Part shown: one piece after another, positions 1 through 64,000 of the stretch
Layout: each line of letters starts with the position of its first letter
Numbering within the stretch: position 1 is the first letter of the stretch
Assembly (NCBI GenBank): GCA_029262115.1
Contig: JAJCZZ010000034.1
Location: 27,366 to 91,365 of the forward strand
DNA length: 64,000 bases
Direction: 5' to 3'
Origin: Gemmatimonadota bacterium
GTDB taxonomy: Bacteria > Gemmatimonadota > Gemmatimonadetes > Longimicrobiales > Gaopeijiaceae
The notes under the pieces: model-generated
What the model was told of the DNA's origin: nothing
What the model saw: the letters and a program-made list of their open reading frames with translations, nothing else
Database searches by the model: none
Program-made: the position numbers and the translations under genes

Positions 1-1788
1 CAGGAGGGCGCCGTTGGCCGGGATCTGCCCGAGTTGCGTAGCGAACGGCGAATACATGCACAGTCCCTGGACCCCACCCGTGCACTGTTGGTTGAACGTG
101 AAACCCGAGGTCGGGACGCCCTGGGTGCGGACGTCGAAGCCGAAGAAGCCGCCCGACCCGTCCGGAATCGGCAGGGGGATGCGGCCGGCACGCAGGTCGA
201 GGAACAGGTTGTTCGTCGACGGCGTCGAGAACGCTCGGTTGTACGTCAGGCGGAAGTTCTGACCCTCGGTCGGCTTGAAGACGAGCGCTGCCCGCGGCGA
301 GTAGTTCAGCTCATCGAGGCGGCTGTGATCGTCGATCCGCAGCGCTCCGACCAGGTCGAATTGTTCCGACAACGAGGCGGTGGCGTGCACATAACCTCCG
401 ATCTCGTCGATGCCGTCGTCGTCCTCGTTGGAGCCGTTGATCGTGCCCTCGGTCTTCGGCGTGGTCCGTTGGACATCGACACCGGTGATCACGTCCAGCA
501 TGTCGCCGAGGAGGAAGCCGTACTGTACCTGGCCGGCCACCATGTTCGACTTGTCGATGATCGGCTGACCGGTGCGCAGCAGGAACGAATCACCCGCGTC
601 GCTCTTGTTCACGAATGTCTGCGCGAACAGCCGCCCCTTGCGCAGACGCGCCTGCCCGAACGTGTAGCCCCAGTCGTTCGCCTGGCCCGCGCCAATACCG
701 GTCAGTTCGACCGAACGGACCAACTGGTTGTGTCCGACCGAGAAGATGACTTCGCCGTCGTCCCAGGGGCGCAGGTCGAGTCGGGCTTCCCCGCCCCACC
801 GCTCGGCGCCGAAGTCGCGGGCTCCGACTTGAAGTGTCGAGGGATCGGCGCCCTGTTCGATGGCGGACTCCCGCGCGGCGAGCTCGACCGGGTCGACGAA
901 CTTCCAGTCATCGCCTCGGAAGTATTGGCCGGAGACCTTCAGGCCCGCTTTCTCGCTGAACGCGAACGCCTGGCGGAAGGCGCCGTGAAAGACGTCACGC
1001 TCACCGCCGGACAGCGAAAAGGTCGTTCCGGGCTTGTCGATGGGCGACGAGGTGATGATGTGCATGACGCCGCTGGCCGAGTTGGGGCCGTAGAGCGCCG
1101 CGGCGGGACCCAGTAGGACCTCGATGCGCTCGATATCGAGCGGCGTGGTCGGGATCATGTTGTACGCATTGAACCGGAGCGACGGCACAAATGCGTACCG
1201 GTTGTCCGTCATGGTCAGCATGGCGCCCGAGAAGACGTTGTTGAAGCCGCGCGTGACCGTGTTGCTCTGCGTCAGACCGGTCTGGACGACATCCACGCCC
1301 GGGAGCGCCTTCAGGTACTCGGCCGGAGTGATTGCTGCACGCTCCTGGATGCGCGCGGCCGAGACCACCGAAATGGACGCGGGCGCTTCCAGCGCCTTTT
1401 CCTCGCGGCCGCGACTGATGGAGACCACGATCGGGTTCAGCGCCAGAGCACGCGAGGTCATCATGATCTCGATCGAGGCCGTGCCCCCCGCCGGTACGTC
1501 CACCCCGTCGACGCGGGCGGTCTCGTAGCCGACCGTCACCACCACGATGGAGTAGCTGCCGCCCGGAACCTGCATCCGGAACTGGCCCGCCTGATTGGTG
1601 AGCACCCCACCGGAGTTGGCCTCGCCGGCTCCGAGAAGCTGTACCTGCGCACCATTCATCGGCTGGCTGGTTTCCCGATCGATGACCCGACCGGTCAGCG
1701 TCCCCTGCTGGGCGGACAGGGGCGCGGCAAGAAGCGCCAAGAAGGCGGAGAACAGGTGGCCCATAGGCCACGTGAGTCGACGACGCAT
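1..1788 (-). CDS. TonB-dependent receptor, partial (3' end beyond left edge)
   Basis: Outer-membrane, TonB-energised uptake receptor; its substrate cannot be told from sequence. 596 codons are visible, and the gene runs off the left edge, so the distal barrel is missing. ATG at 1788 opens a signal peptide (residues 1-26, ending AAPLSA before QQ). Next come a carboxypeptidase-regulatory-like beta-sandwich (about 28-110, GTLTGRVIDRETSQP), a plug domain (about 120-235, EYLKALPGVDVV and IERIEVLLGPAAALYGPNSA) and the start of the barrel. The order beta-sandwich, plug, barrel is usual for Bacteroidota- and Gemmatimonadota-type receptors. No SusD-like partner is visible on this side. The reading frame is uninterrupted over the visible part. 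Confidence 0.93.
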   Translation of the reverse strand, partial: MRRRLTWPMGHLFSAFLALLAAPLSAQQGTLTGRVIDRETSQPMNGAQVQLLGAGEANSGGVLTNQAGQFRMQVPGGSYSIVVVTVGYETARVDGVDVPAGGTASIEIMMTSRALALNPIVVSISRGREEKALEAPASISVVSAARIQERAAITPAEYLKALPGVDVVQTGLTQSNTVTRGFNNVFSGAMLTMTDNRYAFVPSLRFNAYNMIPTTPLDIERIEVLLGPAAALYGPNSASGVMHIITSSPIDKPGTTFSLSGGERDVFHGAFRQAFAFSEKAGLKVSGQYFRGDDWKFVDPVELAARESAIEQGADPSTLQVGARDFGAERWGGEARLDLRPWDDGEVIFSVGHNQLVRSVELTGIGAGQANDWGYTFGQARLRKGRLFAQTFVNKSDAGDSFLLRTGQPIIDKSNMVAGQVQYGFLLGDMLDVITGVDVQRTTPKTEGTINGSNEDDDGIDEIGGYVHATASLSEQFDLVGALRIDDHSRLDELNYSPRAALVFKPTEGQNFRLTYNRAFSTPSTNNLFLDLRAGRIPLPIPDGSGGFFGFDVRTQGVPTSGFTFNQQCTGGVQGLCMYSPFATQLGQIPANGALL

Positions 1789-1898
1789 TGAGGGTCCTCG
1801 GCTGAATGTTTGGTCTTCAATCATGACGAAACCGCAGACGGGTCTGGCAAAAAGCTCGTAGCAACGTAGGCGTTGCAACAACTGCGCAGCAATCCACA

Positions 1899-4800
1899 CT
1901 AGGCGATCGGCCTCCCGCTCGCGTCGATCCGGGGCAGAATCACGTGCGGGATTCCGAGCGCGTCCAAGAGTCGTTCGAAGGCGGCCAACTCCTCGTCGAT
2001 CAGACGGTCGCGTTCGTCCGCGCGGGTCCTCCACTCGTCGGCGAGGTCGCCCAGCCGCTCGCGGGCTCCCGCCGTCACAGGGGGCTCCGTGCCGTCCACC
2101 GAGCCGATCAGCGCCAGGATCTGCGCATCCAACTGATTCACGTAATTGATGACGTCCTGGAACGTGCGTTGCCGTGGCTGCACCAGTTGCTCTTCCCATT
2201 CGGTAATTCCGTCGGTGAGGTCGGCCGCGACCGCCGACACGGTGTCGACCTGGGGATGGTCGGCGAGATCGGCCACCAACGCGTCGATCTGCTCCCGCAC
2301 CGACCGCATGGCAATGACCGAGCGATACAGGTCGCGCGCGGCTTGCTGCGCTTCGGCCAGGAAACGGTCCTGCGCGACGTAGTCGGCCGTGGCGGCGGTC
2401 CGCCGGGGGTCGGGATCGACCCGGAGGGGCACGGTCGCACGGTCCTGACCATGGCTCAGCCGTACCTGGTAGCTACCGGGCGGGAGGACTCTTCCTTGGA
2501 GGCTCCCGAACGGTACGAGCCCCTCCACGGCAGGGAGTCCCTCGGCCCGGAAGTCCCATGCGGTACGATTCAGACCGGCGGTGGGCTTCGTAAGGCTCGT
2601 GTAGTCCTCGTTGCCTGCGGCCTCGGGATCCGTCGCCATCGTTCGGACCACCTGCCCCGCCGCGTCGAGGATCTCCAGCGTCACGAGACTGTCCGGCGCT
2701 TCCGCGAATGCGTAGAAGATCTGGGCGCCGGTCGGCGGATTCTGCCCGGTCCGAGGACCCCCTCCGCCGAAGAACGCCGCCTGCACGGCCGGAGCCGGCT
2801 CGAAGAGGTGCATCGACGCGTTGACCACCGGCTCGCTCAGTTGCCGCAGGGGCGACAGGTCGTCGAGCACCCAGAACGCCCGGCCCTGGGTGGCGGCCAC
2901 GAGGTCGCCGTCGCGGATCGTCAGATCCGTGATCGGTACCACGGGAAGACCCAGTTGGAAGGGCTGCCAGGACGCGCCGTTGTTCGCCGATGCGTACAAC
3001 CCCACCTCCGTTCCAGCGAACAGCAGCCCCGGTCGGACGGGGTCCTCTCGCACGACGCGCACCCATGCCTCGTCCCCGATCCCGTCCACCGTTCGCGTCC
3101 AGCTTCGACCGTAGTCGTCGGTGCGGAAGATATGCGGCGTGAAGTCGTTGTACTTGTAGTTCGTGGCCACGACCCAGGCGGTGGCTGGACTGTGGGGCGA
3201 GACTTCGATGCTGTTGATGAGCGCTTCGCCGATGCCGGGCGGCGTGACCGCGCTCCAGGTGGACCCGTCGTCTCGCGTCACGTGAACCAGCCCGTCGTCG
3301 GTTCCGACCCAGATCGTGCCCTGCTCGTGGGGTGACGGGGCCACGTAGAAGATCGTGTTGTAGTTCTCTCCTCCGGCTCCCTCGTTCGTGATCGGGCCGC
3401 CCCCCGCACCCTGCAGGTCCTCCTGGTCGCGCGTCAAGTCGGGGCTGATTTCGCGCCAGCTCTGACCGGCGTCGTCCGTGCGCAGGAGCACGTTGCCACC
3501 GTGGTAGATCACGCGCGAGTCGAACGGCGACGCCACGATCGGCGCGTTCCAGTTGAACCGGTAGCGCTGCTCCCGGGGGTAGGTGCCCAGCCCCAGATAC
3601 GGGTAGGCCATGATCGGCTTGGACTCGCCGGTGGCGCGGTCCCACCGATCGATCAGGCCCTGGTAGCACCCGCCGTACACGTACCGCGGGTCGTCCTCGT
3701 CGAACGCGAGATACGCACTTTCACACCCGGCCACCGAGTAGAAGTCGTCCGCGCCGATGCCGCCGAGCGCCGCCGAGGCGATGCCAATGGCCGAGTTGTC
3801 CTGCTGCCCGCCGTAGATGTGGTACGGGAAGCGCGCATCCGTGCTCACTCGATAGAACTGGGCCGTCGGCTGGTTGTTCAGCGTCGACCAGGAATCCCCG
3901 CCATTGAAGCTGATCTCGGCCCCTCCGTCATCGCCCAGAATCATCCGCTCCGAGTCGAGCGGATCGATCCAGAGGTCGTGGGTGTCGCCGTGGCCGACCT
4001 GGACCGGTGTGAACGTCCGTCCCGCATCGATCGAGCGGAGCATGGGCGCGTTCAGGACGTACACCGTGTTCTCGTCGAGCGGGTCGCCGAAGATCTCCAT
4101 GTAGTACCAACTCCGGGTCTGGGTCACCCGGTCGGACGTCGTCTGTGTCCATGTGGCGCCCGCGTTGTCAGAGCGGTACACGCCGCCCTTCTCGTCCGCA
4201 GCCTCGATGTTTGCGAAGACCCGATCCGGATTCGCCCGCGATACGTCGACGGCGATCTTGCCCATCAGATCGGGGAGCCCTTCGGTCAGCTCGGTCCACG
4301 AGTCGCCGCTGTCGGTCGACTTCCAGATGCCCGAGCCCGGCCCACCCGAACGGACCTCCCACGGGCTCCGCCGGTGGTCCCAGTAGGCGGCGTACAGGAT
4401 GCGAGGATTCGTCATATCCATCGACAGCTCGGCCGCGCCGGCCGTCTCACTCACGTAGTGGATCTTGTCCCACGACGCGCCGCCGTCGCGCGAGCGGTAG
4501 ATCCCACGGTCCTCGGAGTCTCCGTAAGGCGATCCCTGGGCCGCCACGTAGACGAGGTCGGGATTCGTCGGGTGGACGCGGATCCGAGCGATCTGCCGGG
4601 TACGCTCCAAACCCATGTGGGTCCAGGTGCGTCCGGCATCCGTTGACCTGTAGACGCCGTCGCCGTGGGAGGTGGTGACCCCGCGGACCGCGTGCTCGCC
4701 CATGCCGACGTAGACCACGTTCGGGTCCGACTCAGACACCGCGATCGCGCCAACCGATCCGGTCTTGAAGAAGCCGTCCGAGACGTTGGTCCAGACCTCC

Positions 4801-5030
4801 CCCGCGTCGGTCGTCTTCCACACGCCTCCGCCGGTCGAGCCCATGTAGTACGTGCGCGGCCGGCCCACCACGCCCTCGACGGCCACCGAGCGGCCGCCGC
4901 GGAAGGGTCCTACGAGTCGCCACTTCATGGCCGAGACGTTGTCCTCGTCGAGCCACTCCTGGGCGTCGATGGAGGCAGGGACGACGACGAGGACGGCGAC
5001 GCAGAGGGTCAGGGGTAAGCGCAGGCGCAT
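1899..5030 (-). CDS. secreted VPS10/sortilin-like beta-propeller protein
   Basis: Large exported protein (1043 aa from the chosen start) with many BNR/Asp-box repeats of the type S-x-D-x-G-x-[ST]-W, for example [33 protein letters not shown] and [12 protein letters not shown]. These fold as sortilin/VPS10-type propellers. The C-terminal 250 residues are helical, like the family often annotated 'glycosyl hydrolase'. ATG at 5030 is chosen because it gives a clean signal peptide ([19 protein letters not shown], cut near SIDAQ). An upstream in-frame ATG at 5087 would add 19 residues. The role is unknown; carbohydrate or peptide binding or hydrolysis is only suggested by the family. A paralogue lies at 26443-29511. 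It is divergent from the dehydratase at 5280. Confidence 0.9.
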
Positions 5031-5279
5031 GGCGCGGCGGTCCGGATTTCGGGTGGGGGTGCGACGCTGTGTGGCCACATCCGTCATGCGGCAGGCTACC
5101 GCGAATGGGGCATATTCGGCAATATCGCGAGCAGAACGGGGAGTCGACCGAGGCGCCGCCGCCACCCCTCCCGTCGATGAGCATTGCCTCATTTGGCACA
5201 CCAACGGCCAGACGCACGAGCGGCCGTTCGTGCCGGCGCCCGAGTACCCACGCACAATCCACCCACCGAACCCTCGCGA

Positions 5280-6257
5280 ATGGATCGAAAGGCCTTGACC
5301 ATCCCGTCGTTCGACCGCGCCCGCTTCGAAACGGCCCGCGAGCGCATTGTCAGTGCCGTCCACCGGACGCCGCTCCTACACTCGCGCACCCTCAGCGAAC
5401 GGTTGGGTGTCCCGACCTACCTCAAGTGCGAGAACCTCCAGAAGACGGGAGCGTTCAAGGTGCGCGGCGCGCTGAACCGGATGCTCACGCTCACGGATGA
5501 GGAGCGGGCGGGGGGTGTGGTTACCATCTCGGCGGGCAACCACGCGCAGGCCGTGGCGTGGGCGGCTTCGGCGGCCGGTGTGACATCGGTCGTGGTGATG
5601 CCCGATGGAGCGTCGACGACCAAAGTCGCGGCCAGTCGGGAGTACGGGGCCGAAGTCATCTTGCACGGGACCGCGGCCGAGGCATTCGAGCGCGCGTTCG
5701 CGCTGGCTGACGAGCGCGGGCTACGCTTCGTCCACCCTTTCGATGACGAAGAGGTGGTAGCGGGGCATGGGAGCTGCGCCCTGGAGATCGTCGAGGAACT
5801 CCCGGACGTAGGAACGATCGTGGTCCCCGTGGGCGGCGGCGGTCTTATCTCGGCCATCGCCACGGCCACTTCCACCGTCCGGTCCGGGGTCGACGTGTGG
5901 GGCGTCGAGCCGCTCGGAGCGGCCGCCATGACCGCGAGTCTGGCCGAAGGTCGCGCCATGCACATCGAGGTCGGAACGACGATCGCCGATGGGCTCGCCG
6001 CGCCGATGGCCGGCGAACTCAACTTCGAACTGGTACGGCGGCACGTGCGGGGCGTCGTCACGGTCGAGGACGACACCATACGCAGGGCGATGTCGCTCCT
6101 GCTCGAGCGGACCAAGCTGCTCGTCGAGCCGGCGGGCGCCGCCGGGTTGGCAGGGCTGCTCCAGGGTGCCATCCCCCATGATACGGGCAGACCGGTGGTG
6201 GTGCTGCTCTCCGGCGGCAACGTGGATCTGGGACGGTTGGGTGGGCTGCTGGCGTAG
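5280..6257 (+). CDS. threonine/serine dehydratase (PLP, fold type II)
   Basis: Predicted pyridoxal-phosphate enzyme of 325 aa, deaminating L-threonine (to 2-oxobutanoate) or L-serine (to pyruvate) in the cytosol. The PLP lysine sits in [12 protein letters not shown] (about residue 59). The glycine-rich phosphate loop is PVGGGGLIS (about 183), and the substrate loop [11 protein letters not shown] is present. There is no C-terminal ACT regulatory domain, so this is the short catabolic/TdcB-like form rather than feedback-regulated IlvA. ATG at 5280 matches the usual family start. It could equally be a serine racemase-like or hydroxyaspartate dehydratase member. Confidence 0.9.
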
Positions 6258-6330
6258 TGAGGTGGGGTGGTGGTGCGGGGGGGCGCGTGATGCGGTCGTG
6301 GAGGCGGCGGGAGGGCGTTCCCGGTCGCGA

Positions 6331-6624
6331 CGGCACGCCCGGTCGCTCGCCACCGCTCGCCACCCGGCCTCGATTGCTACCGTACCGGCACTATTTCTCG
6401 TTTAGATTTAGCGTGATGGAGTCGCGGGTGCCCGCGTCCTGAACGCACCCCCCGGGATCACGCCCGGTCGCTCGCCACCGCTCGCCGCCCGGCCCCGATT
6501 GCTGCCGTACCGGCACTATTTCGGGTCCGGCGTGATGTGGTCGCGGGTGCCGTGGACGACTGCTACCGTACCGGCACTATTTCTCGTCTAGCGTGATGGA
6601 GTCGCCGGTGCCCGCGTGCTGAAC
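6331..6624. repeat. three-copy intergenic direct repeat (about 125-bp unit, degenerate)
   Basis: Non-coding stretch between the dehydratase and egtB. Three copies of a segment with core GCTACCGTACCGGCACTATT begin near 6375, 6502 and 6561. Each is followed by GTGATG(G/T)(A/T)GTCGC-type sequence. The first two are preceded by the same GGTCGCTCGCCACCGCTCGCC block at about 6339 and 6467. Copy 3 lacks the leading block. The three copies differ by small indels, so they look like an ageing tandem duplication. No coding function is visible. Confidence 0.75.
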
Positions 6625-6688
6625 CGCAACCCGGCTCTCCTCCACCCTCCTGATCGCTTCAGCCGCCCTCCCCATCGCCCAGCCACGC

Positions 6689-6868
6689 CAACTCAGCCGT
6701 CCTCCCGGGTCGCCCCAGCCGTCCCACGCCAACTCAGCCGTCCTCCCGATCGCCCCAGCCGTCCCGCGCCAACTCAGCCATCCCGGGTCGCCCCAGCCGT
6801 CCCGCGCCATCTCAGCCGTCGCCGGGTCGCCTCAGCCGTCGCTCGCGGCCTCAGGCGTCCCGCGCCAA
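6689..6868. repeat. 36-40 bp tandem repeat reaching into the 3' end of egtB
   Basis: Four to five degenerate copies of a unit resembling CCAGCCGTCCCGCGCCAACT followed by CAGCCGTCCTCCCGGGTCGC. The last copy runs into egtB: the bases GTCCCGCGCCAAC at about 6858-6870 are the antisense of the last egtB codons (RLARDA). The array therefore appears to have grown from the end of that gene. Each copy also carries an in-frame-looking TGA on the minus strand. Confidence 0.75.
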
Positions 6869-8152
6869 CCGGATGCCGCTGAACTGCCACCGGGTTCCAG
6901 CCGGGAAGAAGTTTCGGTAGGTCGCCCGGATGTGATCCCGCGGGGTCGCGCACGAGCCGCCGCGCAGCACGATCTGGTTGCACATGAACTTGCTGTTGTA
7001 CTCGCCGAGCGGGCCCTCCGGGGGCCGGTACCCGGGGTACGACGAATACGCGCTGGACGTCCACTCCCAGACGCCACCGAGCATCTGCGTGGGCACGTCC
7101 CGACCCTGACCGCCTGGGGCCGCCGGGTGCAGGCGCGACATATCCAGGAACGTTCCGTCCCGGGCGGCGCTCACGCCGAACAGCTCCCACTCCTGCTCGG
7201 ACGGAAGCCGCGCGCCCGCCCACGAGGCATAGGCGTCCGCCTCGTAGAGGCTGACGTGACACACCGGTTCCGCGGGGTCCACGGGACGGAGCCCCGCCGC
7301 CGTGAAGACCGACCACGACCCGTCGTCTCCCTTCTGCCAGTAGAGAGGCGCGGACCACCTCTCGCGACACACGGTAGCCCACCCATCCGAGAGCCAGTGG
7401 GCCGGGTTGTCGTACCCGCCGGCGTCCATGAACTCCAGGAACTCCCCGTTGGTCACGGGGCGCGACGCCAGCGAATACGGCTGGACCAGCGCCTGATGCC
7501 TCGGCGTCTCGTTGTCGTAGGCGAAGCCGGGGCCGGAATGGCCGATGTCCACCAGGCCGCCATCGCGCGACAGCCATCGCAACTCCGGGACGGGAGCGCC
7601 CGTCGACGAAGCGGAGGGATCCGTCACGAACGCGGGAAGTAGCGGGTTGCGGGACAGCAGGTATTTGAAGTCCGTGATCATGAGCTCCTGATGTTGTTGC
7701 TCATGGTTCAGGCCGACTTCGATGACTTCAGCCAGCTCATGGGAGGTCCCGTCGGACAGGACTTGCTCCATGGCGGCATCGACGTGCGCGCGGTAGGCGG
7801 TCGTCTCCGCGACCCCCGGTCGGGTGATGAGGCCGCGCTCGACGCGAGAGTGCTGCTTGCCGATCGAGTTGTAGTAGGAGTTGAACAGCACGCGGAAAGC
7901 CTGATTGAACGGCTGGTAGCCCTCGATGGCCTCCTCGAGAACCATGGTCTCGAAGAACCACGTCGTGTGAGCTCGGTGCCACTTCGCCGGGCTCGCGTCG
8001 GGCATGGCCTGGACCGTCTGGTCCTCCGCCGACATCAGGGCCGCAATGGCCTCCGTCGTGGCGCGGATCGCGCGATACCTGTCGAGGAGGTTGGACGTCG
8101 GGTCCTCGTGCGTGTCTCGCGGTGCGATATGCGTCGGGGTATGCAGGGCCAT
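6851..8152 (-). CDS. egtB: ergothioneine biosynthesis protein EgtB (hercynine oxygenase)
   Basis: Non-haem iron sulfoxide synthase joining hercynine to cysteine or gamma-glutamylcysteine, the central C-S bond step of ergothioneine synthesis; cytosolic. It has 433 aa. The N-terminal DinB-like helical domain carries the iron ligands: His59 in AKWHRAHTTWFFE and H150-x3-H154-x-E156 in NHEQQHQELM. The C-terminal formylglycine-generating-enzyme-like domain (about 195-433) ends with GGVWEWTSSAY and VLRGGSCATP. ATG at 8152 shares its first base with the stop of egtD (TGATG), indicating translational coupling. Thiol-donor specificity cannot be read here. EgtA, EgtC and EgtE are not in the window. Confidence 0.95.
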   Translation of the reverse strand: MALHTPTHIAPRDTHEDPTSNLLDRYRAIRATTEAIAALMSAEDQTVQAMPDASPAKWHRAHTTWFFETMVLEEAIEGYQPFNQAFRVLFNSYYNSIGKQHSRVERGLITRPGVAETTAYRAHVDAAMEQVLSDGTSHELAEVIEVGLNHEQQHQELMITDFKYLLSRNPLLPAFVTDPSASSTGAPVPELRWLSRDGGLVDIGHSGPGFAYDNETPRHQALVQPYSLASRPVTNGEFLEFMDAGGYDNPAHWLSDGWATVCRERWSAPLYWQKGDDGSWSVFTAAGLRPVDPAEPVCHVSLYEADAYASWAGARLPSEQEWELFGVSAARDGTFLDMSRLHPAAPGGQGRDVPTQMLGGVWEWTSSAYSSYPGYRPPEGPLGEYNSKFMCNQIVLRGGSCATPRDHIRATYRNFFPAGTRWQFSGIRLARDA

Positions 8153-9162
8153 CAGTCCGTCTCCACGTCCGTGTCGTCTTTCTTCCGTCCAAGGACGAGC
8201 GCGTAGAAGCCCTCGTCGTCTTCTGCCCATCGGTCGATGACCAGGCCCGCTTCATCGAACATCCGGCAGATGCGGGTCCGGTCGTACTTGTGGCTCAACT
8301 CCGTGCGGATACTCTCACCCTCGGCGACGTGGATGGTGCCACCACCCGGAATGGTCGCGACCTGATCGGACCGAGCGACGAGGTGGATCTCGATCCGCTC
8401 CTCGACCGGGTCGTAGAACGCGTTGTGCTCAAAACCATCGACGTCGAAGTCCGCGTCGAGCTCCCGATTGAGGACGCGGAGAACATTGTGGGTGAACTGA
8501 GCCGTCACGCCGGCACGGTCGTTGTAGGCGAGTTCCAGCCGCTCCCGGGACTTGTACTCACCCGGCGTCCGATCCGCGCCCAGGAGGAACCGGTCGCCCG
8601 GCTTCATCTGCACCGCGATCCGTCGAAGGAGCGAAGCGGCCTGGGCCTCCTCGAAGTTGCCGATGGTCGACCCGAGCAGCGCGTACCACGTCCGGTTGGG
8701 CGGATGCACGGGCAGGTCGAACTCGCACGTCATATCAGCAACGGCCGGTTCCACGGTCAGCTCCGGGTACTCGTCACGGAGGGCGGTCGCGACCTCCTGG
8801 AGGAAGTCGCCACTCACGTCCACGGGCATGTAGGTGTTTCCACCGCCCTCGGACTCCATGGCGTCGAGCACGACCCGGGACTTCCGGGCGCTCCCTGCCC
8901 CGAGCTCCACGAATCCGCGTGGGCGCAACTCCGCGACCCACCCGGGGATTACGCGTTCGAGGAGCGCCTGTTCTACGCGTGTGGGATAGTACTCGTCCGT
9001 CCTCGTAATCTCTTCGAAGAGCTCCGACCCTCGCGTGTCGTACAGGTACTTTGGCGACAATTCCTTCTGTGGCCTGCACAGGCCTTCCACCACATCGCGA
9101 AGCATGCCTTCATCGACATGGATGGTCGGGGCGGCCCCCAGGTGATCCGTAGCTTCACTCAT
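8152..9162 (-). CDS. egtD: L-histidine N-alpha-methyltransferase EgtD
   Basis: SAM-dependent trimethylation of histidine to hercynine, the first step of ergothioneine synthesis. It has 336 aa, the usual length of about 320. Motif I is FVELGAGSARKS (84-95), preceded by the family signature LSPKYLYDTRGSELFEEI (35-52) and EYYPTR (58-63). C-terminal features typical of EgtD include RELDADFDVDGFEHNAFYD and IRTELSHKYDR. It is the first gene of a two-gene operon with egtB, overlapping it by one base. It faces away from the oxidoreductase at 9276. Confidence 0.95.
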   Translation of the reverse strand: MSEATDHLGAAPTIHVDEGMLRDVVEGLCRPQKELSPKYLYDTRGSELFEEITRTDEYYPTRVEQALLERVIPGWVAELRPRGFVELGAGSARKSRVVLDAMESEGGGNTYMPVDVSGDFLQEVATALRDEYPELTVEPAVADMTCEFDLPVHPPNRTWYALLGSTIGNFEEAQAASLLRRIAVQMKPGDRFLLGADRTPGEYKSRERLELAYNDRAGVTAQFTHNVLRVLNRELDADFDVDGFEHNAFYDPVEERIEIHLVARSDQVATIPGGGTIHVAEGESIRTELSHKYDRTRICRMFDEAGLVIDRWAEDDEGFYALVLGRKKDDTDVETD

Positions 9163-9275
9163 GCGATGTTCGGTCGGAGGGCGTCAGGGACGAGGAATCC
9201 CGCCCGAAAACACAATGGATGGGCGGGAACGATCGTTCCGCCGCCCTTACTTCTCGTCTCAATCGTGCGGATATC

Positions 9276-10649
9276 ATGAAACAACCGGATATCGTGATCA
9301 TCGGGAGCGGCCAGGCGGGCGTGCCGCTGGCGACTCGGCTCGTGGCGGCAGGGCGTCGAGTGGTCCTGGTCGAGCGAGACGCGCTGGGGGGCACTTGCGT
9401 CAACACGGGCTGCACTCCCACGAAGACATTCATCGCCAGCGCCGAGGCCGCGCATCGGGCGCGCAAGGCCTCTCGTCTGGGTGTGAACACGGGAGACATA
9501 TCAGTCGACTTCCCTGCGGTGGTGGCTCGGAAACGCGATGTGGTCGAGACGTGGCGGGAGGGCGTCCAGTCCAACCTCCAGGACGCTGGAGACGCGCTGG
9601 TCCTGCTCCGAGGAGATGCCCGGTTCAGCGGGCCCCGGACCGTCACGGTCGGTGGAGACTCCGTTTCCGCGGACGTGATCATCGTTAACACCGGAGGACG
9701 GCCCGCGGTCCCTCCGATCGACGGACTCGACGACATCCCGTGGCTGGACAACGCACGGGCGATGGATCTGGACGCCCTTCCCAGCCATCTGGTGGTGCTC
9801 GGCGGCGGGTACATCGGGTGCGAACTCGGTCAGGCGTTCCGCCGCTTCGGGGCGGAGGTGACCATCGTCGACAAGAACGACCACCTGATGAGGCGAGAGG
9901 ACGTCGACGTGTCGGAGGCGCTGGAAGACGCCTTCCGCGAGGAGGGGATCTCCCTCCGCTTCGGGGCTCGCGCGACCCGTGTCGAGCGGACGGACGGAGG
10001 AGTCCGCCTGTACCTCGACGAGGGGGATCCGGTGGACGGATCCCACCTGCTCGTCGCCACGGGGCGGCGGCCGAGCACGGACGGCCTCGGCTGTGACGCC
10101 GCGGGGATCGACCTCGACGCCTCGGGCCACGTCGTCGTCGACGATGGGTACGCGACGAGTGCGGACGGCATCTATGCCGTGGGAGACGTCACCGGCGGCC
10201 CTCAGTTCACCCACGTTTCGTGGGACGATCACCGGATCCTGTTCGACATCCTCGAGGGGACGCGCTCGGGTGGACGGAGCGGGCGCGTTGTCCCGTATGC
10301 CGCGTTCACCGACCCACCGATCGGTCGGGTGGGTTGGTCGGAGCGTGAGGCGGAGGAGTCAGACACTCCCTACTCGGTGGGGACGCTCCCGTTCAAGATG
10401 GTCGCCCGAGCGTACGAGACGGATCGCACGGCGGGGCTGATCAAGGTCGTCATCCAGGACGGCACCGACCGCATCCTCGGCGCGACCGTCGTGGGCGCCG
10501 AGGCCGCAGAACTGGTGACCGTGTTCCAGGCCCTCATGCTCGCCGGGGCTCCGGTGACGGACCTCGTACGCGGCCAGATGATCCACCCGGCCTTTGTCGA
10601 AGGACTCCAGTCTGCGGTCATGACGCTGCCACGCTTTTCCCTCGGATAG
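9276..10649 (+). CDS. FAD-dependent pyridine nucleotide-disulfide oxidoreductase (MerA/Lpd-like)
   Basis: Flavoprotein disulfide reductase of 457 aa. FAD-binding IIGSGQAG (8-15) is followed by the redox-active disulfide GGTCVNTGCTPTK (Cys41, Cys46). A second Rossmann fold, VVLGGGYIGCELG, binds NAD(P)H (about 176-188). AVGDVTGG closes the FAD site, and a dimerisation domain ends with the His-Glu motif MIHPAFVEG. It resembles 'mercuric reductase' annotations, but it has no heavy-metal domain and no C-terminal cysteine pair, so mercury reduction is doubtful. A general disulfide or quinone reductase is more likely. It is followed after 2 bp by an ABC transporter. Confidence 0.9.
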   Translation: MKQPDIVIIGSGQAGVPLATRLVAAGRRVVLVERDALGGTCVNTGCTPTKTFIASAEAAHRARKASRLGVNTGDISVDFPAVVARKRDVVETWREGVQSNLQDAGDALVLLRGDARFSGPRTVTVGGDSVSADVIIVNTGGRPAVPPIDGLDDIPWLDNARAMDLDALPSHLVVLGGGYIGCELGQAFRRFGAEVTIVDKNDHLMRREDVDVSEALEDAFREEGISLRFGARATRVERTDGGVRLYLDEGDPVDGSHLLVATGRRPSTDGLGCDAAGIDLDASGHVVVDDGYATSADGIYAVGDVTGGPQFTHVSWDDHRILFDILEGTRSGGRSGRVVPYAAFTDPPIGRVGWSEREAEESDTPYSVGTLPFKMVARAYETDRTAGLIKVVIQDGTDRILGATVVGAEAAELVTVFQALMLAGAPVTDLVRGQMIHPAFVEGLQSAVMTLPRFSLG

Positions 10650-10651
10650 CC

Positions 10652-11416
10652 GTGCCCACCGCCTCAGATCTCGTCCGCCAGCAGAACGACACCGAACACC
10701 TCGCCGCTCGTGCCGCCAGCAAGCGCTACGGGACCGTCCAGGCGCTCCACCCTGTCGACCTGTCCGTGGACCGTGGCGAACGGACCGCGCTTGTCGGGGA
10801 AAGCGGGTCGGGAAAGACCACGCTTCTCAGGATGTTCAACCGGATGGTCCAGCCGGACGCCGGACAGATCCGCGTCCGAGGGGCGGACGCCGGCGCGACC
10901 GACCCGGTGACGCTGCGCCGTAGCGTGGGCTACGTCCAGCAGGAGGGCGGCCTCCTCCCGCACTGGACCGTCCTGCGCAATGCCGCGCTGGTTCCGGATC
11001 TCCTGGGGATGGCGGATCCGGAGGAGCGGGCGCGCGCGGCCCTCGATCGCGTGGGTCTGCCCCCCGCCGACTTCGGGAAGCGATGGCCCCGCCGGCTGTC
11101 GGGTGGACAGCGCCAGCGGGTCGCGCTGGCCCGGGCAATCGCGGCAGAGCCGGACATCGTGCTGCTCGACGAGCCGTTCGGGGCGCTCGACGCCATCTCC
11201 CGCGCCCGGCTCCAGGACACCTTCGGGCGCCTCGTGGGAGAGTTGGGCGTGACCGTGGTGCTCGTCACCCACGACCTCGATGAGGCCTTCCGCCTGGCCG
11301 ATCGCGTGGCGGTCATGCGGGAGGGACGGATCGAACAGATCGGCACGCCGTCCGACCTACGGGCTCGGCCGGGCACCCCGTACGTGGAAACCCTGTTGCG
11401 GATGGCCGCCCGATGA
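10652..11416 (+). CDS. osmoprotectant (glycine betaine/choline-type) ABC transporter ATPase
   Basis: ATP-binding subunit, 254 aa, with Walker A GESGSGKTT, signature LSGGQRQRVALARA, Walker B IVLLDEPFGALDA and H-loop LVTHDLDEA. It is closest in layout to OpuCA/ProV of QAT importers but lacks the C-terminal CBS domains. The GTG start lies 2 bp after the stop of the oxidoreductase. The stop overlaps the start of the permease-binding protein gene by 4 bp (ATGA), so the pair is one translational unit. It should drive uptake of a quaternary ammonium solute. Confidence 0.9.
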   Translation: MPTASDLVRQQNDTEHLAARAASKRYGTVQALHPVDLSVDRGERTALVGESGSGKTTLLRMFNRMVQPDAGQIRVRGADAGATDPVTLRRSVGYVQQEGGLLPHWTVLRNAALVPDLLGMADPEERARAALDRVGLPPADFGKRWPRRLSGGQRQRVALARAIAAEPDIVLLDEPFGALDAISRARLQDTFGRLVGELGVTVVLVTHDLDEAFRLADRVAVMREGRIEQIGTPSDLRARPGTPYVETLLRMAAR

Positions 11417-13101
11417 GGCGCCTCTCGACGGTGATCGCCGCCGGGGCGCTCCTCCTGCCCGGATCGGCCCACGGACAGGACCGGACCGGCGCCGTCGACC
11501 GCACGTCCCCGCGCGCCGTCTCTTCCGACCCGATCGTGGTCGGTTCGAAGCCGTTCGCGGAGAGCTTCGTCCTGGCCGAGATCTTCGCCCAACTGCTGGA
11601 GTCGCGGGGCATCCGCGTGGACCGCAGGCCCGGTCTCGGCTCCACAGAGATCCTCTTTCAGGCGGTCCGGCGGGGCGACATCGACGTCTACCCGGAGTAC
11701 ACCGGTACCGGTCTGCTCGCCGTGCTGGGAGAGGACCCACCGCGCGATCGACGGGCGGCGTATCGGCGGGTTTCCGCAGCCTTTCGGGAGCGGTGGGACG
11801 CCCGTTGGCTTCCACCTCTCGGCTTCCAGAACACCTATGCCATTGCCGTCCGACCCGAGACGGCGGATTCGCTCGGGCTTCGCACTCTGTCCGACCTGGC
11901 CGCCGTGTCGCCTCGGCTGACGGCCGGGTTCACACCGGACTTCATCGGCCGGCCCGACGGCTTGGAGGGCCTGCGCACGACCTACGGGATCGACCCGGGT
12001 GACGTGCGCAGCCTGCTGCAGGCCGTGAAGTACGAAGCGCTGGCCGCCGGTCGGGTGGACGTGATCGACGGGTACGGCACCGACGGGCTGATCGCCCGGT
12101 ACGGGGTGACCGTCCTGGAGGACGATCTCCTGTTCTTCCCACCCTACGATGCCGCCCCGCTCATGAACGGGACGACGGCCCGGGACCGTCCGGACGTGGT
12201 GGCGGCCTTGTCCGAACTGGCCGGCCTCATGGACGAAGCGTTCGTCCGCGGCCTCAACCAGCGCGTCGAAGTGGACGGCGAGCCGGTCGAGGCCGTCGCG
12301 CGTTCCGCGCTGGCGTCGCTCGGGCTGATCGAAGCGGACCCGGGCGGCGCGAATGCAGGGGGCGGAGTCGGCGGAGCCCAGGGCGGCGGACCGAGGGGCG
12401 GCGAGGCTGGCGCCTCGGACGGAGGGGACGAGCGAGGGAACGGGCTGGCCGTGGGCGGACGCACCGCCCGCCCGGGCCTCGTCGCCTACCTGTGGGGGCG
12501 CCGCGTCGAGACGCTCCGGCTGGTCCGTCAGCACCTCGTCCTGGTGGGGCTGTCGCTGGTGGCCGCCATACTCGTCGCGGTGCCGCTCGGCCTGGTGTTG
12601 GAGCGCACGCGGGGCGCGGCGGAAGGCGTCATCCGCGGCGTGGGCGTGCTCCAGACCATCCCCTCGATCGCGCTGCTCGCGTTCATGATTCCGGTTCTCG
12701 GGATCGGGGTGGCTCCGGCCGTGGCCGCCCTCTTCCTCTACTCCCTCTTCCCGATCGTGCGCAACAGCTACTCGGGTGTCCGGGACGCCGACCCGGTGGC
12801 GGTCGAGGCGGGCCGAGCGCTCGGGATGACCGACGCGCAGCTTCTCCGGGACGTTCGCCTCCCCCTCGCCGCCCCCGTGATCATGGCCGGAATCCGCACG
12901 GCGGCCGTCATCAACGTGGGCACCGCCACACTGGCCGCCTTCATCGGTGCGGGCGGTCTGGGAGATCCCATCGTGGCCGGCCTGGCCCTGACCGATTCGC
13001 ACCTCGTTCTCGCGGGGGCGATCCCGGCGGCCGTCCTGGCTCTGGTCGTCGACGCGGTCCTGTCCGGGGTGGAGCGCGCCGTGACGCCGAGAGGGTTGTA
13101 G
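11413..13101 (+). CDS. osmoprotectant ABC transporter: fused substrate-binding protein and permease
   Basis: 562-aa fusion. A signal sequence (1-22) is followed by an OpuAC-type solute-binding domain (about 37-300: VVGSKPFAESFVLAEIFAQL and DVYPEYTGTGLLAVLG). A Gly/Ala-rich linker (about 315-345) leads to a binding-protein-dependent permease domain with five to six membrane segments (about 365-555), including the EAA loop EAGRALGMTDAQLLRDVRLPL. The same domains occur in reverse order in some Firmicute OpuC-like proteins; here the binding domain comes first and would be exposed in the periplasm. It overlaps the ATPase gene by 4 bp. Together they form a complete importer. Confidence 0.9.
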   Translation: MRRLSTVIAAGALLLPGSAHGQDRTGAVDRTSPRAVSSDPIVVGSKPFAESFVLAEIFAQLLESRGIRVDRRPGLGSTEILFQAVRRGDIDVYPEYTGTGLLAVLGEDPPRDRRAAYRRVSAAFRERWDARWLPPLGFQNTYAIAVRPETADSLGLRTLSDLAAVSPRLTAGFTPDFIGRPDGLEGLRTTYGIDPGDVRSLLQAVKYEALAAGRVDVIDGYGTDGLIARYGVTVLEDDLLFFPPYDAAPLMNGTTARDRPDVVAALSELAGLMDEAFVRGLNQRVEVDGEPVEAVARSALASLGLIEADPGGANAGGGVGGAQGGGPRGGEAGASDGGDERGNGLAVGGRTARPGLVAYLWGRRVETLRLVRQHLVLVGLSLVAAILVAVPLGLVLERTRGAAEGVIRGVGVLQTIPSIALLAFMIPVLGIGVAPAVAALFLYSLFPIVRNSYSGVRDADPVAVEAGRALGMTDAQLLRDVRLPLAAPVIMAGIRTAAVINVGTATLAAFIGAGGLGDPIVAGLALTDSHLVLAGAIPAAVLALVVDAVLSGVERAVTPRGL

Positions 13102-13122
13102 CGGCCGCGGCACCTCACTCGG

Positions 13123-13229
13123 GAGCGAGTGGCCGGAAGCGGTGGTCGCCGCTGGCTACCGCTTCGCGGGATGGCCACGTACCGAAAGACCGAGCGAGCG
13201 GCCGGAAGCGGTGGTCGCCGCTGGCTACC
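13123..13229. repeat. pair of 38-bp direct repeats at a convergent gene junction
   Basis: The segment 13123-13160 recurs at 13192-13229 with one mismatch, around a 31-bp spacer. Key bases are GAGCGAG(T/C)GGCCGGAAGCGG then TGGTCGCCGCTGGCTACC. The right copy contains the stop codon of the mechanosensitive channel gene (CTA at 13225-13227). It lies between two convergent genes, so a role in transcription termination or RNA structure is possible. Confidence 0.85.
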
Positions 13230-14526
13230 CCGCCTCAGCGTCTCCGGGACCGGGCTCGAGCTGAGCCGCGAAACCCTGGAAATCCCGCCCCGCGGGTTGC
13301 TGATACGCACCCAATCCGAAGTCCGGAAGCACCGCAATCAGGTGGTCGAAGATGTCGGACTGGATGCCCTCGTACACGCCCCACGCCGTCTCCTTTGTGA
13401 AGCAGTAGATCTGGATCGGCACCCCCTGCGGCGTCGGGTCGAGCTGCCGGACCAGGAGCGTCATGTCCTCGTGGATACCGGGATGCGCCTTCAGGTACTC
13501 TACGACGTACGCACGGAAGGTCCCGAGGTTGGTCAGACGGCGGCGCTCGGGAATAACCTCCGACTCGTCGGGGCCGCTCGGCGACAGCTCAGCCCGCTTT
13601 CGCGTCATGTACTCCCGCAACAGTTCGAAGCGCGAAAGGTGCTCGATCTCCTCCACATCGAGGAAGTGGACCGTGTTCATGTCCAGGTGGAGCGATCGCT
13701 TGATGCGGCGTCCCCCGGACTCGCTCATCCCCCTCCAGTTCTTGAAGGACTCGGAGATGAACTTGTGGGTCGGGACTGTCGAGATCGTCTTGTCCCAGTT
13801 CTGGATCTTGACGGTGTGGAGGGCGATATCGACGACGTCGCCGTCCGCGTTGTTCTGCGGCATCTCGACCCAGTCGCCGACACGGATCATGTCGTTGGAC
13901 ATGAGCTGGACGCTCGCCACCAACGAGAGAATGGTGTCGCGGAAGACGAGCAGCAGGACCGCCGTGAGCGCGCCGAGGCCCGACAGGAAGACCAGCGGTG
14001 ACTGATCCGCGAGCACCGCGATAACCACGATCCCGGCAATGGCGTAGACGAAGATCGTCACGACCTGCAGATATCCCTTGATCGGTCTCCGATTGGCTTC
14101 CTTGAACCGGTCCCGATAGATGTCGTCGACGGCGTCGAGGACGGACTTGAACGCCATCGCCCCGGCCAGAACGATCCACGCCAGGGCGACCCGCTGCGCC
14201 AGAAGCGTCACCAGAGAGAGCGCTTCCACCACGCTCATGGCCTCCATGGCGCCGGTGGAGAAGGCCGTCATCTCCTCGGGTCCGATCCCCAGGGCCGGAC
14301 CGATCCCGTAGTAGATGACGAGCGCGGGGGCGACGTTGGCCAGCCGATGGAAGACCCGCCGCTCCACGAGGCGATCGTCCCACGTCGCGCTCGTACGACG
14401 GGTGATCCGCTGGACGATGGTCAGCATGACGCCCTTCGCGACCATGTTCGCCAACCAGGCGACCGCCAGGAGAATCGCGACGCCGAGCACGATGCTGAGC
14501 CACCCCGAGCCGAAGAGCCCGCTCAT
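13225..14526 (-). CDS. MscS-family mechanosensitive ion channel, YbdG-like
   Basis: Inner-membrane channel of 433 aa, expected to open on membrane tension during hypo-osmotic shock. Four to five hydrophobic segments precede the pore and beta-domain region (LLLVFRDTILSLVASVQ, DMIRVGDWVEM). The signature NWRGMSESGGRRIKRSL is typical of the E. coli YbdG (MscM) subgroup and not of MscS itself. The length also fits YbdG (about 415). The ATG at 14526 opens directly on a membrane segment. It sits next to an osmoprotectant importer, which may mean joint osmotic adaptation, though the two are convergent. The stop lies inside a repeat. Confidence 0.93.
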   Translation of the reverse strand: MSGLFGSGWLSIVLGVAILLAVAWLANMVAKGVMLTIVQRITRRTSATWDDRLVERRVFHRLANVAPALVIYYGIGPALGIGPEEMTAFSTGAMEAMSVVEALSLVTLLAQRVALAWIVLAGAMAFKSVLDAVDDIYRDRFKEANRRPIKGYLQVVTIFVYAIAGIVVIAVLADQSPLVFLSGLGALTAVLLLVFRDTILSLVASVQLMSNDMIRVGDWVEMPQNNADGDVVDIALHTVKIQNWDKTISTVPTHKFISESFKNWRGMSESGGRRIKRSLHLDMNTVHFLDVEEIEHLSRFELLREYMTRKRAELSPSGPDESEVIPERRRLTNLGTFRAYVVEYLKAHPGIHEDMTLLVRQLDPTPQGVPIQIYCFTKETAWGVYEGIQSDIFDHLIAVLPDFGLGAYQQPAGRDFQGFAAQLEPGPGDAEAG

Positions 14527-14539
14527 GCCCGTGCCCCCG

Positions 14540-15802
14540 TCATCGGGACTCCCCCAGTTCCTCGGCCATCAGATCCAGCGCGAGGTTGGAGATCCGGACG
14601 AGGTGTGGGTGCGCCGCGTTCCCGTTGGTCAGAAGCGCCACGCCGAGCCCTCGCGTCTTGTTGCCCATGACGAAGGCCGTGTAGCCGGGAACGCTTCCCG
14701 AGTGCGCGAAGTAGCGCTCGTCGCCCCGGTGGGTCGTCCACCAGGTCAGGCCGTAGCCGGCGTCGTCGTACCCCCACCCTCCCGCCATCTCCTGCCCGGC
14801 AAACTGGGGGTACTGCAGTGTGTGCATGGCGTCGAGCGTCTCGGGCGACAGGAGGCGAGCGCCGTTCCACGACCCGTCCCCCAGGTTGAAGCGCACCCAC
14901 TTCGCCTGATCGTGAACCGTGCCGTACACGATGCCCGCCGGCCAGACGTTGGCCTTGAGCCTCACCGTTGCCGTCGGGCGTCCCGTTTCCGGGTGGGTCG
15001 CATACGGCATCGCCAGGCGCTCCTCCATCTCGGGCGTCGGTGCGAAGGCGGTGCTGTTCATGTCGAGCGCGCCCCAAATCCTCTCCTGGATGTACTGCGC
15101 GTACGGTACGCCCGAGAACTTCTCGACCAGCCATCCGACCAGCGTATAAGCGATGTTCGCGTACTCCATCTCCTGCAGCGGCGGACGCTGCACGGCCAGG
15201 GAGTCGGCCAGGTAGTCACCGAGCGGCGGGGGTACCGTCTCCCCCCAGACGAGGTGGGGCCCGAACGAGACGGGCAGACCGGACGTGTGCGTGAGGAGGT
15301 GCCGGAAGCGGACCGGGTCGTCCGCCCGCTCCCCCTGGATGGGAAAGGCGTCCAGGTACTGCCGTACCGGGTCATCCAACTCGAACCGCCCGGCCTCCAT
15401 CTGCTGGAGGAGCGCGACCGTCGACTGCGCCTTGAACGTCGACCCGATCAGGTAGACGGTCTGCGTCGAAGCGGGCGTGCGCGCCCACAGGTTGCTGTAG
15501 CCGAAGGCGCCCGACCACACCTCGCCGGTGTGGTCGGTCAGCGCGACCGTCATCGAGGGGATGTTTCCGTCGAGCAGGGCGCGGCGGATCTCGGGCTCGA
15601 GTCGAGCGGCCACCCGAGAAGCGGCCGCATTCCACTCCCCGTAGGTCGGAGCCGTCGGCGACTGGGCATACCCTGTCGATGGGCTCAGGCCGACGGTGAG
15701 CGCGACCGCGAGAACGCGGAGGCCCTGGATGGGGCGTCGCAGCGTGGGCGACTGGGAGCGGCGGGAGGACGGCGCTTCCCGGTGGGTACGTGTGACGGGC
15801 AT
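14540..15802 (-). CDS. serine hydrolase, class C beta-lactamase/penicillin-binding fold
   Basis: Exported 420-aa serine hydrolase with the three active-site motifs of the family: S-x-x-K as STFK (Ser121, Lys124), Y-x-N as EYANIAY, and HSGSVPGY in place of KTG. A hydrophobic leader (about 27-47, ending GYAQ) implies periplasmic location. Such proteins are usually esterases, D-amino peptidases or D-alanyl carboxypeptidases and not antibiotic-degrading enzymes; the substrate is unknown. It ends 13 bp before the channel gene start on the same strand, so co-transcription is likely. Confidence 0.9.
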   Translation of the reverse strand: MPVTRTHREAPSSRRSQSPTLRRPIQGLRVLAVALTVGLSPSTGYAQSPTAPTYGEWNAAASRVAARLEPEIRRALLDGNIPSMTVALTDHTGEVWSGAFGYSNLWARTPASTQTVYLIGSTFKAQSTVALLQQMEAGRFELDDPVRQYLDAFPIQGERADDPVRFRHLLTHTSGLPVSFGPHLVWGETVPPPLGDYLADSLAVQRPPLQEMEYANIAYTLVGWLVEKFSGVPYAQYIQERIWGALDMNSTAFAPTPEMEERLAMPYATHPETGRPTATVRLKANVWPAGIVYGTVHDQAKWVRFNLGDGSWNGARLLSPETLDAMHTLQYPQFAGQEMAGGWGYDDAGYGLTWWTTHRGDERYFAHSGSVPGYTAFVMGNKTRGLGVALLTNGNAAHPHLVRISNLALDLMAEELGESR

Positions 15803-16004
15803 TCAGAGGACCTTGCGTCGTGTTCGAGGCGTGGTTGGGCGGCCGACCCGGCATTCGCGGGGGAGTCACTCCGGCGCTGCGAGCATCGGCCCACCCGCTC
15901 CAGGGGTCAAGTACAGCGAAGGAACGCGCGGCTCGGAGAAGCCACATCCCGCACCGGCGGTAACTGGATGGCACCTGCGCCGCCACTCCCGTACCTTCGC
16001 GCTC

Positions 16005-17126
16005 ATGCACCGAGCATCCGCCTTTCGCCGGTATCTCCTGCCCGGCTTCGTCTTCCAGTCCGTGGTCATTGCCGGCGGGTACGGCACGGGCCGCGAGCTC
16101 GTCGAGTTCTTCCTCAGCGAAGGGCCGCTGGGCGGGCTCCTCGCCATGGGCGTGGCCACCCTCGTGTGGAGCGCGGTGTGCATGGCGTCGTTCGAGTTCG
16201 CCCGGCTGTACCGGGCCTTCGACTACCGCCACTTCTTCCGCGAGTTGCTCGGCTCCGCCTGGTGGCTGTTCGAGCTGTCCTACCTCGCGCTCCTGGCCAT
16301 CGTGCTGGCGGTCATTGCCGCCGCGTCCGGCTCCATCCTCGAGGAGACGTTCGGCCTCGACTACTGGGTCGGGGTGATCTCCGTCATGGTCGCCGTGGGC
16401 GCCCTGGTGTTCGGAGGCAGTGAGGTCATCGAGCGCTTCCTGGCGGGGTGGTCGCTCCTCCTGTACGCGCTGTACATCGTCTTCTTCGTCTGGGCATTCC
16501 GGGCGTTCGGAGCCGACATCGCGACCGGGCTCACCTCCGAGCCAGCGGGCACCGGCTGGGCCTGGGCGGGTCTCCGATACGCGGGCTACAACCTGGCGGT
16601 CATTCCCGCGGTGTTGATGACCATCCGGGCGCACGAGGACCGAACGGACACCCTTGTGGCCGGAGCGCTGGCCGGGCCGATCGCCATGATCCCCGGGCTG
16701 CTCTTCTACATGGCGATGCTCGGTGAGTACCCGGCCATTCTCGACCGCCCCGTCCCCGCCAACCACATGCTGGAGGTCCTCGGCTCGCGCGGCTTTCAGA
16801 TCGCGTTTCAGGTGGTCCTGTTCGGGACGCTGATCGAGACGGGCACCGGTCTCATCCACGCGGTGAACGAACGGATCGCGGGAACGGTCGAAGAGAGGAG
16901 CGGCCACCTCGCCCGCTGGGTGCGGCCCGCCGTCGCCGTCGGCTTCCTCGTAGCGGGGGCCTTCGTCGCCCAATTCGGGCTCATCGACCTGATCGCCAAG
17001 GGGTACGGGACCATCACGCTGGCCGTGATCGCGGTCTACGTGGTGCCGGTCCTGACGCTCGGCGTGTGGAAGATCCGCACGCACTCGGCGGCGGCAGTGA
17101 CGGTCGCCGCGCGTCCCGACTCGTAG
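16005..17126 (+). CDS. YkvI-like membrane transporter (APC superfamily)
   Basis: Polytopic inner-membrane protein of 373 aa with about ten hydrophobic segments. It begins with the family-like N-terminus FVFQSVVIAGGYGTGRELVEF and has a conserved ETGTGLIHAVNERI segment near residue 285. This matches the uncharacterised YkvI group, distantly related to amino-acid/cation symporters of the LeuT fold. Substrate unknown. ATG at 16005 is preferred because it places a short basic N-terminus before the first membrane helix. The gene stands alone, divergent from the serine hydrolase with about 200 bp between them. Confidence 0.82.
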   Translation: MHRASAFRRYLLPGFVFQSVVIAGGYGTGRELVEFFLSEGPLGGLLAMGVATLVWSAVCMASFEFARLYRAFDYRHFFRELLGSAWWLFELSYLALLAIVLAVIAAASGSILEETFGLDYWVGVISVMVAVGALVFGGSEVIERFLAGWSLLLYALYIVFFVWAFRAFGADIATGLTSEPAGTGWAWAGLRYAGYNLAVIPAVLMTIRAHEDRTDTLVAGALAGPIAMIPGLLFYMAMLGEYPAILDRPVPANHMLEVLGSRGFQIAFQVVLFGTLIETGTGLIHAVNERIAGTVEERSGHLARWVRPAVAVGFLVAGAFVAQFGLIDLIAKGYGTITLAVIAVYVVPVLTLGVWKIRTHSAAAVTVAARPDS

Positions 17127-17212
17127 AGCCGGCGCTCCGCACTTCCTCGGCCGCAGTACCCGCAGCCGCGCGCCCGCAGGTACTCTGCGGCAGCGACCGC
17201 CACCACGCGCCC

Positions 17213-17977
17213 CTATTCGTAGAGGTCGTCGGTGTCGACCGCCGCCACTTCGATCAGGTAGTCCGCCACGCGGTCGGTGACCTCGTCGAACCAGACCCGC
17301 CCCTTCTCCTCCGTGGCGGGCGTCGGATCGCCCGCCCCGCTGTCGTCGCTCACCTCGCTCCACCGGCGCGGCGCCCAGGCCCACCCCTCACGGATCGCCT
17401 TCAGACGCCAGGGTCGGACCGCCCCATCGCCGGCCTCGTCCATCGGCAGGACCAGGTCGGGCGTCAAATGCAGCATCAAGCTGGTCTCTGCCTCGCCCGC
17501 GTGGTCGCCAGGATCGTCGAAGCCGTTCAGGGTTCCGGGGATGCGGAACCAGTCCAGCGTGCTGAGGAAGAGGTCGGTCGTGCGCTGGGCCTCGCGGATC
17601 ATCTGACGGAAATGGTTTCCGCCGTGACCGTTGAGGATGACCAGCGAGTCGAGGCGCCACTCCTCCACGCTCTCGATCACGTCGGCCAGAACCGCCGCCT
17701 GGGTGGACGGATGCATGTTGACCGTCCCGGGAATGTCCATCTGCTGCTCGTTCGCCCCGAACGGGATGCACGGGAGCACGAGGAAGTGCGCTTCCGCCTC
17801 CCACGCCTTGCGAGCCGCCTCGGCCGCGACCCTCTCCGACTCGATGACGTCCGTACCGTACGGGAGGTGGAAGTTGTGCGCCTCGGTGGCGCCCCAGGGC
17901 AGCACGGCCCCGTGGTAGCTGTTCTGCGCGAGTGTTCCGAGGGCGGTTTCCGCGAGCACCCATGGGCGGCGGCCCAT
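17213..17977 (-). CDS. creatininase family amidohydrolase
   Basis: Metal-dependent amidohydrolase of 254 aa with the family motifs GATEAHNFHLPYGTD (metal-binding Glu/His), NGHGGN and DHAGEAETS. Members act on creatinine, formamide-type substrates or cyclic amides in cofactor pathways; the actual substrate is unknown. ATG at 17977 is chosen because a GGAG sits 9 bases upstream and the stop of the preceding symporter gene (17979-17981) is immediately before it. In-frame ATGs at 17998 and 18016 would overlap that gene. It is co-transcribed with the symporter, which may import its substrate or a product. Confidence 0.88.
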   Translation of the reverse strand: MGRRPWVLAETALGTLAQNSYHGAVLPWGATEAHNFHLPYGTDVIESERVAAEAARKAWEAEAHFLVLPCIPFGANEQQMDIPGTVNMHPSTQAAVLADVIESVEEWRLDSLVILNGHGGNHFRQMIREAQRTTDLFLSTLDWFRIPGTLNGFDDPGDHAGEAETSLMLHLTPDLVLPMDEAGDGAVRPWRLKAIREGWAWAPRRWSEVSDDSGAGDPTPATEEKGRVWFDEVTDRVADYLIEVAAVDTDDLYE

Positions 17978-17978
17978 A

Positions 17979-19211
17979 TCAGGCATCTCCGGGGACATCG
18001 CGTGTATCCCCTCCACCTACCCAGGAATCCACCAGCGCGGCGGTGGCCAACTGCCCGACGTTGTTCGTTGCGCTGCGGAACATATCCGGGATACGGTCGA
18101 TGCCGAGGAGGATGGCCAGGCCGGACAGAGGCACACCGATGGCGTCGAGCGCCGGCGCGAGCGTCACCACGCCGGAAGACGGAACGGGCGCCACGGTCAG
18201 CGACACGAGGAACGTCGCGAGGAGTGCGCCGCCGGCCGCGCTGAGCGGGAGCGGGACGTCGTAGAGGTGGGCCAGGAAGACGATGGCCGCTCCCTGGAAA
18301 AGGGCGCTCCCGGCGCGATACATCGACGCCCCCAAGGGCACCACCAGGTCCGCCACGGTCTCGCTGACGCCCAGATTCTCACGGGCCTCCTCGAGCGCGA
18401 CAGGGAGCGCAGCCACCGTCGACGTGGTGGAGAACGCGATGGAGTACGCCCCGAACGTGCCGCTGAGCATCTGCTTCGGACCGATGCCCGCCACGATCTT
18501 CAGCAGTGGCAGGTAGAACAGCCCGACAAAGAGCCCGAGCCCGATGATCACAGAGATCACAAAGACGGCCAGGCTCTGCAGGAGCGCCCACCCCATCTGC
18601 GCGGTCACCGGCGCCGCCAGTCCGAAGATGCCGATCGGCGCGGTCCACAGGATCCACCAAACCAGCTTGATCAAGGCGTCTCCGAGCGCGTCCGCGATGC
18701 CGATGAGCCGCTGCCTCGGCTCGTCGTCCAGCGCACCCGCGGCGGCGGCGAGCAGCGCCGTGAACACGATCAGCGGGAGCAACGCCCCGGAACTCGCGGC
18801 CGCGAACGGATTCGACGGAATCAGGCTCACCAGAAAGTCGACGAAGCCCGGCAGCTCAGGCGCGACCGTGTCGCCGACGGCCGGGACCGTCACCTCCGAG
18901 GTGAAGCGGAGCCCGACCCACATGACCGCCATGCCCGTGGCGATGGCCGGGACCAGACTGCTCCAGAAGAACGCGAGGGTGGTCCCGCCGAGGCGGCCGA
19001 GCTTCCTCGGATCGCCCAGTTTGGCCACTCCGGTGAAGATCACAGCCATCACCAGCGGAATCACGACCATCCGGATGCCGTTCATGAACGCCTGCCCCAA
19101 CGGAGCGACTCCGGTGGCCACCGCCATGAGGACGTCCGATCCGGTGGCCGCAGCGGCGAGCCCGGTGGCCAGCCCCGCGACGAGTCCGATGGCGATGGCG
19201 AGGTGGAGCAT
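17979..19211 (-). CDS. dicarboxylate/amino-acid:cation symporter (SDF/DAACS family)
   Basis: Secondary transporter of 410 aa, about eight membrane helices plus re-entrant hairpins. Diagnostic features are the serine-rich hairpin AYSIAFSTTSTVAALPV (about residue 258) and the APVPSSGVVTLAPALDAIG segment (hairpin 2 region). It imports C4-dicarboxylates, aspartate/glutamate or neutral amino acids with Na+ or H+; which one cannot be told. Upstream gene of a two-gene unit with the creatininase-family gene. Confidence 0.92.
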   Translation of the reverse strand: MLHLAIAIGLVAGLATGLAAAATGSDVLMAVATGVAPLGQAFMNGIRMVVIPLVMAVIFTGVAKLGDPRKLGRLGGTTLAFFWSSLVPAIATGMAVMWVGLRFTSEVTVPAVGDTVAPELPGFVDFLVSLIPSNPFAAASSGALLPLIVFTALLAAAAGALDDEPRQRLIGIADALGDALIKLVWWILWTAPIGIFGLAAPVTAQMGWALLQSLAVFVISVIIGLGLFVGLFYLPLLKIVAGIGPKQMLSGTFGAYSIAFSTTSTVAALPVALEEARENLGVSETVADLVVPLGASMYRAGSALFQGAAIVFLAHLYDVPLPLSAAGGALLATFLVSLTVAPVPSSGVVTLAPALDAIGVPLSGLAILLGIDRIPDMFRSATNNVGQLATAALVDSWVGGGDTRDVPGDA

Positions 19212-19461
19212 GGGCGCGCGCGGGTCCTTCCGGAGGATTCAGCGGAACGGTGGGCGACGAATATGGACGGGGGGTGGGGCGGCGGCCAGCGGGAGCGAGC
19301 GGAGCCATTGCTCCGGGCACCCGAGTCCCACGGCGCGCGGAGAGAGAGACCAGTACCAGACGCTACCAGCTCCGATCTCTTTCGCGTTTCCCGCCTCGCT
19401 GAACGGGCCCTCGGCCCCGCCCACCTCTGCCCGCTGGACAGGCCGGCCCGAAGTGTGCCAT

Positions 19462-19508
19462 ACTGAATATGGTGCCAGATTCAGTGCGCCCGCAATTCAG
19501 TGCGTCCG
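19462..19508 (+). promoter_or_regulatory. candidate operator with three ACTGAAT/ATTCAGT half-sites
   Basis: ACTGAAT at 19462-19468 is the reverse complement of ATTCAGT, which occurs at 19479-19485 and again at 19495-19501. The last two belong to a 14-bp direct repeat, ATTCAGTGCG(C/T)CCG, spaced 16 bp apart. The cluster ends just before the ribosome-binding site of the Phd/YefM antitoxin gene. Antitoxins of that family usually repress their own promoter by binding paired short palindromes, so autoregulation is inferred. The rest of the 309-bp gap from 19212 holds nothing else I recognise. Confidence 0.6.
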
Positions 19509-19520
19509 GAGGAGAGGACC

Positions 19521-19799
19521 ATGCACAAGACGACCGACACCTATCCGCTCAGCGAGTTTCGCCGGAACACGTCCGAGCACGTGGCCCGAATCTCGGAAGG
19601 CGCGATCGAGACCATCACGCAAAACGGCCATGCGGCGATGATCGTGATGAGCCCCGAGCGTTATGACTTCCTGGTCCATGCGGCCGAGCGTGGCCACATC
19701 TGGCGCGAGGCCATTCGGGCCTACAGGGCCGGAGCGCGCGGCGTGCCCGCGCGGGAAGCCATCCAGGAGATCGCGGATGAGCTCGGCATAGAACTGTGA
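19521..19799 (+). CDS. Phd/YefM family antitoxin, orphan
   Basis: 92-aa DNA-binding antitoxin of the prevent-host-death family: YPLSEFRRNTSEHVARI at the N-terminus and the hallmark GHAAMIVMSPERYDFLVHA in the middle. A more variable helical tail (WREAIRAYRAGARGVPAREA) would bind a toxin. A strong ribosome-binding site (GGAGGAGAGG at 19508-19517) fixes the ATG at 19521. No RelE-, Doc- or PIN-type toxin follows; the next 230 bp are non-coding and the next gene is an unrelated lipoprotein. It is therefore a solitary member, either a relic of a toxin-antitoxin pair or a stand-alone repressor. Confidence 0.88.
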   Translation: MHKTTDTYPLSEFRRNTSEHVARISEGAIETITQNGHAAMIVMSPERYDFLVHAAERGHIWREAIRAYRAGARGVPAREAIQEIADELGIEL

Positions 19800-20028
19800 T
19801 CCGCTACGAAGAAGGCTAGCCCTCGACACCTGCACCAGCCACTGCAGGTACACTCCCACTCATACCGGCTTCATGGGTGGCGTTCACGATGGCTGTTCTT
19901 TCCACCACGTGCATCATTCATCTCAAGCCGTATCGCAGCAGATGGGCCGGATGTATCGGTTCTCGAATGGTCGAGACACTTTCGTAACACGACCTGACCG
20001 TCCGGCCCACGCCGCGTTACGATTCCAG

Positions 20029-20805
20029 ATGACGTCCCGCCGACCGGCCTCCCGCCGCGCCCTCTCAGCCCTCGTGCTCGCCGCCATCCTCACGGCGTGT
20101 CGAGGGCCCGCGCCGTCGCCGGACCGCCTGATCCAGGATCTTCCGTTGCTGGAGTTTCCCACCGATCGGGGCACCGCCCTGGCCGTCTTCCTGTCGGGGG
20201 ACGGGGGGTGGGCCGAGCTGCCCCGGGAGGTCGGCGCCCGGCTTGCGGCGGCCGGGGTCGCCGTGGTCGGACTCGACTCCCGGCGCTACCTCGAATCCGG
20301 GGGGTCCGCGTCCGCGACCGCCGCGGATATCGGACGTGTCATGGAGGCCTACAGCCACCAGTGGCACCGGACCGAGATCGTGCTGGTGGGCTTCAGCAGA
20401 GGTGCGAACCTCGCGGCGTTCGTCGATCCGTCGCGGTGGGACATCTCCGGCGCATCGTTGAAGGCGATCGTCCTGCTGGCGCCCGGTACGCACGAGAAGT
20501 TTCGCTTCCGGATGCGCGACCTCCTGCGCACCACCGCCGATTCGTCCGGCACGTCCGTCGTCGACCGGGTCCGGCGCCTCTCTCCTCGCTCCGTCGTCTG
20601 CCTGAGCGGCGTGGACGAGCGGGTCCCGACCTGCGAGCAACTGGTCGGCGTGCCGAGCGTGGACGCCCGGCTCGTCCCGGGAGGCCACCATCTCGACCGT
20701 GACTACACAATGCTGGCGGAGCTCATCCTCCGCCCGCTATCGGCCGATCAGCCCACGGGCGCCACCGCTGACCAGCGTGGCGATGTTCCCGACGATCCTC
20801 GGTAG
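20029..20805 (+). CDS. VirJ/AcvB-family lipoprotein, candidate aminoacyl-phosphatidylglycerol hydrolase
   Basis: 258-aa lipoprotein (lipobox LTAC, Cys24) with an alpha/beta-hydrolase VirJ domain: family signature FLSGDGGWAELP (54-65), nucleophile elbow GFSRGA (Ser123) and catalytic His in VPGGHHLD. Homologues such as Agrobacterium AcvB and the Pseudomonas alanyl-PG hydrolase remove the amino acid from aminoacyl-phosphatidylglycerol and sit beside an MprF-type synthase gene. Here the mprF gene is the convergent neighbour, overlapping 69 bp at the 3' ends. That context makes lipid deacylation a better guess than a role in DNA transfer. ATG at 20029 gives the lipoprotein signal. Confidence 0.82.
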   Translation: MTSRRPASRRALSALVLAAILTACRGPAPSPDRLIQDLPLLEFPTDRGTALAVFLSGDGGWAELPREVGARLAAAGVAVVGLDSRRYLESGGSASATAADIGRVMEAYSHQWHRTEIVLVGFSRGANLAAFVDPSRWDISGASLKAIVLLAPGTHEKFRFRMRDLLRTTADSSGTSVVDRVRRLSPRSVVCLSGVDERVPTCEQLVGVPSVDARLVPGGHHLDRDYTMLAELILRPLSADQPTGATADQRGDVPDDPR

Positions 20806-23337
20806 CGCGAGACCCCCGGGTGACGCCAGATACCGCGGCTCCCACACCGGGTCGAACTTCTCCTTGTAGGCCCGCAAGCCCTGGAAGTTGTAGAAGTGCT
20901 CGCCGTGCCGGAACACCAGCGCGCCAAGGCGGGCGGACAGGGGGGCAAGCGGGCCCGATTCCAAGCCCGACAGAGGCGCCATCCCCATACTGAAGCGGGT
21001 AAAGCCCCGCTCTTTTCCCCACAGCAGGGCCTGGGCGAACACGTACTGCATGACCCCGGACGGTGAGGTGGCGGGGTCATACCGCATCAGGTCGAGCGAG
21101 AACTCCCGTCCGTCGCCCCCCTGGAGGACGTTCGCGAACGCGACGACGCGCCCGTCGACCTTCGCGACGGCCACGGAAAAGTGGGCCATGTACTCGCGGG
21201 AGAACGAGCCGAGCGAGAAGCTCTTTTCCTTCGCGTTCTTGTCGACGAGCCACGCATCCGAGATCTCAGCCAGACGGTTCATCTCCGTCCGTACGTCCTC
21301 ACCCTCGAGGATCTCGAAGGTCGCGCCCTCCTTCTCCGCCTTGCGCACCGTCTTTCGCATCCCGGCGCGGGCGCCACCCTCCAACGAGAAGCCCCCGACG
21401 TCCACCACGGCCTCCTCGCCCAACTTCAGGAGCCCCAGCCCCGCGTCGATGTAGAGCGGCAGATAGGCGGGTGTCACCTGATAGAACACGGGCCACCCGC
21501 CGTGGCGAAACGTCCGACTGCGGAACATCCAGATGAGGTCCTGGAAGTCGTCCGGGTCGCCGACCGGGTCGCCGAGAGACACCCAGCTCCGACCCTCCAC
21601 CCCGTACATGAGGAGTGCCCGCTCGCTCTTGGCCATGAGGAGCTGTTTGTCGCCCAGGAACGCGAGTTGGGCACCCGGGCGGGGGCTGGCTCGGATCACG
21701 GCCTCGGCAGCCCCCGGGAGGCGCTCTCCCGCCCGCGTCATGGAGGGCGGGTCAGACCCGCGCAACAGGCGAGCGGTCCCAAAGGCAATGAGCACGCCCG
21801 CCGCGCCCACCGAACCCCGCAGGAAGCGGGGCGCGTCCGCCGAGAACGCGAACCGCCACCACAGCTCCCCGGACAGCGTGACGTCCCGGTAGGCCCATAC
21901 GCCGAGCCAGAGCGTGCCCACCAGGACTGCGGCGACCCCTACCGTCCACTCGGGCGACAAGGGCTCCCGGGTAAGCGCCGACGGGCGGAAGAACTCGCGC
22001 CGAGCCGCCCACAGACCCGCCGCGAGGATCAGAAAAAAGGCGGACGACCAGAGGTGGTCGCCCAGAACCAGACCCAAGGCGATGGCGCCCAGGAGGAGGG
22101 CCAACGCCAGGTGGTGAGCGCCGTCCATCCGGCGTGCCAATCCCCAGGAGAGGATGAGCAGCCCGGCCCCGAACACGCTCCCGATGAAGTGCGATGCCTC
22201 CAGGACCGGAAGGGGCACGCGTACACCCCACCCTGCCGTCTCGGGCAACGGGAGCGCACCGTTGAACAGAAGGAGCGCTCCGGCCACGAAGGCGGCGCCC
22301 GCCATGGCGATCGGGGTCGCGGCCGAGACGCCGGCGCCCGCGGTGGCGAACACGCTCCCGACGGCCGACCGGCGTTGGTGCCCCTCGATCCCGGCCAGGA
22401 CAGCCAGCGCCACCATCAAGGGTCCCCCGAACGCCAGCAGGCGGAAGCCGGCCACCGCTCCCAACAGCGTGGCGGGCTCCAGCGACACGGGAAGGAGCGA
22501 AAACAGCGCGACCTCGAACACGACGAGCCCCTGCGGGACCCTGCTGGCCAGCGCCAGGAGGCGCGCGGCGGCGAACACGCCTACGAGGACGCCGGCTCCA
22601 ACGGAGGGCCGGCCGGGGAGGAGCGCGTACAGGGCGGCCGCGGACGCGGCGATCTCCAGGGTGCCGACCAGAAACTGCATCGCGACGGGGCGCCATCGGG
22701 CGTCGACCGGGATGCCCGGCGCCTCCTGAGAGTATGGAGCGTCTTGTGCCCCCTGCCCCTCTGGAACGGCGGTTGGGACGCGCCCCGGTCGAACTCTCGC
22801 CATGACTGCGGTCGCGACCACGACGCCCAGCAGGAGCAACCCCACGAGCCGCCACAGCACGGCCGGGTGGATCCATCCCAATGCGAGCGCGGCCCCCGCG
22901 ACCGTACCCGCACCCACCCAATCCGTCCGCCGGACGAACGAAACGATCCGTGCGATATCGGGGCCGTCCACGCCCCCTGCCGAGTAGAGGCGGTACCGGA
23001 ACGGAGCCGTCGCGCCCGGGGCGATGCCCAGAGCTCGGGTGAAGGCGTTCGCCTGCAACGTGACCAGGGCCACCCGCCTGAGGGGCTGCCCCACCCCGAT
23101 GCTCGCGAGGGCAGCCATCTCCCCGATGAGTAGGGCTATGTAGGACAGAACCACGAGGGCCGCAGCACCACACGCGCTTCTCAGGGGGATGGCACGCAGG
23201 GCAGCCGCGACTTCGCGAGGGGAGGCCCCAGCCACGATCCCGTTGAGCAGCCAGAGCGACGCCGCCAGGACACCGAGGGCCGCGGTCGCAGTCACCCATC
23301 GCCGCGCGACGGCCGATGGGAGGGGCGTCTCGGTCAC
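20737..23337 (-). CDS. mprF: bifunctional lysyl/alanyl-phosphatidylglycerol synthase and flippase MprF
   Basis: 866-aa membrane protein. About 14 hydrophobic segments (1-555) form the UPF0104 flippase-like and linker part. The C-terminal cytosolic domain (about 560-866, DUF2156/LPG synthase) transfers an amino acid from aminoacyl-tRNA to phosphatidylglycerol, reducing surface negative charge and protecting against cationic peptides. Typical end motifs are FSMGMAPLSGLE and GLRAYKEKFDPVWEPRYLA. The start is GTG at 23337, overlapping the stop of the MFS gene by 4 bp (GTGA). Lysine versus alanine specificity is not readable. Last gene of a five-gene operon. Confidence 0.93.
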   Translation of the reverse strand: MTETPLPSAVARRWVTATAALGVLAASLWLLNGIVAGASPREVAAALRAIPLRSACGAAALVVLSYIALLIGEMAALASIGVGQPLRRVALVTLQANAFTRALGIAPGATAPFRYRLYSAGGVDGPDIARIVSFVRRTDWVGAGTVAGAALALGWIHPAVLWRLVGLLLLGVVVATAVMARVRPGRVPTAVPEGQGAQDAPYSQEAPGIPVDARWRPVAMQFLVGTLEIAASAAALYALLPGRPSVGAGVLVGVFAAARLLALASRVPQGLVVFEVALFSLLPVSLEPATLLGAVAGFRLLAFGGPLMVALAVLAGIEGHQRRSAVGSVFATAGAGVSAATPIAMAGAAFVAGALLLFNGALPLPETAGWGVRVPLPVLEASHFIGSVFGAGLLILSWGLARRMDGAHHLALALLLGAIALGLVLGDHLWSSAFFLILAAGLWAARREFFRPSALTREPLSPEWTVGVAAVLVGTLWLGVWAYRDVTLSGELWWRFAFSADAPRFLRGSVGAAGVLIAFGTARLLRGSDPPSMTRAGERLPGAAEAVIRASPRPGAQLAFLGDKQLLMAKSERALLMYGVEGRSWVSLGDPVGDPDDFQDLIWMFRSRTFRHGGWPVFYQVTPAYLPLYIDAGLGLLKLGEEAVVDVGGFSLEGGARAGMRKTVRKAEKEGATFEILEGEDVRTEMNRLAEISDAWLVDKNAKEKSFSLGSFSREYMAHFSVAVAKVDGRVVAFANVLQGGDGREFSLDLMRYDPATSPSGVMQYVFAQALLWGKERGFTRFSMGMAPLSGLESGPLAPLSARLGALVFRHGEHFYNFQGLRAYKEKFDPVWEPRYLASPGGLALPRIVGNIATLVSGGARGLIGR

Positions 23338-24521
23338 GCCGCCACCGCCCGTCCGAACGATCGGATGCTCGCGATGCCCGCCGCCGGTCCGAAGGCGAGC
23401 AGCGCGAAGCCCCACGACCAGCCCGGACCGTCGGCCAGCGCTGGAACGGCCTGAATCGTGATCATCGTCAAGAGGAATCCCAGGGAGGTCTGAACCGTGA
23501 GGGCCGTTCCGACCGCGTGACTCGGGGCGACCTCGGTCACCATCGCGCTGAACTGCGCGGAGTCAGCGACCACGAAGAATCCCCATAGCAGGGCAAAGAG
23601 CGCAACGAGCCAGAAGGGCCCCAGGGATACGAGACCGACGCCCACACAGCAGGCCCCGCTGACGGCCATGGCGCGATTCACCACCACGGTTCGTCCGATC
23701 CGGTCCGCGGCCCAGCCGCCCCACACGCACCCGGCGCCGCCCGCCACCAGGATGGACCAGCCGACGAGACTCACCAGGCCCGGCCCGACGCCGCGAGCGG
23801 CTCCCACCAGCCCGATGTAGACCGGGAGCCACGTCCACATCGCGTAGAGTTCCCACATATGGCCGAGGTATCCGCCCGTGGCCAGCATGGTCGGCCGGTG
23901 GCGGAGGATTTCGCCCACGAGGCCGAGCGAAAACGGGCGGCGCGAGAAGCTGTAAGGTCCATCCCGGTAGAGGACGAGCGACAGCACGGCGGCGGCCACC
24001 CCTGCGATCGACGCGCCGCCCACGACGGCGCCGACCGACGTCGCGCCCACCGCCTTCAGCAGATACGGCGTCCCCTTTCCCACCGCCAGCGCGCCCACCA
24101 CCGTGCCGATGGCGAGGCCGCGCGACGAGCGGAACCAGGTGGCGATCATCTTCATGGCCGGGGGATACACGCCCGCGTAGAAGAAGCCCGTGCCAAAACG
24201 TGCGGCCAGCGCGGAGCCGTACGAGGGCGCCACGAGAAGGACGGCGTTGGCGAGTGCGGCCAGCAGCGCACTGGCGGCGACGAACCGCCCCGATGGGACG
24301 ACATCCGCGAGGTTCAGGACCGCTGCGACGGCCGTTCCGACCACGAAGCCGAGCTGAACCACGGTGGTGAGCCACCCGACCTGCGCGGTCGACAGACCCC
24401 ACCGCAGTTGAAGCTCCGCCGAAACGGCGGAAGCCGCGAACCACCCGCCCATGCCCAGAAGGAGGACGAGGGAAACCAGGACCAGCATCCCCCATCGGGC
24501 CGGGTGGTCGTCGAGCGTCAC
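23334..24521 (-). CDS. major facilitator superfamily transporter
   Basis: 395-aa MFS permease with twelve predicted membrane helices. It opens with WGMLVLVSLVLLLGMGGWF and carries a motif-A-like loop, WGGWAADRIGR, between helices 8 and 9. The general layout resembles cyanate/nitrate or anion:cation-type MFS members; the substrate is unknown. The start is GTG at 24521, overlapping the proline dehydrogenase stop by 4 bp (GTGA); its own stop overlaps the mprF start in the same way. This tight coupling suggests it moves a compound relevant to the amino-acid catabolic genes upstream. Confidence 0.88.
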   Translation of the reverse strand: MTLDDHPARWGMLVLVSLVLLLGMGGWFAASAVSAELQLRWGLSTAQVGWLTTVVQLGFVVGTAVAAVLNLADVVPSGRFVAASALLAALANAVLLVAPSYGSALAARFGTGFFYAGVYPPAMKMIATWFRSSRGLAIGTVVGALAVGKGTPYLLKAVGATSVGAVVGGASIAGVAAAVLSLVLYRDGPYSFSRRPFSLGLVGEILRHRPTMLATGGYLGHMWELYAMWTWLPVYIGLVGAARGVGPGLVSLVGWSILVAGGAGCVWGGWAADRIGRTVVVNRAMAVSGACCVGVGLVSLGPFWLVALFALLWGFFVVADSAQFSAMVTEVAPSHAVGTALTVQTSLGFLLTMITIQAVPALADGPGWSWGFALLAFGPAAGIASIRSFGRAVAA

Positions 24522-25468
24522 CCCACCATCTGCTTCATCACGAACCAGATGTTGGCCGGGCGCTCGGCGAGCCGGCGCATGTACCACGGAAACCACGCGT
24601 TGCCGTAGCTGACGAGGACCCGCATGCCGTATCCGCCAGCCGCGAGGCGACGCTGCTCGGAGGACTGGATCCCGTACAGCATGGCGAATTCGTAGGCGTC
24701 CTTCGACAGTCGCAGTTCGTGCGCCATGCGGTTGGCCTCCCCGATCATGCGGGGGTCGTGCGTAGCGATGACGGGTCGCCCCATCCGCCCGTTCTTCCGG
24801 CCCCGAAGCAGCGTGGAAGTCAGACGCACGAAGTTCTGATCGACCTCGGCCTTCCGCTCCATGGCGACGTCGGGTGGCTCTTTATACGCACCCTTCACGA
24901 GACGGATCGTCGGGCTGAGCGGGGTCAGATCTTCCAGATCCTGCACGGTCCTATGGAGATAGGCCTGGAGGCAGACGCCGACGTTCTCGTGCTTCTCCCG
25001 CACCGCGCGAAACATCTCGAGCGTGCTGTCGACGTATTGAGATCCCTCCATGTCGACCCAGACCAGCGCACCGTCGGCCGCCTGGATCAACTCGAGCAGA
25101 CGCTCGCGGGCACCATCAACGCCGCGATCGAGCCCCAACTGTGTCGGCTTTATCGAGATCTCCGTGGGAAGCTCGCGCGCCCTGATCGTCTCGAGAACCT
25201 CCAGGTAGTGATGCAGGACCGCATCGGCTTCGGCGTCCGAGTCGACGTTCTCACCGAGTCGAGTGACCGTGGTGGCGATACGATCCGCGGCGAGGCGCTC
25301 GGCTTCCGTGAGCGCGTCCGACAGCTCTTCTCCGGGCAGGAAGCGCCGGGTCGCCTTCTTCACGAATCCGTAGGTGGGGAGCCGCTCGGCCATGAACGGA
25401 TTGGTCGAAGCCCAGAGGAGTGCGTTACGAAGCATGGGAGGCTGGTTCGGGTGGAGTTCCACGGACAA
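24518..25468 (-). CDS. proline dehydrogenase, monofunctional
   Basis: FAD-dependent enzyme oxidising L-proline to pyrroline-5-carboxylate and passing electrons to quinone. It has 316 aa, the usual size of single-domain forms such as that of Thermus. Visible motifs: PTEISIKPTQLGLD, ALVWVDMEGSQYVDSTL, VRLVKGAYKEP, VIATHDPRM, and the C-terminal substrate-binding RRLAERPANIWFVMKQ. The longest frame starts at TTG 25468, 3 bp after the upstream stop; ATG 25435 would remove 11 residues. No P5C dehydrogenase gene is nearby. Member of the VPS10-M55-PRODH-MFS-mprF operon. Confidence 0.92.
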   Translation of the reverse strand: MSVELHPNQPPMLRNALLWASTNPFMAERLPTYGFVKKATRRFLPGEELSDALTEAERLAADRIATTVTRLGENVDSDAEADAVLHHYLEVLETIRARELPTEISIKPTQLGLDRGVDGARERLLELIQAADGALVWVDMEGSQYVDSTLEMFRAVREKHENVGVCLQAYLHRTVQDLEDLTPLSPTIRLVKGAYKEPPDVAMERKAEVDQNFVRLTSTLLRGRKNGRMGRPVIATHDPRMIGEANRMAHELRLSKDAYEFAMLYGIQSSEQRRLAAGGYGMRVLVSYGNAWFPWYMRRLAERPANIWFVMKQMVG

Positions 25469-25471
25469 GGA

Positions 25472-26446
25472 TCACTGCTGGACGAATCGGTACATCAGTC
25501 GGATCAGCCGGTACGCCTCGTCCGCGTCCGCGGCGGTGTAGGAGACCGTGTACCCGTCGACCTTCGACATCCCGGGAATGCTCTGAAGGATGTCCACATG
25601 TGTGGGCGACTGGAAGCGCATGCGGATCTCGACCGGCGCTCCGACCGACCAGGGCCGCGCGTCTCCGCGGTCGAGTCGCTCGAGCGCGTCCCGGACGCCC
25701 GCCTGGAGGCGTCGGTGGACCTCGCGAGGGTGGACCATGCGGGCGGACGACGGTGTTTCGGCCGTCTTCGTCGTCACGGTGGCCGCCGCATACGCCGCCG
25801 CCTCGGCGGCGGCGGCGGAGTCGCCCGATACCAGGATCACCGGCACACCGTGCATCCCGGCAAAGGCGGCGTTCATTCCGCCCTCCCCGACCTCGTGCCC
25901 GTTCAGCCAGAGCCCCTTCACCGAGCCGGACCCCGTGTGCGCGAGAAATCCGTCCGGGTCGCCGGCCTTCGCGTGATAGCCGATGAACACGGCCGCGTCG
26001 AACGTGTCGTCGAGCCCCTGGACCATACCGAGCGGCTTGATCGAACCCTGGATGTAGCTGACGGCGGGGTCCAACTCCGTATGCAGGACGTTCTGATGGT
26101 CGCCGTGGGAGTCGTTCACCAGGATCGAGACCGGGCCGTGGGCTCGGAGCGCGGCGATGACGACGTTGACTTCGTCCGTCATGAGTCGGCGCGCGGTCGC
26201 GTAGTCCTTGCCGCTGGTGGACGTCATGGACGGGCTGCCCACGCCCCCGATGCCCTCCATGTCCACCGAAATGAAGACGCGCAGAGAGTCCTGGGCGGCG
26301 GCCACCAGCGGGGTGAGCGCGGCCGTCGCCACCAGCAGCAGCGTGAGGGCGACCCCGCCGACGAGCGCGATCCGACCGCTCACAACGGCCTTACCCGGAG
26401 GCGGCGTCCGGTCGACGGAGCGCGCCGTACCGGCCCCCAGGCTCAT
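25472..26446 (-). CDS. M55 family D-aminopeptidase, exported (DppA-like)
   Basis: Zinc peptidase of 324 aa related to Bacillus DppA, which releases D-amino acids from short peptides such as those from peptidoglycan. Metal-binding motifs are SVDMEGI (about 60), NDSHGDH (about 110) and GYHAK, followed by SVKGLWLNGHEVGEGGMNA. Unlike cytosolic DppA it has an N-terminal hydrophobic export signal (about 26-51, ending VAAAQ), so it should act in the periplasm. ATG at 26446 overlaps the stop of the VPS10-like gene by 4 bp (ATGA). Confidence 0.92.
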   Translation of the reverse strand: MSLGAGTARSVDRTPPPGKAVVSGRIALVGGVALTLLLVATAALTPLVAAAQDSLRVFISVDMEGIGGVGSPSMTSTSGKDYATARRLMTDEVNVVIAALRAHGPVSILVNDSHGDHQNVLHTELDPAVSYIQGSIKPLGMVQGLDDTFDAAVFIGYHAKAGDPDGFLAHTGSGSVKGLWLNGHEVGEGGMNAAFAGMHGVPVILVSGDSAAAAEAAAYAAATVTTKTAETPSSARMVHPREVHRRLQAGVRDALERLDRGDARPWSVGAPVEIRMRFQSPTHVDILQSIPGMSKVDGYTVSYTAADADEAYRLIRLMYRFVQQ

Positions 26447-29400
26447 CGGGCCCTCCGGAGCGGCTCAAGGTCGGGAAACGGGGTGAAGCCGGCAGCCCGC
26501 AGGGCATCCCGGTACGGATCGACGTGGTCCCGGAAGAGCGCGTTCACCCCCACGATCAAATCGTCGAGCGCGGCCTGGGCATGCCCCATCCGTATCCGGT
26601 CGGTTCCGGTCGGAGCACCGTACCGCCCGGCCACGCCGAACAGCGGGGCCCGGATCGAAGACGCCAGGACGTCACCGCCGCAGATGCCCTGACACTCGGG
26701 CCCCGTGAACCAGGCCTGCATCCTCGCGTCGATGGTGTCCCGGAGCGCTCGCCCACGGTCGCTGAGGGCGGCGGCGGCGTCTCCGAGCGTCTCCAGCACG
26801 ATGTCGACCGCTCGGCGGGCCCGCTCGACGCGTTCGCGGGCCTCCTCCGCGGTTTCATTCCACCCGGCGATCTCCCGCACCGCCTCACGGCGCGCCCGGA
26901 GCTCCGCCACCGTCACCTGACGGCGCGGATCGGGGAGCACGTCCAGCGACGCCTCCGAGCTGCGTCCCTCCAGCTCGAGGGACGCATGGTACGTCCCCGG
27001 CATGACCTCCAGGAATCCCGGGAATCTGTCGGAATCCGCGTCGTCCGACGGACGCAGGTTCCACGCGGTGCGGTTCACCCCGCGCCGGACGTCGACGTCG
27101 TCACTCCACACGAAATTCCCGGCATCGTCGTGCACGCTCACCGTGGCGGAGCCCTCCTCCGGGCTCCAGAAGCTCAGGAGCGCGCCGAACGCGCGGGTCT
27201 CCGCCTGCTGCATGGCGTGTCCGGTCGACCGGTACCCGATTCCCTCCGCAATCTCCAGGAGATGGGCAGGAGGAGGGTCGAACATGAACGGGCCTCCATC
27301 CCGGTCGAAACCGCCGGCCGCCATGCGCCGGAGCGGTCGGATGTCGTCGACGATGATGACGCCGCGGCCATGCGTGCCGAGGACCAGATCGGCGTCGCGT
27401 GGGTGCACGACCAGGTCCCGGACCGGAACGGCGGGAACCCCGGCCGTGAACTTCTCCCAGGACGCGCCCCGGTCCAGGCTGACGTGAAGACCGAACTCCG
27501 TGCCGAGGAACAGGAGGTCGGGCTCGACCGGATCCTCTTCGATCGAGCGCACGAAGCCGTCGATGCCCGGCCCGGCCAGGCTCTGCCAACTCCGCCCGTA
27601 GTTCGTCGTGCGCCAGACGTACGGCGTCCAGTCACCGGATCGGTGGGCGCCCATGACCGCGTAGGCCGTGGCCGCATCGTGCTTGGACGGCTGGACGTCG
27701 GGTACGTAGGCCCGGGTCGGCGCACCGGGAATGTTGCCCGTCACGTCGGTCCAGCTCTGCCCGCCGTCGCGCGTCAGTTGCACGTTGCCGTCATCGGTCC
27801 CGATCCAGATGACGCCCGGCTCGAGGTGGCTGAGCCCGATCGAAATGATGGTCGTGTTGTTCTCCGCGCCCGTCGCGTCCAGGGACAGCCCCCCACTCTG
27901 CATCTGGCGCTGCAGCTCCGGGTCGTTGGTGGTCAGGTCCGGGGAGATGATCTCCCAGGTGGCCCCGTGGTCCCGCGACCGGTGCAGGTACTGGCTCCCC
28001 AGGTAGATCGTCGTGGAGTCGTGCGGGTCCAGCGCGAGGCCCGCGTTCCAGTTGAAGCGCAGCGGCGTCCCGTCCGGGTGGGACGGCTGAATGCCCACCC
28101 GCAACCCGGTGACCTTGTCGAAGCGCTGCAGATTCCCCTGCTGGGACATCGAGTAGCCGTAGCGGGGGTCCGACGGATCGTCCATGACGCTGAAGCCGTC
28201 GCCACCACCGACGCGGCGCCAATGTCCGTTCAGGATGCCCTTGGTCTCCCAGACCGTGCTCGGCCCGTACCACGACCCGTTGTCCTGCAGCCCCCCGTAG
28301 ACGTTGTAGGGCGTCTCCATATCGACGGAGATGTGGTAGAACTGCGCCAGCGTGAGGTTCTCGACGAAGCGCCAGTGGTCTCCGCGGTCGTATGTGAACG
28401 CGATGCCGCCGTCTTCCCCGATGATCATGCGCCGGGAGTCGTCGGGGTCGATCCAGAGCTCGTGGACGTCGCCGTGGATGATCCCGCTGGGCACGACGGT
28501 CCTCCACGTCCGACCCTGGTCCTCGCTGACCTGGATGGCCGAGTGGAGCGAGTAGATCCGGTTCTCGTTCGTCGGATCCACGCGCAGATCGGCGTAGTAG
28601 AACGGTCGCGGCGCCACCCCCTCGCGGTCGGAGATGGTCCGCCACGACGCACCGCCGTCGTCGGAACGGAGCAGACGGCTCCGGCTTGCCTCCACGAGGG
28701 CGTACACGACGTCCGGGTCGGACGGGCTGATGGCGAGTCCGATCCGTCCGAGGTCGCCCGCTGGCAGTCCGTCGTCCTCGCCGAGTTCGGTCCACGAGTC
28801 GCCGCCGTCGTGCGACACGTACAGCCCGGAACCCGGTCCGCCCGAGGTGAAGAACGCGGGGGTCCTGCGGAACTCCCAGAGGGCCGCGAAGAGCTTGTCG
28901 GGATTGGACGGATCCATGATGAGATCGGCGGATCCGGTCCGCTCGTTCGTGAACAGGACCCGTTCCCACGTGTCGCCGCCGTCCCCCGTCCGGTAGACCC
29001 CCCGCTCCTGGCCGTCGGACCACGCCGGACCCAGCGCTCCGACGTAGACGATGTCCGGATCGGTGGGGTGCGGGACGATCCTGTGGATCCGCTCGGACGC
29101 CTCCAGGCCGACCCTGCGCCACGAGTCTCCGCCGTCGACCGACTTGTACAGCCCCCGACCGACTCCTGCGCTGTTGCGCGGATTCCCCTCGCCGGTGCCG
29201 GCCCAGACGATGTCCGGATTCGGCTGAAAGACCGCCACGGCGCCCATGCCCAGGGTGTTCTCGTCGTCAAAGACCGGATCCCAGGTGAGGCCCCCGTCCG
29301 AGGAACGGAACAGGCCCCCGGTCGCCGCCGCGACGAAGATGATGTTGCGATCTGAGAGAACCACGTCGACGGCCGACACCCTGCCGCTCATGCCCGCGGG

Positions 29401-29511
29401 ACCGATGTGACGCGCCGCCATTCCCGACCATTCGCCCCCTTCCTGGGCGGCGAGCGGCGTGGCGAGCGCAAGGGCGGCGAGCGCGGCGGCGAGCATGGAT
29501 CGATTTCGCAT
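26443..29511 (-). CDS. secreted VPS10/sortilin-like beta-propeller protein
   Basis: 1022-aa exported protein, paralogue of the one at 1899-5030. Signal peptide 1-22 (ends ATPLAAQ). Repeated Asp-box motifs ([55 protein letters not shown]) build propellers over about residues 30-720. They are followed by a beta-sandwich-like section (SVHDDAGNFVWSDDVDVRR) and a helical C-terminus. Catalytic activity is unproven in this family. It is the first gene of an operon with an M55 peptidase, proline dehydrogenase, MFS transporter and MprF, suggesting a link to extracellular peptide use or envelope maintenance. Confidence 0.9.
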   Translation of the reverse strand: MRNRSMLAAALAALALATPLAAQEGGEWSGMAARHIGPAGMSGRVSAVDVVLSDRNIIFVAAATGGLFRSSDGGLTWDPVFDDENTLGMGAVAVFQPNPDIVWAGTGEGNPRNSAGVGRGLYKSVDGGDSWRRVGLEASERIHRIVPHPTDPDIVYVGALGPAWSDGQERGVYRTGDGGDTWERVLFTNERTGSADLIMDPSNPDKLFAALWEFRRTPAFFTSGGPGSGLYVSHDGGDSWTELGEDDGLPAGDLGRIGLAISPSDPDVVYALVEASRSRLLRSDDGGASWRTISDREGVAPRPFYYADLRVDPTNENRIYSLHSAIQVSEDQGRTWRTVVPSGIIHGDVHELWIDPDDSRRMIIGEDGGIAFTYDRGDHWRFVENLTLAQFYHISVDMETPYNVYGGLQDNGSWYGPSTVWETKGILNGHWRRVGGGDGFSVMDDPSDPRYGYSMSQQGNLQRFDKVTGLRVGIQPSHPDGTPLRFNWNAGLALDPHDSTTIYLGSQYLHRSRDHGATWEIISPDLTTNDPELQRQMQSGGLSLDATGAENNTTIISIGLSHLEPGVIWIGTDDGNVQLTRDGGQSWTDVTGNIPGAPTRAYVPDVQPSKHDAATAYAVMGAHRSGDWTPYVWRTTNYGRSWQSLAGPGIDGFVRSIEEDPVEPDLLFLGTEFGLHVSLDRGASWEKFTAGVPAVPVRDLVVHPRDADLVLGTHGRGVIIVDDIRPLRRMAAGGFDRDGGPFMFDPPPAHLLEIAEGIGYRSTGHAMQQAETRAFGALLSFWSPEEGSATVSVHDDAGNFVWSDDVDVRRGVNRTAWNLRPSDDADSDRFPGFLEVMPGTYHASLELEGRSSEASLDVLPDPRRQVTVAELRARREAVREIAGWNETAEEARERVERARRAVDIVLETLGDAAAALSDRGRALRDTIDARMQAWFTGPECQGICGGDVLASSIRAPLFGVAGRYGAPTGTDRIRMGHAQAALDDLIVGVNALFRDHVDPYRDALRAAGFTPFPDLEPLRRAR

Positions 29512-29667
29512 CGGGGTCGTCTTCGGGGCTGTTCGGACAAGCGGGTCCCGCTCGGCAACCGGACACTCGGTCCGCGCGTCCGGGTGGGATCTGTCGCCCC
29601 GACAGTACGAAGGGCCCCCGGCAGAGGCTAGCCGGGGACCCCGATCACCATCAACGGTCGGACCTCT

Positions 29668-30975
29668 TCAACCGCCCCCGCCGCCCTCCGCCATCCTGAA
29701 CGTGATGGGAAAGCTGACCCACACGGGTACTCTCTGGTCCCGGTTCAGGGCCGGAGAGAACTCGTAGACGTCGGCCACCGCCAGCGCGGCGCGGTCGACC
29801 GCCGCATTGCCGGAGGAAGCATCGATACGCACGTCCTGCGCCACCCCTTCCTCGTCGATGAAGAAGAAGACCTTGACCATTCCCCCGATCCCGGCGTCGC
29901 GGAGCATGGGCGGATACTCCCGCGCCATGGCCTGGATCACCTCCCGCCGGTTCTGGATCGACGGGGCCACCGTGAAGGGGGTGAACGTGGGGCTCAAGGC
30001 GATCTCTTGGCCTCGAGAGGTGTGTACGGCGGGTGCGTCGGGCTCCACCGCCTCGTCGCTCTGATCGTGCCCCAGGTTCACGTTCACTTCGAGCGAACAG
30101 GCGGCCGCAAACAGACCGATCGCCATGGTCATACGAAGTCCCACACTACTCCAACGACGACGCGACGGGTCGAGCATAAGACGTACCCTCCGTTCGAGCG
30201 ATGATCGACGTTCTCCGAAGCCGGCCCCGACCGGCACTTGACCGAGCGTGCGGGCGCCGACATCCACGAGAAGACGGGCATACGACGGAGCGCCGCTGAG
30301 GCGCCGGGCGAGCACCCGCTGGTCGCAATCGGATTCCACGGCGTCCCGAAGACGGGCGAATCCCCACCACAACGCTGGATTCCACGGCATGAGCATCGGG
30401 AGCATGCCCGCGACCGCCAGGACGACCGGGTCCCGCCTCTTCCGGTGTTCGTCCTCGTGCGCGAGCACCAGCGAACGCTCTTCGGCCGGGAGTCGAAGCG
30501 CCCACTCGGGCAACACGATCTCGGGACTCAGCACGCCGACCACGGCCGGCCCGACCCCCGGCGACACGAGGACGGGCGTGCCGTCCACCACCGCGCGCCG
30601 CCAACTCCTCCGCATTATCTGCAGACGCCGGATGGCCAACAGCGCGACGACCAGAACCGACAGCGAGGCGCCGAGCCAGAGGCCGCTCAGGAGGGCGGGA
30701 ACACCCCACCCGGACATGGCGGACGCGGCCGGTGCCGCGAGATCCGCGAGTGTCGAGCCAACGACGGGTATCGCGGGGCCGAACGTCACGTCGAAGCCGG
30801 CCGGGGCGAGGAGGGCGCGCCGGAGGTCCGGGAGGAGAGCCGGCACGAGTGCCGCCAGCGCGAGCGCCGAAGCCCACAGCCATCGGCGCCGGCCGGCCGA
30901 AACGCGGTCCACCGACTCCGCCGCGGCCAGGATCAGGCCGGATGTCACGACCGCGTAGAGCATCCAAAGCGCCAT
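29668..30975 (-). CDS. M56 family (BlaR1/MecR1-type) membrane metallopeptidase fused to a TonB C-terminal domain
   Basis: 435-aa sensor-like protein. Several membrane helices (about 1-115) are followed by an M56 zinc-protease core with HEDEH (LVLAHEDEHRKRRD, the HExxH motif) and WNPALWWGFARLRDAVESDCD. Another helix is followed by a TonB-like C-terminal domain (about 335-425, YPPMLRDAGIGGMVKVFFFI). BlaR1-type proteins cleave a BlaI/MecI repressor when they sense a signal; here the sensor domain is replaced by TonB-C. GGGAGAG before ATG 30975 fixes the start. No BlaI gene adjoins it, though a BlaI-like palindrome lies upstream at 31049. Confidence 0.85.
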   Translation of the reverse strand: MALWMLYAVVTSGLILAAAESVDRVSAGRRRWLWASALALAALVPALLPDLRRALLAPAGFDVTFGPAIPVVGSTLADLAAPAASAMSGWGVPALLSGLWLGASLSVLVVALLAIRRLQIMRRSWRRAVVDGTPVLVSPGVGPAVVGVLSPEIVLPEWALRLPAEERSLVLAHEDEHRKRRDPVVLAVAGMLPMLMPWNPALWWGFARLRDAVESDCDQRVLARRLSGAPSYARLLVDVGARTLGQVPVGAGFGERRSSLERRVRLMLDPSRRRWSSVGLRMTMAIGLFAAACSLEVNVNLGHDQSDEAVEPDAPAVHTSRGQEIALSPTFTPFTVAPSIQNRREVIQAMAREYPPMLRDAGIGGMVKVFFFIDEEGVAQDVRIDASSGNAAVDRAALAVADVYEFSPALNRDQRVPVWVSFPITFRMAEGGGGG

Positions 30976-31048
30976 CAACTCTCCCTCGAGCCCGAAGCCA
31001 TCGACCGTGAACTGTGCGAAGGTGGAGGGAAGAGACCCTCCATGTCAC

Positions 31049-31060
31049 CTACATCTGTAG
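31049..31060. promoter_or_regulatory. BlaI/CopY-like palindrome CTACATCTGTAG
   Basis: A 12-bp dyad (CTACA-TC-TGTAG) lies 74 bp upstream of the M56 gene start. BlaI/MecI operators centre on TACATATGTA, so this differs by a single base in the core. It is followed towards the gene by a GGAGGG-TCTCTT-CCCTCC hairpin (about 31025-31042). The rest of the 330-bp divergent gap (30976-31305) shows no gene; it must carry the promoters of the M56 gene and the cyclic-di-GMP gene. Confidence 0.5.
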
Positions 31061-31305
31061 TCCGGGTGGCCGGCTCCGCCTCCAGGGTCACGGTCGGCGC
31101 TCCCGGACGCGGGGGTGGGGGTCTGGCCGCACGCCACCGATGCGATCGTGGACGCCGCGGCAACGGCGGCCTTCAAGCAGCTTCGTTGGCGTCGGATCAT
31201 GGTTGTCGGCGACTTCGGGTGCGCGCCCTGTAATGAAATGATAGAGTAGACGCCCTCCGGAACGTCGTCCAGCGACTCCGGGTTTCGCCTTCACCTTTCG
31301 ATCCG

Positions 31306-33360
31306 ATGGCCTTGGAACTCAGCGACAAGGCGATTCCCCCCCGGGCCCACGCGATTTCCGCGGTGGCTCTGCTCGCCCCGGTGACCGCGGTTGCGCTCGG
31401 CGCGGATGTGCTGGGAAGCTCGGGTCCCCTTGTCTGGTTGCTCTCTCTGATCCCGGCCTTTCTCCTGGCCTACTACCGGGGATGGCGGGGCGTTGCGACG
31501 GCGTTGGCCGTGGGAATGGCGACGCTGTCCATCACGGAGGCGACGCTGAGCGCGTTCGGGCGCGATCTGCCCGACATCCTGTTCGGCGTCGTCGTGGCCT
31601 ACATCGGCATCTCCCTGGCGGTCGGCCTCCTCGCGGACCGACTTCACAAGGATCGGGCGGCGGTGGAGGATATGGCCTTCACCGACCTTCTCACCCATCT
31701 CCCCAACCGTCGTCACGCCCGCCTCTTTCTCGAGAACGAATTCGCGGCTGCCGAGCGCGGCCGACAGCTCTCGGTCGTCCTGTTCGACCTGGACCACTTC
31801 AAGGCGTACAACGACCGGCATGGCCACGCGGCGGGCGACGAAGCCCTGGCGGAGTTCGCCGCGCTCCTCGGGGAGATGACGCGTCGGATGGATCTGTCCG
31901 CACGCTTCGGCGGGGAGGAGTTCGTGTCCGTACTCGCCGCCACGGATACCGAGGGCGCCCTCGTCTTCGCCGACCGCATCCGCGCGGCCTTGGGCAGCCG
32001 CACCCTTCCGACCGGCGAAACGCTGACCCTGAGCGCCGGAGCGGCCACCTACCACCCGAGCATGCGTTCACCGGACGAACTGCTCGCGGCCGCCGACCAC
32101 GCCCTCTACCAGAGCAAGCACGAAGGGAGAAACCGCGTTCGGCTGTTCGGCCACACCTTGATGGACCATGCGATGCCGTCCCACGACGCCGCGGAGGGAC
32201 TCCGGGATCGACTGGGTGGAGACACGAGCGAGTATCCCCGGCCCTCCGACGAGATCGGTAGGACGCGGCCTCCCCTGACGCTGCTGCCCCACCAGATCAC
32301 GGGATTCGGCGAAGGACGCGAAGTCCTTGTGGTGGAGGACGATCCGCAGGTACGCGCTCTCGTCTCCACCTATCTCTCCCGGGAAGGGTTCGTGGTGGTC
32401 GAGGCACCCGACGTGGCCGCGGGAATCCGTGAATTGAGCGTGGAGTTCGATCTGGTCGTCACCGATCTTCGGCTACCGGGAGCGCCCGGAACCGATCTGG
32501 TGGCGGCGGCGAAGTCACGGTGGCCGGACACCCAGGTCGTGGTCATCACCGGCTTGCACGATGCCAAGGTCGCGGCCGACGCGCTGAACGCCGGGGCGGA
32601 CCAGTATCTGTTCAAGCCCTTCGGGATGCCGGATCTGCGACGCGAACTCCTCTCGGCGCTTCAGCGCCGGGATCTTCGCGCGGCCGAACGGGAGGAACGC
32701 CGGAGCCAACCGGACGATGTGCGGGACCGCTCGGCGCAGACGCACGCGGCGGTCCTGCGCGCGGCCGCTCTCCTGGCAGACGCCGGAGAGACCCACGAAC
32801 CGTATCTCGCGGGCCACTCGGCGCGGGTGCAGGCCTACTCAATGGTCATCGCGGAGACGGTGGACCCGGGTGCAGAGCGGATCGACCGCGAGGCCCTCAG
32901 GTACGGAGCGGCGTTTCACGACATCGGCATGTTGGGCGTCCCGGCGTCGGTCGTCGGGCATCCCGGACCGCTCGACTCCGATCAGTGGGCACGGGTGCGG
33001 GCGCACCCGGCACGCGGCCGCCGCATCCTCGACGCGGTTCTCGACGACAGGGACCTGCTCGCCGCCGTCACATGGCATCACGAACGGTGGGACGGAACGG
33101 GCTACCCGGACGGCTTGGCGGGAGAGGGGATCCCCCTGTGCGCCCGTGTCGTCGGCTTGTGCGAAACGCTCGACGCGATCACGTCGGATCGTCCGTTCCG
33201 GCCCGCGATGACCTGGGAGCAGGCGATGGAGGTGCTACGAACGGAGGCGGGGCACCGCTTCGATCCGGAACTCGTGGCCGCCGCGGAGTCGTGTGAGGCC
33301 ACGCTGCGCACGGTATACGACGCGCGGGCCGACCATACGAACGACGAAGCGGACGCGTAA
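31306..33360 (+). CDS. GGDEF - response regulator - HD-GYP fusion (cyclic-di-GMP turnover)
   Basis: 684-aa protein combining opposite activities. Residues about 15-110 hold four membrane helices. A diguanylate cyclase domain (about 120-280) keeps the active site GGEEF and an inhibitory RxxD site (RRMD five residues earlier). A receiver domain (about 340-460) has the acidic pair VEDD, phospho-acceptor Asp in VVTDLRLPG and Lys in LFKPF. An HD-GYP phosphodiesterase domain (about 485-665) keeps AFHDIGML and HHERWDGTGYPDGL. It can therefore in principle make and destroy cyclic-di-GMP, with phosphorylation of the middle domain as a switch. No histidine kinase adjoins it. Confidence 0.93.
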   Translation: MALELSDKAIPPRAHAISAVALLAPVTAVALGADVLGSSGPLVWLLSLIPAFLLAYYRGWRGVATALAVGMATLSITEATLSAFGRDLPDILFGVVVAYIGISLAVGLLADRLHKDRAAVEDMAFTDLLTHLPNRRHARLFLENEFAAAERGRQLSVVLFDLDHFKAYNDRHGHAAGDEALAEFAALLGEMTRRMDLSARFGGEEFVSVLAATDTEGALVFADRIRAALGSRTLPTGETLTLSAGAATYHPSMRSPDELLAAADHALYQSKHEGRNRVRLFGHTLMDHAMPSHDAAEGLRDRLGGDTSEYPRPSDEIGRTRPPLTLLPHQITGFGEGREVLVVEDDPQVRALVSTYLSREGFVVVEAPDVAAGIRELSVEFDLVVTDLRLPGAPGTDLVAAAKSRWPDTQVVVITGLHDAKVAADALNAGADQYLFKPFGMPDLRRELLSALQRRDLRAAEREERRSQPDDVRDRSAQTHAAVLRAAALLADAGETHEPYLAGHSARVQAYSMVIAETVDPGAERIDREALRYGAAFHDIGMLGVPASVVGHPGPLDSDQWARVRAHPARGRRILDAVLDDRDLLAAVTWHHERWDGTGYPDGLAGEGIPLCARVVGLCETLDAITSDRPFRPAMTWEQAMEVLRTEAGHRFDPELVAAAESCEATLRTVYDARADHTNDEADA

Positions 33361-33393
33361 CCGCCCGGCCGACTCGGCCGCCGGCACGCCACA

Positions 33394-34014
33394 CTAGAAG
33401 GCGATCACCACCGCCACGTCGGCCACCAGGTAACGCATCCGGAGGAGCCCGCCGTCCGGCAGCCCCGAGTTGACGGCGGTGACCCGAACGCCGGGGCTCA
33501 ACCCGACCGGACCGGCCGCGCCGAGGTAGACGCCGGCTCCGATCTCCCCGCCGTACCCGAGACTGCTGACCGCGTCCGGGTAGTCGGGATGGTCTCCCAG
33601 TTCGACGCGGGTCGTCAGTCCGCCGACCCGTATCCACGGGATGACGTGGCGATGAAGGTTCACGTTGAAGCGCATCCCGATCTCGACGTTCGTGGCCACG
33701 AACGACCCGTCGGTGTCGCAGCCGGCGTCCTCACAGGCGAAGCGGTGCTGACTGAAGCCCACGAAGGTCGTCCGGGTTGACGTGCGGGTGACGCCGAAGG
33801 CCATCCCGAACGACCGGTCCGCCGTCGCGCCCTCCGCTGGCCGCGCTCCGTCCGCGAACGAGCCGATAGGAATGGACGCACCGCCGCGTACCTCGAGCAC
33901 GAACGGCGGCGCCTGTGCCGCCGCGTCCGGAGCCAGGACGGCCGAAACTGAAATGACAAGCAGCGCAATACGCGCGGATTCGACCAACGATCGGTGGGTC
34001 AAACGTCCCTCCAT
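33394..34014 (-). CDS. small outer-membrane beta-barrel protein
   Basis: 206-aa exported protein with a signal peptide (about 1-34, ending VLAPDAAAQ) and alternating-residue beta strands throughout, ending in aromatic Phe (VADVAVVIAF), the usual signal for outer-membrane assembly. It contains a Cys pair, ACEDAGCD, probably an extracellular loop disulfide. The pattern resembles OmpW/OmpA-like eight-stranded barrels; function unknown. ATG at 34014 gives the leader. The open frame continues upstream antisense to the aminotransferase gene, but only this part looks coding. Confidence 0.78.
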   Translation of the reverse strand: MEGRLTHRSLVESARIALLVISVSAVLAPDAAAQAPPFVLEVRGGASIPIGSFADGARPAEGATADRSFGMAFGVTRTSTRTTFVGFSQHRFACEDAGCDTDGSFVATNVEIGMRFNVNLHRHVIPWIRVGGLTTRVELGDHPDYPDAVSSLGYGGEIGAGVYLGAAGPVGLSPGVRVTAVNSGLPDGGLLRMRYLVADVAVVIAF

Positions 34015-34140
34015 AGGGTGATTCGGCACGCTGTGACGCCGCGTCCATTGTACGCGACCAATCCGATTCCGGGCCCGTTGCCGAGCCACGACCGGCCCGG
34101 CATCATGGGAGGCCCTTTCCAACACTTCAGCGCCGAACCC

Positions 34141-35319
34141 ATGACCCAGGTCACCCGAACCGCTCGCAGGACCCACACCTTCTCCGAGTCGGTCATCCGT
34201 GAGATGACCCGAGTCGCGCGTGAGCACGACGCCGTGAATCTGGCGCAGGGCTTTCCCGACTTCCCCGCCCCGTCCGTCCTGAAAGATGCAGCATGTGCCG
34301 CGATTCAGGCAGACGTGAACCAATATGCCATCACCTGGGGCACCGCCTCCATGCGGGCGGCCCTCGAACGAAAGTACCTCGACTGGTACGGCATGCAGGT
34401 CGACGGTGCCCGCGAAATCACGGTGACGTGCGGTGGGACCGAGGCGATGGCGGCCGTGATGCTGGCTCTGGTCGACCCGGGCGAAGAAGTCATTGTCCTG
34501 GAGCCCTTCTACGAGAACTACGGGCCCGACGCCGTCCTGTGCGAGGCCAAACCGGTGTTCCTCCCGCTGGAGGCGCCCGACTTCCGGCTGGACCTCGACC
34601 GACTCCGGTCGCTGATCACGCCGCGCACCCGGGCCATCGTGGTCAACACGCCGAACAATCCGACCGGTCGCGTCTTCGACCGCGACGAGATGGAGGGGCT
34701 GGCCGCCGTCTGTCGGGAGCACGACCTGCTGGCCATCACCGACGAGATCTACGAGCACATCCTGTACGAGGGCACGCATCACTGCCTGGCGACGTTCGAT
34801 GGGATGCGGGAGCGCACGGTCGTCGTGAGCGGCGCGTCGAAGACGTTCTCGGTTACGGGATGGCGGGTTGGCACGATCATCGCCCCCGCGCCGTTGACCG
34901 ATGCGATCCGAAAAGTTCATGACTTCCTGACCGTCGGGGCCCCCGCCCCGCTCCAGGAGGCGTGCGCGGTCGGGATGAACCAACTGGACCGGTCCTACTA
35001 CGCGGACATGGTCGAGGGCTATCGGGAGCGGAGGGAGGTCCTGGTGCCCGCGCTGCAGGAAGCCGGCTTCAAGTGCGGGCCTCCTGAGGGGGCTTACTAC
35101 GTCCTGGCCGACTTCTCCGAGCTGTCGCGTGACGAAGACGCGACCACATTCGCCAAGCGCCTCACACGTGAGGGTGGGGTCGCCTCCGTACCAGGTTCGA
35201 GCTTCTTCAGCGAGCCGGAGCGTGGGCGCTCGCTCATCCGTTTCGCCTTCTGCAAGCGGGTCGAGACGTTGCACGAGGCGGCCGACCGGCTGCGGGCCTT
35301 CACCGGCCGCGGCGGATGA
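34141..35319 (+). CDS. class I/II PLP-dependent aminotransferase
   Basis: 392-aa fold-type I aminotransferase. It starts with the conserved NLAQGFPDFPAP. It has TCGGTEAMAAVMLALVDPGE, the substrate-contact segment VVNTPNNPTGRVFDRDE, Asp/Tyr cofactor contacts in ITDEIYEHI, and the Schiff-base lysine in SGASKTFSVTGWRVG. This pattern is shared by kynurenine/methionine-type and aspartate-type enzymes (for example YbdL, KAT), so the amino donor remains open. ATG at 34141 is chosen because homology begins right after it. Monocistronic; convergent with the haem protein gene downstream. Confidence 0.92.
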   Translation: MTQVTRTARRTHTFSESVIREMTRVAREHDAVNLAQGFPDFPAPSVLKDAACAAIQADVNQYAITWGTASMRAALERKYLDWYGMQVDGAREITVTCGGTEAMAAVMLALVDPGEEVIVLEPFYENYGPDAVLCEAKPVFLPLEAPDFRLDLDRLRSLITPRTRAIVVNTPNNPTGRVFDRDEMEGLAAVCREHDLLAITDEIYEHILYEGTHHCLATFDGMRERTVVVSGASKTFSVTGWRVGTIIAPAPLTDAIRKVHDFLTVGAPAPLQEACAVGMNQLDRSYYADMVEGYRERREVLVPALQEAGFKCGPPEGAYYVLADFSELSRDEDATTFAKRLTREGGVASVPGSSFFSEPERGRSLIRFAFCKRVETLHEAADRLRAFTGRGG

Positions 35320-35363
35320 GGCTACGGAGTCTCCGTCGGCCCTCCGGACCGACGCGGCAGCCT

Positions 35364-36716
35364 CTACCGACCCATCCGGAGCAGCTCGGGCTTCGTATCG
35401 CGAAGGATGTCCAGCGTCGTCGCGCGGTCCTCAGCGTTCAGGTGCCTGAACACCTCGCTTCGGTCCTCGCCTGACAGGACGGCGACGAGGCGGCGGGCCA
35501 CGACCTCCTTCGCCAGAGTGGGGAGGGCGTCGAATGCCTCGGTGTAGACGAGGAAGCTCAGCGGATACCGGAACAGGCGGGTCTCCAGGTCGAGCTCACG
35601 GAGCGAGCGGCCTTCCATGCTCCAGGGTCCCCGCGCGGCGAAGTCGACGGCGAATGAGGACGTGCCCGACACCGGTCCGTCGAGGGGCGCCTCCTTCACG
35701 AAGAGGAGCGCACGGACCAGCCGCTCGGCCGGGCCTTCGACGCGGGCGATCGTGGTCGGCATGTGCCCTTCCCCCTCCGACTCCCCACCCCGGGTGCGCG
35801 TCACGGTCGCCTCGAGTTCCAACGCTTCCGTCGTCTCCTCGTGGAGCAGCGTGATGAGGTTGTGCAGCTGAGCTTGATGGGTGAGCACCATGAGCGCGAC
35901 CAGATCGCTGTGCGGCGTCAGATAGGCATCGACGTAGAAACGGTCCTCCAACGCGTCGACGTTTCCCCCAGCGGCGAAGTCGACGGCCTGCAGGTAGCGG
36001 GCCTTGTCCGACACCTCGTGGCTCAGGTCGGGGGCGTACACGTTGCCGGCGTGCGCCATGTCGCCGTGCGTCCCGGTCACGTACCAGCCACCCCACCGAT
36101 CCTCGATGGGCGTCCGGTCGTTCGTGCCCCCCTGATGGACGTTCGTGATGGGATATCCAAGCCGGTCCACGAGCACCGAGCGCACGATGAGACCGGGCAC
36201 GCCCCCCGTCACCGAACGGGATTCGTGGCACATCAGACAGGTCGTGGTCTCACGGGTGAACCGCGCCGTCTCGGGGTCGGTCTGGCTCAGGGTGTAGAAC
36301 ACCGCCCCCGCGACCGGATCGATCGACGCGATCTCGAGGAAGGGGCTTTCCTGCACCCACCCGACATAGACCTCGTCGTTGAAGTAGAGGGCGCGGGGGG
36401 TCCACGGCGCGATCCGGTCGGTCTGGAGACTGGTCCTGGAAAACACGAGGGTCTGGGACGACGCCGGGATCTCCAGCGCCTCCAGGAGCGCCGGCAGGTA
36501 CCCACGGAGCGAGTCGTACGTCAGGGAAAGCTCGCCAGTGGCCAGACGCGCTTGCAGCCGAGCCACCGGGTCGTCCAGATCGGCGATGCGGCTCGGTGCG
36601 GCGTCCGTTCCGGCCCGCGCCACTACAGTGGTGGCGCCCGGGAGGACGTCCGAATCCGCTTGCTGAAGCGCGACCACGGTCGCCCCCACCAGCGTGAGAA
36701 GAATTGCGGATCTCAT
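35364..36716 (-). CDS. exported c-type haem protein of unknown function
   Basis: 450-aa protein with a cleavable leader (about 1-19) and one haem-binding motif CLMCH (Cys160, Cys163, His164) in TTTCLMCHESRSV. Around it are conserved-looking blocks (RALYFNDEVYVGWVQ, PGLIVRSVLVDRLGYP, NVHQGGTNDRTPIEDRWGGW) that I recognise only from hypothetical proteins predicted to be periplasmic cytochromes. A helical second half contains HNLITLLHEE. It is probably a periplasmic electron carrier or oxidoreductase. Divergent from the zinc-ribbon gene, with a palindrome between them. Confidence 0.75.
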   Translation of the reverse strand: MRSAILLTLVGATVVALQQADSDVLPGATTVVARAGTDAAPSRIADLDDPVARLQARLATGELSLTYDSLRGYLPALLEALEIPASSQTLVFSRTSLQTDRIAPWTPRALYFNDEVYVGWVQESPFLEIASIDPVAGAVFYTLSQTDPETARFTRETTTCLMCHESRSVTGGVPGLIVRSVLVDRLGYPITNVHQGGTNDRTPIEDRWGGWYVTGTHGDMAHAGNVYAPDLSHEVSDKARYLQAVDFAAGGNVDALEDRFYVDAYLTPHSDLVALMVLTHQAQLHNLITLLHEETTEALELEATVTRTRGGESEGEGHMPTTIARVEGPAERLVRALLFVKEAPLDGPVSGTSSFAVDFAARGPWSMEGRSLRELDLETRLFRYPLSFLVYTEAFDALPTLAKEVVARRLVAVLSGEDRSEVFRHLNAEDRATTLDILRDTKPELLRMGR

Positions 36717-36753
36717 ACGGTCGGTACCGGTAGCGATGAAGTGATCCCCTTTC

Positions 36754-36771
36754 TATCATCGACACATGATA
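36754..36771. promoter_or_regulatory. AT-rich palindrome in divergent promoter region
   Basis: TATCAT-CGACAC-ATGATA is a perfect 6-bp inverted repeat with a 6-bp spacer, standing out from GC-rich surroundings. It lies 38 bp upstream of the haem-protein start and 35 bp before the GTG at 36807. The position fits an operator or overlapping promoter elements for both genes. No regulator is identified. Confidence 0.4.
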
Positions 36772-36806
36772 ATAGTGGACTGCTGTGAATACGGGACGGG
36801 CCACAG

Positions 36807-37232
36807 GTGACGAACGTCGACGAGACGCCCCATCGGCACGTGGTCGTGCCGGGGACGGCCGTTCTCTTCGGATACGAGCCGACTCCGGTCGACCTCCACC
36901 TCGTGCCGCGTCCGACGCGCTGGCGGGTCGGCGGGGCCGTCCGCATCGGGGCCGTGGCCGGGGTGCTGACACCCCTCGCGGCCGTTGTGCCCCCGCACGC
37001 GCCGTGGGCCCTCGGCGTCCTGGGAACGGGCGCCATCCTGGTGCATCGCCGTCTCAACGAGCGCTTCACCGTTTCGTCCGCGGACGGCGCGTGCCCGAAG
37101 TGCGGGGGCCGACTGAGCGCCGGCGGCGGACGCCTGCGGCGCCCACACCCCGCCTCATGCGAGTCGTGCCACAACGAGTTCGGTATCGAAGTTGCGCCGG
37201 GAGCGATCGACGAGATCTCCCTCGACGCGTAG
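36807..37232 (+). CDS. small membrane protein with a C-terminal zinc ribbon
   Basis: 141 aa, GTG start at 36807. A polar N-terminus (1-40) is followed by two hydrophobic segments (about 45-62 and 65-80). A cytosolic zinc ribbon has CPKCGG (about 96) and CESCHNEF (about 119). The second pair reads CxxCH but in this setting is more likely a metal-ribbon half than a haem site. I do not recognise the family. It lies 45 bp before the sigma-factor gene, so it may share its transcript. Confidence 0.65.
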   Translation: MTNVDETPHRHVVVPGTAVLFGYEPTPVDLHLVPRPTRWRVGGAVRIGAVAGVLTPLAAVVPPHAPWALGVLGTGAILVHRRLNERFTVSSADGACPKCGGRLSAGGGRLRRPHPASCESCHNEFGIEVAPGAIDEISLDA

Positions 37233-37304
37233 GGAGCGGCGCGCGCCTTCGGAGACGGGGAGCACCACGGGCAACGGTTGGCCGAGGTCACCTCACTCAG
37301 GGGT

Positions 37305-37865
37305 GTGAACAGCATTCCAACTCCCGAGCAGAGCACCGACCGCGACCTGGTCCGACTCGTCCAACACGGCGACGAGGCCGGCTTCCGATCGCTCTACCGG
37401 CGCCACACACCGGCGCTCTACCCGTTCGTGCTCCGTCTGGTGGGTGGTGACGAACCCGCGGCGGAGGACGTGGTCCAGGACACCTGGGTGCGGGCGGTGC
37501 GCGGCCTTCCATCCTTCCGGTGGGACGCGGCCTTCCGGACATGGCTGCACGGGATTGCCCTGAACCGGGTCCGGGAGATGGTCCGCAAGCAGGGGCGGAG
37601 GGACGAGATCGGCCTCCCGGATGCGCCCACGTGGACCCCACCCGCGCCAACCGCCGTGCGCGTCGATCTGGAGCGCGCCATCGCGTCGCTCCCCGACGGC
37701 TACCGAACCGTTCTGATCCTGCACGACGTCGAGGGCTTCTCCCACCCGGAGATCAGCAGCCGCCTCGGTGTGGCCGTCGGCACGTCACGCAGCCAACTGT
37801 TCCACGCGCGCAAAGCGTTGCGCGCCATGCTCGAGCCCCCTCAGGGGAGCCCGGAGACAACCTGA
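37305..37865 (+). CDS. ECF-type RNA polymerase sigma factor
   Basis: Sigma-70 family regulator of about 186 aa. Region 2 (DLVRLVQHGDEAGFRSLYRR, AEDVVQDTWVRAVRGLPSF) recognises the -10 element. Region 4 (LPDGYRTVLILHDVEGFSHP, EISSRLGVAVGTSRSQLFHA) recognises the -35 element. GTG at 37305 fits the usual start, while a TTG at 37278 would add nine residues. The stop shares one base with the start of the next gene (TGATG), so the membrane protein that follows is very probably its anti-sigma factor. Confidence 0.92.
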   Translation: MNSIPTPEQSTDRDLVRLVQHGDEAGFRSLYRRHTPALYPFVLRLVGGDEPAAEDVVQDTWVRAVRGLPSFRWDAAFRTWLHGIALNRVREMVRKQGRRDEIGLPDAPTWTPPAPTAVRVDLERAIASLPDGYRTVLILHDVEGFSHPEISSRLGVAVGTSRSQLFHARKALRAMLEPPQGSPETT

Positions 37866-38440
37866 TGAACGACCCGACGAACGACCCGGCGAACGACGCC
37901 GGGGACAGCCTGTCCCCGGCGGAACAGGCGAGGCTGGACGAACTCCCTCGCAGAAGGACGCCTCCGGCCGATCTCGAAGACCGGATCGTCTCGGACCTGA
38001 AGGCCCAGGGGCTCCTGGAGAAGTCGCGCTGGACCCGGCCGGCCAACGCCTGGCTGATCGCGGCCGCGGCGGCGGCCGTCGCGCTGTTCACGGGCGGGAT
38101 GGTGGTGGGGCAGCGGGTGACCGTTCGCGACACGTCCGCGGTGCTGGCGGCGGTTATGGGCCCCGACGCCAGGGCCTCGCGCGCCGCCCGCGTCCAGGAG
38201 ACGGGGTCGGCCTACGTCCGGGCGGTGGCCGCCCTGTCGCAGTCCGGCGGGGGCACCCAGTCCGTCGACTCCGACGGGCTGGAGGCCGCTACGGTGGCGC
38301 TTCACGCCGCTGCGCTCGAGTTGGCGCGAGCCGCTCCGGACGACGCGACGATCGCGCTGGTCCTGGCGGTCCTCCAGGAGCGCCTGGCCCGGGTGGAACG
38401 CGAGGGCGCTACCCGTCCCCGCGCCACCATCTGGTTTTGA
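37865..38440 (+). CDS. probable membrane anti-sigma factor
   Basis: 191-aa single-pass membrane protein. The N-terminal cytosolic part (1-58) is acidic then basic (LSPAEQARLDELPRRRTPP). One helix follows (about 61-83, [19 protein letters not shown]), and the periplasmic part is helical and Ala-rich. There is no zinc-binding HxxxCxxC motif, so it is not a ZAS-type anti-sigma. Assignment rests on the TGATG coupling to the ECF sigma gene and the topology. Confidence 0.7.
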   Translation: MNDPTNDPANDAGDSLSPAEQARLDELPRRRTPPADLEDRIVSDLKAQGLLEKSRWTRPANAWLIAAAAAAVALFTGGMVVGQRVTVRDTSAVLAAVMGPDARASRAARVQETGSAYVRAVAALSQSGGGTQSVDSDGLEAATVALHAAALELARAAPDDATIALVLAVLQERLARVEREGATRPRATIWF

Positions 38441-38486
38441 AGTCCCAGGCCGGCTCCGTCCGGCCGCATTCCTACGGAGGATCGAG

Positions 38487-39545
38487 ATGACGATGGGTGG
38501 ACGAGGTGCGCTTCTCGTGGCGGCTCTGGTCGCGGCCACAGCTTCGGCCGGGTCGGCGCAGGAACGGTGTTCGGAAGTCGATCAGGTCGGATCCCTCGGA
38601 ATTACCGGAATCGCCTGTGAGCGGTGCCGGTTCTTCACCAACGGAGGGTATCACTCCGCGGTTTTCTGGACCGAACCGGAAGTCCGCAGCCTGACGGCCG
38701 CCGCACGGGCGGCCGGCGCCCTCCGTGAAGGGGATGTGTTGGTGGCGGTGGACGGCGCGCTGATCACGACCGGCGCCGGCCACGAGCGCTTCTCAAACCT
38801 CCCGCGCGAGGGAACCGTGCCGGTGCGGGTGCGCCGGAACGGGCAGACCCTCGACGTGGACGCCCCGGTGACCCCCGTGTGCGCCGTGGACCAGGCTCCC
38901 CGCCCTCCGTCGGTGTCCGGACGTCCCGTACCGACGGCCGCCGCGCCGCCGCGCCCGCCGACGCCCGACCCGGCGGCATCCGTCCGCCCGCCCACCCCGC
39001 CGCGTACTTCGGCCGCTCAGACGCCCCGCCTCCCCCGTCCACCCCGGCTCGCGAGCCTCCCGGCCGCTCCGCTCCCCGGTGTCACGCTCGGGTTCGGGTT
39101 CCGGTGCGAGTCCTGCTATCGCAACATCCGCGGATCGGAGATCGTGTGGCGCTTCCAGGACCTACCGGAGGTGACCGGCGTCCAGCCCGATGGACCCGCG
39201 TCGTCGAGCGGTCTGCGCGTCGGTGACCGCCTGGTGGCGATCGACGGGCGCGACCTCCTCAGCGACGAGGGTGGCCGGCGGTTCGGCTCCATCCTCCCCG
39301 ACACGGACGTCGTGTGGACCGTCGAGCGAGAGGGGCGACGCCTCGACATCACCTCCCGGGCGCGCGCCCGCACCCCGGCCGTCGACGCGCCGATTTCCGA
39401 GGTGCTCCGCTTTTCCGGGCGGGTCGGTGACGCATTCGTCGAAGTGCGCGGGGAACCGGCCACGGTGGTGAACGACGAGGAGGGCCGCCTGCTGATCATT
39501 CGGACCGCGGGCAACGAGATCATCGTGCGGCTCCCGGGCGGGTGA
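38487..39545 (+). CDS. exported protein with two PDZ domains
   Basis: 352 aa; a GGAGG precedes ATG 38487. Signal peptide about 1-24 (ends SAGSAQ). Two PDZ-like modules (about 30-130 and 205-300) are joined by a Pro-rich linker (about 132-190). Each module contains the ligand-loop type sequence (GALREGDVLVAVDG, SSGLRVGDRLVAIDG), and each has a Cys pair early on (CERCRFF, CESCYRN), suggesting an internal duplication. No protease domain is present. It follows the sigma/anti-sigma pair by 46 bp, so it could take part in regulated envelope-stress sensing. Confidence 0.82.
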   Translation: MTMGGRGALLVAALVAATASAGSAQERCSEVDQVGSLGITGIACERCRFFTNGGYHSAVFWTEPEVRSLTAAARAAGALREGDVLVAVDGALITTGAGHERFSNLPREGTVPVRVRRNGQTLDVDAPVTPVCAVDQAPRPPSVSGRPVPTAAAPPRPPTPDPAASVRPPTPPRTSAAQTPRLPRPPRLASLPAAPLPGVTLGFGFRCESCYRNIRGSEIVWRFQDLPEVTGVQPDGPASSSGLRVGDRLVAIDGRDLLSDEGGRRFGSILPDTDVVWTVEREGRRLDITSRARARTPAVDAPISEVLRFSGRVGDAFVEVRGEPATVVNDEEGRLLIIRTAGNEIIVRLPGG

Positions 39546-39567
39546 GGCCCGGCTGGAGACCCTCCCG

Positions 39568-42138
39568 CTACTCCGCGGCCTCGCGCAACACCTCGAATGG
39601 CGGGCGGGAGAGGAGCCGGCGGCTGCCCATCAGTCCAACCACAACCGTAAGTCCGGTCACCACGAGCCAGATGGCCAGGAGTGGGCGGAAATGCGTGGTG
39701 AAGTCGATGTCGAAGACGGTGGGCATCACGACGGCTGCGCCGAGCCAGGCGAGCACCAGCCCCGTTGCCGTGGCCAACGTACCCAGCGCGAGGTACTCCG
39801 AGAGTAGAACGGTCACGATCTGGGCACGGCGCGCCCCCAGCGTCTTGAGCAGGGCTCCCTCCCGCATCCGCTGGGCGCGAGACGCCGCCAGGGCACCGAT
39901 CAGGACGACCATGCCGGCCAGAACGCTGAAGGCGCCAAGGAAGCCGACGGCCTGCCGAACCTGGTTGAGGACCGCCTCCACCGCTTCCTGAACCCTCGAG
40001 AAATCCAGCGCGGACACGTTCGGATACCTCTCCACCAACCCGCGCTGGAAGGCGGCGCGCTGCTCGGCTTCGGGGAGCCTCGCGACCATGATCAGCGTGT
40101 GGGGCGCCTGGTCGACGGAGCCCGGCTCCAACACGGCGAAGAAGTTCGGCTCCAGCCGTCCCCAGTCCACGCGTCGGATGCTGGTCACCACGGACGCCAA
40201 CTCCCGCCCGGCGATGGCCCACGTGATGGTGTCGCCGAGACCGACCCTGAGATCCTCCGCGATGTCCGCCTCCAGGGACACGCCGGGTAGCACGCCGCCG
40301 GCAAAGTCCGGCGCCCCATCCCCAGATCGCAAGTCGTCCCACCACAGACCCTCCACCAGCTCTTCGGCCGGCCCCAACTCCTCCCGATACGTATTGCGGT
40401 ACTCGCGGCGGAGCGCCCACGGCTCCGGACGGTCCTCTCGCAGGGAATCCGAGCGCAGCACGTCGGCCCCCACGCCGTTGATCGCGGAGATGCGCGACGG
40501 GACCAGCGGCGCGATCTCCAGGCCGTCCTCCAGGCCGGGAGGCATCAGGGCCACGATCCCTTCACGCTGATCGGGCTGCACGTCGAAGAGGAGGACGTTC
40601 GGGCGACCGCCGCCGAACGAATCGGACAGGTCGTCGACCAGATTCGCCTGGACCTGCACCACCGTGCCTACGATGAACGCGCCGAAGCCGACGGCGAGCG
40701 TGACCGAGATGGTCTGATTGCGCGGCCGAAACAGGTTCGACACGCCCTGACGCACCGGGTAGCGGGCCCATCCCGGGAAGAACCGTCGGGTGAGGCGCGC
40801 CAGCGCCCACCCGGTGAACGCGAGTGCCCCGACGCTCACAGCCAGGGCCGCCGCGAAGCCCAGCCCGATGGCGGGCTCGGGTGCCTCGAGGACGCAGAGC
40901 CCCACCACGCTCCCGGCGAGCGCGAGCCAGGCGACGACGCGGATGGCGTCCCACGTCGGGCGGGGGGGCGTGACGTCTCGCCGGAGTGCCTGGAGCGGAG
41001 GAACGTCGCGTAGTGCGAGCAGCGGAATCAACGCGAAGATGACGGCGACCCAGACGCCCACACCCAGGCCGGCCAACAGCGAGATCCAGGACAACTCGGG
41101 CGTGACGTCGACGGGCAGCGCGCCTGCCAGAACGACGGGAAGGACCCTCTGGACGCCCACACCGATCACCACGCCCAGAAGCGCTCCAGCCAGTCCCAGA
41201 GCCGCCGCTTGAACGAGGTAGGCCACGAACACCGTCCACTGATCGGCGCCCACGCACCGCAGGACGGCCACGCCCGGCTGGCGCTCCCGGATGTAGACGT
41301 GGATCGCGCTCGCCACGCCGATCCCGCCGAGAAGGAGCGCGCCGAGGCCGACCAGGCCGAGGAAGCGCCCCAGGAAACGCACCCCGTTGGACAGATTCTG
41401 CGCCTGGTCCTCCGCCAGCGTATACCGCACGCGAGTGGCAGAGAGGACGTCGCCGTACCGCTCCGCCACCGCGTCCCGAGCCGCCCGATCGGGCAGTTTC
41501 AGGAACAGCTCGAAGCGGGCCAGGCTCCCGAACGTCAGGAGCCCCGCCGCTTCGAGCGTCTCCATAGCCAGATGGACCCGCGGCCCTACAGCGGTCTGGA
41601 ACGCAAGATCGGTCGGCAGATCGTCCACGGTGGCCTCGACGGGCAGACGAAGCCCCCCCACCACCACGGTATCTCCCAGGGAAATCCTGAGCTGACTCAG
41701 GACCGCGGGGTCGACGAAAGCGACGTTCGGAGGGATTCCCGCGCCCCACCGCCCCGCCGGCCGCGTCGTGACGGCCCCGTAGAAGGGGAAGCCCCCCGAC
41801 ACGCCACGAACCTGGAGGAGCCGCACGTCTCCGCTCGATGGCGCGAGAACGAGGGAGGTGGCCGTCGTAACCGCCGCGATTTCCGCGCCCGCCTGCTCGA
41901 GGGAGTCGACGATGGTCCGGACCGAATCCGGGAAGGCGCGCGACGATGAAAACCGGGCGTTCGCGCCCATCAGCGCGTCCGCCTCCGCTTGGACCGAACG
42001 GGCGACATCGTCCCGGAAGGAGTGGATCGAGACGAGGGCCGCCACGCCCAGCGAGATCGACGTCATGTAGACGCCCACCCGCCGGGCTCCGTGTTTTCCC
42101 TCCCGGGCCGCGAGCCGGAGTGCGAAGCCGAGGTTCAA
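39568..42138 (-). CDS. FtsX-like ABC transporter permease (YbbP type)
   Basis: 856-aa inner-membrane protein with two FtsX/MacB-core halves: a first helix, a large periplasmic domain, then three helices (about 260-370), a middle pair of helices (about 400-445), and a second periplasmic domain with three C-terminal helices (about 730-830). The end, MGSRRLLSRPPFEVLREA, is typical of YbbP-like exporters that work with a LolD/YbbA ATPase on lipids, lipoproteins or peptides. The TTG start at 42138 overlaps the ATPase gene stop by 4 bp (TTGA). Confidence 0.9.
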   Translation of the reverse strand: MNLGFALRLAAREGKHGARRVGVYMTSISLGVAALVSIHSFRDDVARSVQAEADALMGANARFSSSRAFPDSVRTIVDSLEQAGAEIAAVTTATSLVLAPSSGDVRLLQVRGVSGGFPFYGAVTTRPAGRWGAGIPPNVAFVDPAVLSQLRISLGDTVVVGGLRLPVEATVDDLPTDLAFQTAVGPRVHLAMETLEAAGLLTFGSLARFELFLKLPDRAARDAVAERYGDVLSATRVRYTLAEDQAQNLSNGVRFLGRFLGLVGLGALLLGGIGVASAIHVYIRERQPGVAVLRCVGADQWTVFVAYLVQAAALGLAGALLGVVIGVGVQRVLPVVLAGALPVDVTPELSWISLLAGLGVGVWVAVIFALIPLLALRDVPPLQALRRDVTPPRPTWDAIRVVAWLALAGSVVGLCVLEAPEPAIGLGFAAALAVSVGALAFTGWALARLTRRFFPGWARYPVRQGVSNLFRPRNQTISVTLAVGFGAFIVGTVVQVQANLVDDLSDSFGGGRPNVLLFDVQPDQREGIVALMPPGLEDGLEIAPLVPSRISAINGVGADVLRSDSLREDRPEPWALRREYRNTYREELGPAEELVEGLWWDDLRSGDGAPDFAGGVLPGVSLEADIAEDLRVGLGDTITWAIAGRELASVVTSIRRVDWGRLEPNFFAVLEPGSVDQAPHTLIMVARLPEAEQRAAFQRGLVERYPNVSALDFSRVQEAVEAVLNQVRQAVGFLGAFSVLAGMVVLIGALAASRAQRMREGALLKTLGARRAQIVTVLLSEYLALGTLATATGLVLAWLGAAVVMPTVFDIDFTTHFRPLLAIWLVVTGLTVVVGLMGSRRLLSRPPFEVLREAAE

Positions 42139-42845
42139 GGCGATGGCTGCACGGAGTGAGGCACGCCAGCGCCGGGCCGGTCCTCAGCGATGGTCCCACG
42201 CGACAGGCGCACCACGCGATGGGCTCGCTCGGCCAACTGGAGGTCATGGGTGACCATGACCAGGGTGGTCTCGGCCTCCCGGTTGAGTTCTTCGAGCATG
42301 GTGGTGATCGTCGCGCCCGTATCCACGTCGAGATTCCCCGTCGGCTCGTCGGCGAAGAGGATGCGCGGACGGTTGGAAAAGGCGCGCGCCAGAGCCACCC
42401 GCTGCTGTTCCCCACCCGAAAGTTGAACCGGGTAGTGATCCATGCGGTCCGCCAACCCGACCCGTTCGAGGAGCCCGGTGGCACGGTCCCGGGCTTCGCG
42501 GGCGCGGCCCACGAGTTCCAGGGGAACGAGTACATTCTCCAGCGCGGTGAGCGTGGGCAGGAGGTGGAACGTCTGGAAGACGAAGCCGACCCGTTCCGCA
42601 CGAAACCCCGCCCGTTGATCCTCGGTAAGAGCGGAGAGATCCTGCCCGTCGAGGATCACCCGGCCCGCCGTCGGTTCGTCCAGACCCGCCAGAAGACCCA
42701 GGAGCGTCGTCTTGCCACTCCCCGAGGGACCTACGACCGCCACGAAGGAGCGGCGCTCGATCAGAAGGTCGAGGCCGTGCAGAACGGTCAGAGGCCGCCC
42801 CCCACTCGCATACGTCTTTTCGAGGCCGTCGGCCACGATCATCAT
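42135..42845 (-). CDS. LolD/YbbA-type ABC transporter ATPase
   Basis: 236-aa ATPase with Walker A VGPSGSGKTTLLG, Q-loop VFQTFHLLPTLTALENV, signature LSGGEQQRVALARAF, Walker B RILFADEPTGNLD and H-loop MVTHD, as in MacB/LolD/YbbA exporters. Two adjacent ATGs (42845, 42842) give alternative starts differing by one residue. It is cotranslated with the FtsX-like permease. Its 5' end lies antisense to the beginning of the GDSL esterase frame. Confidence 0.93.
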   Translation of the reverse strand: MMIVADGLEKTYASGGRPLTVLHGLDLLIERRSFVAVVGPSGSGKTTLLGLLAGLDEPTAGRVILDGQDLSALTEDQRAGFRAERVGFVFQTFHLLPTLTALENVLVPLELVGRAREARDRATGLLERVGLADRMDHYPVQLSGGEQQRVALARAFSNRPRILFADEPTGNLDVDTGATITTMLEELNREAETTLVMVTHDLQLAERAHRVVRLSRGTIAEDRPGAGVPHSVQPSP

Positions 42846-43596
42846 CTCACGTCACCTCTTCCTCATTGCGTGCGCGCTCCTGGCGGCCTGCGGCGCTCCG
42901 GACACGGACCGCATCCCGCCCGTACCCTCGGATGCCGATGGAGTCGCAGTCCCGGACGCCGATGGGTTCGAGCGCGCGGCCGAGGCCGAGGCCGACCCGC
43001 TCGCCCCTCCCCGTGTCGTGTTCTTCGGGACGAGTCTCACGGCGGGACTGGGTCTGCTGCGAACGGAGGATACCTACGTCGCCCAGGTTGAGGAACTGGC
43101 GGCGGAGGCCGGGCTCCCGATCGTCGCGGTCAACGCGGGCGTTTCGGGCGAAACCAGCGCGGGCGGTGTGCGGCGGATGGATTGGGTCCTCGAGGAGCCG
43201 TTGGACGTCCTCGTTCTGGAACTGGGGGCCAACGACGGGCTGCGCGGCCAAAATCCGCGGGCCATGGCCGACAATCTCACGGCCATCATCGCGGACACCC
43301 GGTCTCGACATCCGGAGGCCCGAATTCTCCTGGCCGGAATGGAAGCGCCGCCCAACCTCGGCTCGGGGTATACCGAGGCGTTTCGTCAGGTTTTCGTGGA
43401 TGTCGCAACCGACGGGAATGCCGTGCTCATCCCCTTCCTGCTGAACGGTGTGGCAGGCGATCCAGACCTGAACCGGGACGACGGGATCCACCCCAACCCC
43501 GAAGGGCATCGGATCATGGCAGAGACCGTCTGGGGCTACCTGGAGCCGGTGATCCAGGGGCTCCGGAGGGGGTCCGGGCGCGAGGACCGCCCATGA
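42712..43596 (+). CDS. GDSL/SGNH arylesterase-type lipoprotein (TesA-like), uncertain start
   Basis: Lysophospholipase/arylesterase-like enzyme of the outer envelope. SGNH blocks: FFGTSLTAGLGL (block I, catalytic Ser), NAGVSGETSAGG (II), LGANDGLRG (III) and DGIHPNPEGH (V, Asp/His). A lipoprotein signal LFLIACALLAAC precedes it. The only standard in-frame start upstream of that signal is TTG at 42712, which would add about 45 residues antisense to the ABC ATPase gene; otherwise translation must begin at a rare codon (ATC at 42838 or ATT at 42859 fit). The stop overlaps the next start by 4 bp (ATGA). Confidence 0.85.
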   Translation: MPLPEGPTTATKERRSIRRSRPCRTVRGRPPLAYVFSRPSATIIISRHLFLIACALLAACGAPDTDRIPPVPSDADGVAVPDADGFERAAEAEADPLAPPRVVFFGTSLTAGLGLLRTEDTYVAQVEELAAEAGLPIVAVNAGVSGETSAGGVRRMDWVLEEPLDVLVLELGANDGLRGQNPRAMADNLTAIIADTRSRHPEARILLAGMEAPPNLGSGYTEAFRQVFVDVATDGNAVLIPFLLNGVAGDPDLNRDDGIHPNPEGHRIMAETVWGYLEPVIQGLRRGSGREDRP

Positions 43597-44177
43597 GGAC
43601 GGGTCCGTTCTCGTTCGGCACCATCATCCTGGGGGGCGGCGCCCTGCTTCTCGGGCTCTTCCTGGCTCTTGGCTTCGCACTCCCGGGGACGTGGACGGCC
43701 GAGGGCGAACGGTTGATCCGGGCTCCGGCCCACGTCGTCTACCCGCTCCTCGATTCCCCGGCAGGTTGGCGGCGGTGGACCCCCTGGCCCGACCGGAGCC
43801 TCGTCGAGAGCGGGCCGGGCAGGGGCGTCGGCGCGTCCATGTCGTGGGACGACCTGGACATCGGAAATGGTACGTTCACGATTGTCGAGGCTTCCGAACC
43901 GAACCGCGTGGCGTACCGGGTGGTCGTGCAGGACAGCGCCCTGGTCACCACCGGCACGCTGACGTTGACCCCGACGGACGCCGTCACCCTCGTGAGGTGG
44001 CGTGAGGACGGAGACTTCGGCTGGAACCCGCTGATGGGCTACTGGGCGCTGTTCATGAACCGCGTGCAGTCGCGGCAGATGGCGCAGAACCTCGACGAGC
44101 TCGCGCGGGTCGCGGAATCCGCCGCGCCCCCGGAAGCGCCCAACGCATCTACACCTGTTGGCGCGCCCACTCGATGA
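43593..44177 (+). CDS. SRPBCC-fold membrane-anchored protein
   Basis: 194-aa protein with an N-terminal membrane helix (about 9-30) followed by a START/polyketide-cyclase-like SRPBCC domain (EGERLIRAPAHVVYPLLD, WRRWTPWPDRSL, GWNPLMGYWALFM). These domains bind hydrophobic ligands; the ligand is unknown. ATG 43593 overlaps the esterase stop by 4 bp, so both are coupled. Its last 29 bp overlap the 3' end of rho on the other strand. Confidence 0.83.
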   Translation: MRTGPFSFGTIILGGGALLLGLFLALGFALPGTWTAEGERLIRAPAHVVYPLLDSPAGWRRWTPWPDRSLVESGPGRGVGASMSWDDLDIGNGTFTIVEASEPNRVAYRVVVQDSALVTTGTLTLTPTDAVTLVRWREDGDFGWNPLMGYWALFMNRVQSRQMAQNLDELARVAESAAPPEAPNASTPVGAPTR

Positions 44178-45489
44178 GGTCTTGATTGGTCGAGGTCTTC
44201 TTCATGATCCCGAGCAGCTCGGACATCCCCTCGGTCGGCGGCAGGCTCGCGAGCTGACGCCGCATGGCGTGCGACAGCCAGAGCGCGTCATCGTCCAGGA
44301 GGAGCTCTTCCTTCCGCGTGGCCGACGCCGAGAGGTCGATGGCCGGATAGATCCTCCGGTCCGCCAACTCACGGGAGAGCACGAGTTCGGAGTTCCCGGT
44401 GCCCTTGAACTCCTCGAAGATCACCTGATCCATGCGCGAGCCCGTGTCGACGAGCGCCGTGGCGATGATCGTGAGCGAGCCTCCACTCTGGTTCGGCGCG
44501 ATCTTGCGCGCGCTGCCCAGGAAGCGCTTCGGCTTCTCGAGCGAGTTCGCGTCCAGACCGCCGGACAGGGTGCGCCCGCTCCCGTTCTCGTTCGTGTTAT
44601 AGGCACGAGCCAGGCGGGTGATCGAGTCGAGGATGATGACGACATCCTCGCCGAGCTCGACACGGCGCCGTGCACGCTCGAGCGTCATCTCGGCCACCTG
44701 GCAGTGCCGCTCGGCGCCGCGGTCGAACGTCGAGGAGATGACCTCCCCGAAGCCGCACGCCTCCATCTCCGTCACCTCTTCCGGTCGCTCGTCGACCAGG
44801 AGGATCATCAGGTGGCACTCCGGGTTGTTCGAGACGATTCCCTCGGCCACCGCCTGCAGAACCGTCGTCTTCCCCGCTTTGGCCGGCGCGACGATCATGG
44901 CGCGCTGGCCCTTTCCGAGCGGACAGAACAGGTCGATGACCCGATTCGTGTAGTCGGGCTCACCACGCCAGGTCCGGCCGCACTCGATCTTCAGCTGCTC
45001 GTCGGGGTGCATGGCGGAGAGCCGCTGGAACTCCGGTCGCCTGCGAACTTCCTCGGGCGTCCGATCGTTGATCCGCGCGACGTAGGCCAACGGCGGGCTC
45101 TTTCCTCCCCGAGCCTTACCGACCACGCCCATGATCTCGTCCCCGGACCGGAGACCGTACTTCTGGACGATCCGGGAGCCGACGTAGATGTCGTCCTTCG
45201 ACGGCGTGTACCCGGACTCCCGCCGGCGGATGAAGCCCGAACCGCTGCCCAGGATCTCCAACAGCCCGAGCGGCCTCGAATTGGCCTCGAGCTCTTCGGG
45301 AGTTCCCAGTGTGGACTCATCGATCTCTTCGTCGTCCCGGCGATTGTCCGAACCATCCTGACGTGAAGAGTTGTTCTGGTTGTTCGATCGGCTGCGTCTC
45401 GAGCGGCGTCCACGTCGGCGGCGATTACCACCACCGCGCTTCTTGGACTGGCCGCCGTCGCCGCCCTTGTTGTCTGGCGAGTCGGGCAC
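44149..45489 (-). CDS. rho: transcription termination factor Rho
   Basis: Hexameric RNA-dependent ATPase that ends transcription. 446 aa; GTG start at 45489. A disordered Arg/Asn-rich N-terminus (about 14-60, with runs RRRRGRRSRRSRS) precedes the cold-shock-like RNA-binding domain (GLLEILGSGSGFIRR, DIYVGSRIVQKYGLRSGD). The ATPase core has the P-loop APAKAGKTTVL, LLVDERPEEVTEM, Walker B VVIILDSITRLARAYN and the Q/R-loop segments GGLDANSLEKPKRFLGSARK and DRRIYPAIDLSASATRKEEL. Complete and conventional apart from the basic extension. Confidence 0.97.
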   Translation of the reverse strand: MPDSPDNKGGDGGQSKKRGGGNRRRRGRRSRRSRSNNQNNSSRQDGSDNRRDDEEIDESTLGTPEELEANSRPLGLLEILGSGSGFIRRRESGYTPSKDDIYVGSRIVQKYGLRSGDEIMGVVGKARGGKSPPLAYVARINDRTPEEVRRRPEFQRLSAMHPDEQLKIECGRTWRGEPDYTNRVIDLFCPLGKGQRAMIVAPAKAGKTTVLQAVAEGIVSNNPECHLMILLVDERPEEVTEMEACGFGEVISSTFDRGAERHCQVAEMTLERARRRVELGEDVVIILDSITRLARAYNTNENGSGRTLSGGLDANSLEKPKRFLGSARKIAPNQSGGSLTIIATALVDTGSRMDQVIFEEFKGTGNSELVLSRELADRRIYPAIDLSASATRKEELLLDDDALWLSHAMRRQLASLPPTEGMSELLGIMKKTSTNQDLIEWARQQV

Positions 45490-45691
45490 GTTTCAACCCA
45501 TGTTCCCTGGAATCGGCGTCGCGGCCCGCAGGCCTGCGTCACGCCGGGGTGTCTCCGAGAGGAGATGCGAAAATTGTCCGATCAACTGGCCGATCCGGCC
45601 GCTGGAGTCCGACGCGGACGCGTCGTCTTCGGACTCTGCAAATGTTGAACGATCCTTCGAGAAGGGCAAGACGCCCGCAGGAAGATATCTG

Positions 45692-46984
45692 ATGGCCTAT
45701 ACGTTTCCATCGCGCAGAGTGTTCCTCAAGGCTCTCGGCGGAGCCGCCGTGGCGGGTCCCGCGCTCTTCCGGGCCGAGGAGGCTGCGGCCGCCCTGGACA
45801 CGTCCCGGAATGCCCTCCGTTTCACCCCCGGGGATGGGGCTTCGGTGCGCCGACTGCGAGCCGAGTACATGCTCTCGCCGGACGTGACCTACCTGAACCA
45901 CGCCTCCATCGGAACCGTCCCGCGGGTCGTCCACGAGGCCCACGCCTCGTACCTCGCCCTGTGCGAGACGCATCCGTCGCTCTACGTGTGGGGGGAACCC
46001 TGGAGGATCGTCCTCGAGGAGGCACGCGCCTCCGCTGCCGAGCTTCTGGGCGCCGACGCGGACGACCTCGCGGTCACGCACAACACCACGGAGGGCTTCA
46101 ACGTCCTGGCGCACGGCCTCCCGATCACGGCCGGCGACGAGGTGCTGTTCTCGTCCCTGAACCATCCGGGGGCCTCGGTCCCCTGGCTGCGTCTGGCGGA
46201 GCGCCGAGACTTCACCGTCCGCTCGTTCGACGTGCCCTTGGTTCGTGTTCCGGAGATGACTCCCGAGGAGGTCGTGGACCTCCACGTTCGGGCCCTGTCG
46301 CCCAGCACCCGCGTTCTGGTGATCCCCCACGTCGACAACCAGGTCGGCATGAAGCATCCGGTGGCCGAACTCGCGCGGGCCGTTCGAGCCCGGGGCGTTC
46401 GGTGGGTTCTGGTGGACGGTGCTCAGTCCGCCGGGATGGTGCCTGTCGACCTGGCGGCCATGGGCGCCGACGCCTACTCGATGAGCCCCCACAAATGGCT
46501 CCAGTCGCCGAAGGGGCTCGGTCTGTTCTGGGTGGCGCCCAGACTTCGTCGCACACTGCCGCCGATGTGGCACCGGACCGGCGGTGACGGCCGGGGGCCG
46601 TCGGCGCGGATGTACGAGGACTACTCCACCCGGGCCTGGCCGGCCGTGGCCGTGCTTTCTGACGCCCTCGACTTCCAGGAGTCGGTGGGGCAAGGCGCGA
46701 AGTCCGAGCGGTACGCTCTCCTGAGGGAGCACGTCCGGGCGCGGGTGGACGACGACCGCGGACTGAGTTGGCGGTCCCCTCGCCACCCGGTCCTGAGCTC
46801 CGTGATACAAGCCGTCGGGTCGACACGTGGCTCGGCGCCCGACATCGGTCGCCGGCTCGTTCGTGACCATCAGATCGACGTCCGCGCGTTTGGCGGCGAT
46901 CTCAACGCGCTTCGGTTGTCACCGAACGCCGCCACGACTGTGGATGAACTCGACCGTTGCCTGGACCAGATCGCCGTGGGGTAG
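45692..46984 (+). CDS. Tat-exported class V aminotransferase-fold enzyme (isopenicillin N epimerase-like)
   Basis: 430-aa PLP enzyme. A twin-arginine signal SRRVFLKALGGAAVAGPAL (7-25) predicts folded export. The body carries class V features: TYLNHASIGTVPRVV, THNTTEGFNVLAHGL, cofactor Asp in VDGAQSAGMVPVDL and the Schiff-base Lys in SMSPHKWLQSPKG. It groups with isopenicillin-N-epimerase or cysteine-desulfurase-like proteins; the reaction is unknown. AGGAAG lies 9-14 bases before ATG 45692. The 200-bp gap to rho carries both promoters. Confidence 0.9.
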   Translation: MAYTFPSRRVFLKALGGAAVAGPALFRAEEAAAALDTSRNALRFTPGDGASVRRLRAEYMLSPDVTYLNHASIGTVPRVVHEAHASYLALCETHPSLYVWGEPWRIVLEEARASAAELLGADADDLAVTHNTTEGFNVLAHGLPITAGDEVLFSSLNHPGASVPWLRLAERRDFTVRSFDVPLVRVPEMTPEEVVDLHVRALSPSTRVLVIPHVDNQVGMKHPVAELARAVRARGVRWVLVDGAQSAGMVPVDLAAMGADAYSMSPHKWLQSPKGLGLFWVAPRLRRTLPPMWHRTGGDGRGPSARMYEDYSTRAWPAVAVLSDALDFQESVGQGAKSERYALLREHVRARVDDDRGLSWRSPRHPVLSSVIQAVGSTRGSAPDIGRRLVRDHQIDVRAFGGDLNALRLSPNAATTVDELDRCLDQIAVG

Positions 46985-47110
46985 TCGTGAGAATCGACCG
47001 CTGTCCGAACCCGGTCGCGGTGGGATCGCGCGTCGGCGACAGGGACCGATCCTCGGCGAATCCCAGGCGAGCCACAGGGTGTCCTTGGCACGGGACAGCG
47101 ACGACGAGAA

Positions 47111-47229
47111 GTGACATTATATTATCGCATCTAACGCTATATTTTACATTAATTTACACCTGCTATGCATCTCTCGGCACATGCCGTGCATATGTAGACA
47201 TCGGTGACATATCTCCGGGAGGATCACGG
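47111..47229 (+). promoter_or_regulatory. AT-rich promoter/leader of the Arg-Pro-Ser repeat gene
   Basis: About 60 bases (47111-47170) are strikingly AT-rich for this window, with TATATT (47118), TATTAT (47120), TATATT (47138) and two TTTACA hexamers (47143, 47153). A ribosome-binding site GGGAGGA follows at about 47217-47223, before ATG 47230. The hexamers look like sigma-70 -35/-10 elements, but I cannot fix one pair. Low GC could also reflect a binding site for a nucleoid protein. Confidence 0.5.
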
Positions 47230-48870
47230 ATGAGAGCGATCGGACGAATCTCCACTGTTGTCGCGGCCCTGGCGGTCGTCGGCGTGAGCGCCCCTCCTGT
47301 CGAGGGGCAGCTGTCGGTGTCCTTTTCTGCGGGCTCCGCCTTCGACGGCGTCGGCTTCGGCGTCTCAGCCGGATACTACGAGCCGGGTCCCGCTTTCAGC
47401 GGCATCGCAATCGGCGTGGGCTGGAGCAGCGGCTGGGACCAGCCGTACGGCATCTACTCCCAGAGCTATGACGGTTGGCACCGCGGGTACCGCGGCGGGC
47501 ATGGCTCCTACTACGGCTCCAGCTACGGATCGTGCTGGGACTACTACTGGGACAGCTATTGGGACCCCTGGAACGAGTGGTACAACCAGTGCGTCGTAGC
47601 GGGGAGCGTCTGGTACGGCTCCCACCATGCACGGAGCTGGCGGGGACGCAATCGCTGGTACGGGCCGCGGGAGACGTTCGTCTACGTCCGCGACCCCTAC
47701 TGGCCGCCCTGGGGACCCAACTGGGCCTACGACCCGTACGCCGGGTACTGGGACGGCTGGCGTGACGGATTCGACCAGGGGTGGTACGGAGGACAGAGTC
47801 GTGGGCGGACCCGCGTCGTGTACAATGGCGGAGGTCGCCGAGGCGTGACGATCTATCGACCCTCCCCGCTGGCGCCCCGAGGACCCGGCTACAAGGAAAA
47901 TGCACGCGGCGCCCGCTCGTCGACGGCGCAGGCCCGGCCCCGGGGCAGCGCCGCCCCAACGGGACTGAACGCAGGACGGCCCTCCGCCGGAGGCCGTCCC
48001 ACATCCGGCCGCGCTCCGTCGGCCCGGCCGACAGCCGTCGGCCGCGATGCACCGACCCGTCAGGGCGCCACCCGGCCCGGTGGGGCCCGCACAGGAGCGC
48101 CGACCCGTACGGCCGCCCCCGGCAGGGCGACCGCTGGGACGTCCCGCGACCGGCCCACCGGCCGTGCGGTGACTCCGGGCCGTACGACGGTCCCCTCCCC
48201 TCGGGCGGGTGTGTCGAGCCGTCGTCCCTCCGAACGGATAGGTGGGGCCGCGGCCCGGCCGTCTTCGGACCGGGCGGGCTCCTCAGCACGTCCGAGTCGC
48301 CCGACGGCGACGCGTACAAGGCCGTCTGCGCGGCCGTCGAGCGGTTCGGCGCGACCGTCCACTCGGTCGACGCGGCCGTCAAGCGGAAGTGCGCGACCGT
48401 CGACCCGGACGACGCGACCGTCAAGCGGAAGTGCACGACCGTCGACCGGCAGTTCCAGGCCGTCAGCGCGGTCGACTCGCCCATCCGCTGGGAGTTCGTC
48501 ATCCGCCCGGCCGAGCCGGCCGTCGGCAGGGGCGTCCCGCCCATCGACCCGTCCGACGCGGCCGTCGGCCAGCAAGGCCCGACCCTCCGCGCGCCCGAGC
48601 CGGCCCTCGGGTAGCAGCGCGCGGCCGTCCACTCGTCCCTCGCGGCCGTCGGGAAGCAGTTCGAAGCCCTCGGCACGTCCCTCGCGGCCCGCCGCCGGCA
48701 GCTCGAGACCTTCGGCGCGTCCGAGCCGCCCGTCCGGCGGGAGCGCGAAGGCGTCCGCTCGCCCCAGCAAGCCCTCGGGTAGCAGCGCCAAGCGCCCAAG
48801 CGGCTCGCGGCCGGCGTCGTCGAAAAGCCGGCCCAAGGCCCGTCGTCCGGGGGGCGGCCTCGCGGCCTAG
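47230..48870 (+). CDS. exported repetitive protein: Tyr/Trp/Gly-rich domain plus Arg-Pro-Ser repeats
   Basis: 546 aa, not a family I recognise. Signal peptide about 1-27 (ends PPVEGQ). Residues about 55-215 are rich in Tyr, Trp, Gly and Asp (YYGSSYGSCWDYYWDSYWDP, DPYAGYWDGWRDGFDQGWYG). From about 235 to the end the chain is a disordered, highly basic Pro/Ser/Arg/Thr/Ala region. It has repeats of the form RPSSGSARPSTR-(S/T)-T, then RPSRPSGSSA, ending in Lys-rich KSRPKARRPGG. There are almost no acidic residues in the second half. It could bind polyanions (DNA, polysaccharide, teichoic-like polymers) at the surface; that is inference. Confidence 0.7.
   Translation: MRAIGRISTVVAALAVVGVSAPPVEGQLSVSFSAGSAFDGVGFGVSAGYYEPGPAFSGIAIGVGWSSGWDQPYGIYSQSYDGWHRGYRGGHGSYYGSSYGSCWDYYWDSYWDPWNEWYNQCVVAGSVWYGSHHARSWRGRNRWYGPRETFVYVRDPYWPPWGPNWAYDPYAGYWDGWRDGFDQGWYGGQSRGRTRVVYNGGGRRGVTIYRPSPLAPRGPGYKENARGARSSTAQARPRGSAAPTGLNAGRPSAGGRPTSGRAPSARPTAVGRDAPTRQGATRPGGARTGAPTRTAAPGRATAGTSRDRPTGRAVTPGRTTVPSPRAGVSSRRPSERIGGAAARPSSDRAGSSARPSRPTATRTRPSARPSSGSARPSTRSTRPSSGSARPSTRTTRPSSGSARPSTGSSRPSARSTRPSAGSSSSARPSRPSAGASRPSTRPTRPSASKARPSARPSRPSGSSARPSTRPSRPSGSSSKPSARPSRPAAGSSRPSARPSRPSGGSAKASARPSKPSGSSAKRPSGSRPASSKSRPKARRPGGGLAA
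48285..48845 (+). repeat. in-frame Arg-Pro-Ser tandem repeats
   Basis: Part of the repetitive protein gene. A 13-residue unit (S-S-G-S-A-R-P-S-T-R-x-T-R-P, 39 bp) is repeated about four times. It is followed by 10-12-residue units built on A-R-P-S-R-P-S-G. Codons TCG/CGG/CCG/TCC recur, so the DNA repeats as well as the protein. The array probably varies in length between strains. Confidence 0.75.
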
Positions 48871-48887
48871 ACGAAGAGGGTCGCTCC

Positions 48888-50117
48888 TCAGCGACCACCC
48901 GGGACGAGCGTGCCAACTCGGACGACGAACCGACACGGGTTGCCTCCCATCCAGTAGCTGAGAGCCGCTGGGTGGGAGATGTCCCACACCGCAAGGTCGG
49001 CGCCGAAGCTCTCCTCCACCACGCCGACCCGATTTTCCAGCCCGAGAACGCGGGCCGCCGTGCGCGTCATCCCGGCCAGCGCCTCGGCGGGCGTGAGGCG
49101 GAAGAGCGTGCACGCCATGTTCATGGCCATCAGGGGCGAGCGCAGGGGCGACGATCCAGGATTCAGGTCCGTGGCCACGGCCATGGGTACCCCGTGCCTC
49201 CGGAAGGCCTCGACGGGCGGAACGCGGGCGTCTCGAAGGAAGTAGGCCGCGCCCGGCAGTAGCACCGCCACGGTTCCGGCCGCCGCCAGGGCCTCGACCC
49301 CTGCCTCGGAGGTGTACTCGAGGTGGTCGGCACTCCTCGCTCCGTGCCGGGCCGCCAGAGCCGCCCCGCCTCCGTCCGTCCGCTGATCGGCGTGCAGGCG
49401 CACGGGAAGCCCCATCGACGCCGCGGCGTCGAACACGCGGTCGCACTCGTCGGCCGTGAAGGCGATCTCCTCGAGGAAGGCGTCCACGGCGTCCGCCAGA
49501 CTCTCTTCGGCCGCGCGGGGAATCATCTCCTGACAAATCAGGTCGACGTACGCCTCCCGGCGGGAGGCGTACTCGGGCGGAAGCGCATGGGCGCCGAGCA
49601 AGGTCGTGACCACCCTCAGTCCGGTCGCTTCTCCGAGAGCGCGCCCGACGTCGAGCATCCGCAGTTCGGTGTCGACGTCGAGGCCGTATCCCGACTTGAT
49701 CTCGACGGTGGTGACGCCCGCAGCGCTCAGGTCGGCCAGGCGCGCGCGGGCTCCCGCCAGCAGTTCGTCGCGGGACGCCGCGCGCGTCGCCCGGACGGTC
49801 GAGAGGATCCCCCCGCCGGCCCGCGCCAGCTCCTCATAGGTGGCGCCGAGCAGGCGTTGCTCGAACTCCCGGATGCGATCGCCTCCGAACACGAGATGCG
49901 TATGGCAGTCGATCAGACCGGGGGTGACCCATCCCCCGCGCATGTCCACGCGCTCCACGGCCTCTCCCGGCGGGAGATCGACCCGGCGGCCCACCCAGGC
50001 GATCCGCCCGTCCCGGACAGCGACGCAGCCGTCCCGAATGGTCCCATACGGGTCCGGCGACTCCGCACGCATCGTGGCTACGTGGCCATTGACCAGCAGC
50101 ATGTCCCAGGTCGGCAC
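48888..50117 (-). CDS. hutI: imidazolonepropionase HutI
   Basis: Third step of histidine breakdown: hydrolysis of 4-imidazolone-5-propanoate to N-formimidoyl-L-glutamate. Metal-dependent amidohydrolase of 409 aa. Metal ligands are in [12 protein letters not shown] (about residue 70); [26 protein letters not shown] and VRLHADQ follow, then the late Asp in [13 protein letters not shown]. The GTG start at 50117 fits the family N-terminus ([14 protein letters not shown]). It is transcribed away from hutF, and its 3' end faces the repetitive protein gene. Confidence 0.95.
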
Positions 50118-50188
50118 GCCCCCTCCAGCAGCCGGTGGACGGCCGCGACATTGGCGCGGCTCTGGTGGGGAATCTACACTTCGGCGTC

Positions 50189-51562
50189 ATGGCCGACCTC
50201 TTCTTCAGATCCGCGCTGCTGCCGACCGGGTGGGCGGCCTCCGTGCGCATCACCGTCGGGTCGGACGGAGCGTTCGCGGACGTGGAGCCCGACTCGGAGC
50301 CCGCGAGCGGATCGGACGAGCACGGGATCGCGGTGCCGGGCATGACGAACGTCCACTCGCACGCCTTCCAGAGGGCGATGGCCGGTCTGACGGAGGTGCG
50401 CGGTCCCGAGGGCGACACCTTCTGGACGTGGCGATCGCGCATGTATGACTTCGTGGCCCGGTTGACGCCCGAGGACGTGGAAGCGATCGCCACGCAGCTC
50501 TACGCGGACCTCCTCCGGCACGGCTTCACCTCCGTGGTGGAGTTCCACTACCTGCGGAATCCTCCAGGGGGCGGACGCTACGACGACCCGACCCTGATGG
50601 GGCAACGCCTTCTGTCGGCCAGCCGAGCTGCGGGCATCGGCATGACGCTCCTGCCGGCCGTGTATCGCGCATCCGGCTTCGGCGGCGCGCTGCCTGAACC
50701 CGCGCAGGAGCGTTTCGTTGCCGACGTCAGCGAGTTCCTAAATGACGTGGCCGCGTTCAACCGGGCCACCAAGGACGATCCCGACCGCTGCGCGGGGCTC
50801 GCGCTCCACTCCCTGCGGGCCGTTTCCCCCGACGACCTGGACGAGACGCTCAGGGCCTATCGTCGTGAGGTGCCGGAGGGGCCGATCCACATCCATGTGG
50901 CAGAGCAGATCCGCGAAGTCGAAGAGTGCCTCGCGTGGTCCGGCGCCCGACCCGTGGAATGGCTTCTCGCCAACGCTCCCGTCGATTCTACGTGGTGCCT
51001 GATCCACGCGACCCACATGAACTCCGCGGAGGTCGAGGCATTCGCCGGTAGCGGGGCCGTTGCCGGGCTGTGCCCGACCACCGAGGCCAATCTGGGGGAT
51101 GGCCTGTTCGAACTCCCTTCGTATCTGGCAGCGAAGGGCCGTCTCGCGGTCGGCACGGACAGCCACGTCGGTTTGAGCCCGGCGGGGGAACTCCGGCTCC
51201 TCGAGTATGGTCAGCGCCTCACCCTCAGGGCGCGGAACCTCTCCGCCGGGAGTCCGGGCGTCTCGACGGGGCGCCGACTGATCGATCTGGCCCTCGAAGG
51301 GGGGAGCCAGGCATCGGGGAGGCCGGGAGGGCAGATCGCCGTCGGGTGCCGGGCCGATCTGGTGGTTCTCGACGACACGCTTCCCTGCCTGACCGGGAGG
51401 CAAGGTGACGAGGTCCTGGACGCCTGGATTTTCTCCGGAGACGATACGCCCGTCGGGGACGTGATGGTCGGTGGACGGTGGGTCGTGCGGGAATGCCGTC
51501 ACGTGGATCAGGACGGAATCGCCGACCGGTACCGCCAGGTGATGACCGCGCTGCTCCAGTAG
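50189..51562 (+). CDS. hutF: formimidoylglutamate deiminase HutF
   Basis: Converts N-formimidoyl-L-glutamate to N-formyl-L-glutamate plus ammonia. 457 aa. Amidohydrolase metal sites: NVHSHAFQRAMAGL (about residue 52), IHIHVAEQIREVEECL, LIHATHMNSAEVE, and Asp in VGTDSHVGLSPAGELRLLE. Its presence shows the Pseudomonas-type five-step Hut pathway, which then needs HutG (N-formylglutamate deformylase), not in this window. ATG at 50189; divergent from hutI with 71 bp between them, so both could answer to one operator. Confidence 0.95.
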   Translation: MADLFFRSALLPTGWAASVRITVGSDGAFADVEPDSEPASGSDEHGIAVPGMTNVHSHAFQRAMAGLTEVRGPEGDTFWTWRSRMYDFVARLTPEDVEAIATQLYADLLRHGFTSVVEFHYLRNPPGGGRYDDPTLMGQRLLSASRAAGIGMTLLPAVYRASGFGGALPEPAQERFVADVSEFLNDVAAFNRATKDDPDRCAGLALHSLRAVSPDDLDETLRAYRREVPEGPIHIHVAEQIREVEECLAWSGARPVEWLLANAPVDSTWCLIHATHMNSAEVEAFAGSGAVAGLCPTTEANLGDGLFELPSYLAAKGRLAVGTDSHVGLSPAGELRLLEYGQRLTLRARNLSAGSPGVSTGRRLIDLALEGGSQASGRPGGQIAVGCRADLVVLDDTLPCLTGRQGDEVLDAWIFSGDDTPVGDVMVGGRWVVRECRHVDQDGIADRYRQVMTALLQ

Positions 51563-51667
51563 CGGGGCCGCCCCGCCGGGCTCGGGACCCCGGAGCCGAT
51601 TCAGCGCCTGCCAGAGCCATCGAAGACCAGCGCCCCGCACCGACCCGGCGGCTCCGCGCCCTTGCCC

Positions 51668-53338
51668 CTACCCCTCGCCTTCCTTCATCGGAATGCGCAC
51701 GCCCTCGCGCTCGGCCGTCCGGAGGGCGATCTCGTACCCGGCATCCGCGTGGCGGATGACGCCCGTCCCCGGGTCGTTGGTCAGCACGCGCTCGATCCGC
51801 GTCCGCATCTCGGGGGTCCCGTCCGCCACGATCACCTGCCCGGCGTGCAGGGAGTTTCCGATTCCGACTCCACCCCCGTGGTGGAACGAGACCCAACTGG
51901 CGCCCGACGCCGTGTTCAGCAACGCGTTGAGGATCGGCCAGTCGGCGACGGCGTCCGTCCCGTCGCGCATCCCCTCGGTCTCACGGAAGGGAGACGCGAC
52001 CGACCCCGTATCCAGGTGATCCCGCCCGATCGCGATCGGCGCGCTGATCTCGCCGGTCGCGACCCGATCGTTGATGGCCACGCCGAACCGTGCGCGGTCG
52101 CCCTGACCGAGCCAGCAGATGCGCGCGGGCAGCCCCTGAAACTCCACGTCGCGCCGCGCCATGCGGATCCACCGGCACAGGTGCTCGTCGTGGGGAAACA
52201 TGTCCAGCACCAGGTCGTCCGTGCGGTGGATGTCGGCCGGGTCGCCCGACAGGGCTACCCATCGGAACGGGCCCTTTCCCTCGCAGAACAGGTCCCGGAT
52301 GTAGGCCGGAACGAAGCCGGGGTAGTCGAAGGCGTTTTCGTATCCGGCGTCGCGCGCGTATCCCCGGAGGTTGTTGCCGTAGTCCACCGCGACGGAGCCG
52401 AGAGCCTGAAGCTCAACGATCGCCTCGCAGTGCGTTCGGATCGACGCCATGCTCCGCCGAACGTAGTCCTCGGGGTCCTTGCCGCGGAGCGCATCCGCCT
52501 CGGCGAGGGTCAGCCCCGCGGGCACGTAGCCGTTCAACGGATCGTGCGCCGACGTCTGGTCGGTCACGATGTCCGGGACCGAGCCACGCCGCACCAGTTC
52601 AGGCAGGACCTCCGCGCAGTTGCCGACGAGACCCACCGACACGGCGTCGCCCGCCGCGGAGGCCCGCTCGATCCACCCAAGCGCCTCGTCGAGGTCGGCC
52701 GTCATCCGTTGGCAGTACCGCTTCTCGATCCGCCGACGGATGCGCTGTTCGTCCACCTCGACGCACAGGATGCTCGCCCCGTTCATGGTGGCGGCAAGAG
52801 GCTGCGCGCCCCCCATCCCTCCCATGCCACCGGTGAGGATCCACCGGCCCGCCAGGCTGCCGTCGAAGTGCCGGGCCGCCATGGCGCCGAACGTCTCGTA
52901 CGTGCCCTGAAGGATGCCCTGCGTGCCGATGTAGATCCACGAGCCGGCCGTCATCTGGCCGAACATCATGAGCCCCGCTCGCTCCAGTTCGTTGAAGTGA
53001 TCCCACGTCGCCCATTTCCCGACGAGGTTGCTGTTGGCGATGAGCACACGGGGCGCGTGGACGTGCGTGCGAAACACCCCGACGGGTTTGCCGGACTGGA
53101 CCAGCATGGTCTCGTCGTCGGCCAGCGTCTCCAGCGTGCGGACGAGCGCATCGTAGGCCTCCCAACTGCGGGCCGCGCGGCCCGTGCCGCCGTAGACGAC
53201 GAGGTCGTCCGGGCGTTCCGCGACGTCGGGATCGAGGTTGTTCATCAGCATCCGGAGCGCGGCTTCCTGCTGCCATCCCCTGCAGCGGAGCGTCGTGCCG
53301 CGCGGTGCGGAAACGGGTCGCGGGCCGTGGGTCGTCAT
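51668..53338 (-). CDS. hutU: urocanate hydratase HutU
   Basis: Second step of histidine breakdown: urocanate to imidazolonepropionate, using NAD+ as an electrophile. 556 aa, full length. Characteristic blocks: [60 protein letters not shown], catalytic-cysteine region [18 protein letters not shown], and [20 protein letters not shown] near the end. ATG at 53338 matches homologues. It follows hutH by 82 bp on the same strand. Confidence 0.96.
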
Positions 53339-53420
53339 CTGGGCGGCTCCGAGACGGGCCGTGGGCCGAGCCGCGTCACGCGGCTCGGGTAGCGGGACCT
53401 GCGCTCGTGTCCGTGGCCGA

Positions 53421-54968
53421 TCATCTCCTGCCCTCCCGGGCCGCGTCGTGCGTGATCGAGGCGAATGTGCCGTCCGCGACGGCGGCCGCCGCCGCGGCCA
53501 GGTCGCCGGAGAGGACGCGGTCACCATCGAGCGGGGGGGAAAACGCACGCACAGCCGCGAATGCCCGCTCGACGCTCGGCGAGGAACGAAGCGGCCGGCG
53601 ATGTTCCAGTCCAGCCGCCGAGCACAGCAACTCACAGCCGAGCACCCGCTCGGCGCACTCCACGGCCTGGCGGGCCTTCCGGGCCGAGGCGAGGCCCATG
53701 CTGACGTGGTCCTCCTGATTCGCGCTCGTCGTGACGGAATCCACCGACGCGGGGTGGGACAGCACACGCATCTCGGCGAGGCAGTCCACGGCCGCCACCT
53801 GAGCGATCATGAAGCCGCTCTCCAGGCCGGGGCGGTCGGTCAGAAAGGCGGGCAGCCCCATCGACAGATCGGGGTTGAGCAGCCGCTCGATCCGCCGCTC
53901 GGAGATCGACGCCAGGTCGGTCACCGCAATCGTCAGGAAGTCCAATGCAGCCGACACCACCTGCGCGTGGAAGTTGCCCCCGCTCACGATGGCGTCCGCC
54001 TCGGGAAACACGAGCGGATTGTCGGTCGCGCTGTTCGCTTCGATCTCGAGAACGCGCCTCACATAAGCGAACGCATCTCTCGCGGCACCATGGACTTGCG
54101 GCATGCAGCGCAGAGCGTAGGCGTCCTGCACACGGGAGTCTCCCTCGCGGTGGCTCTCGCGGATCTCCGAGCTGTCGAGGAGGGCGCGCAGGCGGCGGGC
54201 GCTCTCCCGCTGTCCGGGGTGCGGACGCGCATCGTGTACCTCCGCGCGGAAGGCCTCGGGCGTCCCGAGAAGCGCGTCCACCGACATGGCCCCGACCACC
54301 TCGGCGGTCTCGAGCACGCGCTCCGCCGCCAGCAACGCCAGGATGCCGAGCCCGGTCGTCGCCTGCGTGCCGTTGATCAGGGCGAGTCCCTCCTTCGCCT
54401 CCAGCCCCATCGGCGCGAGCCCTGCCGGGGCGAGCAGATCCACCGTGTCGTGCTCCGACCCGCGCTGTTCGCTCCGGCCCTCGCCCAGGATCGCGAGCGC
54501 GACGTGCGCCAACGGAGCGAGATCGCCCGACGCCCCGACCGACCCGTAGCGAGGCACGCGGGGGTGGATCCCCTCGTTCAGGAGCGCGATCAGGCGCTCC
54601 ACCAGCGCCAGGCGGCAGCCGGAATGGCCGCGCGCCAGTGCGTTCGCCCGCAGAAGCACCAGCGCGCGCACGGCCGTGCGGTCGAGCGGGTCGCCCATTC
54701 CCGAGGCGTGGCTGCGCACCAGATTGTGCTGCAGGTCGGAGCGTTGCTCCGGGGCGATGACCACCTCCGCGAGGCGGCCGAAGCCCGTCGTGACGCCGTA
54801 GACCGGCGCGCCGGAGGCCACCTTCGCTTCGATGAAGTCGCGCGAGGCTCGGATGGCGTCGCACGCGCCCGGGCTGAGGCTGACGCGGGCGGAGAGGTCG
54901 GTGGCCACCCTGCGGACGTCCCCGAGCGAGAGGGAGCGACCGTCCAGGACCACGTCCGGCGCCGTCAC
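53421..54968 (-). CDS. hutH: histidine ammonia-lyase HutH
   Basis: First step of histidine breakdown, releasing ammonia and urocanate. 515 aa. The self-made MIO cofactor arises from Ala-Ser-Gly in [14 protein letters not shown] (about 144). The conserved N-terminal [13 protein letters not shown] and later [30 protein letters not shown] and [12 protein letters not shown] motifs are present. It starts 7 bp after the stop of the AhpD-like gene, so the two share a transcript that continues into hutU. Confidence 0.96.
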
Positions 54969-54975
54969 CGGCCCC

Positions 54976-55611
54976 TCATCGGTGTAGGGCCTCGAACTCG
55001 TCGCGCTTCAGGACCATGTCCGCGTCCTCCCAGTACGGTTCCAGTTCCACTCCGAGGCCGTCCGCCAGGCGGTTCACGTAGTTGTAGTAGGCCGTGACCT
55101 GGCAGATGTCCAGAATGGCGGCGTCCCCGAAGCCGACATCTCTCAGGGCATCCACATCCGCTCGTTCCACCTCCGCCGGACTGCGGGTGAGCATCCGCAC
55201 ATAGCGGAGCATGGCCCGGTCGTCCGCCGAAACCGAAGCGCCATCGCCTTCGAAGATCAAGCTCCTGCCCAGCGCGTGTGACCCGGTCAGCGTACGGAGA
55301 CCCGCCCCGTGATGGACCATTCAGTAGAAGCAGTCGTTCGCCGCGGACACCGTCACGGCAATCATCTCGCGCTGCACGCGGCTCAGCGGCGACGGCCCCC
55401 GCATCAGGTGTGCGTAGAGGAGCGCGTGATGATCCATCGACGGAGGGTTCAGCCCATGGACCCACAAGATGTTGTCCACCCCATGCTCACCCGCGAGCCG
55501 GTCGCGCAGGTCGGCCAGCCGTCCCTGCGCGTCCGTGGGCGGCACGTATTCGATGTGGGCCACGCGATGCTCCGTCCGACGTGGGGGGCGGTACGAAAGC
55601 GTCTCGGTCAT
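54976..55611 (-). CDS. AhpD-like peroxidase-related protein, probable selenoprotein (in-frame UGA = Sec97)
   Basis: One frame of 211 residues interrupted only by TGA at 55323-55321. The left part ends REMIAVTVSAANDCFY and the right part continues MVHHGAGLRTLTG. In AhpD/carboxymuconolactone-decarboxylase 'peroxidase-related' proteins this segment reads N-x-C-x-Y-C-V-x-H-H-x-A-x-L-R, so UGA replaces the second redox cysteine exactly (Cys94, Sec97). Both halves look intact and are in the same frame. A hairpin suited to SECIS lies at 55310-55294. ATG at 55611 gives the usual length. It should be a thiol-dependent peroxidase or disulfide reductase of the cytosol, first gene of an operon with hutH and hutU. 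The alternative is a nonsense mutation or sequencing error. Confidence 0.8.
55294..55310 (-). promoter_or_regulatory. candidate bacterial SECIS hairpin
   Basis: In the transcript, 11-27 bases after the UGA, ACGGGG-CGGGU-CUCCGU folds as a six-pair stem (five Watson-Crick, one G-U) with a five-base loop containing GGU. Bacterial SECIS elements sit directly downstream of the UGA and present a loop G-U to SelB. The GGUCU at +19 to +23 matches, as far as I recall, the spacing and loop sequence of E. coli fdhF. Confidence 0.6.
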
Positions 55612-55760
55612 TCGAGAGCCGGATCGTCTCAGGAGCGTGAACATGCTCCGGCCCCACCCCACGATCAAGCCGCTGCACGCTCCGGGGCGCCTTGCGTGCC
55701 CTTCCGCGCCGACGGCACATTCGCCCCGCCCGCCCCACCGATCCCCGTCCGGCACCCACA

Positions 55761-56840
55761 GTGAAGATCTACGAGACCAACGCTCCCGACTGGGAGCAGG
55801 ATCTGGGCGACCTGAAGCTGCGGCTGATGGCGGCGCTGATCTTCATGGTCGTCATCACGATGGTGGGCACCCTCGGATTCCACCTCATCGATCCGAGCGC
55901 GGGGTGGGTTCGCTCCTTTTTCATGACGGCCATCACCCTGACCACGGTCGGGTACGGCCACGAGGTCCAGATCGATTCGAACGGGGCCATGATCTTCACG
56001 GCCGCATTGATCATCGCGGGCATGGGCGGGGTGCTCTACTTCGTGTCGACGGCCACCGCCTTCATTCTCGAAGGCCAACTGGGTCACGTTTTCAGGAGAC
56101 GCCGCATGGCGAAGGATCTCGCCGAACTGTCCGACCACCTGATCGTGTGCGGCTCCGGGCCGACGCCCTTCTATGCCGCCCAGGAGTTGGTGTCGGTGGG
56201 CCGCGCGGTCGTGTTGATCGTGCCCGACGCCGCAGCGGCGCGGGAGGTAGCGACCGAGCTACCCGGAGCCCACCTCGTAGTGGGAGATCCGGGAGACGAC
56301 GACGTTCTCCGCCTATCCGGGGTCGAGCGTGCGGCCGGGTTGGTCGCGTGCACCGAATCGGACCGGGAGAACCTGGTCATTTCGTTGTCCGCGCGGCACC
56401 TCAGCCCCACCCTCCGCATCGTCTCCCGAGTCCAGGACGTCGCGTCCACGGAAAAGGTACAGAAGGTCGGGGCGGACGCGGTGGTTTCTCCGGACTTCAT
56501 CGGCGGCCTGCGCATGGCGTCGGAGCTCATCCGGCCCACGGTTGTGACATTCCTCGACGTCATGCTGCGCGATCAGGACCTCAACCTCCGCATCGAGGAG
56601 GTGCTCGTGCCGAAGGGGTCGACGTCGGTGGGGCGCTCGCTCGCCGACCTCCGCCTGTCCGAGCTCGATGGTACCCTCCTGCTCGCCCTTCGAGAGCCGG
56701 ACGGCTCCTGGCGGTACAACCCTCCCGGGGACCACAGGGTGAGGGGGGGCTCGGTTCTGGTCATGATGGGGTCCCCGGACCACGCGCGGGCTCTAGCGGA
56801 ACATGTGGACGGACGGATGACGTCGAGCCCGGCCTGGTGA
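55761..56840 (+). CDS. potassium channel with RCK (TrkA-N/TrkA-C) domains
   Basis: 359-aa K+ channel. Two membrane helices (about 24-46 and 72-100) flank the pore with selectivity filter TLTTVGYGHE. Then a TrkA-N Rossmann domain (about 122-240, HLIVCGSGPTPFYAAQELV; GDPGDDDVLRLSGVERA) and a TrkA-C-like domain (about 270-345, VGRSLADLRLSELDGTLLLA) gate it by ligand. The dinucleotide motif GxGxx(F) lacks the full GxGxxG, so NAD binding may be altered. GTG at 55761 starts just before the first helix. Divergent from the selenoprotein-type gene. Confidence 0.93.
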   Translation: MKIYETNAPDWEQDLGDLKLRLMAALIFMVVITMVGTLGFHLIDPSAGWVRSFFMTAITLTTVGYGHEVQIDSNGAMIFTAALIIAGMGGVLYFVSTATAFILEGQLGHVFRRRRMAKDLAELSDHLIVCGSGPTPFYAAQELVSVGRAVVLIVPDAAAAREVATELPGAHLVVGDPGDDDVLRLSGVERAAGLVACTESDRENLVISLSARHLSPTLRIVSRVQDVASTEKVQKVGADAVVSPDFIGGLRMASELIRPTVVTFLDVMLRDQDLNLRIEEVLVPKGSTSVGRSLADLRLSELDGTLLLALREPDGSWRYNPPGDHRVRGGSVLVMMGSPDHARALAEHVDGRMTSSPAW

Positions 56841-56917
56841 GACGGGACGGCCACACACGAGGCTTTGACGGACCTCGCTCAACCAGTGATAATGGGCTGA
56901 ATCAAGAGCCCATCCCC

Positions 56918-56955
56918 CAGGTGAGGGAGTGATGCACAGGTGAGCGAGTGATGCA
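56918..56955 (+). repeat. 19-bp tandem duplication carrying the start region of a small gene
   Basis: CAGGTGAG(G/C)GAGTGATGCA occurs at 56918-56936 and 56937-56955. Each copy carries a G-rich ribosome-binding-like stretch and GTGATG. The second copy supplies the probable start (ATG 56951) of the Arg/Glu-rich small protein. The first copy gives an ATG at 56932 that is out of frame with it. Confidence 0.7.
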
Positions 56956-57187
56956 GCACCCTCGAACGCAGACGCGGCAGACCGAGTCCGACCGCAGAAG
57001 TGGCGCGGAGCGCCGGATCGAAGAGCGCCGTGAAGCCCGCCGGAGAAGCGCGGAGTCTGGCACCAAGCTCGGTGCCCAGAAGCGACGGTCCGACGAGGAG
57101 CGGCGTGAGAGCGAGCGTAGGGCGCGGGAACGCCGAGAAGAGGAGCGTCGATCGGTGTTCGATCGCCGGAGAATCATCATCGCTTGA
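56951..57187 (+). CDS. small Arg/Glu-rich coiled-coil protein
   Basis: 78 aa, more than half Arg or Glu: DRRSGAERRIEERREARRRS, KRRSDEERRESERRARERRE, ending SVFDRRRIIIA. It would form a single charged helix or coiled coil. I know no named family; similar short Arg/Glu-rich proteins occur in high-GC bacteria as hypotheticals. A G-rich stretch in a 19-bp duplication precedes the start. Convergent with the Ig-repeat lipoprotein gene, whose stop is 56 bp away. Confidence 0.5.
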   Translation: MQHPRTQTRQTESDRRSGAERRIEERREARRRSAESGTKLGAQKRRSDEERRESERRARERREEERRSVFDRRRIIIA

Positions 57188-57243
57188 AGGACGTTATCGC
57201 GGGCATCTCGGAGCCGCTGCGGTCGCCAGGGGCGCCGCCGAAC

Positions 57244-58656
57244 TCATCGCCCTCCGGGACTCCCTGAGGTCGAGGGCGCCGTAACCGTCACGCGGACCGA
57301 GTCCGCCGCGGTCGTGTCCCGCACCGCGCGAATCCACGTGGCGCCCTCGGCCACGCCCTTCACGAGCCCCGACGCATTCACTGTGGCAATGGCGGTAGAG
57401 TCGGAAGAGAACGTCGCGGTTCCGCCCGTCACTTCGGTGCCGCCGACGAAGAAGCGGAGCGTCACCTGGGCCGAGTCGCCGACCGCGAGGGTCACGGTGT
57501 CCGGAGCCGCCGCCAGTGAATCGATCGGAAGAGCCGTGACCGTTATGGCAACCGAGTCGGATGCCGTGCCGACGCGGGCCTTCACGAACGCCGTGCCGCC
57601 ACCCTTCGCGGTGGCCACACCCGTCCCGCTGACCGTCACCACCGAGGTATCCGTCGAGGTCCACACGAACGCCACCGAGCCGATGGGATTGGCGTTGGAG
57701 TCGAAGGCCGAGGCCGAGAAGGCGCGCGTGGCGCCCGGGATCAACGTGCCCGACGCACCCGTGACGACCACCGAATCGGCCACCTGCGACACGGAGATCT
57801 GGACGGTGCTCAGGAGGGAGTCCGCTCGAGCCTGGAGCTGAGTCGTACCGGTCTTCCGCCCGGTGATGAGGCCGTCGGCGGAGACCACCGCGATCGTGGT
57901 GTCGACCGTCGTGTACGTAGCGGTCGACTCCAGCAGGTCGCCGCGCGCGTCCCGGACCGTGCTGGACACGCGTGCCGTGTCGCCGAGCGCGGTGAGCGCA
58001 ATCGAGTTCGGGGTCACCGAAAGCGTCGACGGCCCCACCGACACGCGGATCCGCGCCGAGGCACCCGCCGCGTCCGAACGTGCCGTGACGGTGGCCACCC
58101 CCTGCCCGACCGACGTCACCGTGCCGGTCGACGAAACCCGCACGATGGACGTATCGGACGAGGTCCAGGTGACGGGGGCGGTGGACAGTGTCACACCGCC
58201 CCCGTCAACGACCGTGGCGCCCAGTTGCACGGTCGCTCCCAACTCCGTGATGAGGGCCGTGTCGGCCGTCAGCCGGACGACGGACGGCACCCGGAGCACC
58301 TGGACGTCGGCCGTGTCCGCGAGATTGAGGACACCCACGACGATGCGCGCCGAACCTTCCTGAATGGCCGTGACCACGCCGGACCCGTCCACGGTCGCGA
58401 CCTCGGGGTTCAGTGACATCCACGCCAGGCTCACGCCCGAGATCGAGTCACCGTCCACCGTGGCCAGACCGGCCCGGAACACACCCTGGGCACCAAGGAA
58501 TCCGAGGAACATGCTCGGCGGCGTGATTTCGATCGTCCCCAGGGCGCCGGACGGCTCGAGCGGAAGGCGTCCGATCCGTGTGTCGTCGGCCGTGCAGCCC
58601 GCCACGACGAGAGCGGCCAGGAGCGTCGAGCGCATATCGATCTTCGGATAGGTCAT
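57244..58656 (-). CDS. lipoprotein with tandem bacterial Ig-like (Big_2) domains
   Basis: 470-aa surface lipoprotein: lipobox VAGC (Cys21 from ATG 58656; ATG 58635 would also fit). Five or so Ig-like Big_2 repeats of about 80-85 residues each show the recurring pattern VTWTSSDTSIVRVSSTGTVT - SVGQGVATVTARS, then VVSADGLITGRKTGTTQLQA and so on. Thr/Ser/Val-rich and acidic. Such proteins act in adhesion or surface scaffolding; no catalytic domain is seen. Stands alone, divergent from the methyltransferase. Confidence 0.88.
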   Translation of the reverse strand: MTYPKIDMRSTLLAALVVAGCTADDTRIGRLPLEPSGALGTIEITPPSMFLGFLGAQGVFRAGLATVDGDSISGVSLAWMSLNPEVATVDGSGVVTAIQEGSARIVVGVLNLADTADVQVLRVPSVVRLTADTALITELGATVQLGATVVDGGGVTLSTAPVTWTSSDTSIVRVSSTGTVTSVGQGVATVTARSDAAGASARIRVSVGPSTLSVTPNSIALTALGDTARVSSTVRDARGDLLESTATYTTVDTTIAVVSADGLITGRKTGTTQLQARADSLLSTVQISVSQVADSVVVTGASGTLIPGATRAFSASAFDSNANPIGSVAFVWTSTDTSVVTVSGTGVATAKGGGTAFVKARVGTASDSVAITVTALPIDSLAAAPDTVTLAVGDSAQVTLRFFVGGTEVTGGTATFSSDSTAIATVNASGLVKGVAEGATWIRAVRDTTAADSVRVTVTAPSTSGSPGGR

Positions 58657-58798
58657 TCGAGTCGTCTGCCGGGAAAAGCCAGGGTGGGACGCGGATGGCG
58701 CTCGTTCGGCCGCCCGCCCGTATACTGAACGGTACTCAATGCACCGCGACCCCCGCCACCCGTTTCTCACGCCGCCTGTCTCCACCCTACGGACACCG

Positions 58799-59539
58799 AT
58801 GCCCGCCGCCGCCGATCACTTTTCGGAGCGAGCCGACCTGTACGCGCGGTTCCGCCCTCGCTATCCGAGCGAGGTGGACGATGCCATCAGATCGCTCGCA
58901 CCGAGGCGACGCCTGGTGTGGGAAGCGGCGTGCGGCTCGGGGCAACTCACCCGACGGCTTGCAGGGTCGTTCAACCGGGTCGTCGCCGGCGACCTGAGCC
59001 TGGATCAACTCCAGCGCGCCCCAAGGATCCGTGGAGTGGTGTACGTCCGGGAGGCTGCCGAGGCCTCCGCCCTGGCCTCGGGGTCGGCGGACGCCGCCGT
59101 GTCCGGGCAGTCCGCGCACTGGCTCGACCTGCCGCGCTTCTACGCGGAAGTGCGACGGATCGTTCGCCCCGGGGGGCTCGTGGGACTGGTCACGTACGGA
59201 ACGCCGGCCGCCACGGGATCCGTCGACGGGCTGATCCAGGCGTTTCACCGCAAGACGTTGGCCGCCCATTGGCCCGCGGCGCGGGTGCACGTCGATCAAC
59301 GCTATGTAGATCTCCCCTTCCCGTTCCGGCGCCTCACGGTGCCCGACATCGATATGGTCGAGGATTGGACGGCGTCCGACTTCCTGGGATACGCAGCGTC
59401 GTGGTCGGGCGTGCGGAATCTGCTGCGGGCGGGCGGCGCGGGCGTGTTTCAGTCGTTTGGTGAGGAGTTGCGTGCGGCCTGGGGAGACGGACTGAGGACG
59501 GTGCGCTGGCCGATCACGCTGCTCGCGGGCCTGGTCTGA
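58799..59539 (+). CDS. class I SAM-dependent methyltransferase
   Basis: 246-aa protein of the methyltransferase type 11 group (small-molecule or trans-aconitate-like). Motif I is LVWEAACGSGQLTRRLAG (39-56); GDLSLDQL follows as the acidic loop, and RIVRPGGLVGLVTYG is motif post-III. The early FSERADLYARFRPRYP is typical of this group. ATG at 58799 is the start supported by homology pattern. Its stop is followed at once by the 7-bp repeat array. Confidence 0.9.
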   Translation: MPAAADHFSERADLYARFRPRYPSEVDDAIRSLAPRRRLVWEAACGSGQLTRRLAGSFNRVVAGDLSLDQLQRAPRIRGVVYVREAAEASALASGSADAAVSGQSAHWLDLPRFYAEVRRIVRPGGLVGLVTYGTPAATGSVDGLIQAFHRKTLAAHWPAARVHVDQRYVDLPFPFRRLTVPDIDMVEDWTASDFLGYAASWSGVRNLLRAGGAGVFQSFGEELRAAWGDGLRTVRWPITLLAGLV

Positions 59540-59540
59540 G

Positions 59541-59653
59541 GCGGTCGGCGGTCGGCGGTCGGCGGTCGGCGGTCGGCGGTCGGCGGTCGGCGGTCGGCGG
59601 TCGGCGGTCGGCGGTCGGCGGTCGGCGGTCGGCGGTCGGCGGTCGGCGGTCGG
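59541..59653. repeat. 7-bp tandem repeat, about 16 copies of GCGGTCG
   Basis: A nearly perfect microsatellite of GCGGTCG units fills the space between the methyltransferase stop and the remaining part of an ArsR-type regulator gene. The unit length is not a multiple of three, so copy-number change would shift any frame passing through it. The copies show almost no divergence, suggesting recent expansion. Confidence 0.95.
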
Positions 59654-59925
59654 ACGAAGCTACCCCTTCCCAGTTGCCGAGCAAGTTCGACGTGTCCCTC
59701 AATCAGGTGTCGAAGCACCTGAAGATCCTCGAAGGTGCGGGACTCGTCCGCCGCCGCCGCGACGGGCGGGAGCACTTCCTGAGTGCGGACCTGGGGAGGG
59801 TGATGCGCGCGCACACCTGGATCGACGCCTACGCCGCGTTCTGGAGCGAGCGAGTCGATGCGCGGCCTTCACGCCTATCTCGACCAAACCACCCCATCCA
59901 AACGGAATCGGCGCCAGGTCTCGGC
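59654..59925 (+). pseudogene. ArsR-family regulator remnant, 5' end lost at the repeat array
   Basis: Residues FDVSLNQVSKHLKILEGAGL and VRRRRDGREHF are the DNA-recognition helix and wing of an ArsR/SmtB HTH. Homology starts right at the last repeat (DEATPSQLPSKF), so the first 30-35 residues are missing. At about 59862 the frame breaks: the expected tail (GLHAYLDQTTPS) continues in another frame after a 4-bp insertion. A TTG at 59674 could start a truncated product. The rest of the gap up to 60083 holds nothing else I recognise. Confidence 0.75.
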
Positions 59926-60083
59926 CTGATTTCCACGTCGAGGACCACCAGGTGGGGGGCTCCGGTCCCACATGAGAGCGACGGGAAGGAGCGAGAGTTG
60001 CGGTCAGGAGGCCAGCGCTGATATGCTGCCGTACTGAGTTTGGGATCGAACCGCTGGCTGCACCTCTGATCGGGAGGACAATC

Positions 60084-60605
60084 GTGCAGAGACTCTTGGT
60101 AGTGGCGTCAGTGCTTGTAGTAGTCATGCTTCCGCACAGCGACCTATCCGCTCAAGCGGAACGCGTCGTTCTTCTGGGCACGCTTTCGGAGGACGCGGCA
60201 CAGTTGCTCCGACGTGCCCCGCGACTCGATATCCCCGGAGCGTTGCAGCCAGGGGAGTTTCTCGACCAGGCGCGCATCCTTCAGGGCTTTCTCGGCGCCG
60301 GCGCCGCGCCACGGACCGAAGGGGAGGCGATTCAGTTCCTGTTGGAACTCGCCGCGACCAGGGGACCCGTCTTCGCCGAAGTCACCTCGTCACCACCAGG
60401 GCTGCCGGTGACGTACCGCATCGGCTACAAACCCGAGGCGTCGCCCACCGATCCCGGCACCACAACGGACAACCCACGCCTGCGCCTCGAAGTGCCTGCG
60501 TGGTACTGGTTCAGGTTGGTGCGGGACGGAGAAGTCGAAGAGAAGATGGTGGACTGCGTGAACGGCTGTAGAGTGCGGTTCATCACAGACCCGGGCGCGA
60601 GATGA
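60084..60605 (+). CDS. exported protein of unknown function
   Basis: 173 aa, GTG start 60084 preceded by GGGAGGA. Signal peptide about 1-24 (ends DLSAQ). The mature part has GEAIQFLLELAATRGPVFAE and a C-terminal segment WYWFRLVRDGEVEEKMVDCV with a Cys pair (VDCVNGCRV). No family recognised. Overlaps the following membrane protein gene by 4 bp (ATGA), so the two probably act together. Confidence 0.7.
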   Translation: MQRLLVVASVLVVVMLPHSDLSAQAERVVLLGTLSEDAAQLLRRAPRLDIPGALQPGEFLDQARILQGFLGAGAAPRTEGEAIQFLLELAATRGPVFAEVTSSPPGLPVTYRIGYKPEASPTDPGTTTDNPRLRLEVPAWYWFRLVRDGEVEEKMVDCVNGCRVRFITDPGAR

Positions 60606-61153
60606 GCGAGAGCCCCGCACTGCACGAAATGGCCTCACGGGTCGACCGGGCCGTAAATCTGGTGAGCGGCAGCGTTGCTGTGCTCTTGCCGCTCGTACTG
60701 CCCGACGAACTCGTGCCGGTCCAGCTCGAGTCGGTTCCCGCCGCCGCCGCACTTCTCGGGTTGATCGCGTTCATGCTGGGCAGTCACTTTGCCAGTGGCC
60801 TGGCGAGGATCAGGGGAATCGTCGTAGTCGGCACGGCCCTCAGCGCAATCGGCCTGTTGGTCCTGAACCTCTCCCTCGTGAAGGTCCTTCCCCAAGTCGG
60901 TGACCCGCCAACCGATCGGCGTGTTCTCGTCGGGCTCAAGGTGACTGAGCATGGGGATTCAATGTTCGCCCGGGTGGGAGCGAGTGAGGTCTCGCTGGAG
61001 CAGCAGCTAACACGTGTGGGCGGAGAAGTGAGTGTGCCGCTGGTGTATGGTCGCTCCTACACCGTTGCGAAGGTCCTGTATGCCGTCGCCATGATCCTCA
61101 CCTTCGTTGGCGTCTCGGCCTACCTCGCGTCTCCGGTTCCTTCGCCGGACTGA
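60602..61153 (+). CDS. three-helix membrane protein of unknown function
   Basis: 183 aa, with hydrophobic segments at about 48-64 and 74-95 and a C-terminal one at about 155-178. Between them is a soluble part (DRRVLVGLKVTEHGDSMFAR). No motif recognised. Coupled by ATGA overlap to the exported protein before it. Convergent with the alpha/beta hydrolase gene, 13 bp away. Confidence 0.65.
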   Translation: MSESPALHEMASRVDRAVNLVSGSVAVLLPLVLPDELVPVQLESVPAAAALLGLIAFMLGSHFASGLARIRGIVVVGTALSAIGLLVLNLSLVKVLPQVGDPPTDRRVLVGLKVTEHGDSMFARVGASEVSLEQQLTRVGGEVSVPLVYGRSYTVAKVLYAVAMILTFVGVSAYLASPVPSPD

Positions 61154-61166
61154 CCCCGATGGAGTA

Positions 61167-62840
<1,674 letters not shown>

Positions 62841-63346
62841 GCTCGTGTCACCTTGTGTGTGTGCCACGCGTGTGTGCCGCGCGTGTGGTTCTTCGACCGT
62901 TGGTGGCTGACGCGGCTGCGTCAAGGGTGGATACGCGCGGTGGCTCGGCGGGTTTCGGGCAACCCGCGGGGCGCGGGACCCCTCGCCGGTGATCGGTTCA
63001 TCCCGCACATCAGGGTGCCCCATCCGCCCCTTGACAGATTTCGGCGGGCGCGGCCGACCGTGTCCCGGACAGACCTGAGATTCCGTCCCTGCGGCCTTCT
63101 GGGCTTCTCTGCCCTCCGTGAGCGGCCGACTGGTCCATTTTCGGCCTCCGAGCCCGCGTTCAGGCCGCACCGGGCGCCTCCGGACGTCCCAGAACCCCCT
63201 GTTCGGGGGTATCCATTTAACCGGACCTATCGGGATTGAGCGTTCTCCAGGGGCGGTTGGCGGGGGGTCGCTCAAGGCTTGGTGGGCGGACGCATCGGCC
63301 AGCGGCGCCATCCGACACCGGCCGATACCTTTCGGGTCCCGCGTCG
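62841..63346. other. 506-bp intergenic region without recognisable gene
   Basis: Lies between two diverging genes. An open minus-strand frame crosses it in phase with the hydrolase, but its composition (Pro/Arg-rich, no motif) does not look coding. I searched for the N-terminal part expected of a DUF222 protein and did not find it in any frame. No tRNA, terminator or repeat noted. Confidence 0.5.
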
Positions 63347-64000
63347 ATGGCCCGAGGCCGGCTCTCGTTCTCGCAGGTGCGCGCGCTGACGCGTGTGGCC
63401 ACGCCCGAGAGCGAGTCCGACCTCCTGGAGCTCGCGCGCGGATGCACGACCGCCCAGCTCGAGAGGGTCGTGCGGGCCTGGAAGCGCGGGAGCCGCACGG
63501 ACGAAGCGGCGCTCGAGCGTGACCGCCACGAGTCCCGGACGCTGGCCATCTTCCCCGACGATGACGGCATGTACGTGGTGAAGGGTCGACTCGATCCCGA
63601 GGTGGGCGCGCTGCTGATGCGTGCCGTCGAGGCCGCGAGCGACGCGCTCTTTCGGGAGCGAGGGGTGGCCGCCTGCGGGAACGCCTCGTCCGGAGGCGAG
63701 AACCCCGGGTCCGGACACCCTGACGACATCAGCCGGCGCGCAGCCGCCCAACGCCGTGCAGACGCGCTGGGGCTGTTGGCGGAGCGGGCCATAGCGGTCG
63801 GCTTCGGCGTTGAGGACCGCTCGAGCGGCGAGGACCGCTCAGGCCGGGAAGACCACTCAGGCAGTGAAGACCACTCAGGCAGCGACGACCGCTCAGGCGG
63901 GGAGGAGGACCGCCTCGGTGAAGACCGCTCAGGCGGCGGCTCTGCCCACGCGACCGAGGCCCCCATCAGCGGCACCCGCGCCGCGCGCTACCAGGTCGTG
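63347..64000 (+). CDS. DUF222 (13E12-type) protein, 5'-short and cut by right edge
   Basis: 218 codons seen to the window end. The start, MARGRLSFSQVRALTRVATP, is the middle of the DUF222 domain, followed by LLELARGCTTAQLERVVRAW and GRLDPEVGALLMRAVEAA, as in 13E12-repeat proteins that end in an HNH nuclease (beyond the edge). The first 70-100 residues usual for the family are absent, so the gene is either truncated or starts unusually late. Residues about 160-195 form a hydrophilic hexapeptide repeat (G-E-D-R-S-G). Mobile, multi-copy family in high-GC bacteria. Confidence 0.75.
   Translation, partial: MARGRLSFSQVRALTRVATPESESDLLELARGCTTAQLERVVRAWKRGSRTDEAALERDRHESRTLAIFPDDDGMYVVKGRLDPEVGALLMRAVEAASDALFRERGVAACGNASSGGENPGSGHPDDISRRAAAQRRADALGLLAERAIAVGFGVEDRSSGEDRSGREDHSGSEDHSGSDDRSGGEEDRLGEDRSGGGSAHATEAPISGTRAARYQVV
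63823..63937 (+). repeat. 18-bp tandem repeats coding G-x-(E/D)-D-(R/H)-S
   Basis: Five to six degenerate copies of GGCGAGGACCGCTCA-type units in the DUF222 frame, giving an acidic/basic hydrophilic linker. Frame is conserved; one unit has a GAG insertion and another a Ser-to-Leu change. Confidence 0.7.

What the first reader, a model, noticed from the sequence alone, without database searches (positions are those of the whole stretch)
54976..55611. AhpD-like gene with in-frame UGA at the redox cysteine: a probable selenoprotein heading the hut operon
The frame is intact on both sides of a single TGA (55323-55321). The flanks NDCFY / MVHHGAGLR align with N-x-C-x-Y-C-V-x-H-H-x-A-x-L of AhpD-type peroxidase-related proteins, putting the TGA on the second CxxC cysteine. 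A random stop would rarely hit that codon. AhpD-like selenoproteins with Sec in CxxC have, to my knowledge, been reported from genome and metagenome surveys. Placement 7 bp before hutH in one operon is unusual.
Basis: partly seen in the sequence, partly recalled or inferred. Interest (0 to 1): 0.93.

Follow-up and report, generated by a model that had tools for sequence, protein, structure and literature searches.

The report
Selenocysteine AhpD-like protein heading hut operon
In a bacterium likely of the phylum Gemmatimonadota, a gene for an AhpD-like (antioxidant-type) protein carries a UGA codon that is predicted to be read as the rare amino acid selenocysteine, and it sits directly before the histidine-breakdown gene hutH, where its product likely acts as a selenium-dependent redox enzyme.

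Summary
The finding holds. The genome holds tRNA-Sec, selA, selB, a TGA-bearing selD and a second AhpD-like gene with TGA at the same site. In the taxonomic family, 55 of 55 fetched orthologues have TGA there; all 68 genomes with a TGA form (E 1e-25) have selA or tRNA-Sec, against 1 of 11 genomes with Cys forms only. After the TGA lies a hairpin ACGGRG-CGGGN-CTCCGT; five of its six codons are the five most synonymously constrained of 44 tested, it keeps 5.85 of 6 pairs against 3.85 after synonymous recoding, and 8 Cys loci lack it: a predicted SECIS. hutH follows immediately in 46 of 53 informative loci. The protein belongs to a known selenoprotein family (AhpD-like, TIGR01926, CxxU; PMC13188914, PMC1088965). 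New, as far as my searches reach, is the stable coupling to hut genes. Selenocysteine insertion, peroxidase activity and a role in histidine catabolism are inferred, not shown.

The parts
54976..55563 (-). AhpD-like (TIGR01926) predicted selenoprotein gene, likely GTG start at 55563-55561, stop TGA 54976-54978; 195 aa with Sec81
55564..55611 (-).
   Evidence: not shared by relatives, pLDDT < 50
55321..55323 (-). in-frame TGA, predicted selenocysteine codon at the second redox position of C-F-Y-U
   Evidence: sel genes
55294..55310 (-). predicted bacterial SECIS upper hairpin ACGGGG-CGGGT-CTCCGT, loop starting 16 nt after the TGA
53421..54968 (-). hutH, histidine ammonia-lyase, GTG start 7 nt after the selenoprotein gene's stop
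   Evidence: TIGR01225 664.5 bits, cut-off 539.15
51668..53338 (-). hutU, urocanate hydratase (start approximate)
   Evidence: TIGR01228 941.6 bits, cut-off 375
50135..51562 (+). hutF, formimidoylglutamate deiminase (opposite strand, between hutU and hutI)
   Evidence: TIGR02022 566.6 bits, cut-off 413.05
48888..50117 (-). hutI, imidazolonepropionase
   Evidence: TIGR01224 458.5 bits, cut-off 298.15

Best explanation
The gene at 54976-55563 (-) is an AhpD-like (TIGR01926) gene with an in-frame UGA at the second redox position of its C-x-x-C motif, and this UGA is predicted to be translated as selenocysteine by the genome's own SelA/SelB/SelD/tRNA-Sec machinery, likely guided by the conserved hairpin just after the UGA. 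Shown by sequence: TGA at the site in every fetched orthologue, the sel genes, the selected hairpin, Cys at the site in relatives that mostly lack the sel genes, and co-linearity with hutH-hutU. Inferred: SelB binds the hairpin and delivers Sec-tRNA; the product is a thiol/selenol peroxidase or reductase in which Glu, Cys, Tyr, Sec and His form the AhpD proton relay, with the selenolate attacking a (hydro)peroxide and the neighbouring Cys resolving it. Inferred and less sure: it is co-expressed with histidine catabolism because it removes an oxidant tied to that pathway, for example peroxide from air oxidation of the labile intermediate 4-imidazolone-5-propionate (recalled chemistry, no call), or keeps a Hut enzyme reduced.
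For: TIGR01926 129.8 bits against 81.8; PF02627. tRNA-Sec 65.9 bits, anticodon TCA; selB 302.7, selA 527, selD 382.5 bits, all over cut-off, selD with its own TGA. Site codon: TGA in 55 of 55 orthologues, 17 of 17 fetched paralogues (of 48 listed) and 80 of 80 named loci (49 of them the same as family loci); TGC/TGT in 12 of 12 family matches listed without a stop, leaving out a G097 fragment that does not reach the site. selA or tRNA-Sec in 68 of 68 TGA genomes (65 by selA, 3 by tRNA-Sec) against 1 of 11 Cys-only genomes, Fisher 7.6e-12, not corrected for phylogeny. Hairpin: five of its six codons rank 1-5 of 44 conserved codons for lost synonymous freedom, z -10 to -15; observed 5.85 of 6 pairs against 3.85 (sd 0.11, maximum 4.22 in 1000) after synonymous recoding; the paralogue has a different hairpin, 6.00 against 4.47, with a C-G to U-A swap in 3 of 17 (three close relatives); 2 of 87 rows of the first type show such a swap too; 8 Cys loci form at most 3 of the 6 pairs. 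The five catalytic positions E82, C94, Y96, U97, H101 have the spacing of PA0269's Glu36, Cys48, Tyr50, Cys51, His55 (passages of PMC3141380) and are invariant in 17 aligned orthologues. hutH directly downstream in 46 of 53 informative loci.
Against: No protein, RNA or labelling data. Folded alone, the window's 60 nt around the TGA are not more stable than shuffles (z = +1.42). The hut role is circumstantial: 7 of 53 informative orthologues are not next to hutH; 39 of 90 family genomes with hutH have no full-length orthologue in the set (one of these, G097, holds a 3' fragment before its hutH); outside the family only two Chloroflexota loci of the 31 additional named ones sit by a hut gene, and of the 30 best loci of a Chloroflexota class only one does, itself one of those two. 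G076, a Cys-only genome, has selA and tRNA-Sec (6% contamination). In several other Gemmatimonadota the neighbours are groES/groEL-type genes.
Confidence: 0.88

Rival explanations
1. Nonsense mutation or sequencing error: the gene is a decaying or misread Cys-type ahpD.
For: One base apart from TGC/TGT; the window comes from a 110-contig assembly.
Against: TGA at the same codon in 55 of 55 orthologues and in 31 additional named relatives from several phyla; intact, conserved frame after it; sel genes present.
Confidence: 0.01
2. UGA is a genuine stop and the gene makes a 5' half and a re-started 3' half (ATG at 55320-55318).
For: An ATG directly follows the TGA in the window.
Against: The ATG is not conserved: 52 of 55 orthologues have ATC/ATT/ATA Ile there; the catalytic residues fall on both sides; a selected hairpin follows the TGA.
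Confidence: 0.02
3. The genome reassigns TGA to an amino acid everywhere (for example Trp or Gly) instead of locally to selenocysteine.
For: Database gene calls put W at this site in 32 of 120 listed homologues, as if read under another code.
Against: hutH, hutI, the ORF 55692-56840 and this gene itself end in TGA in the window; sel machinery present; hairpin conserved; Cys, not Trp, in the 12 family matches without a stop.
Confidence: 0.01
4. It is a selenoprotein, but the hut position is only inherited operon order: a general antioxidant or thiol-disulphide protein with no link to histidine.
For: Unlinked in 7 of 53 informative loci, three of whose genomes have hutH elsewhere; relatives elsewhere sit by groES/groEL-type or other genes; 11 genus-g2 genomes with selA have hutH without it at E 1e-25.
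Against: Linkage kept across many genera of the family; among selA-positive genomes 50 of 53 with the orthologue have hutH against 28 of 39 without (Fisher 0.006, not corrected for phylogeny); two Chloroflexota loci have it behind hutU in another gene order.
Confidence: 0.4

Closest known systems
AhpD-like selenoprotein, TIGR01926/COG2128, CxxU (Sargasso Sea 2005; 'AhpD-like 1' of GOS 2008; listed in the 2026 review PMC13188914)
   Same: Same NCBIfam family, same C-x-x-U motif, bacterial SECIS after the UGA, Cys homologues elsewhere.
   Different: The main texts of PMC13188914, PMC2398784 and PMC1088965 hold neither 'Gemmatimonad' nor 'hut' nor 'histidine'.
NF041238 AhpD_rel_CFYUT (seleno)protein (in PMC13188914: 'hypothetical protein 1' of the Sargasso Sea)
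   Same: Shares the C-F-Y-U motif (by the model's name) and the AhpD core; weak match 63.2 bits.
   Different: Below the cut-off of 175; that model is 357 positions long, this protein 195 aa.
Cys-type peroxidase-related proteins with solved structures: 2pfx, 3c1l (Mlr4105), 6k40 (Deinococcus AhpD), 2oyo, 2prr
   Same: Same fold; the aligned entries shown have Cys at both motif places; 3c1l about 34% identity, TM-score to target about 0.84.
   Different: Cys where this protein has the predicted Sec (alignments seen for 2pfx, 3c1l and 6k40).
Canonical AhpD (M. tuberculosis) and PA0269
   Same: Same five proton-relay positions and spacing as PA0269.
   Different: Low overall similarity (1gu9: Foldseek E 0.16). 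Genomic link to ahpC was not examined.

Membership tests
TIGR01926 peroxidase-related enzyme | score over the curated cut-off | tested here: met
   129.8 against 81.8 bits
TIGR01926 peroxidase-related enzyme | AhpD-like fold | tested here: met
   AlphaFold2 pLDDT 85.0, pTM 0.82 with Cys for Sec; best PDB hits are peroxidase-related AhpD-like proteins
AhpD-like CxxU selenoprotein | in-frame TGA at the second Cys of CxxC, aligned with Cys in homologues | tested here: met
AhpD-like CxxU selenoprotein | selA, selB, selC, selD in the same genome | tested here: met
AhpD-like CxxU selenoprotein | bacterial SECIS: stem-loop right after the UGA with G in a small apical loop (as described in PMC1088965) | tested here: met
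   hairpin, loop CGGGN; single-sequence stability not above shuffles
AhpD-like CxxU selenoprotein | selenium in the purified protein | not testable with these tools
   needs 75Se or mass spectrometry
NF041238 AhpD_rel_CFYUT | score over the curated cut-off | tested here: not met
   63.2 against 175 bits
AhpD-type peroxidase (proton relay) | Glu, Cys, Tyr/His, Cys, His with spacing 12, 2, 1, 4 | tested here: met
   E82, C94, Y96, U97 (Sec in place of the second Cys), H101
AhpD-type peroxidase (proton relay) | peroxidase activity | not testable with these tools
   no assay possible

The most novel reading that the evidence does not exclude
Selenium gates histidine catabolism in these bacteria: the UGA of the first gene is a selenium checkpoint. 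When Sec-tRNA is available ribosomes pass it and reach the end of ahpD, which overlaps or adjoins the hutH start (extrapolated -16 to +11 nt in 46 loci), so hutH is translated by coupling; when it is not, translation and then transcription of the hut genes drop. The selenoprotein itself would be a dedicated Hut accessory enzyme that destroys an oxidant formed in the pathway.
Probability: 0.17. Interest if true: 0.78.

Novelty: new member of a known kind. Interest (0 to 1): 0.52.

Why it matters
It adds a well-supported selenoprotein group to Gemmatimonadota and points to a link, not found in the papers that I could search, between selenium and a central amino-acid breakdown pathway. The gene arrangement makes the open question of what AhpD-like selenoproteins do directly testable: histidine gives a condition and hutH a readout. 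It also shows a practical problem: such genes seem to enter databases truncated, or with Trp at the active-site position.

Tried and rejected
Single-sequence folding gave z = +1.42, no support; the comparative test replaced it, with control positions giving nothing (A at B-type positions 2.49 against 2.64; B at A-type positions 3.12 against 3.21). A recurrent hut link outside the family was tested: two Chloroflexota loci (L186, L210) looked promising but 29 of the 30 best loci of L210's class (83 of 396 genomes matched) have no hutH, hutU or hutI match in flanks of at most 1.5 kb, so I do not claim it as general. Orthologues not beside hutH were compared for another shared neighbour (nearest ORFs of 90 aa or more); none was shared by more than two of the seven. 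A viral-contig scan for the TGA plus hairpin pattern found 0. hutG was not looked for.

Paper searches: selenoprotein + AhpD-like (7 papers), selenoprotein + Gemmatimonad (18), selenoprotein + histidine ammonia-lyase (12), selenocysteine + histidine utilization (2), AhpD + urocanate (0), TIGR01926 (3), AhpD + Cys133 (4), alkylhydroperoxidase + histidine ammonia-lyase (1). Mostly judged from listing and abstract starts; none of these shows this link. Passages of PMC2830990 (Corynebacterium with separate hut and sel clusters) and PMC4731212 do not link the two. imidazolonepropionate + unstable gave 0, so that chemistry is recalled. PMC13188914 was read by passages and one section; PMC2398784, PMC1794560, PMC1088965, PMC9312934 and PMC3141380 by passages.

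Counts and what was dropped: the 55 orthologues are the family genes with at least 53% identity, two of them cut by a contig end (L106, L107, not informative for hut); left out are a second G026 fragment (with TGA), a G097 fragment that lies 3' of the TGA and before hutH, and the 47% G055 gene (with TGA, kept apart as L108). 17 of 48 listed paralogue rows were fetched; 12 of 12 Cys rows were read, 8 with 5 kb flanks and 4 later for the codon alone, so hairpin and hut tests cover 8. One search used a motif search that itself demands C-x-x-[U or C], so it could not show other residues; every locus given to it matched. Distances to hutH are extrapolated from BLAST alignments. The tree is a quick one with 37 of 108 inner branches open. 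Codon pools for the recoding test come from the same genes outside the tested stretch.

Full report
Observation. The minus-strand frame 54976-55611 is intact except for one TGA at 55321-55323 and ends in TGA at 54976-54978. The likely start is GTG 55563-55561 behind GGAG, since relatives begin there and the upstream 16 residues are neither conserved nor well modelled; the product would be 195 aa with Sec81. hutH starts 7 nt after the stop. hutH, hutU, hutI and, on the other strand, hutF pass their curated cut-offs; hutG was not looked for.

Identity. The read-through protein is a TIGR01926 peroxidase-related enzyme (129.8 bits, cut-off 81.8) with a CMD domain. Its best solved relatives are 2pfx, 3c1l, 6k40, 2oyo and 2prr. 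A model with Cys for Sec (pLDDT 85.0, pTM 0.82) finds the same entries by fold. The AhpD proton-relay residues, as described for PA0269 (Glu36, Cys48, Tyr50, Cys51, His55; PMC3141380, passages), correspond to E82, C94, Y96, U97 and H101 in the 211-residue numbering, with identical spacing, and all are invariant in 17 aligned orthologues. The TGA therefore sits on the second redox position, which in M. tuberculosis AhpD is Cys133, one of the two catalytic cysteines.

Machinery. The genome (5.45 Mb, 110 contigs, completeness 95.66) holds tRNA-Sec (C59, 65.9 bits, ARAGORN anticodon tca), selA (C53), selB (C93) and selD (C17), all over cut-off. selD has its own in-frame TGA in ...GAGUACKLG.... A second AhpD-like gene (C5, 43% identical) has TGA at the same motif position.

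Conservation. Of 121 genomes of the same taxonomic family, 79 have a match at E 1e-25. The codon at the site is TGA in 55 of 55 hut-type orthologues and 17 of 17 fetched paralogues (of 48 listed), and TGC or TGT in all 12 listed matches without a stop that reach the site. selA occurs in 65 of the 68 genomes with a TGA form; the other three (G048, G098, G099; 88, 89 and 63% complete) have tRNA-Sec. Of the 11 genomes with Cys forms only, 10 lack both and one, G076, has both. All 80 named loci kept from the genome collection (the best 80 of 187) carry TGA; the scan patterns did not include the TGA codon. 49 of them are identical to family loci; the 31 additional ones are titled Gemmatimonadota, Zixiibacteriota, KSB1, Chloroflexota, Planctomycetota, Calditrichota, Acidobacteriota and Bacteroidota lineages; the Bacteroidetes record equals a KSB1 record in protein sequence and may be a binning error. 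Cys homologues of 54-58% identity exist in the protein database (P0003-P0005).

SECIS. Straight after the TGA, from the fourth codon on, the orthologues share CAC GGR GCG GGN CTC CGT. The amino acids (HGAGLR) are invariant, but the synonymous choices are nearly so too: His CAC 55/55 while the His codon just before is split 26/29, Ala GCG 55/55, Leu CTC 53/55, Gly GGG or GGA only (33/22), Arg CGT 47/55. These five codons are the top five of 44 tested columns for lost synonymous freedom (z -10 to -15); the sixth, the loop Gly, is at z -2.7. They form a six-pair stem with a CGGGN loop beginning 16 nt after the TGA. Pairs formed: 5.85 of 6, against 3.85 (maximum 4.22 in 1000) when codons are redrawn synonymously; for 32 more distant Sec genes 5.50 against 3.77. 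The paralogue uses another hairpin 8 nt further on (GAYCTC-CGNGNN-GARRTC), 6.00 against 4.47, with a paired C-G to U-A change in 3 of 17, all close relatives. Control positions show nothing. The 8 Cys loci tested form at most 3 of the 6 pairs. Against this, the window's own sequence is not more stable than shuffles when folded alone.

Hut link. In 46 of 53 informative orthologue loci hutH lies directly downstream (extrapolated -16 to +11 nt; overlapping in 36), and hutU follows in each of the 37 linked loci with 2,200 nt or more of room. None of 26 paralogue, Cys or L108 loci with room has a hutH, hutU or hutI match in the fetched flanks. Seven orthologues are unlinked (L055, L059, L062, L067, L081, L084, L104); four of those genomes have no hutH at E 1e-80 and three have it elsewhere. 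Within the family the orthologue occurs in 51 of 90 hutH genomes and in 4 of 31 without (Fisher 1.9e-5; among selA-positive genomes 0.006; neither corrected for phylogeny; G097 with its fragment counted as without), so Hut does not require it. Outside the family, two Chloroflexota loci have a nitroreductase-hutU-ahpD order (nitroreductase by Pfam on L186 only), but the wider class does not (1 of 30). The 55 orthologues are one side of a branch in a quick tree (SH-aLRT 94, not starred), on which the hut label needs at least 8 changes.

Mechanism. Sec insertion is as well supported as sequence allows. That the protein is a selenol/thiol peroxidase or reductase follows from the residue set and family; PA0269 itself is only a weak peroxidase, and the natural substrate is unknown. 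The link with histidine is co-linearity only. My preferred reason is protection of, or from, the Hut pathway (imidazolonepropionate is recalled to oxidise readily in air); the bolder reading is that the UGA makes hut expression selenium-dependent through translational coupling. hutH has a GAGGGG box of its own just before its GTG, so coupling need not be strict.

Novelty. The family is known: AhpD-like, COG2128/TIGR01926, CxxU, reported as new from the Sargasso Sea (PMC1088965), among the commonest in GOS (299 genes, PMC2398784) and listed in the 2026 review (PMC13188914), whose operon section does not mention hut. I found no report of the hut link in the searches listed under Tried and rejected. 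Hence a new member of a known kind, with an apparently new, testable context.

Noticed in passing
L114 (G000:C5:91806-92384): A second AhpD-like gene with TGA at the same site and a different hairpin; the 17 fetched loci of this type form a clade of their own and have no hut match in their flanks.
   Followed up: partly
L018 (G000:C17:3609-4535): selD of this genome carries an in-frame TGA in its N-terminal part (GAGUACKLG), so the selenophosphate synthetase is itself a predicted selenoprotein.
   Followed up: partly
protein database hits: Of the 120 listed homologues (of 232), 32 have Trp and 9 Gly, Arg or Leu at the Sec site and 29 begin after it: probably TGA misread or genes truncated by gene callers; DNA not checked.
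   Followed up: partly
L183, L184, L193, L195, L201, L207: In these Gemmatimonadota the Sec AhpD-like gene lies upstream of a groES- and/or groEL-type gene (Pfam checked on L193, the others by BLAST clustering).
   Followed up: partly
L186:181-2562 and L210:1603-3938: Two Chloroflexota have a nitroreductase-like gene and hutU directly before the Sec AhpD-like gene.
   Followed up: partly
window 46957-48870 (+) and 61167-63311 (-): Long low-complexity Ser-Arg-Pro-rich ORF at the first place; at the second a long ORF with an alpha/beta-hydrolase-like protein behind a repeat-rich N-terminus. Names from reading the translation only.
   Followed up: no
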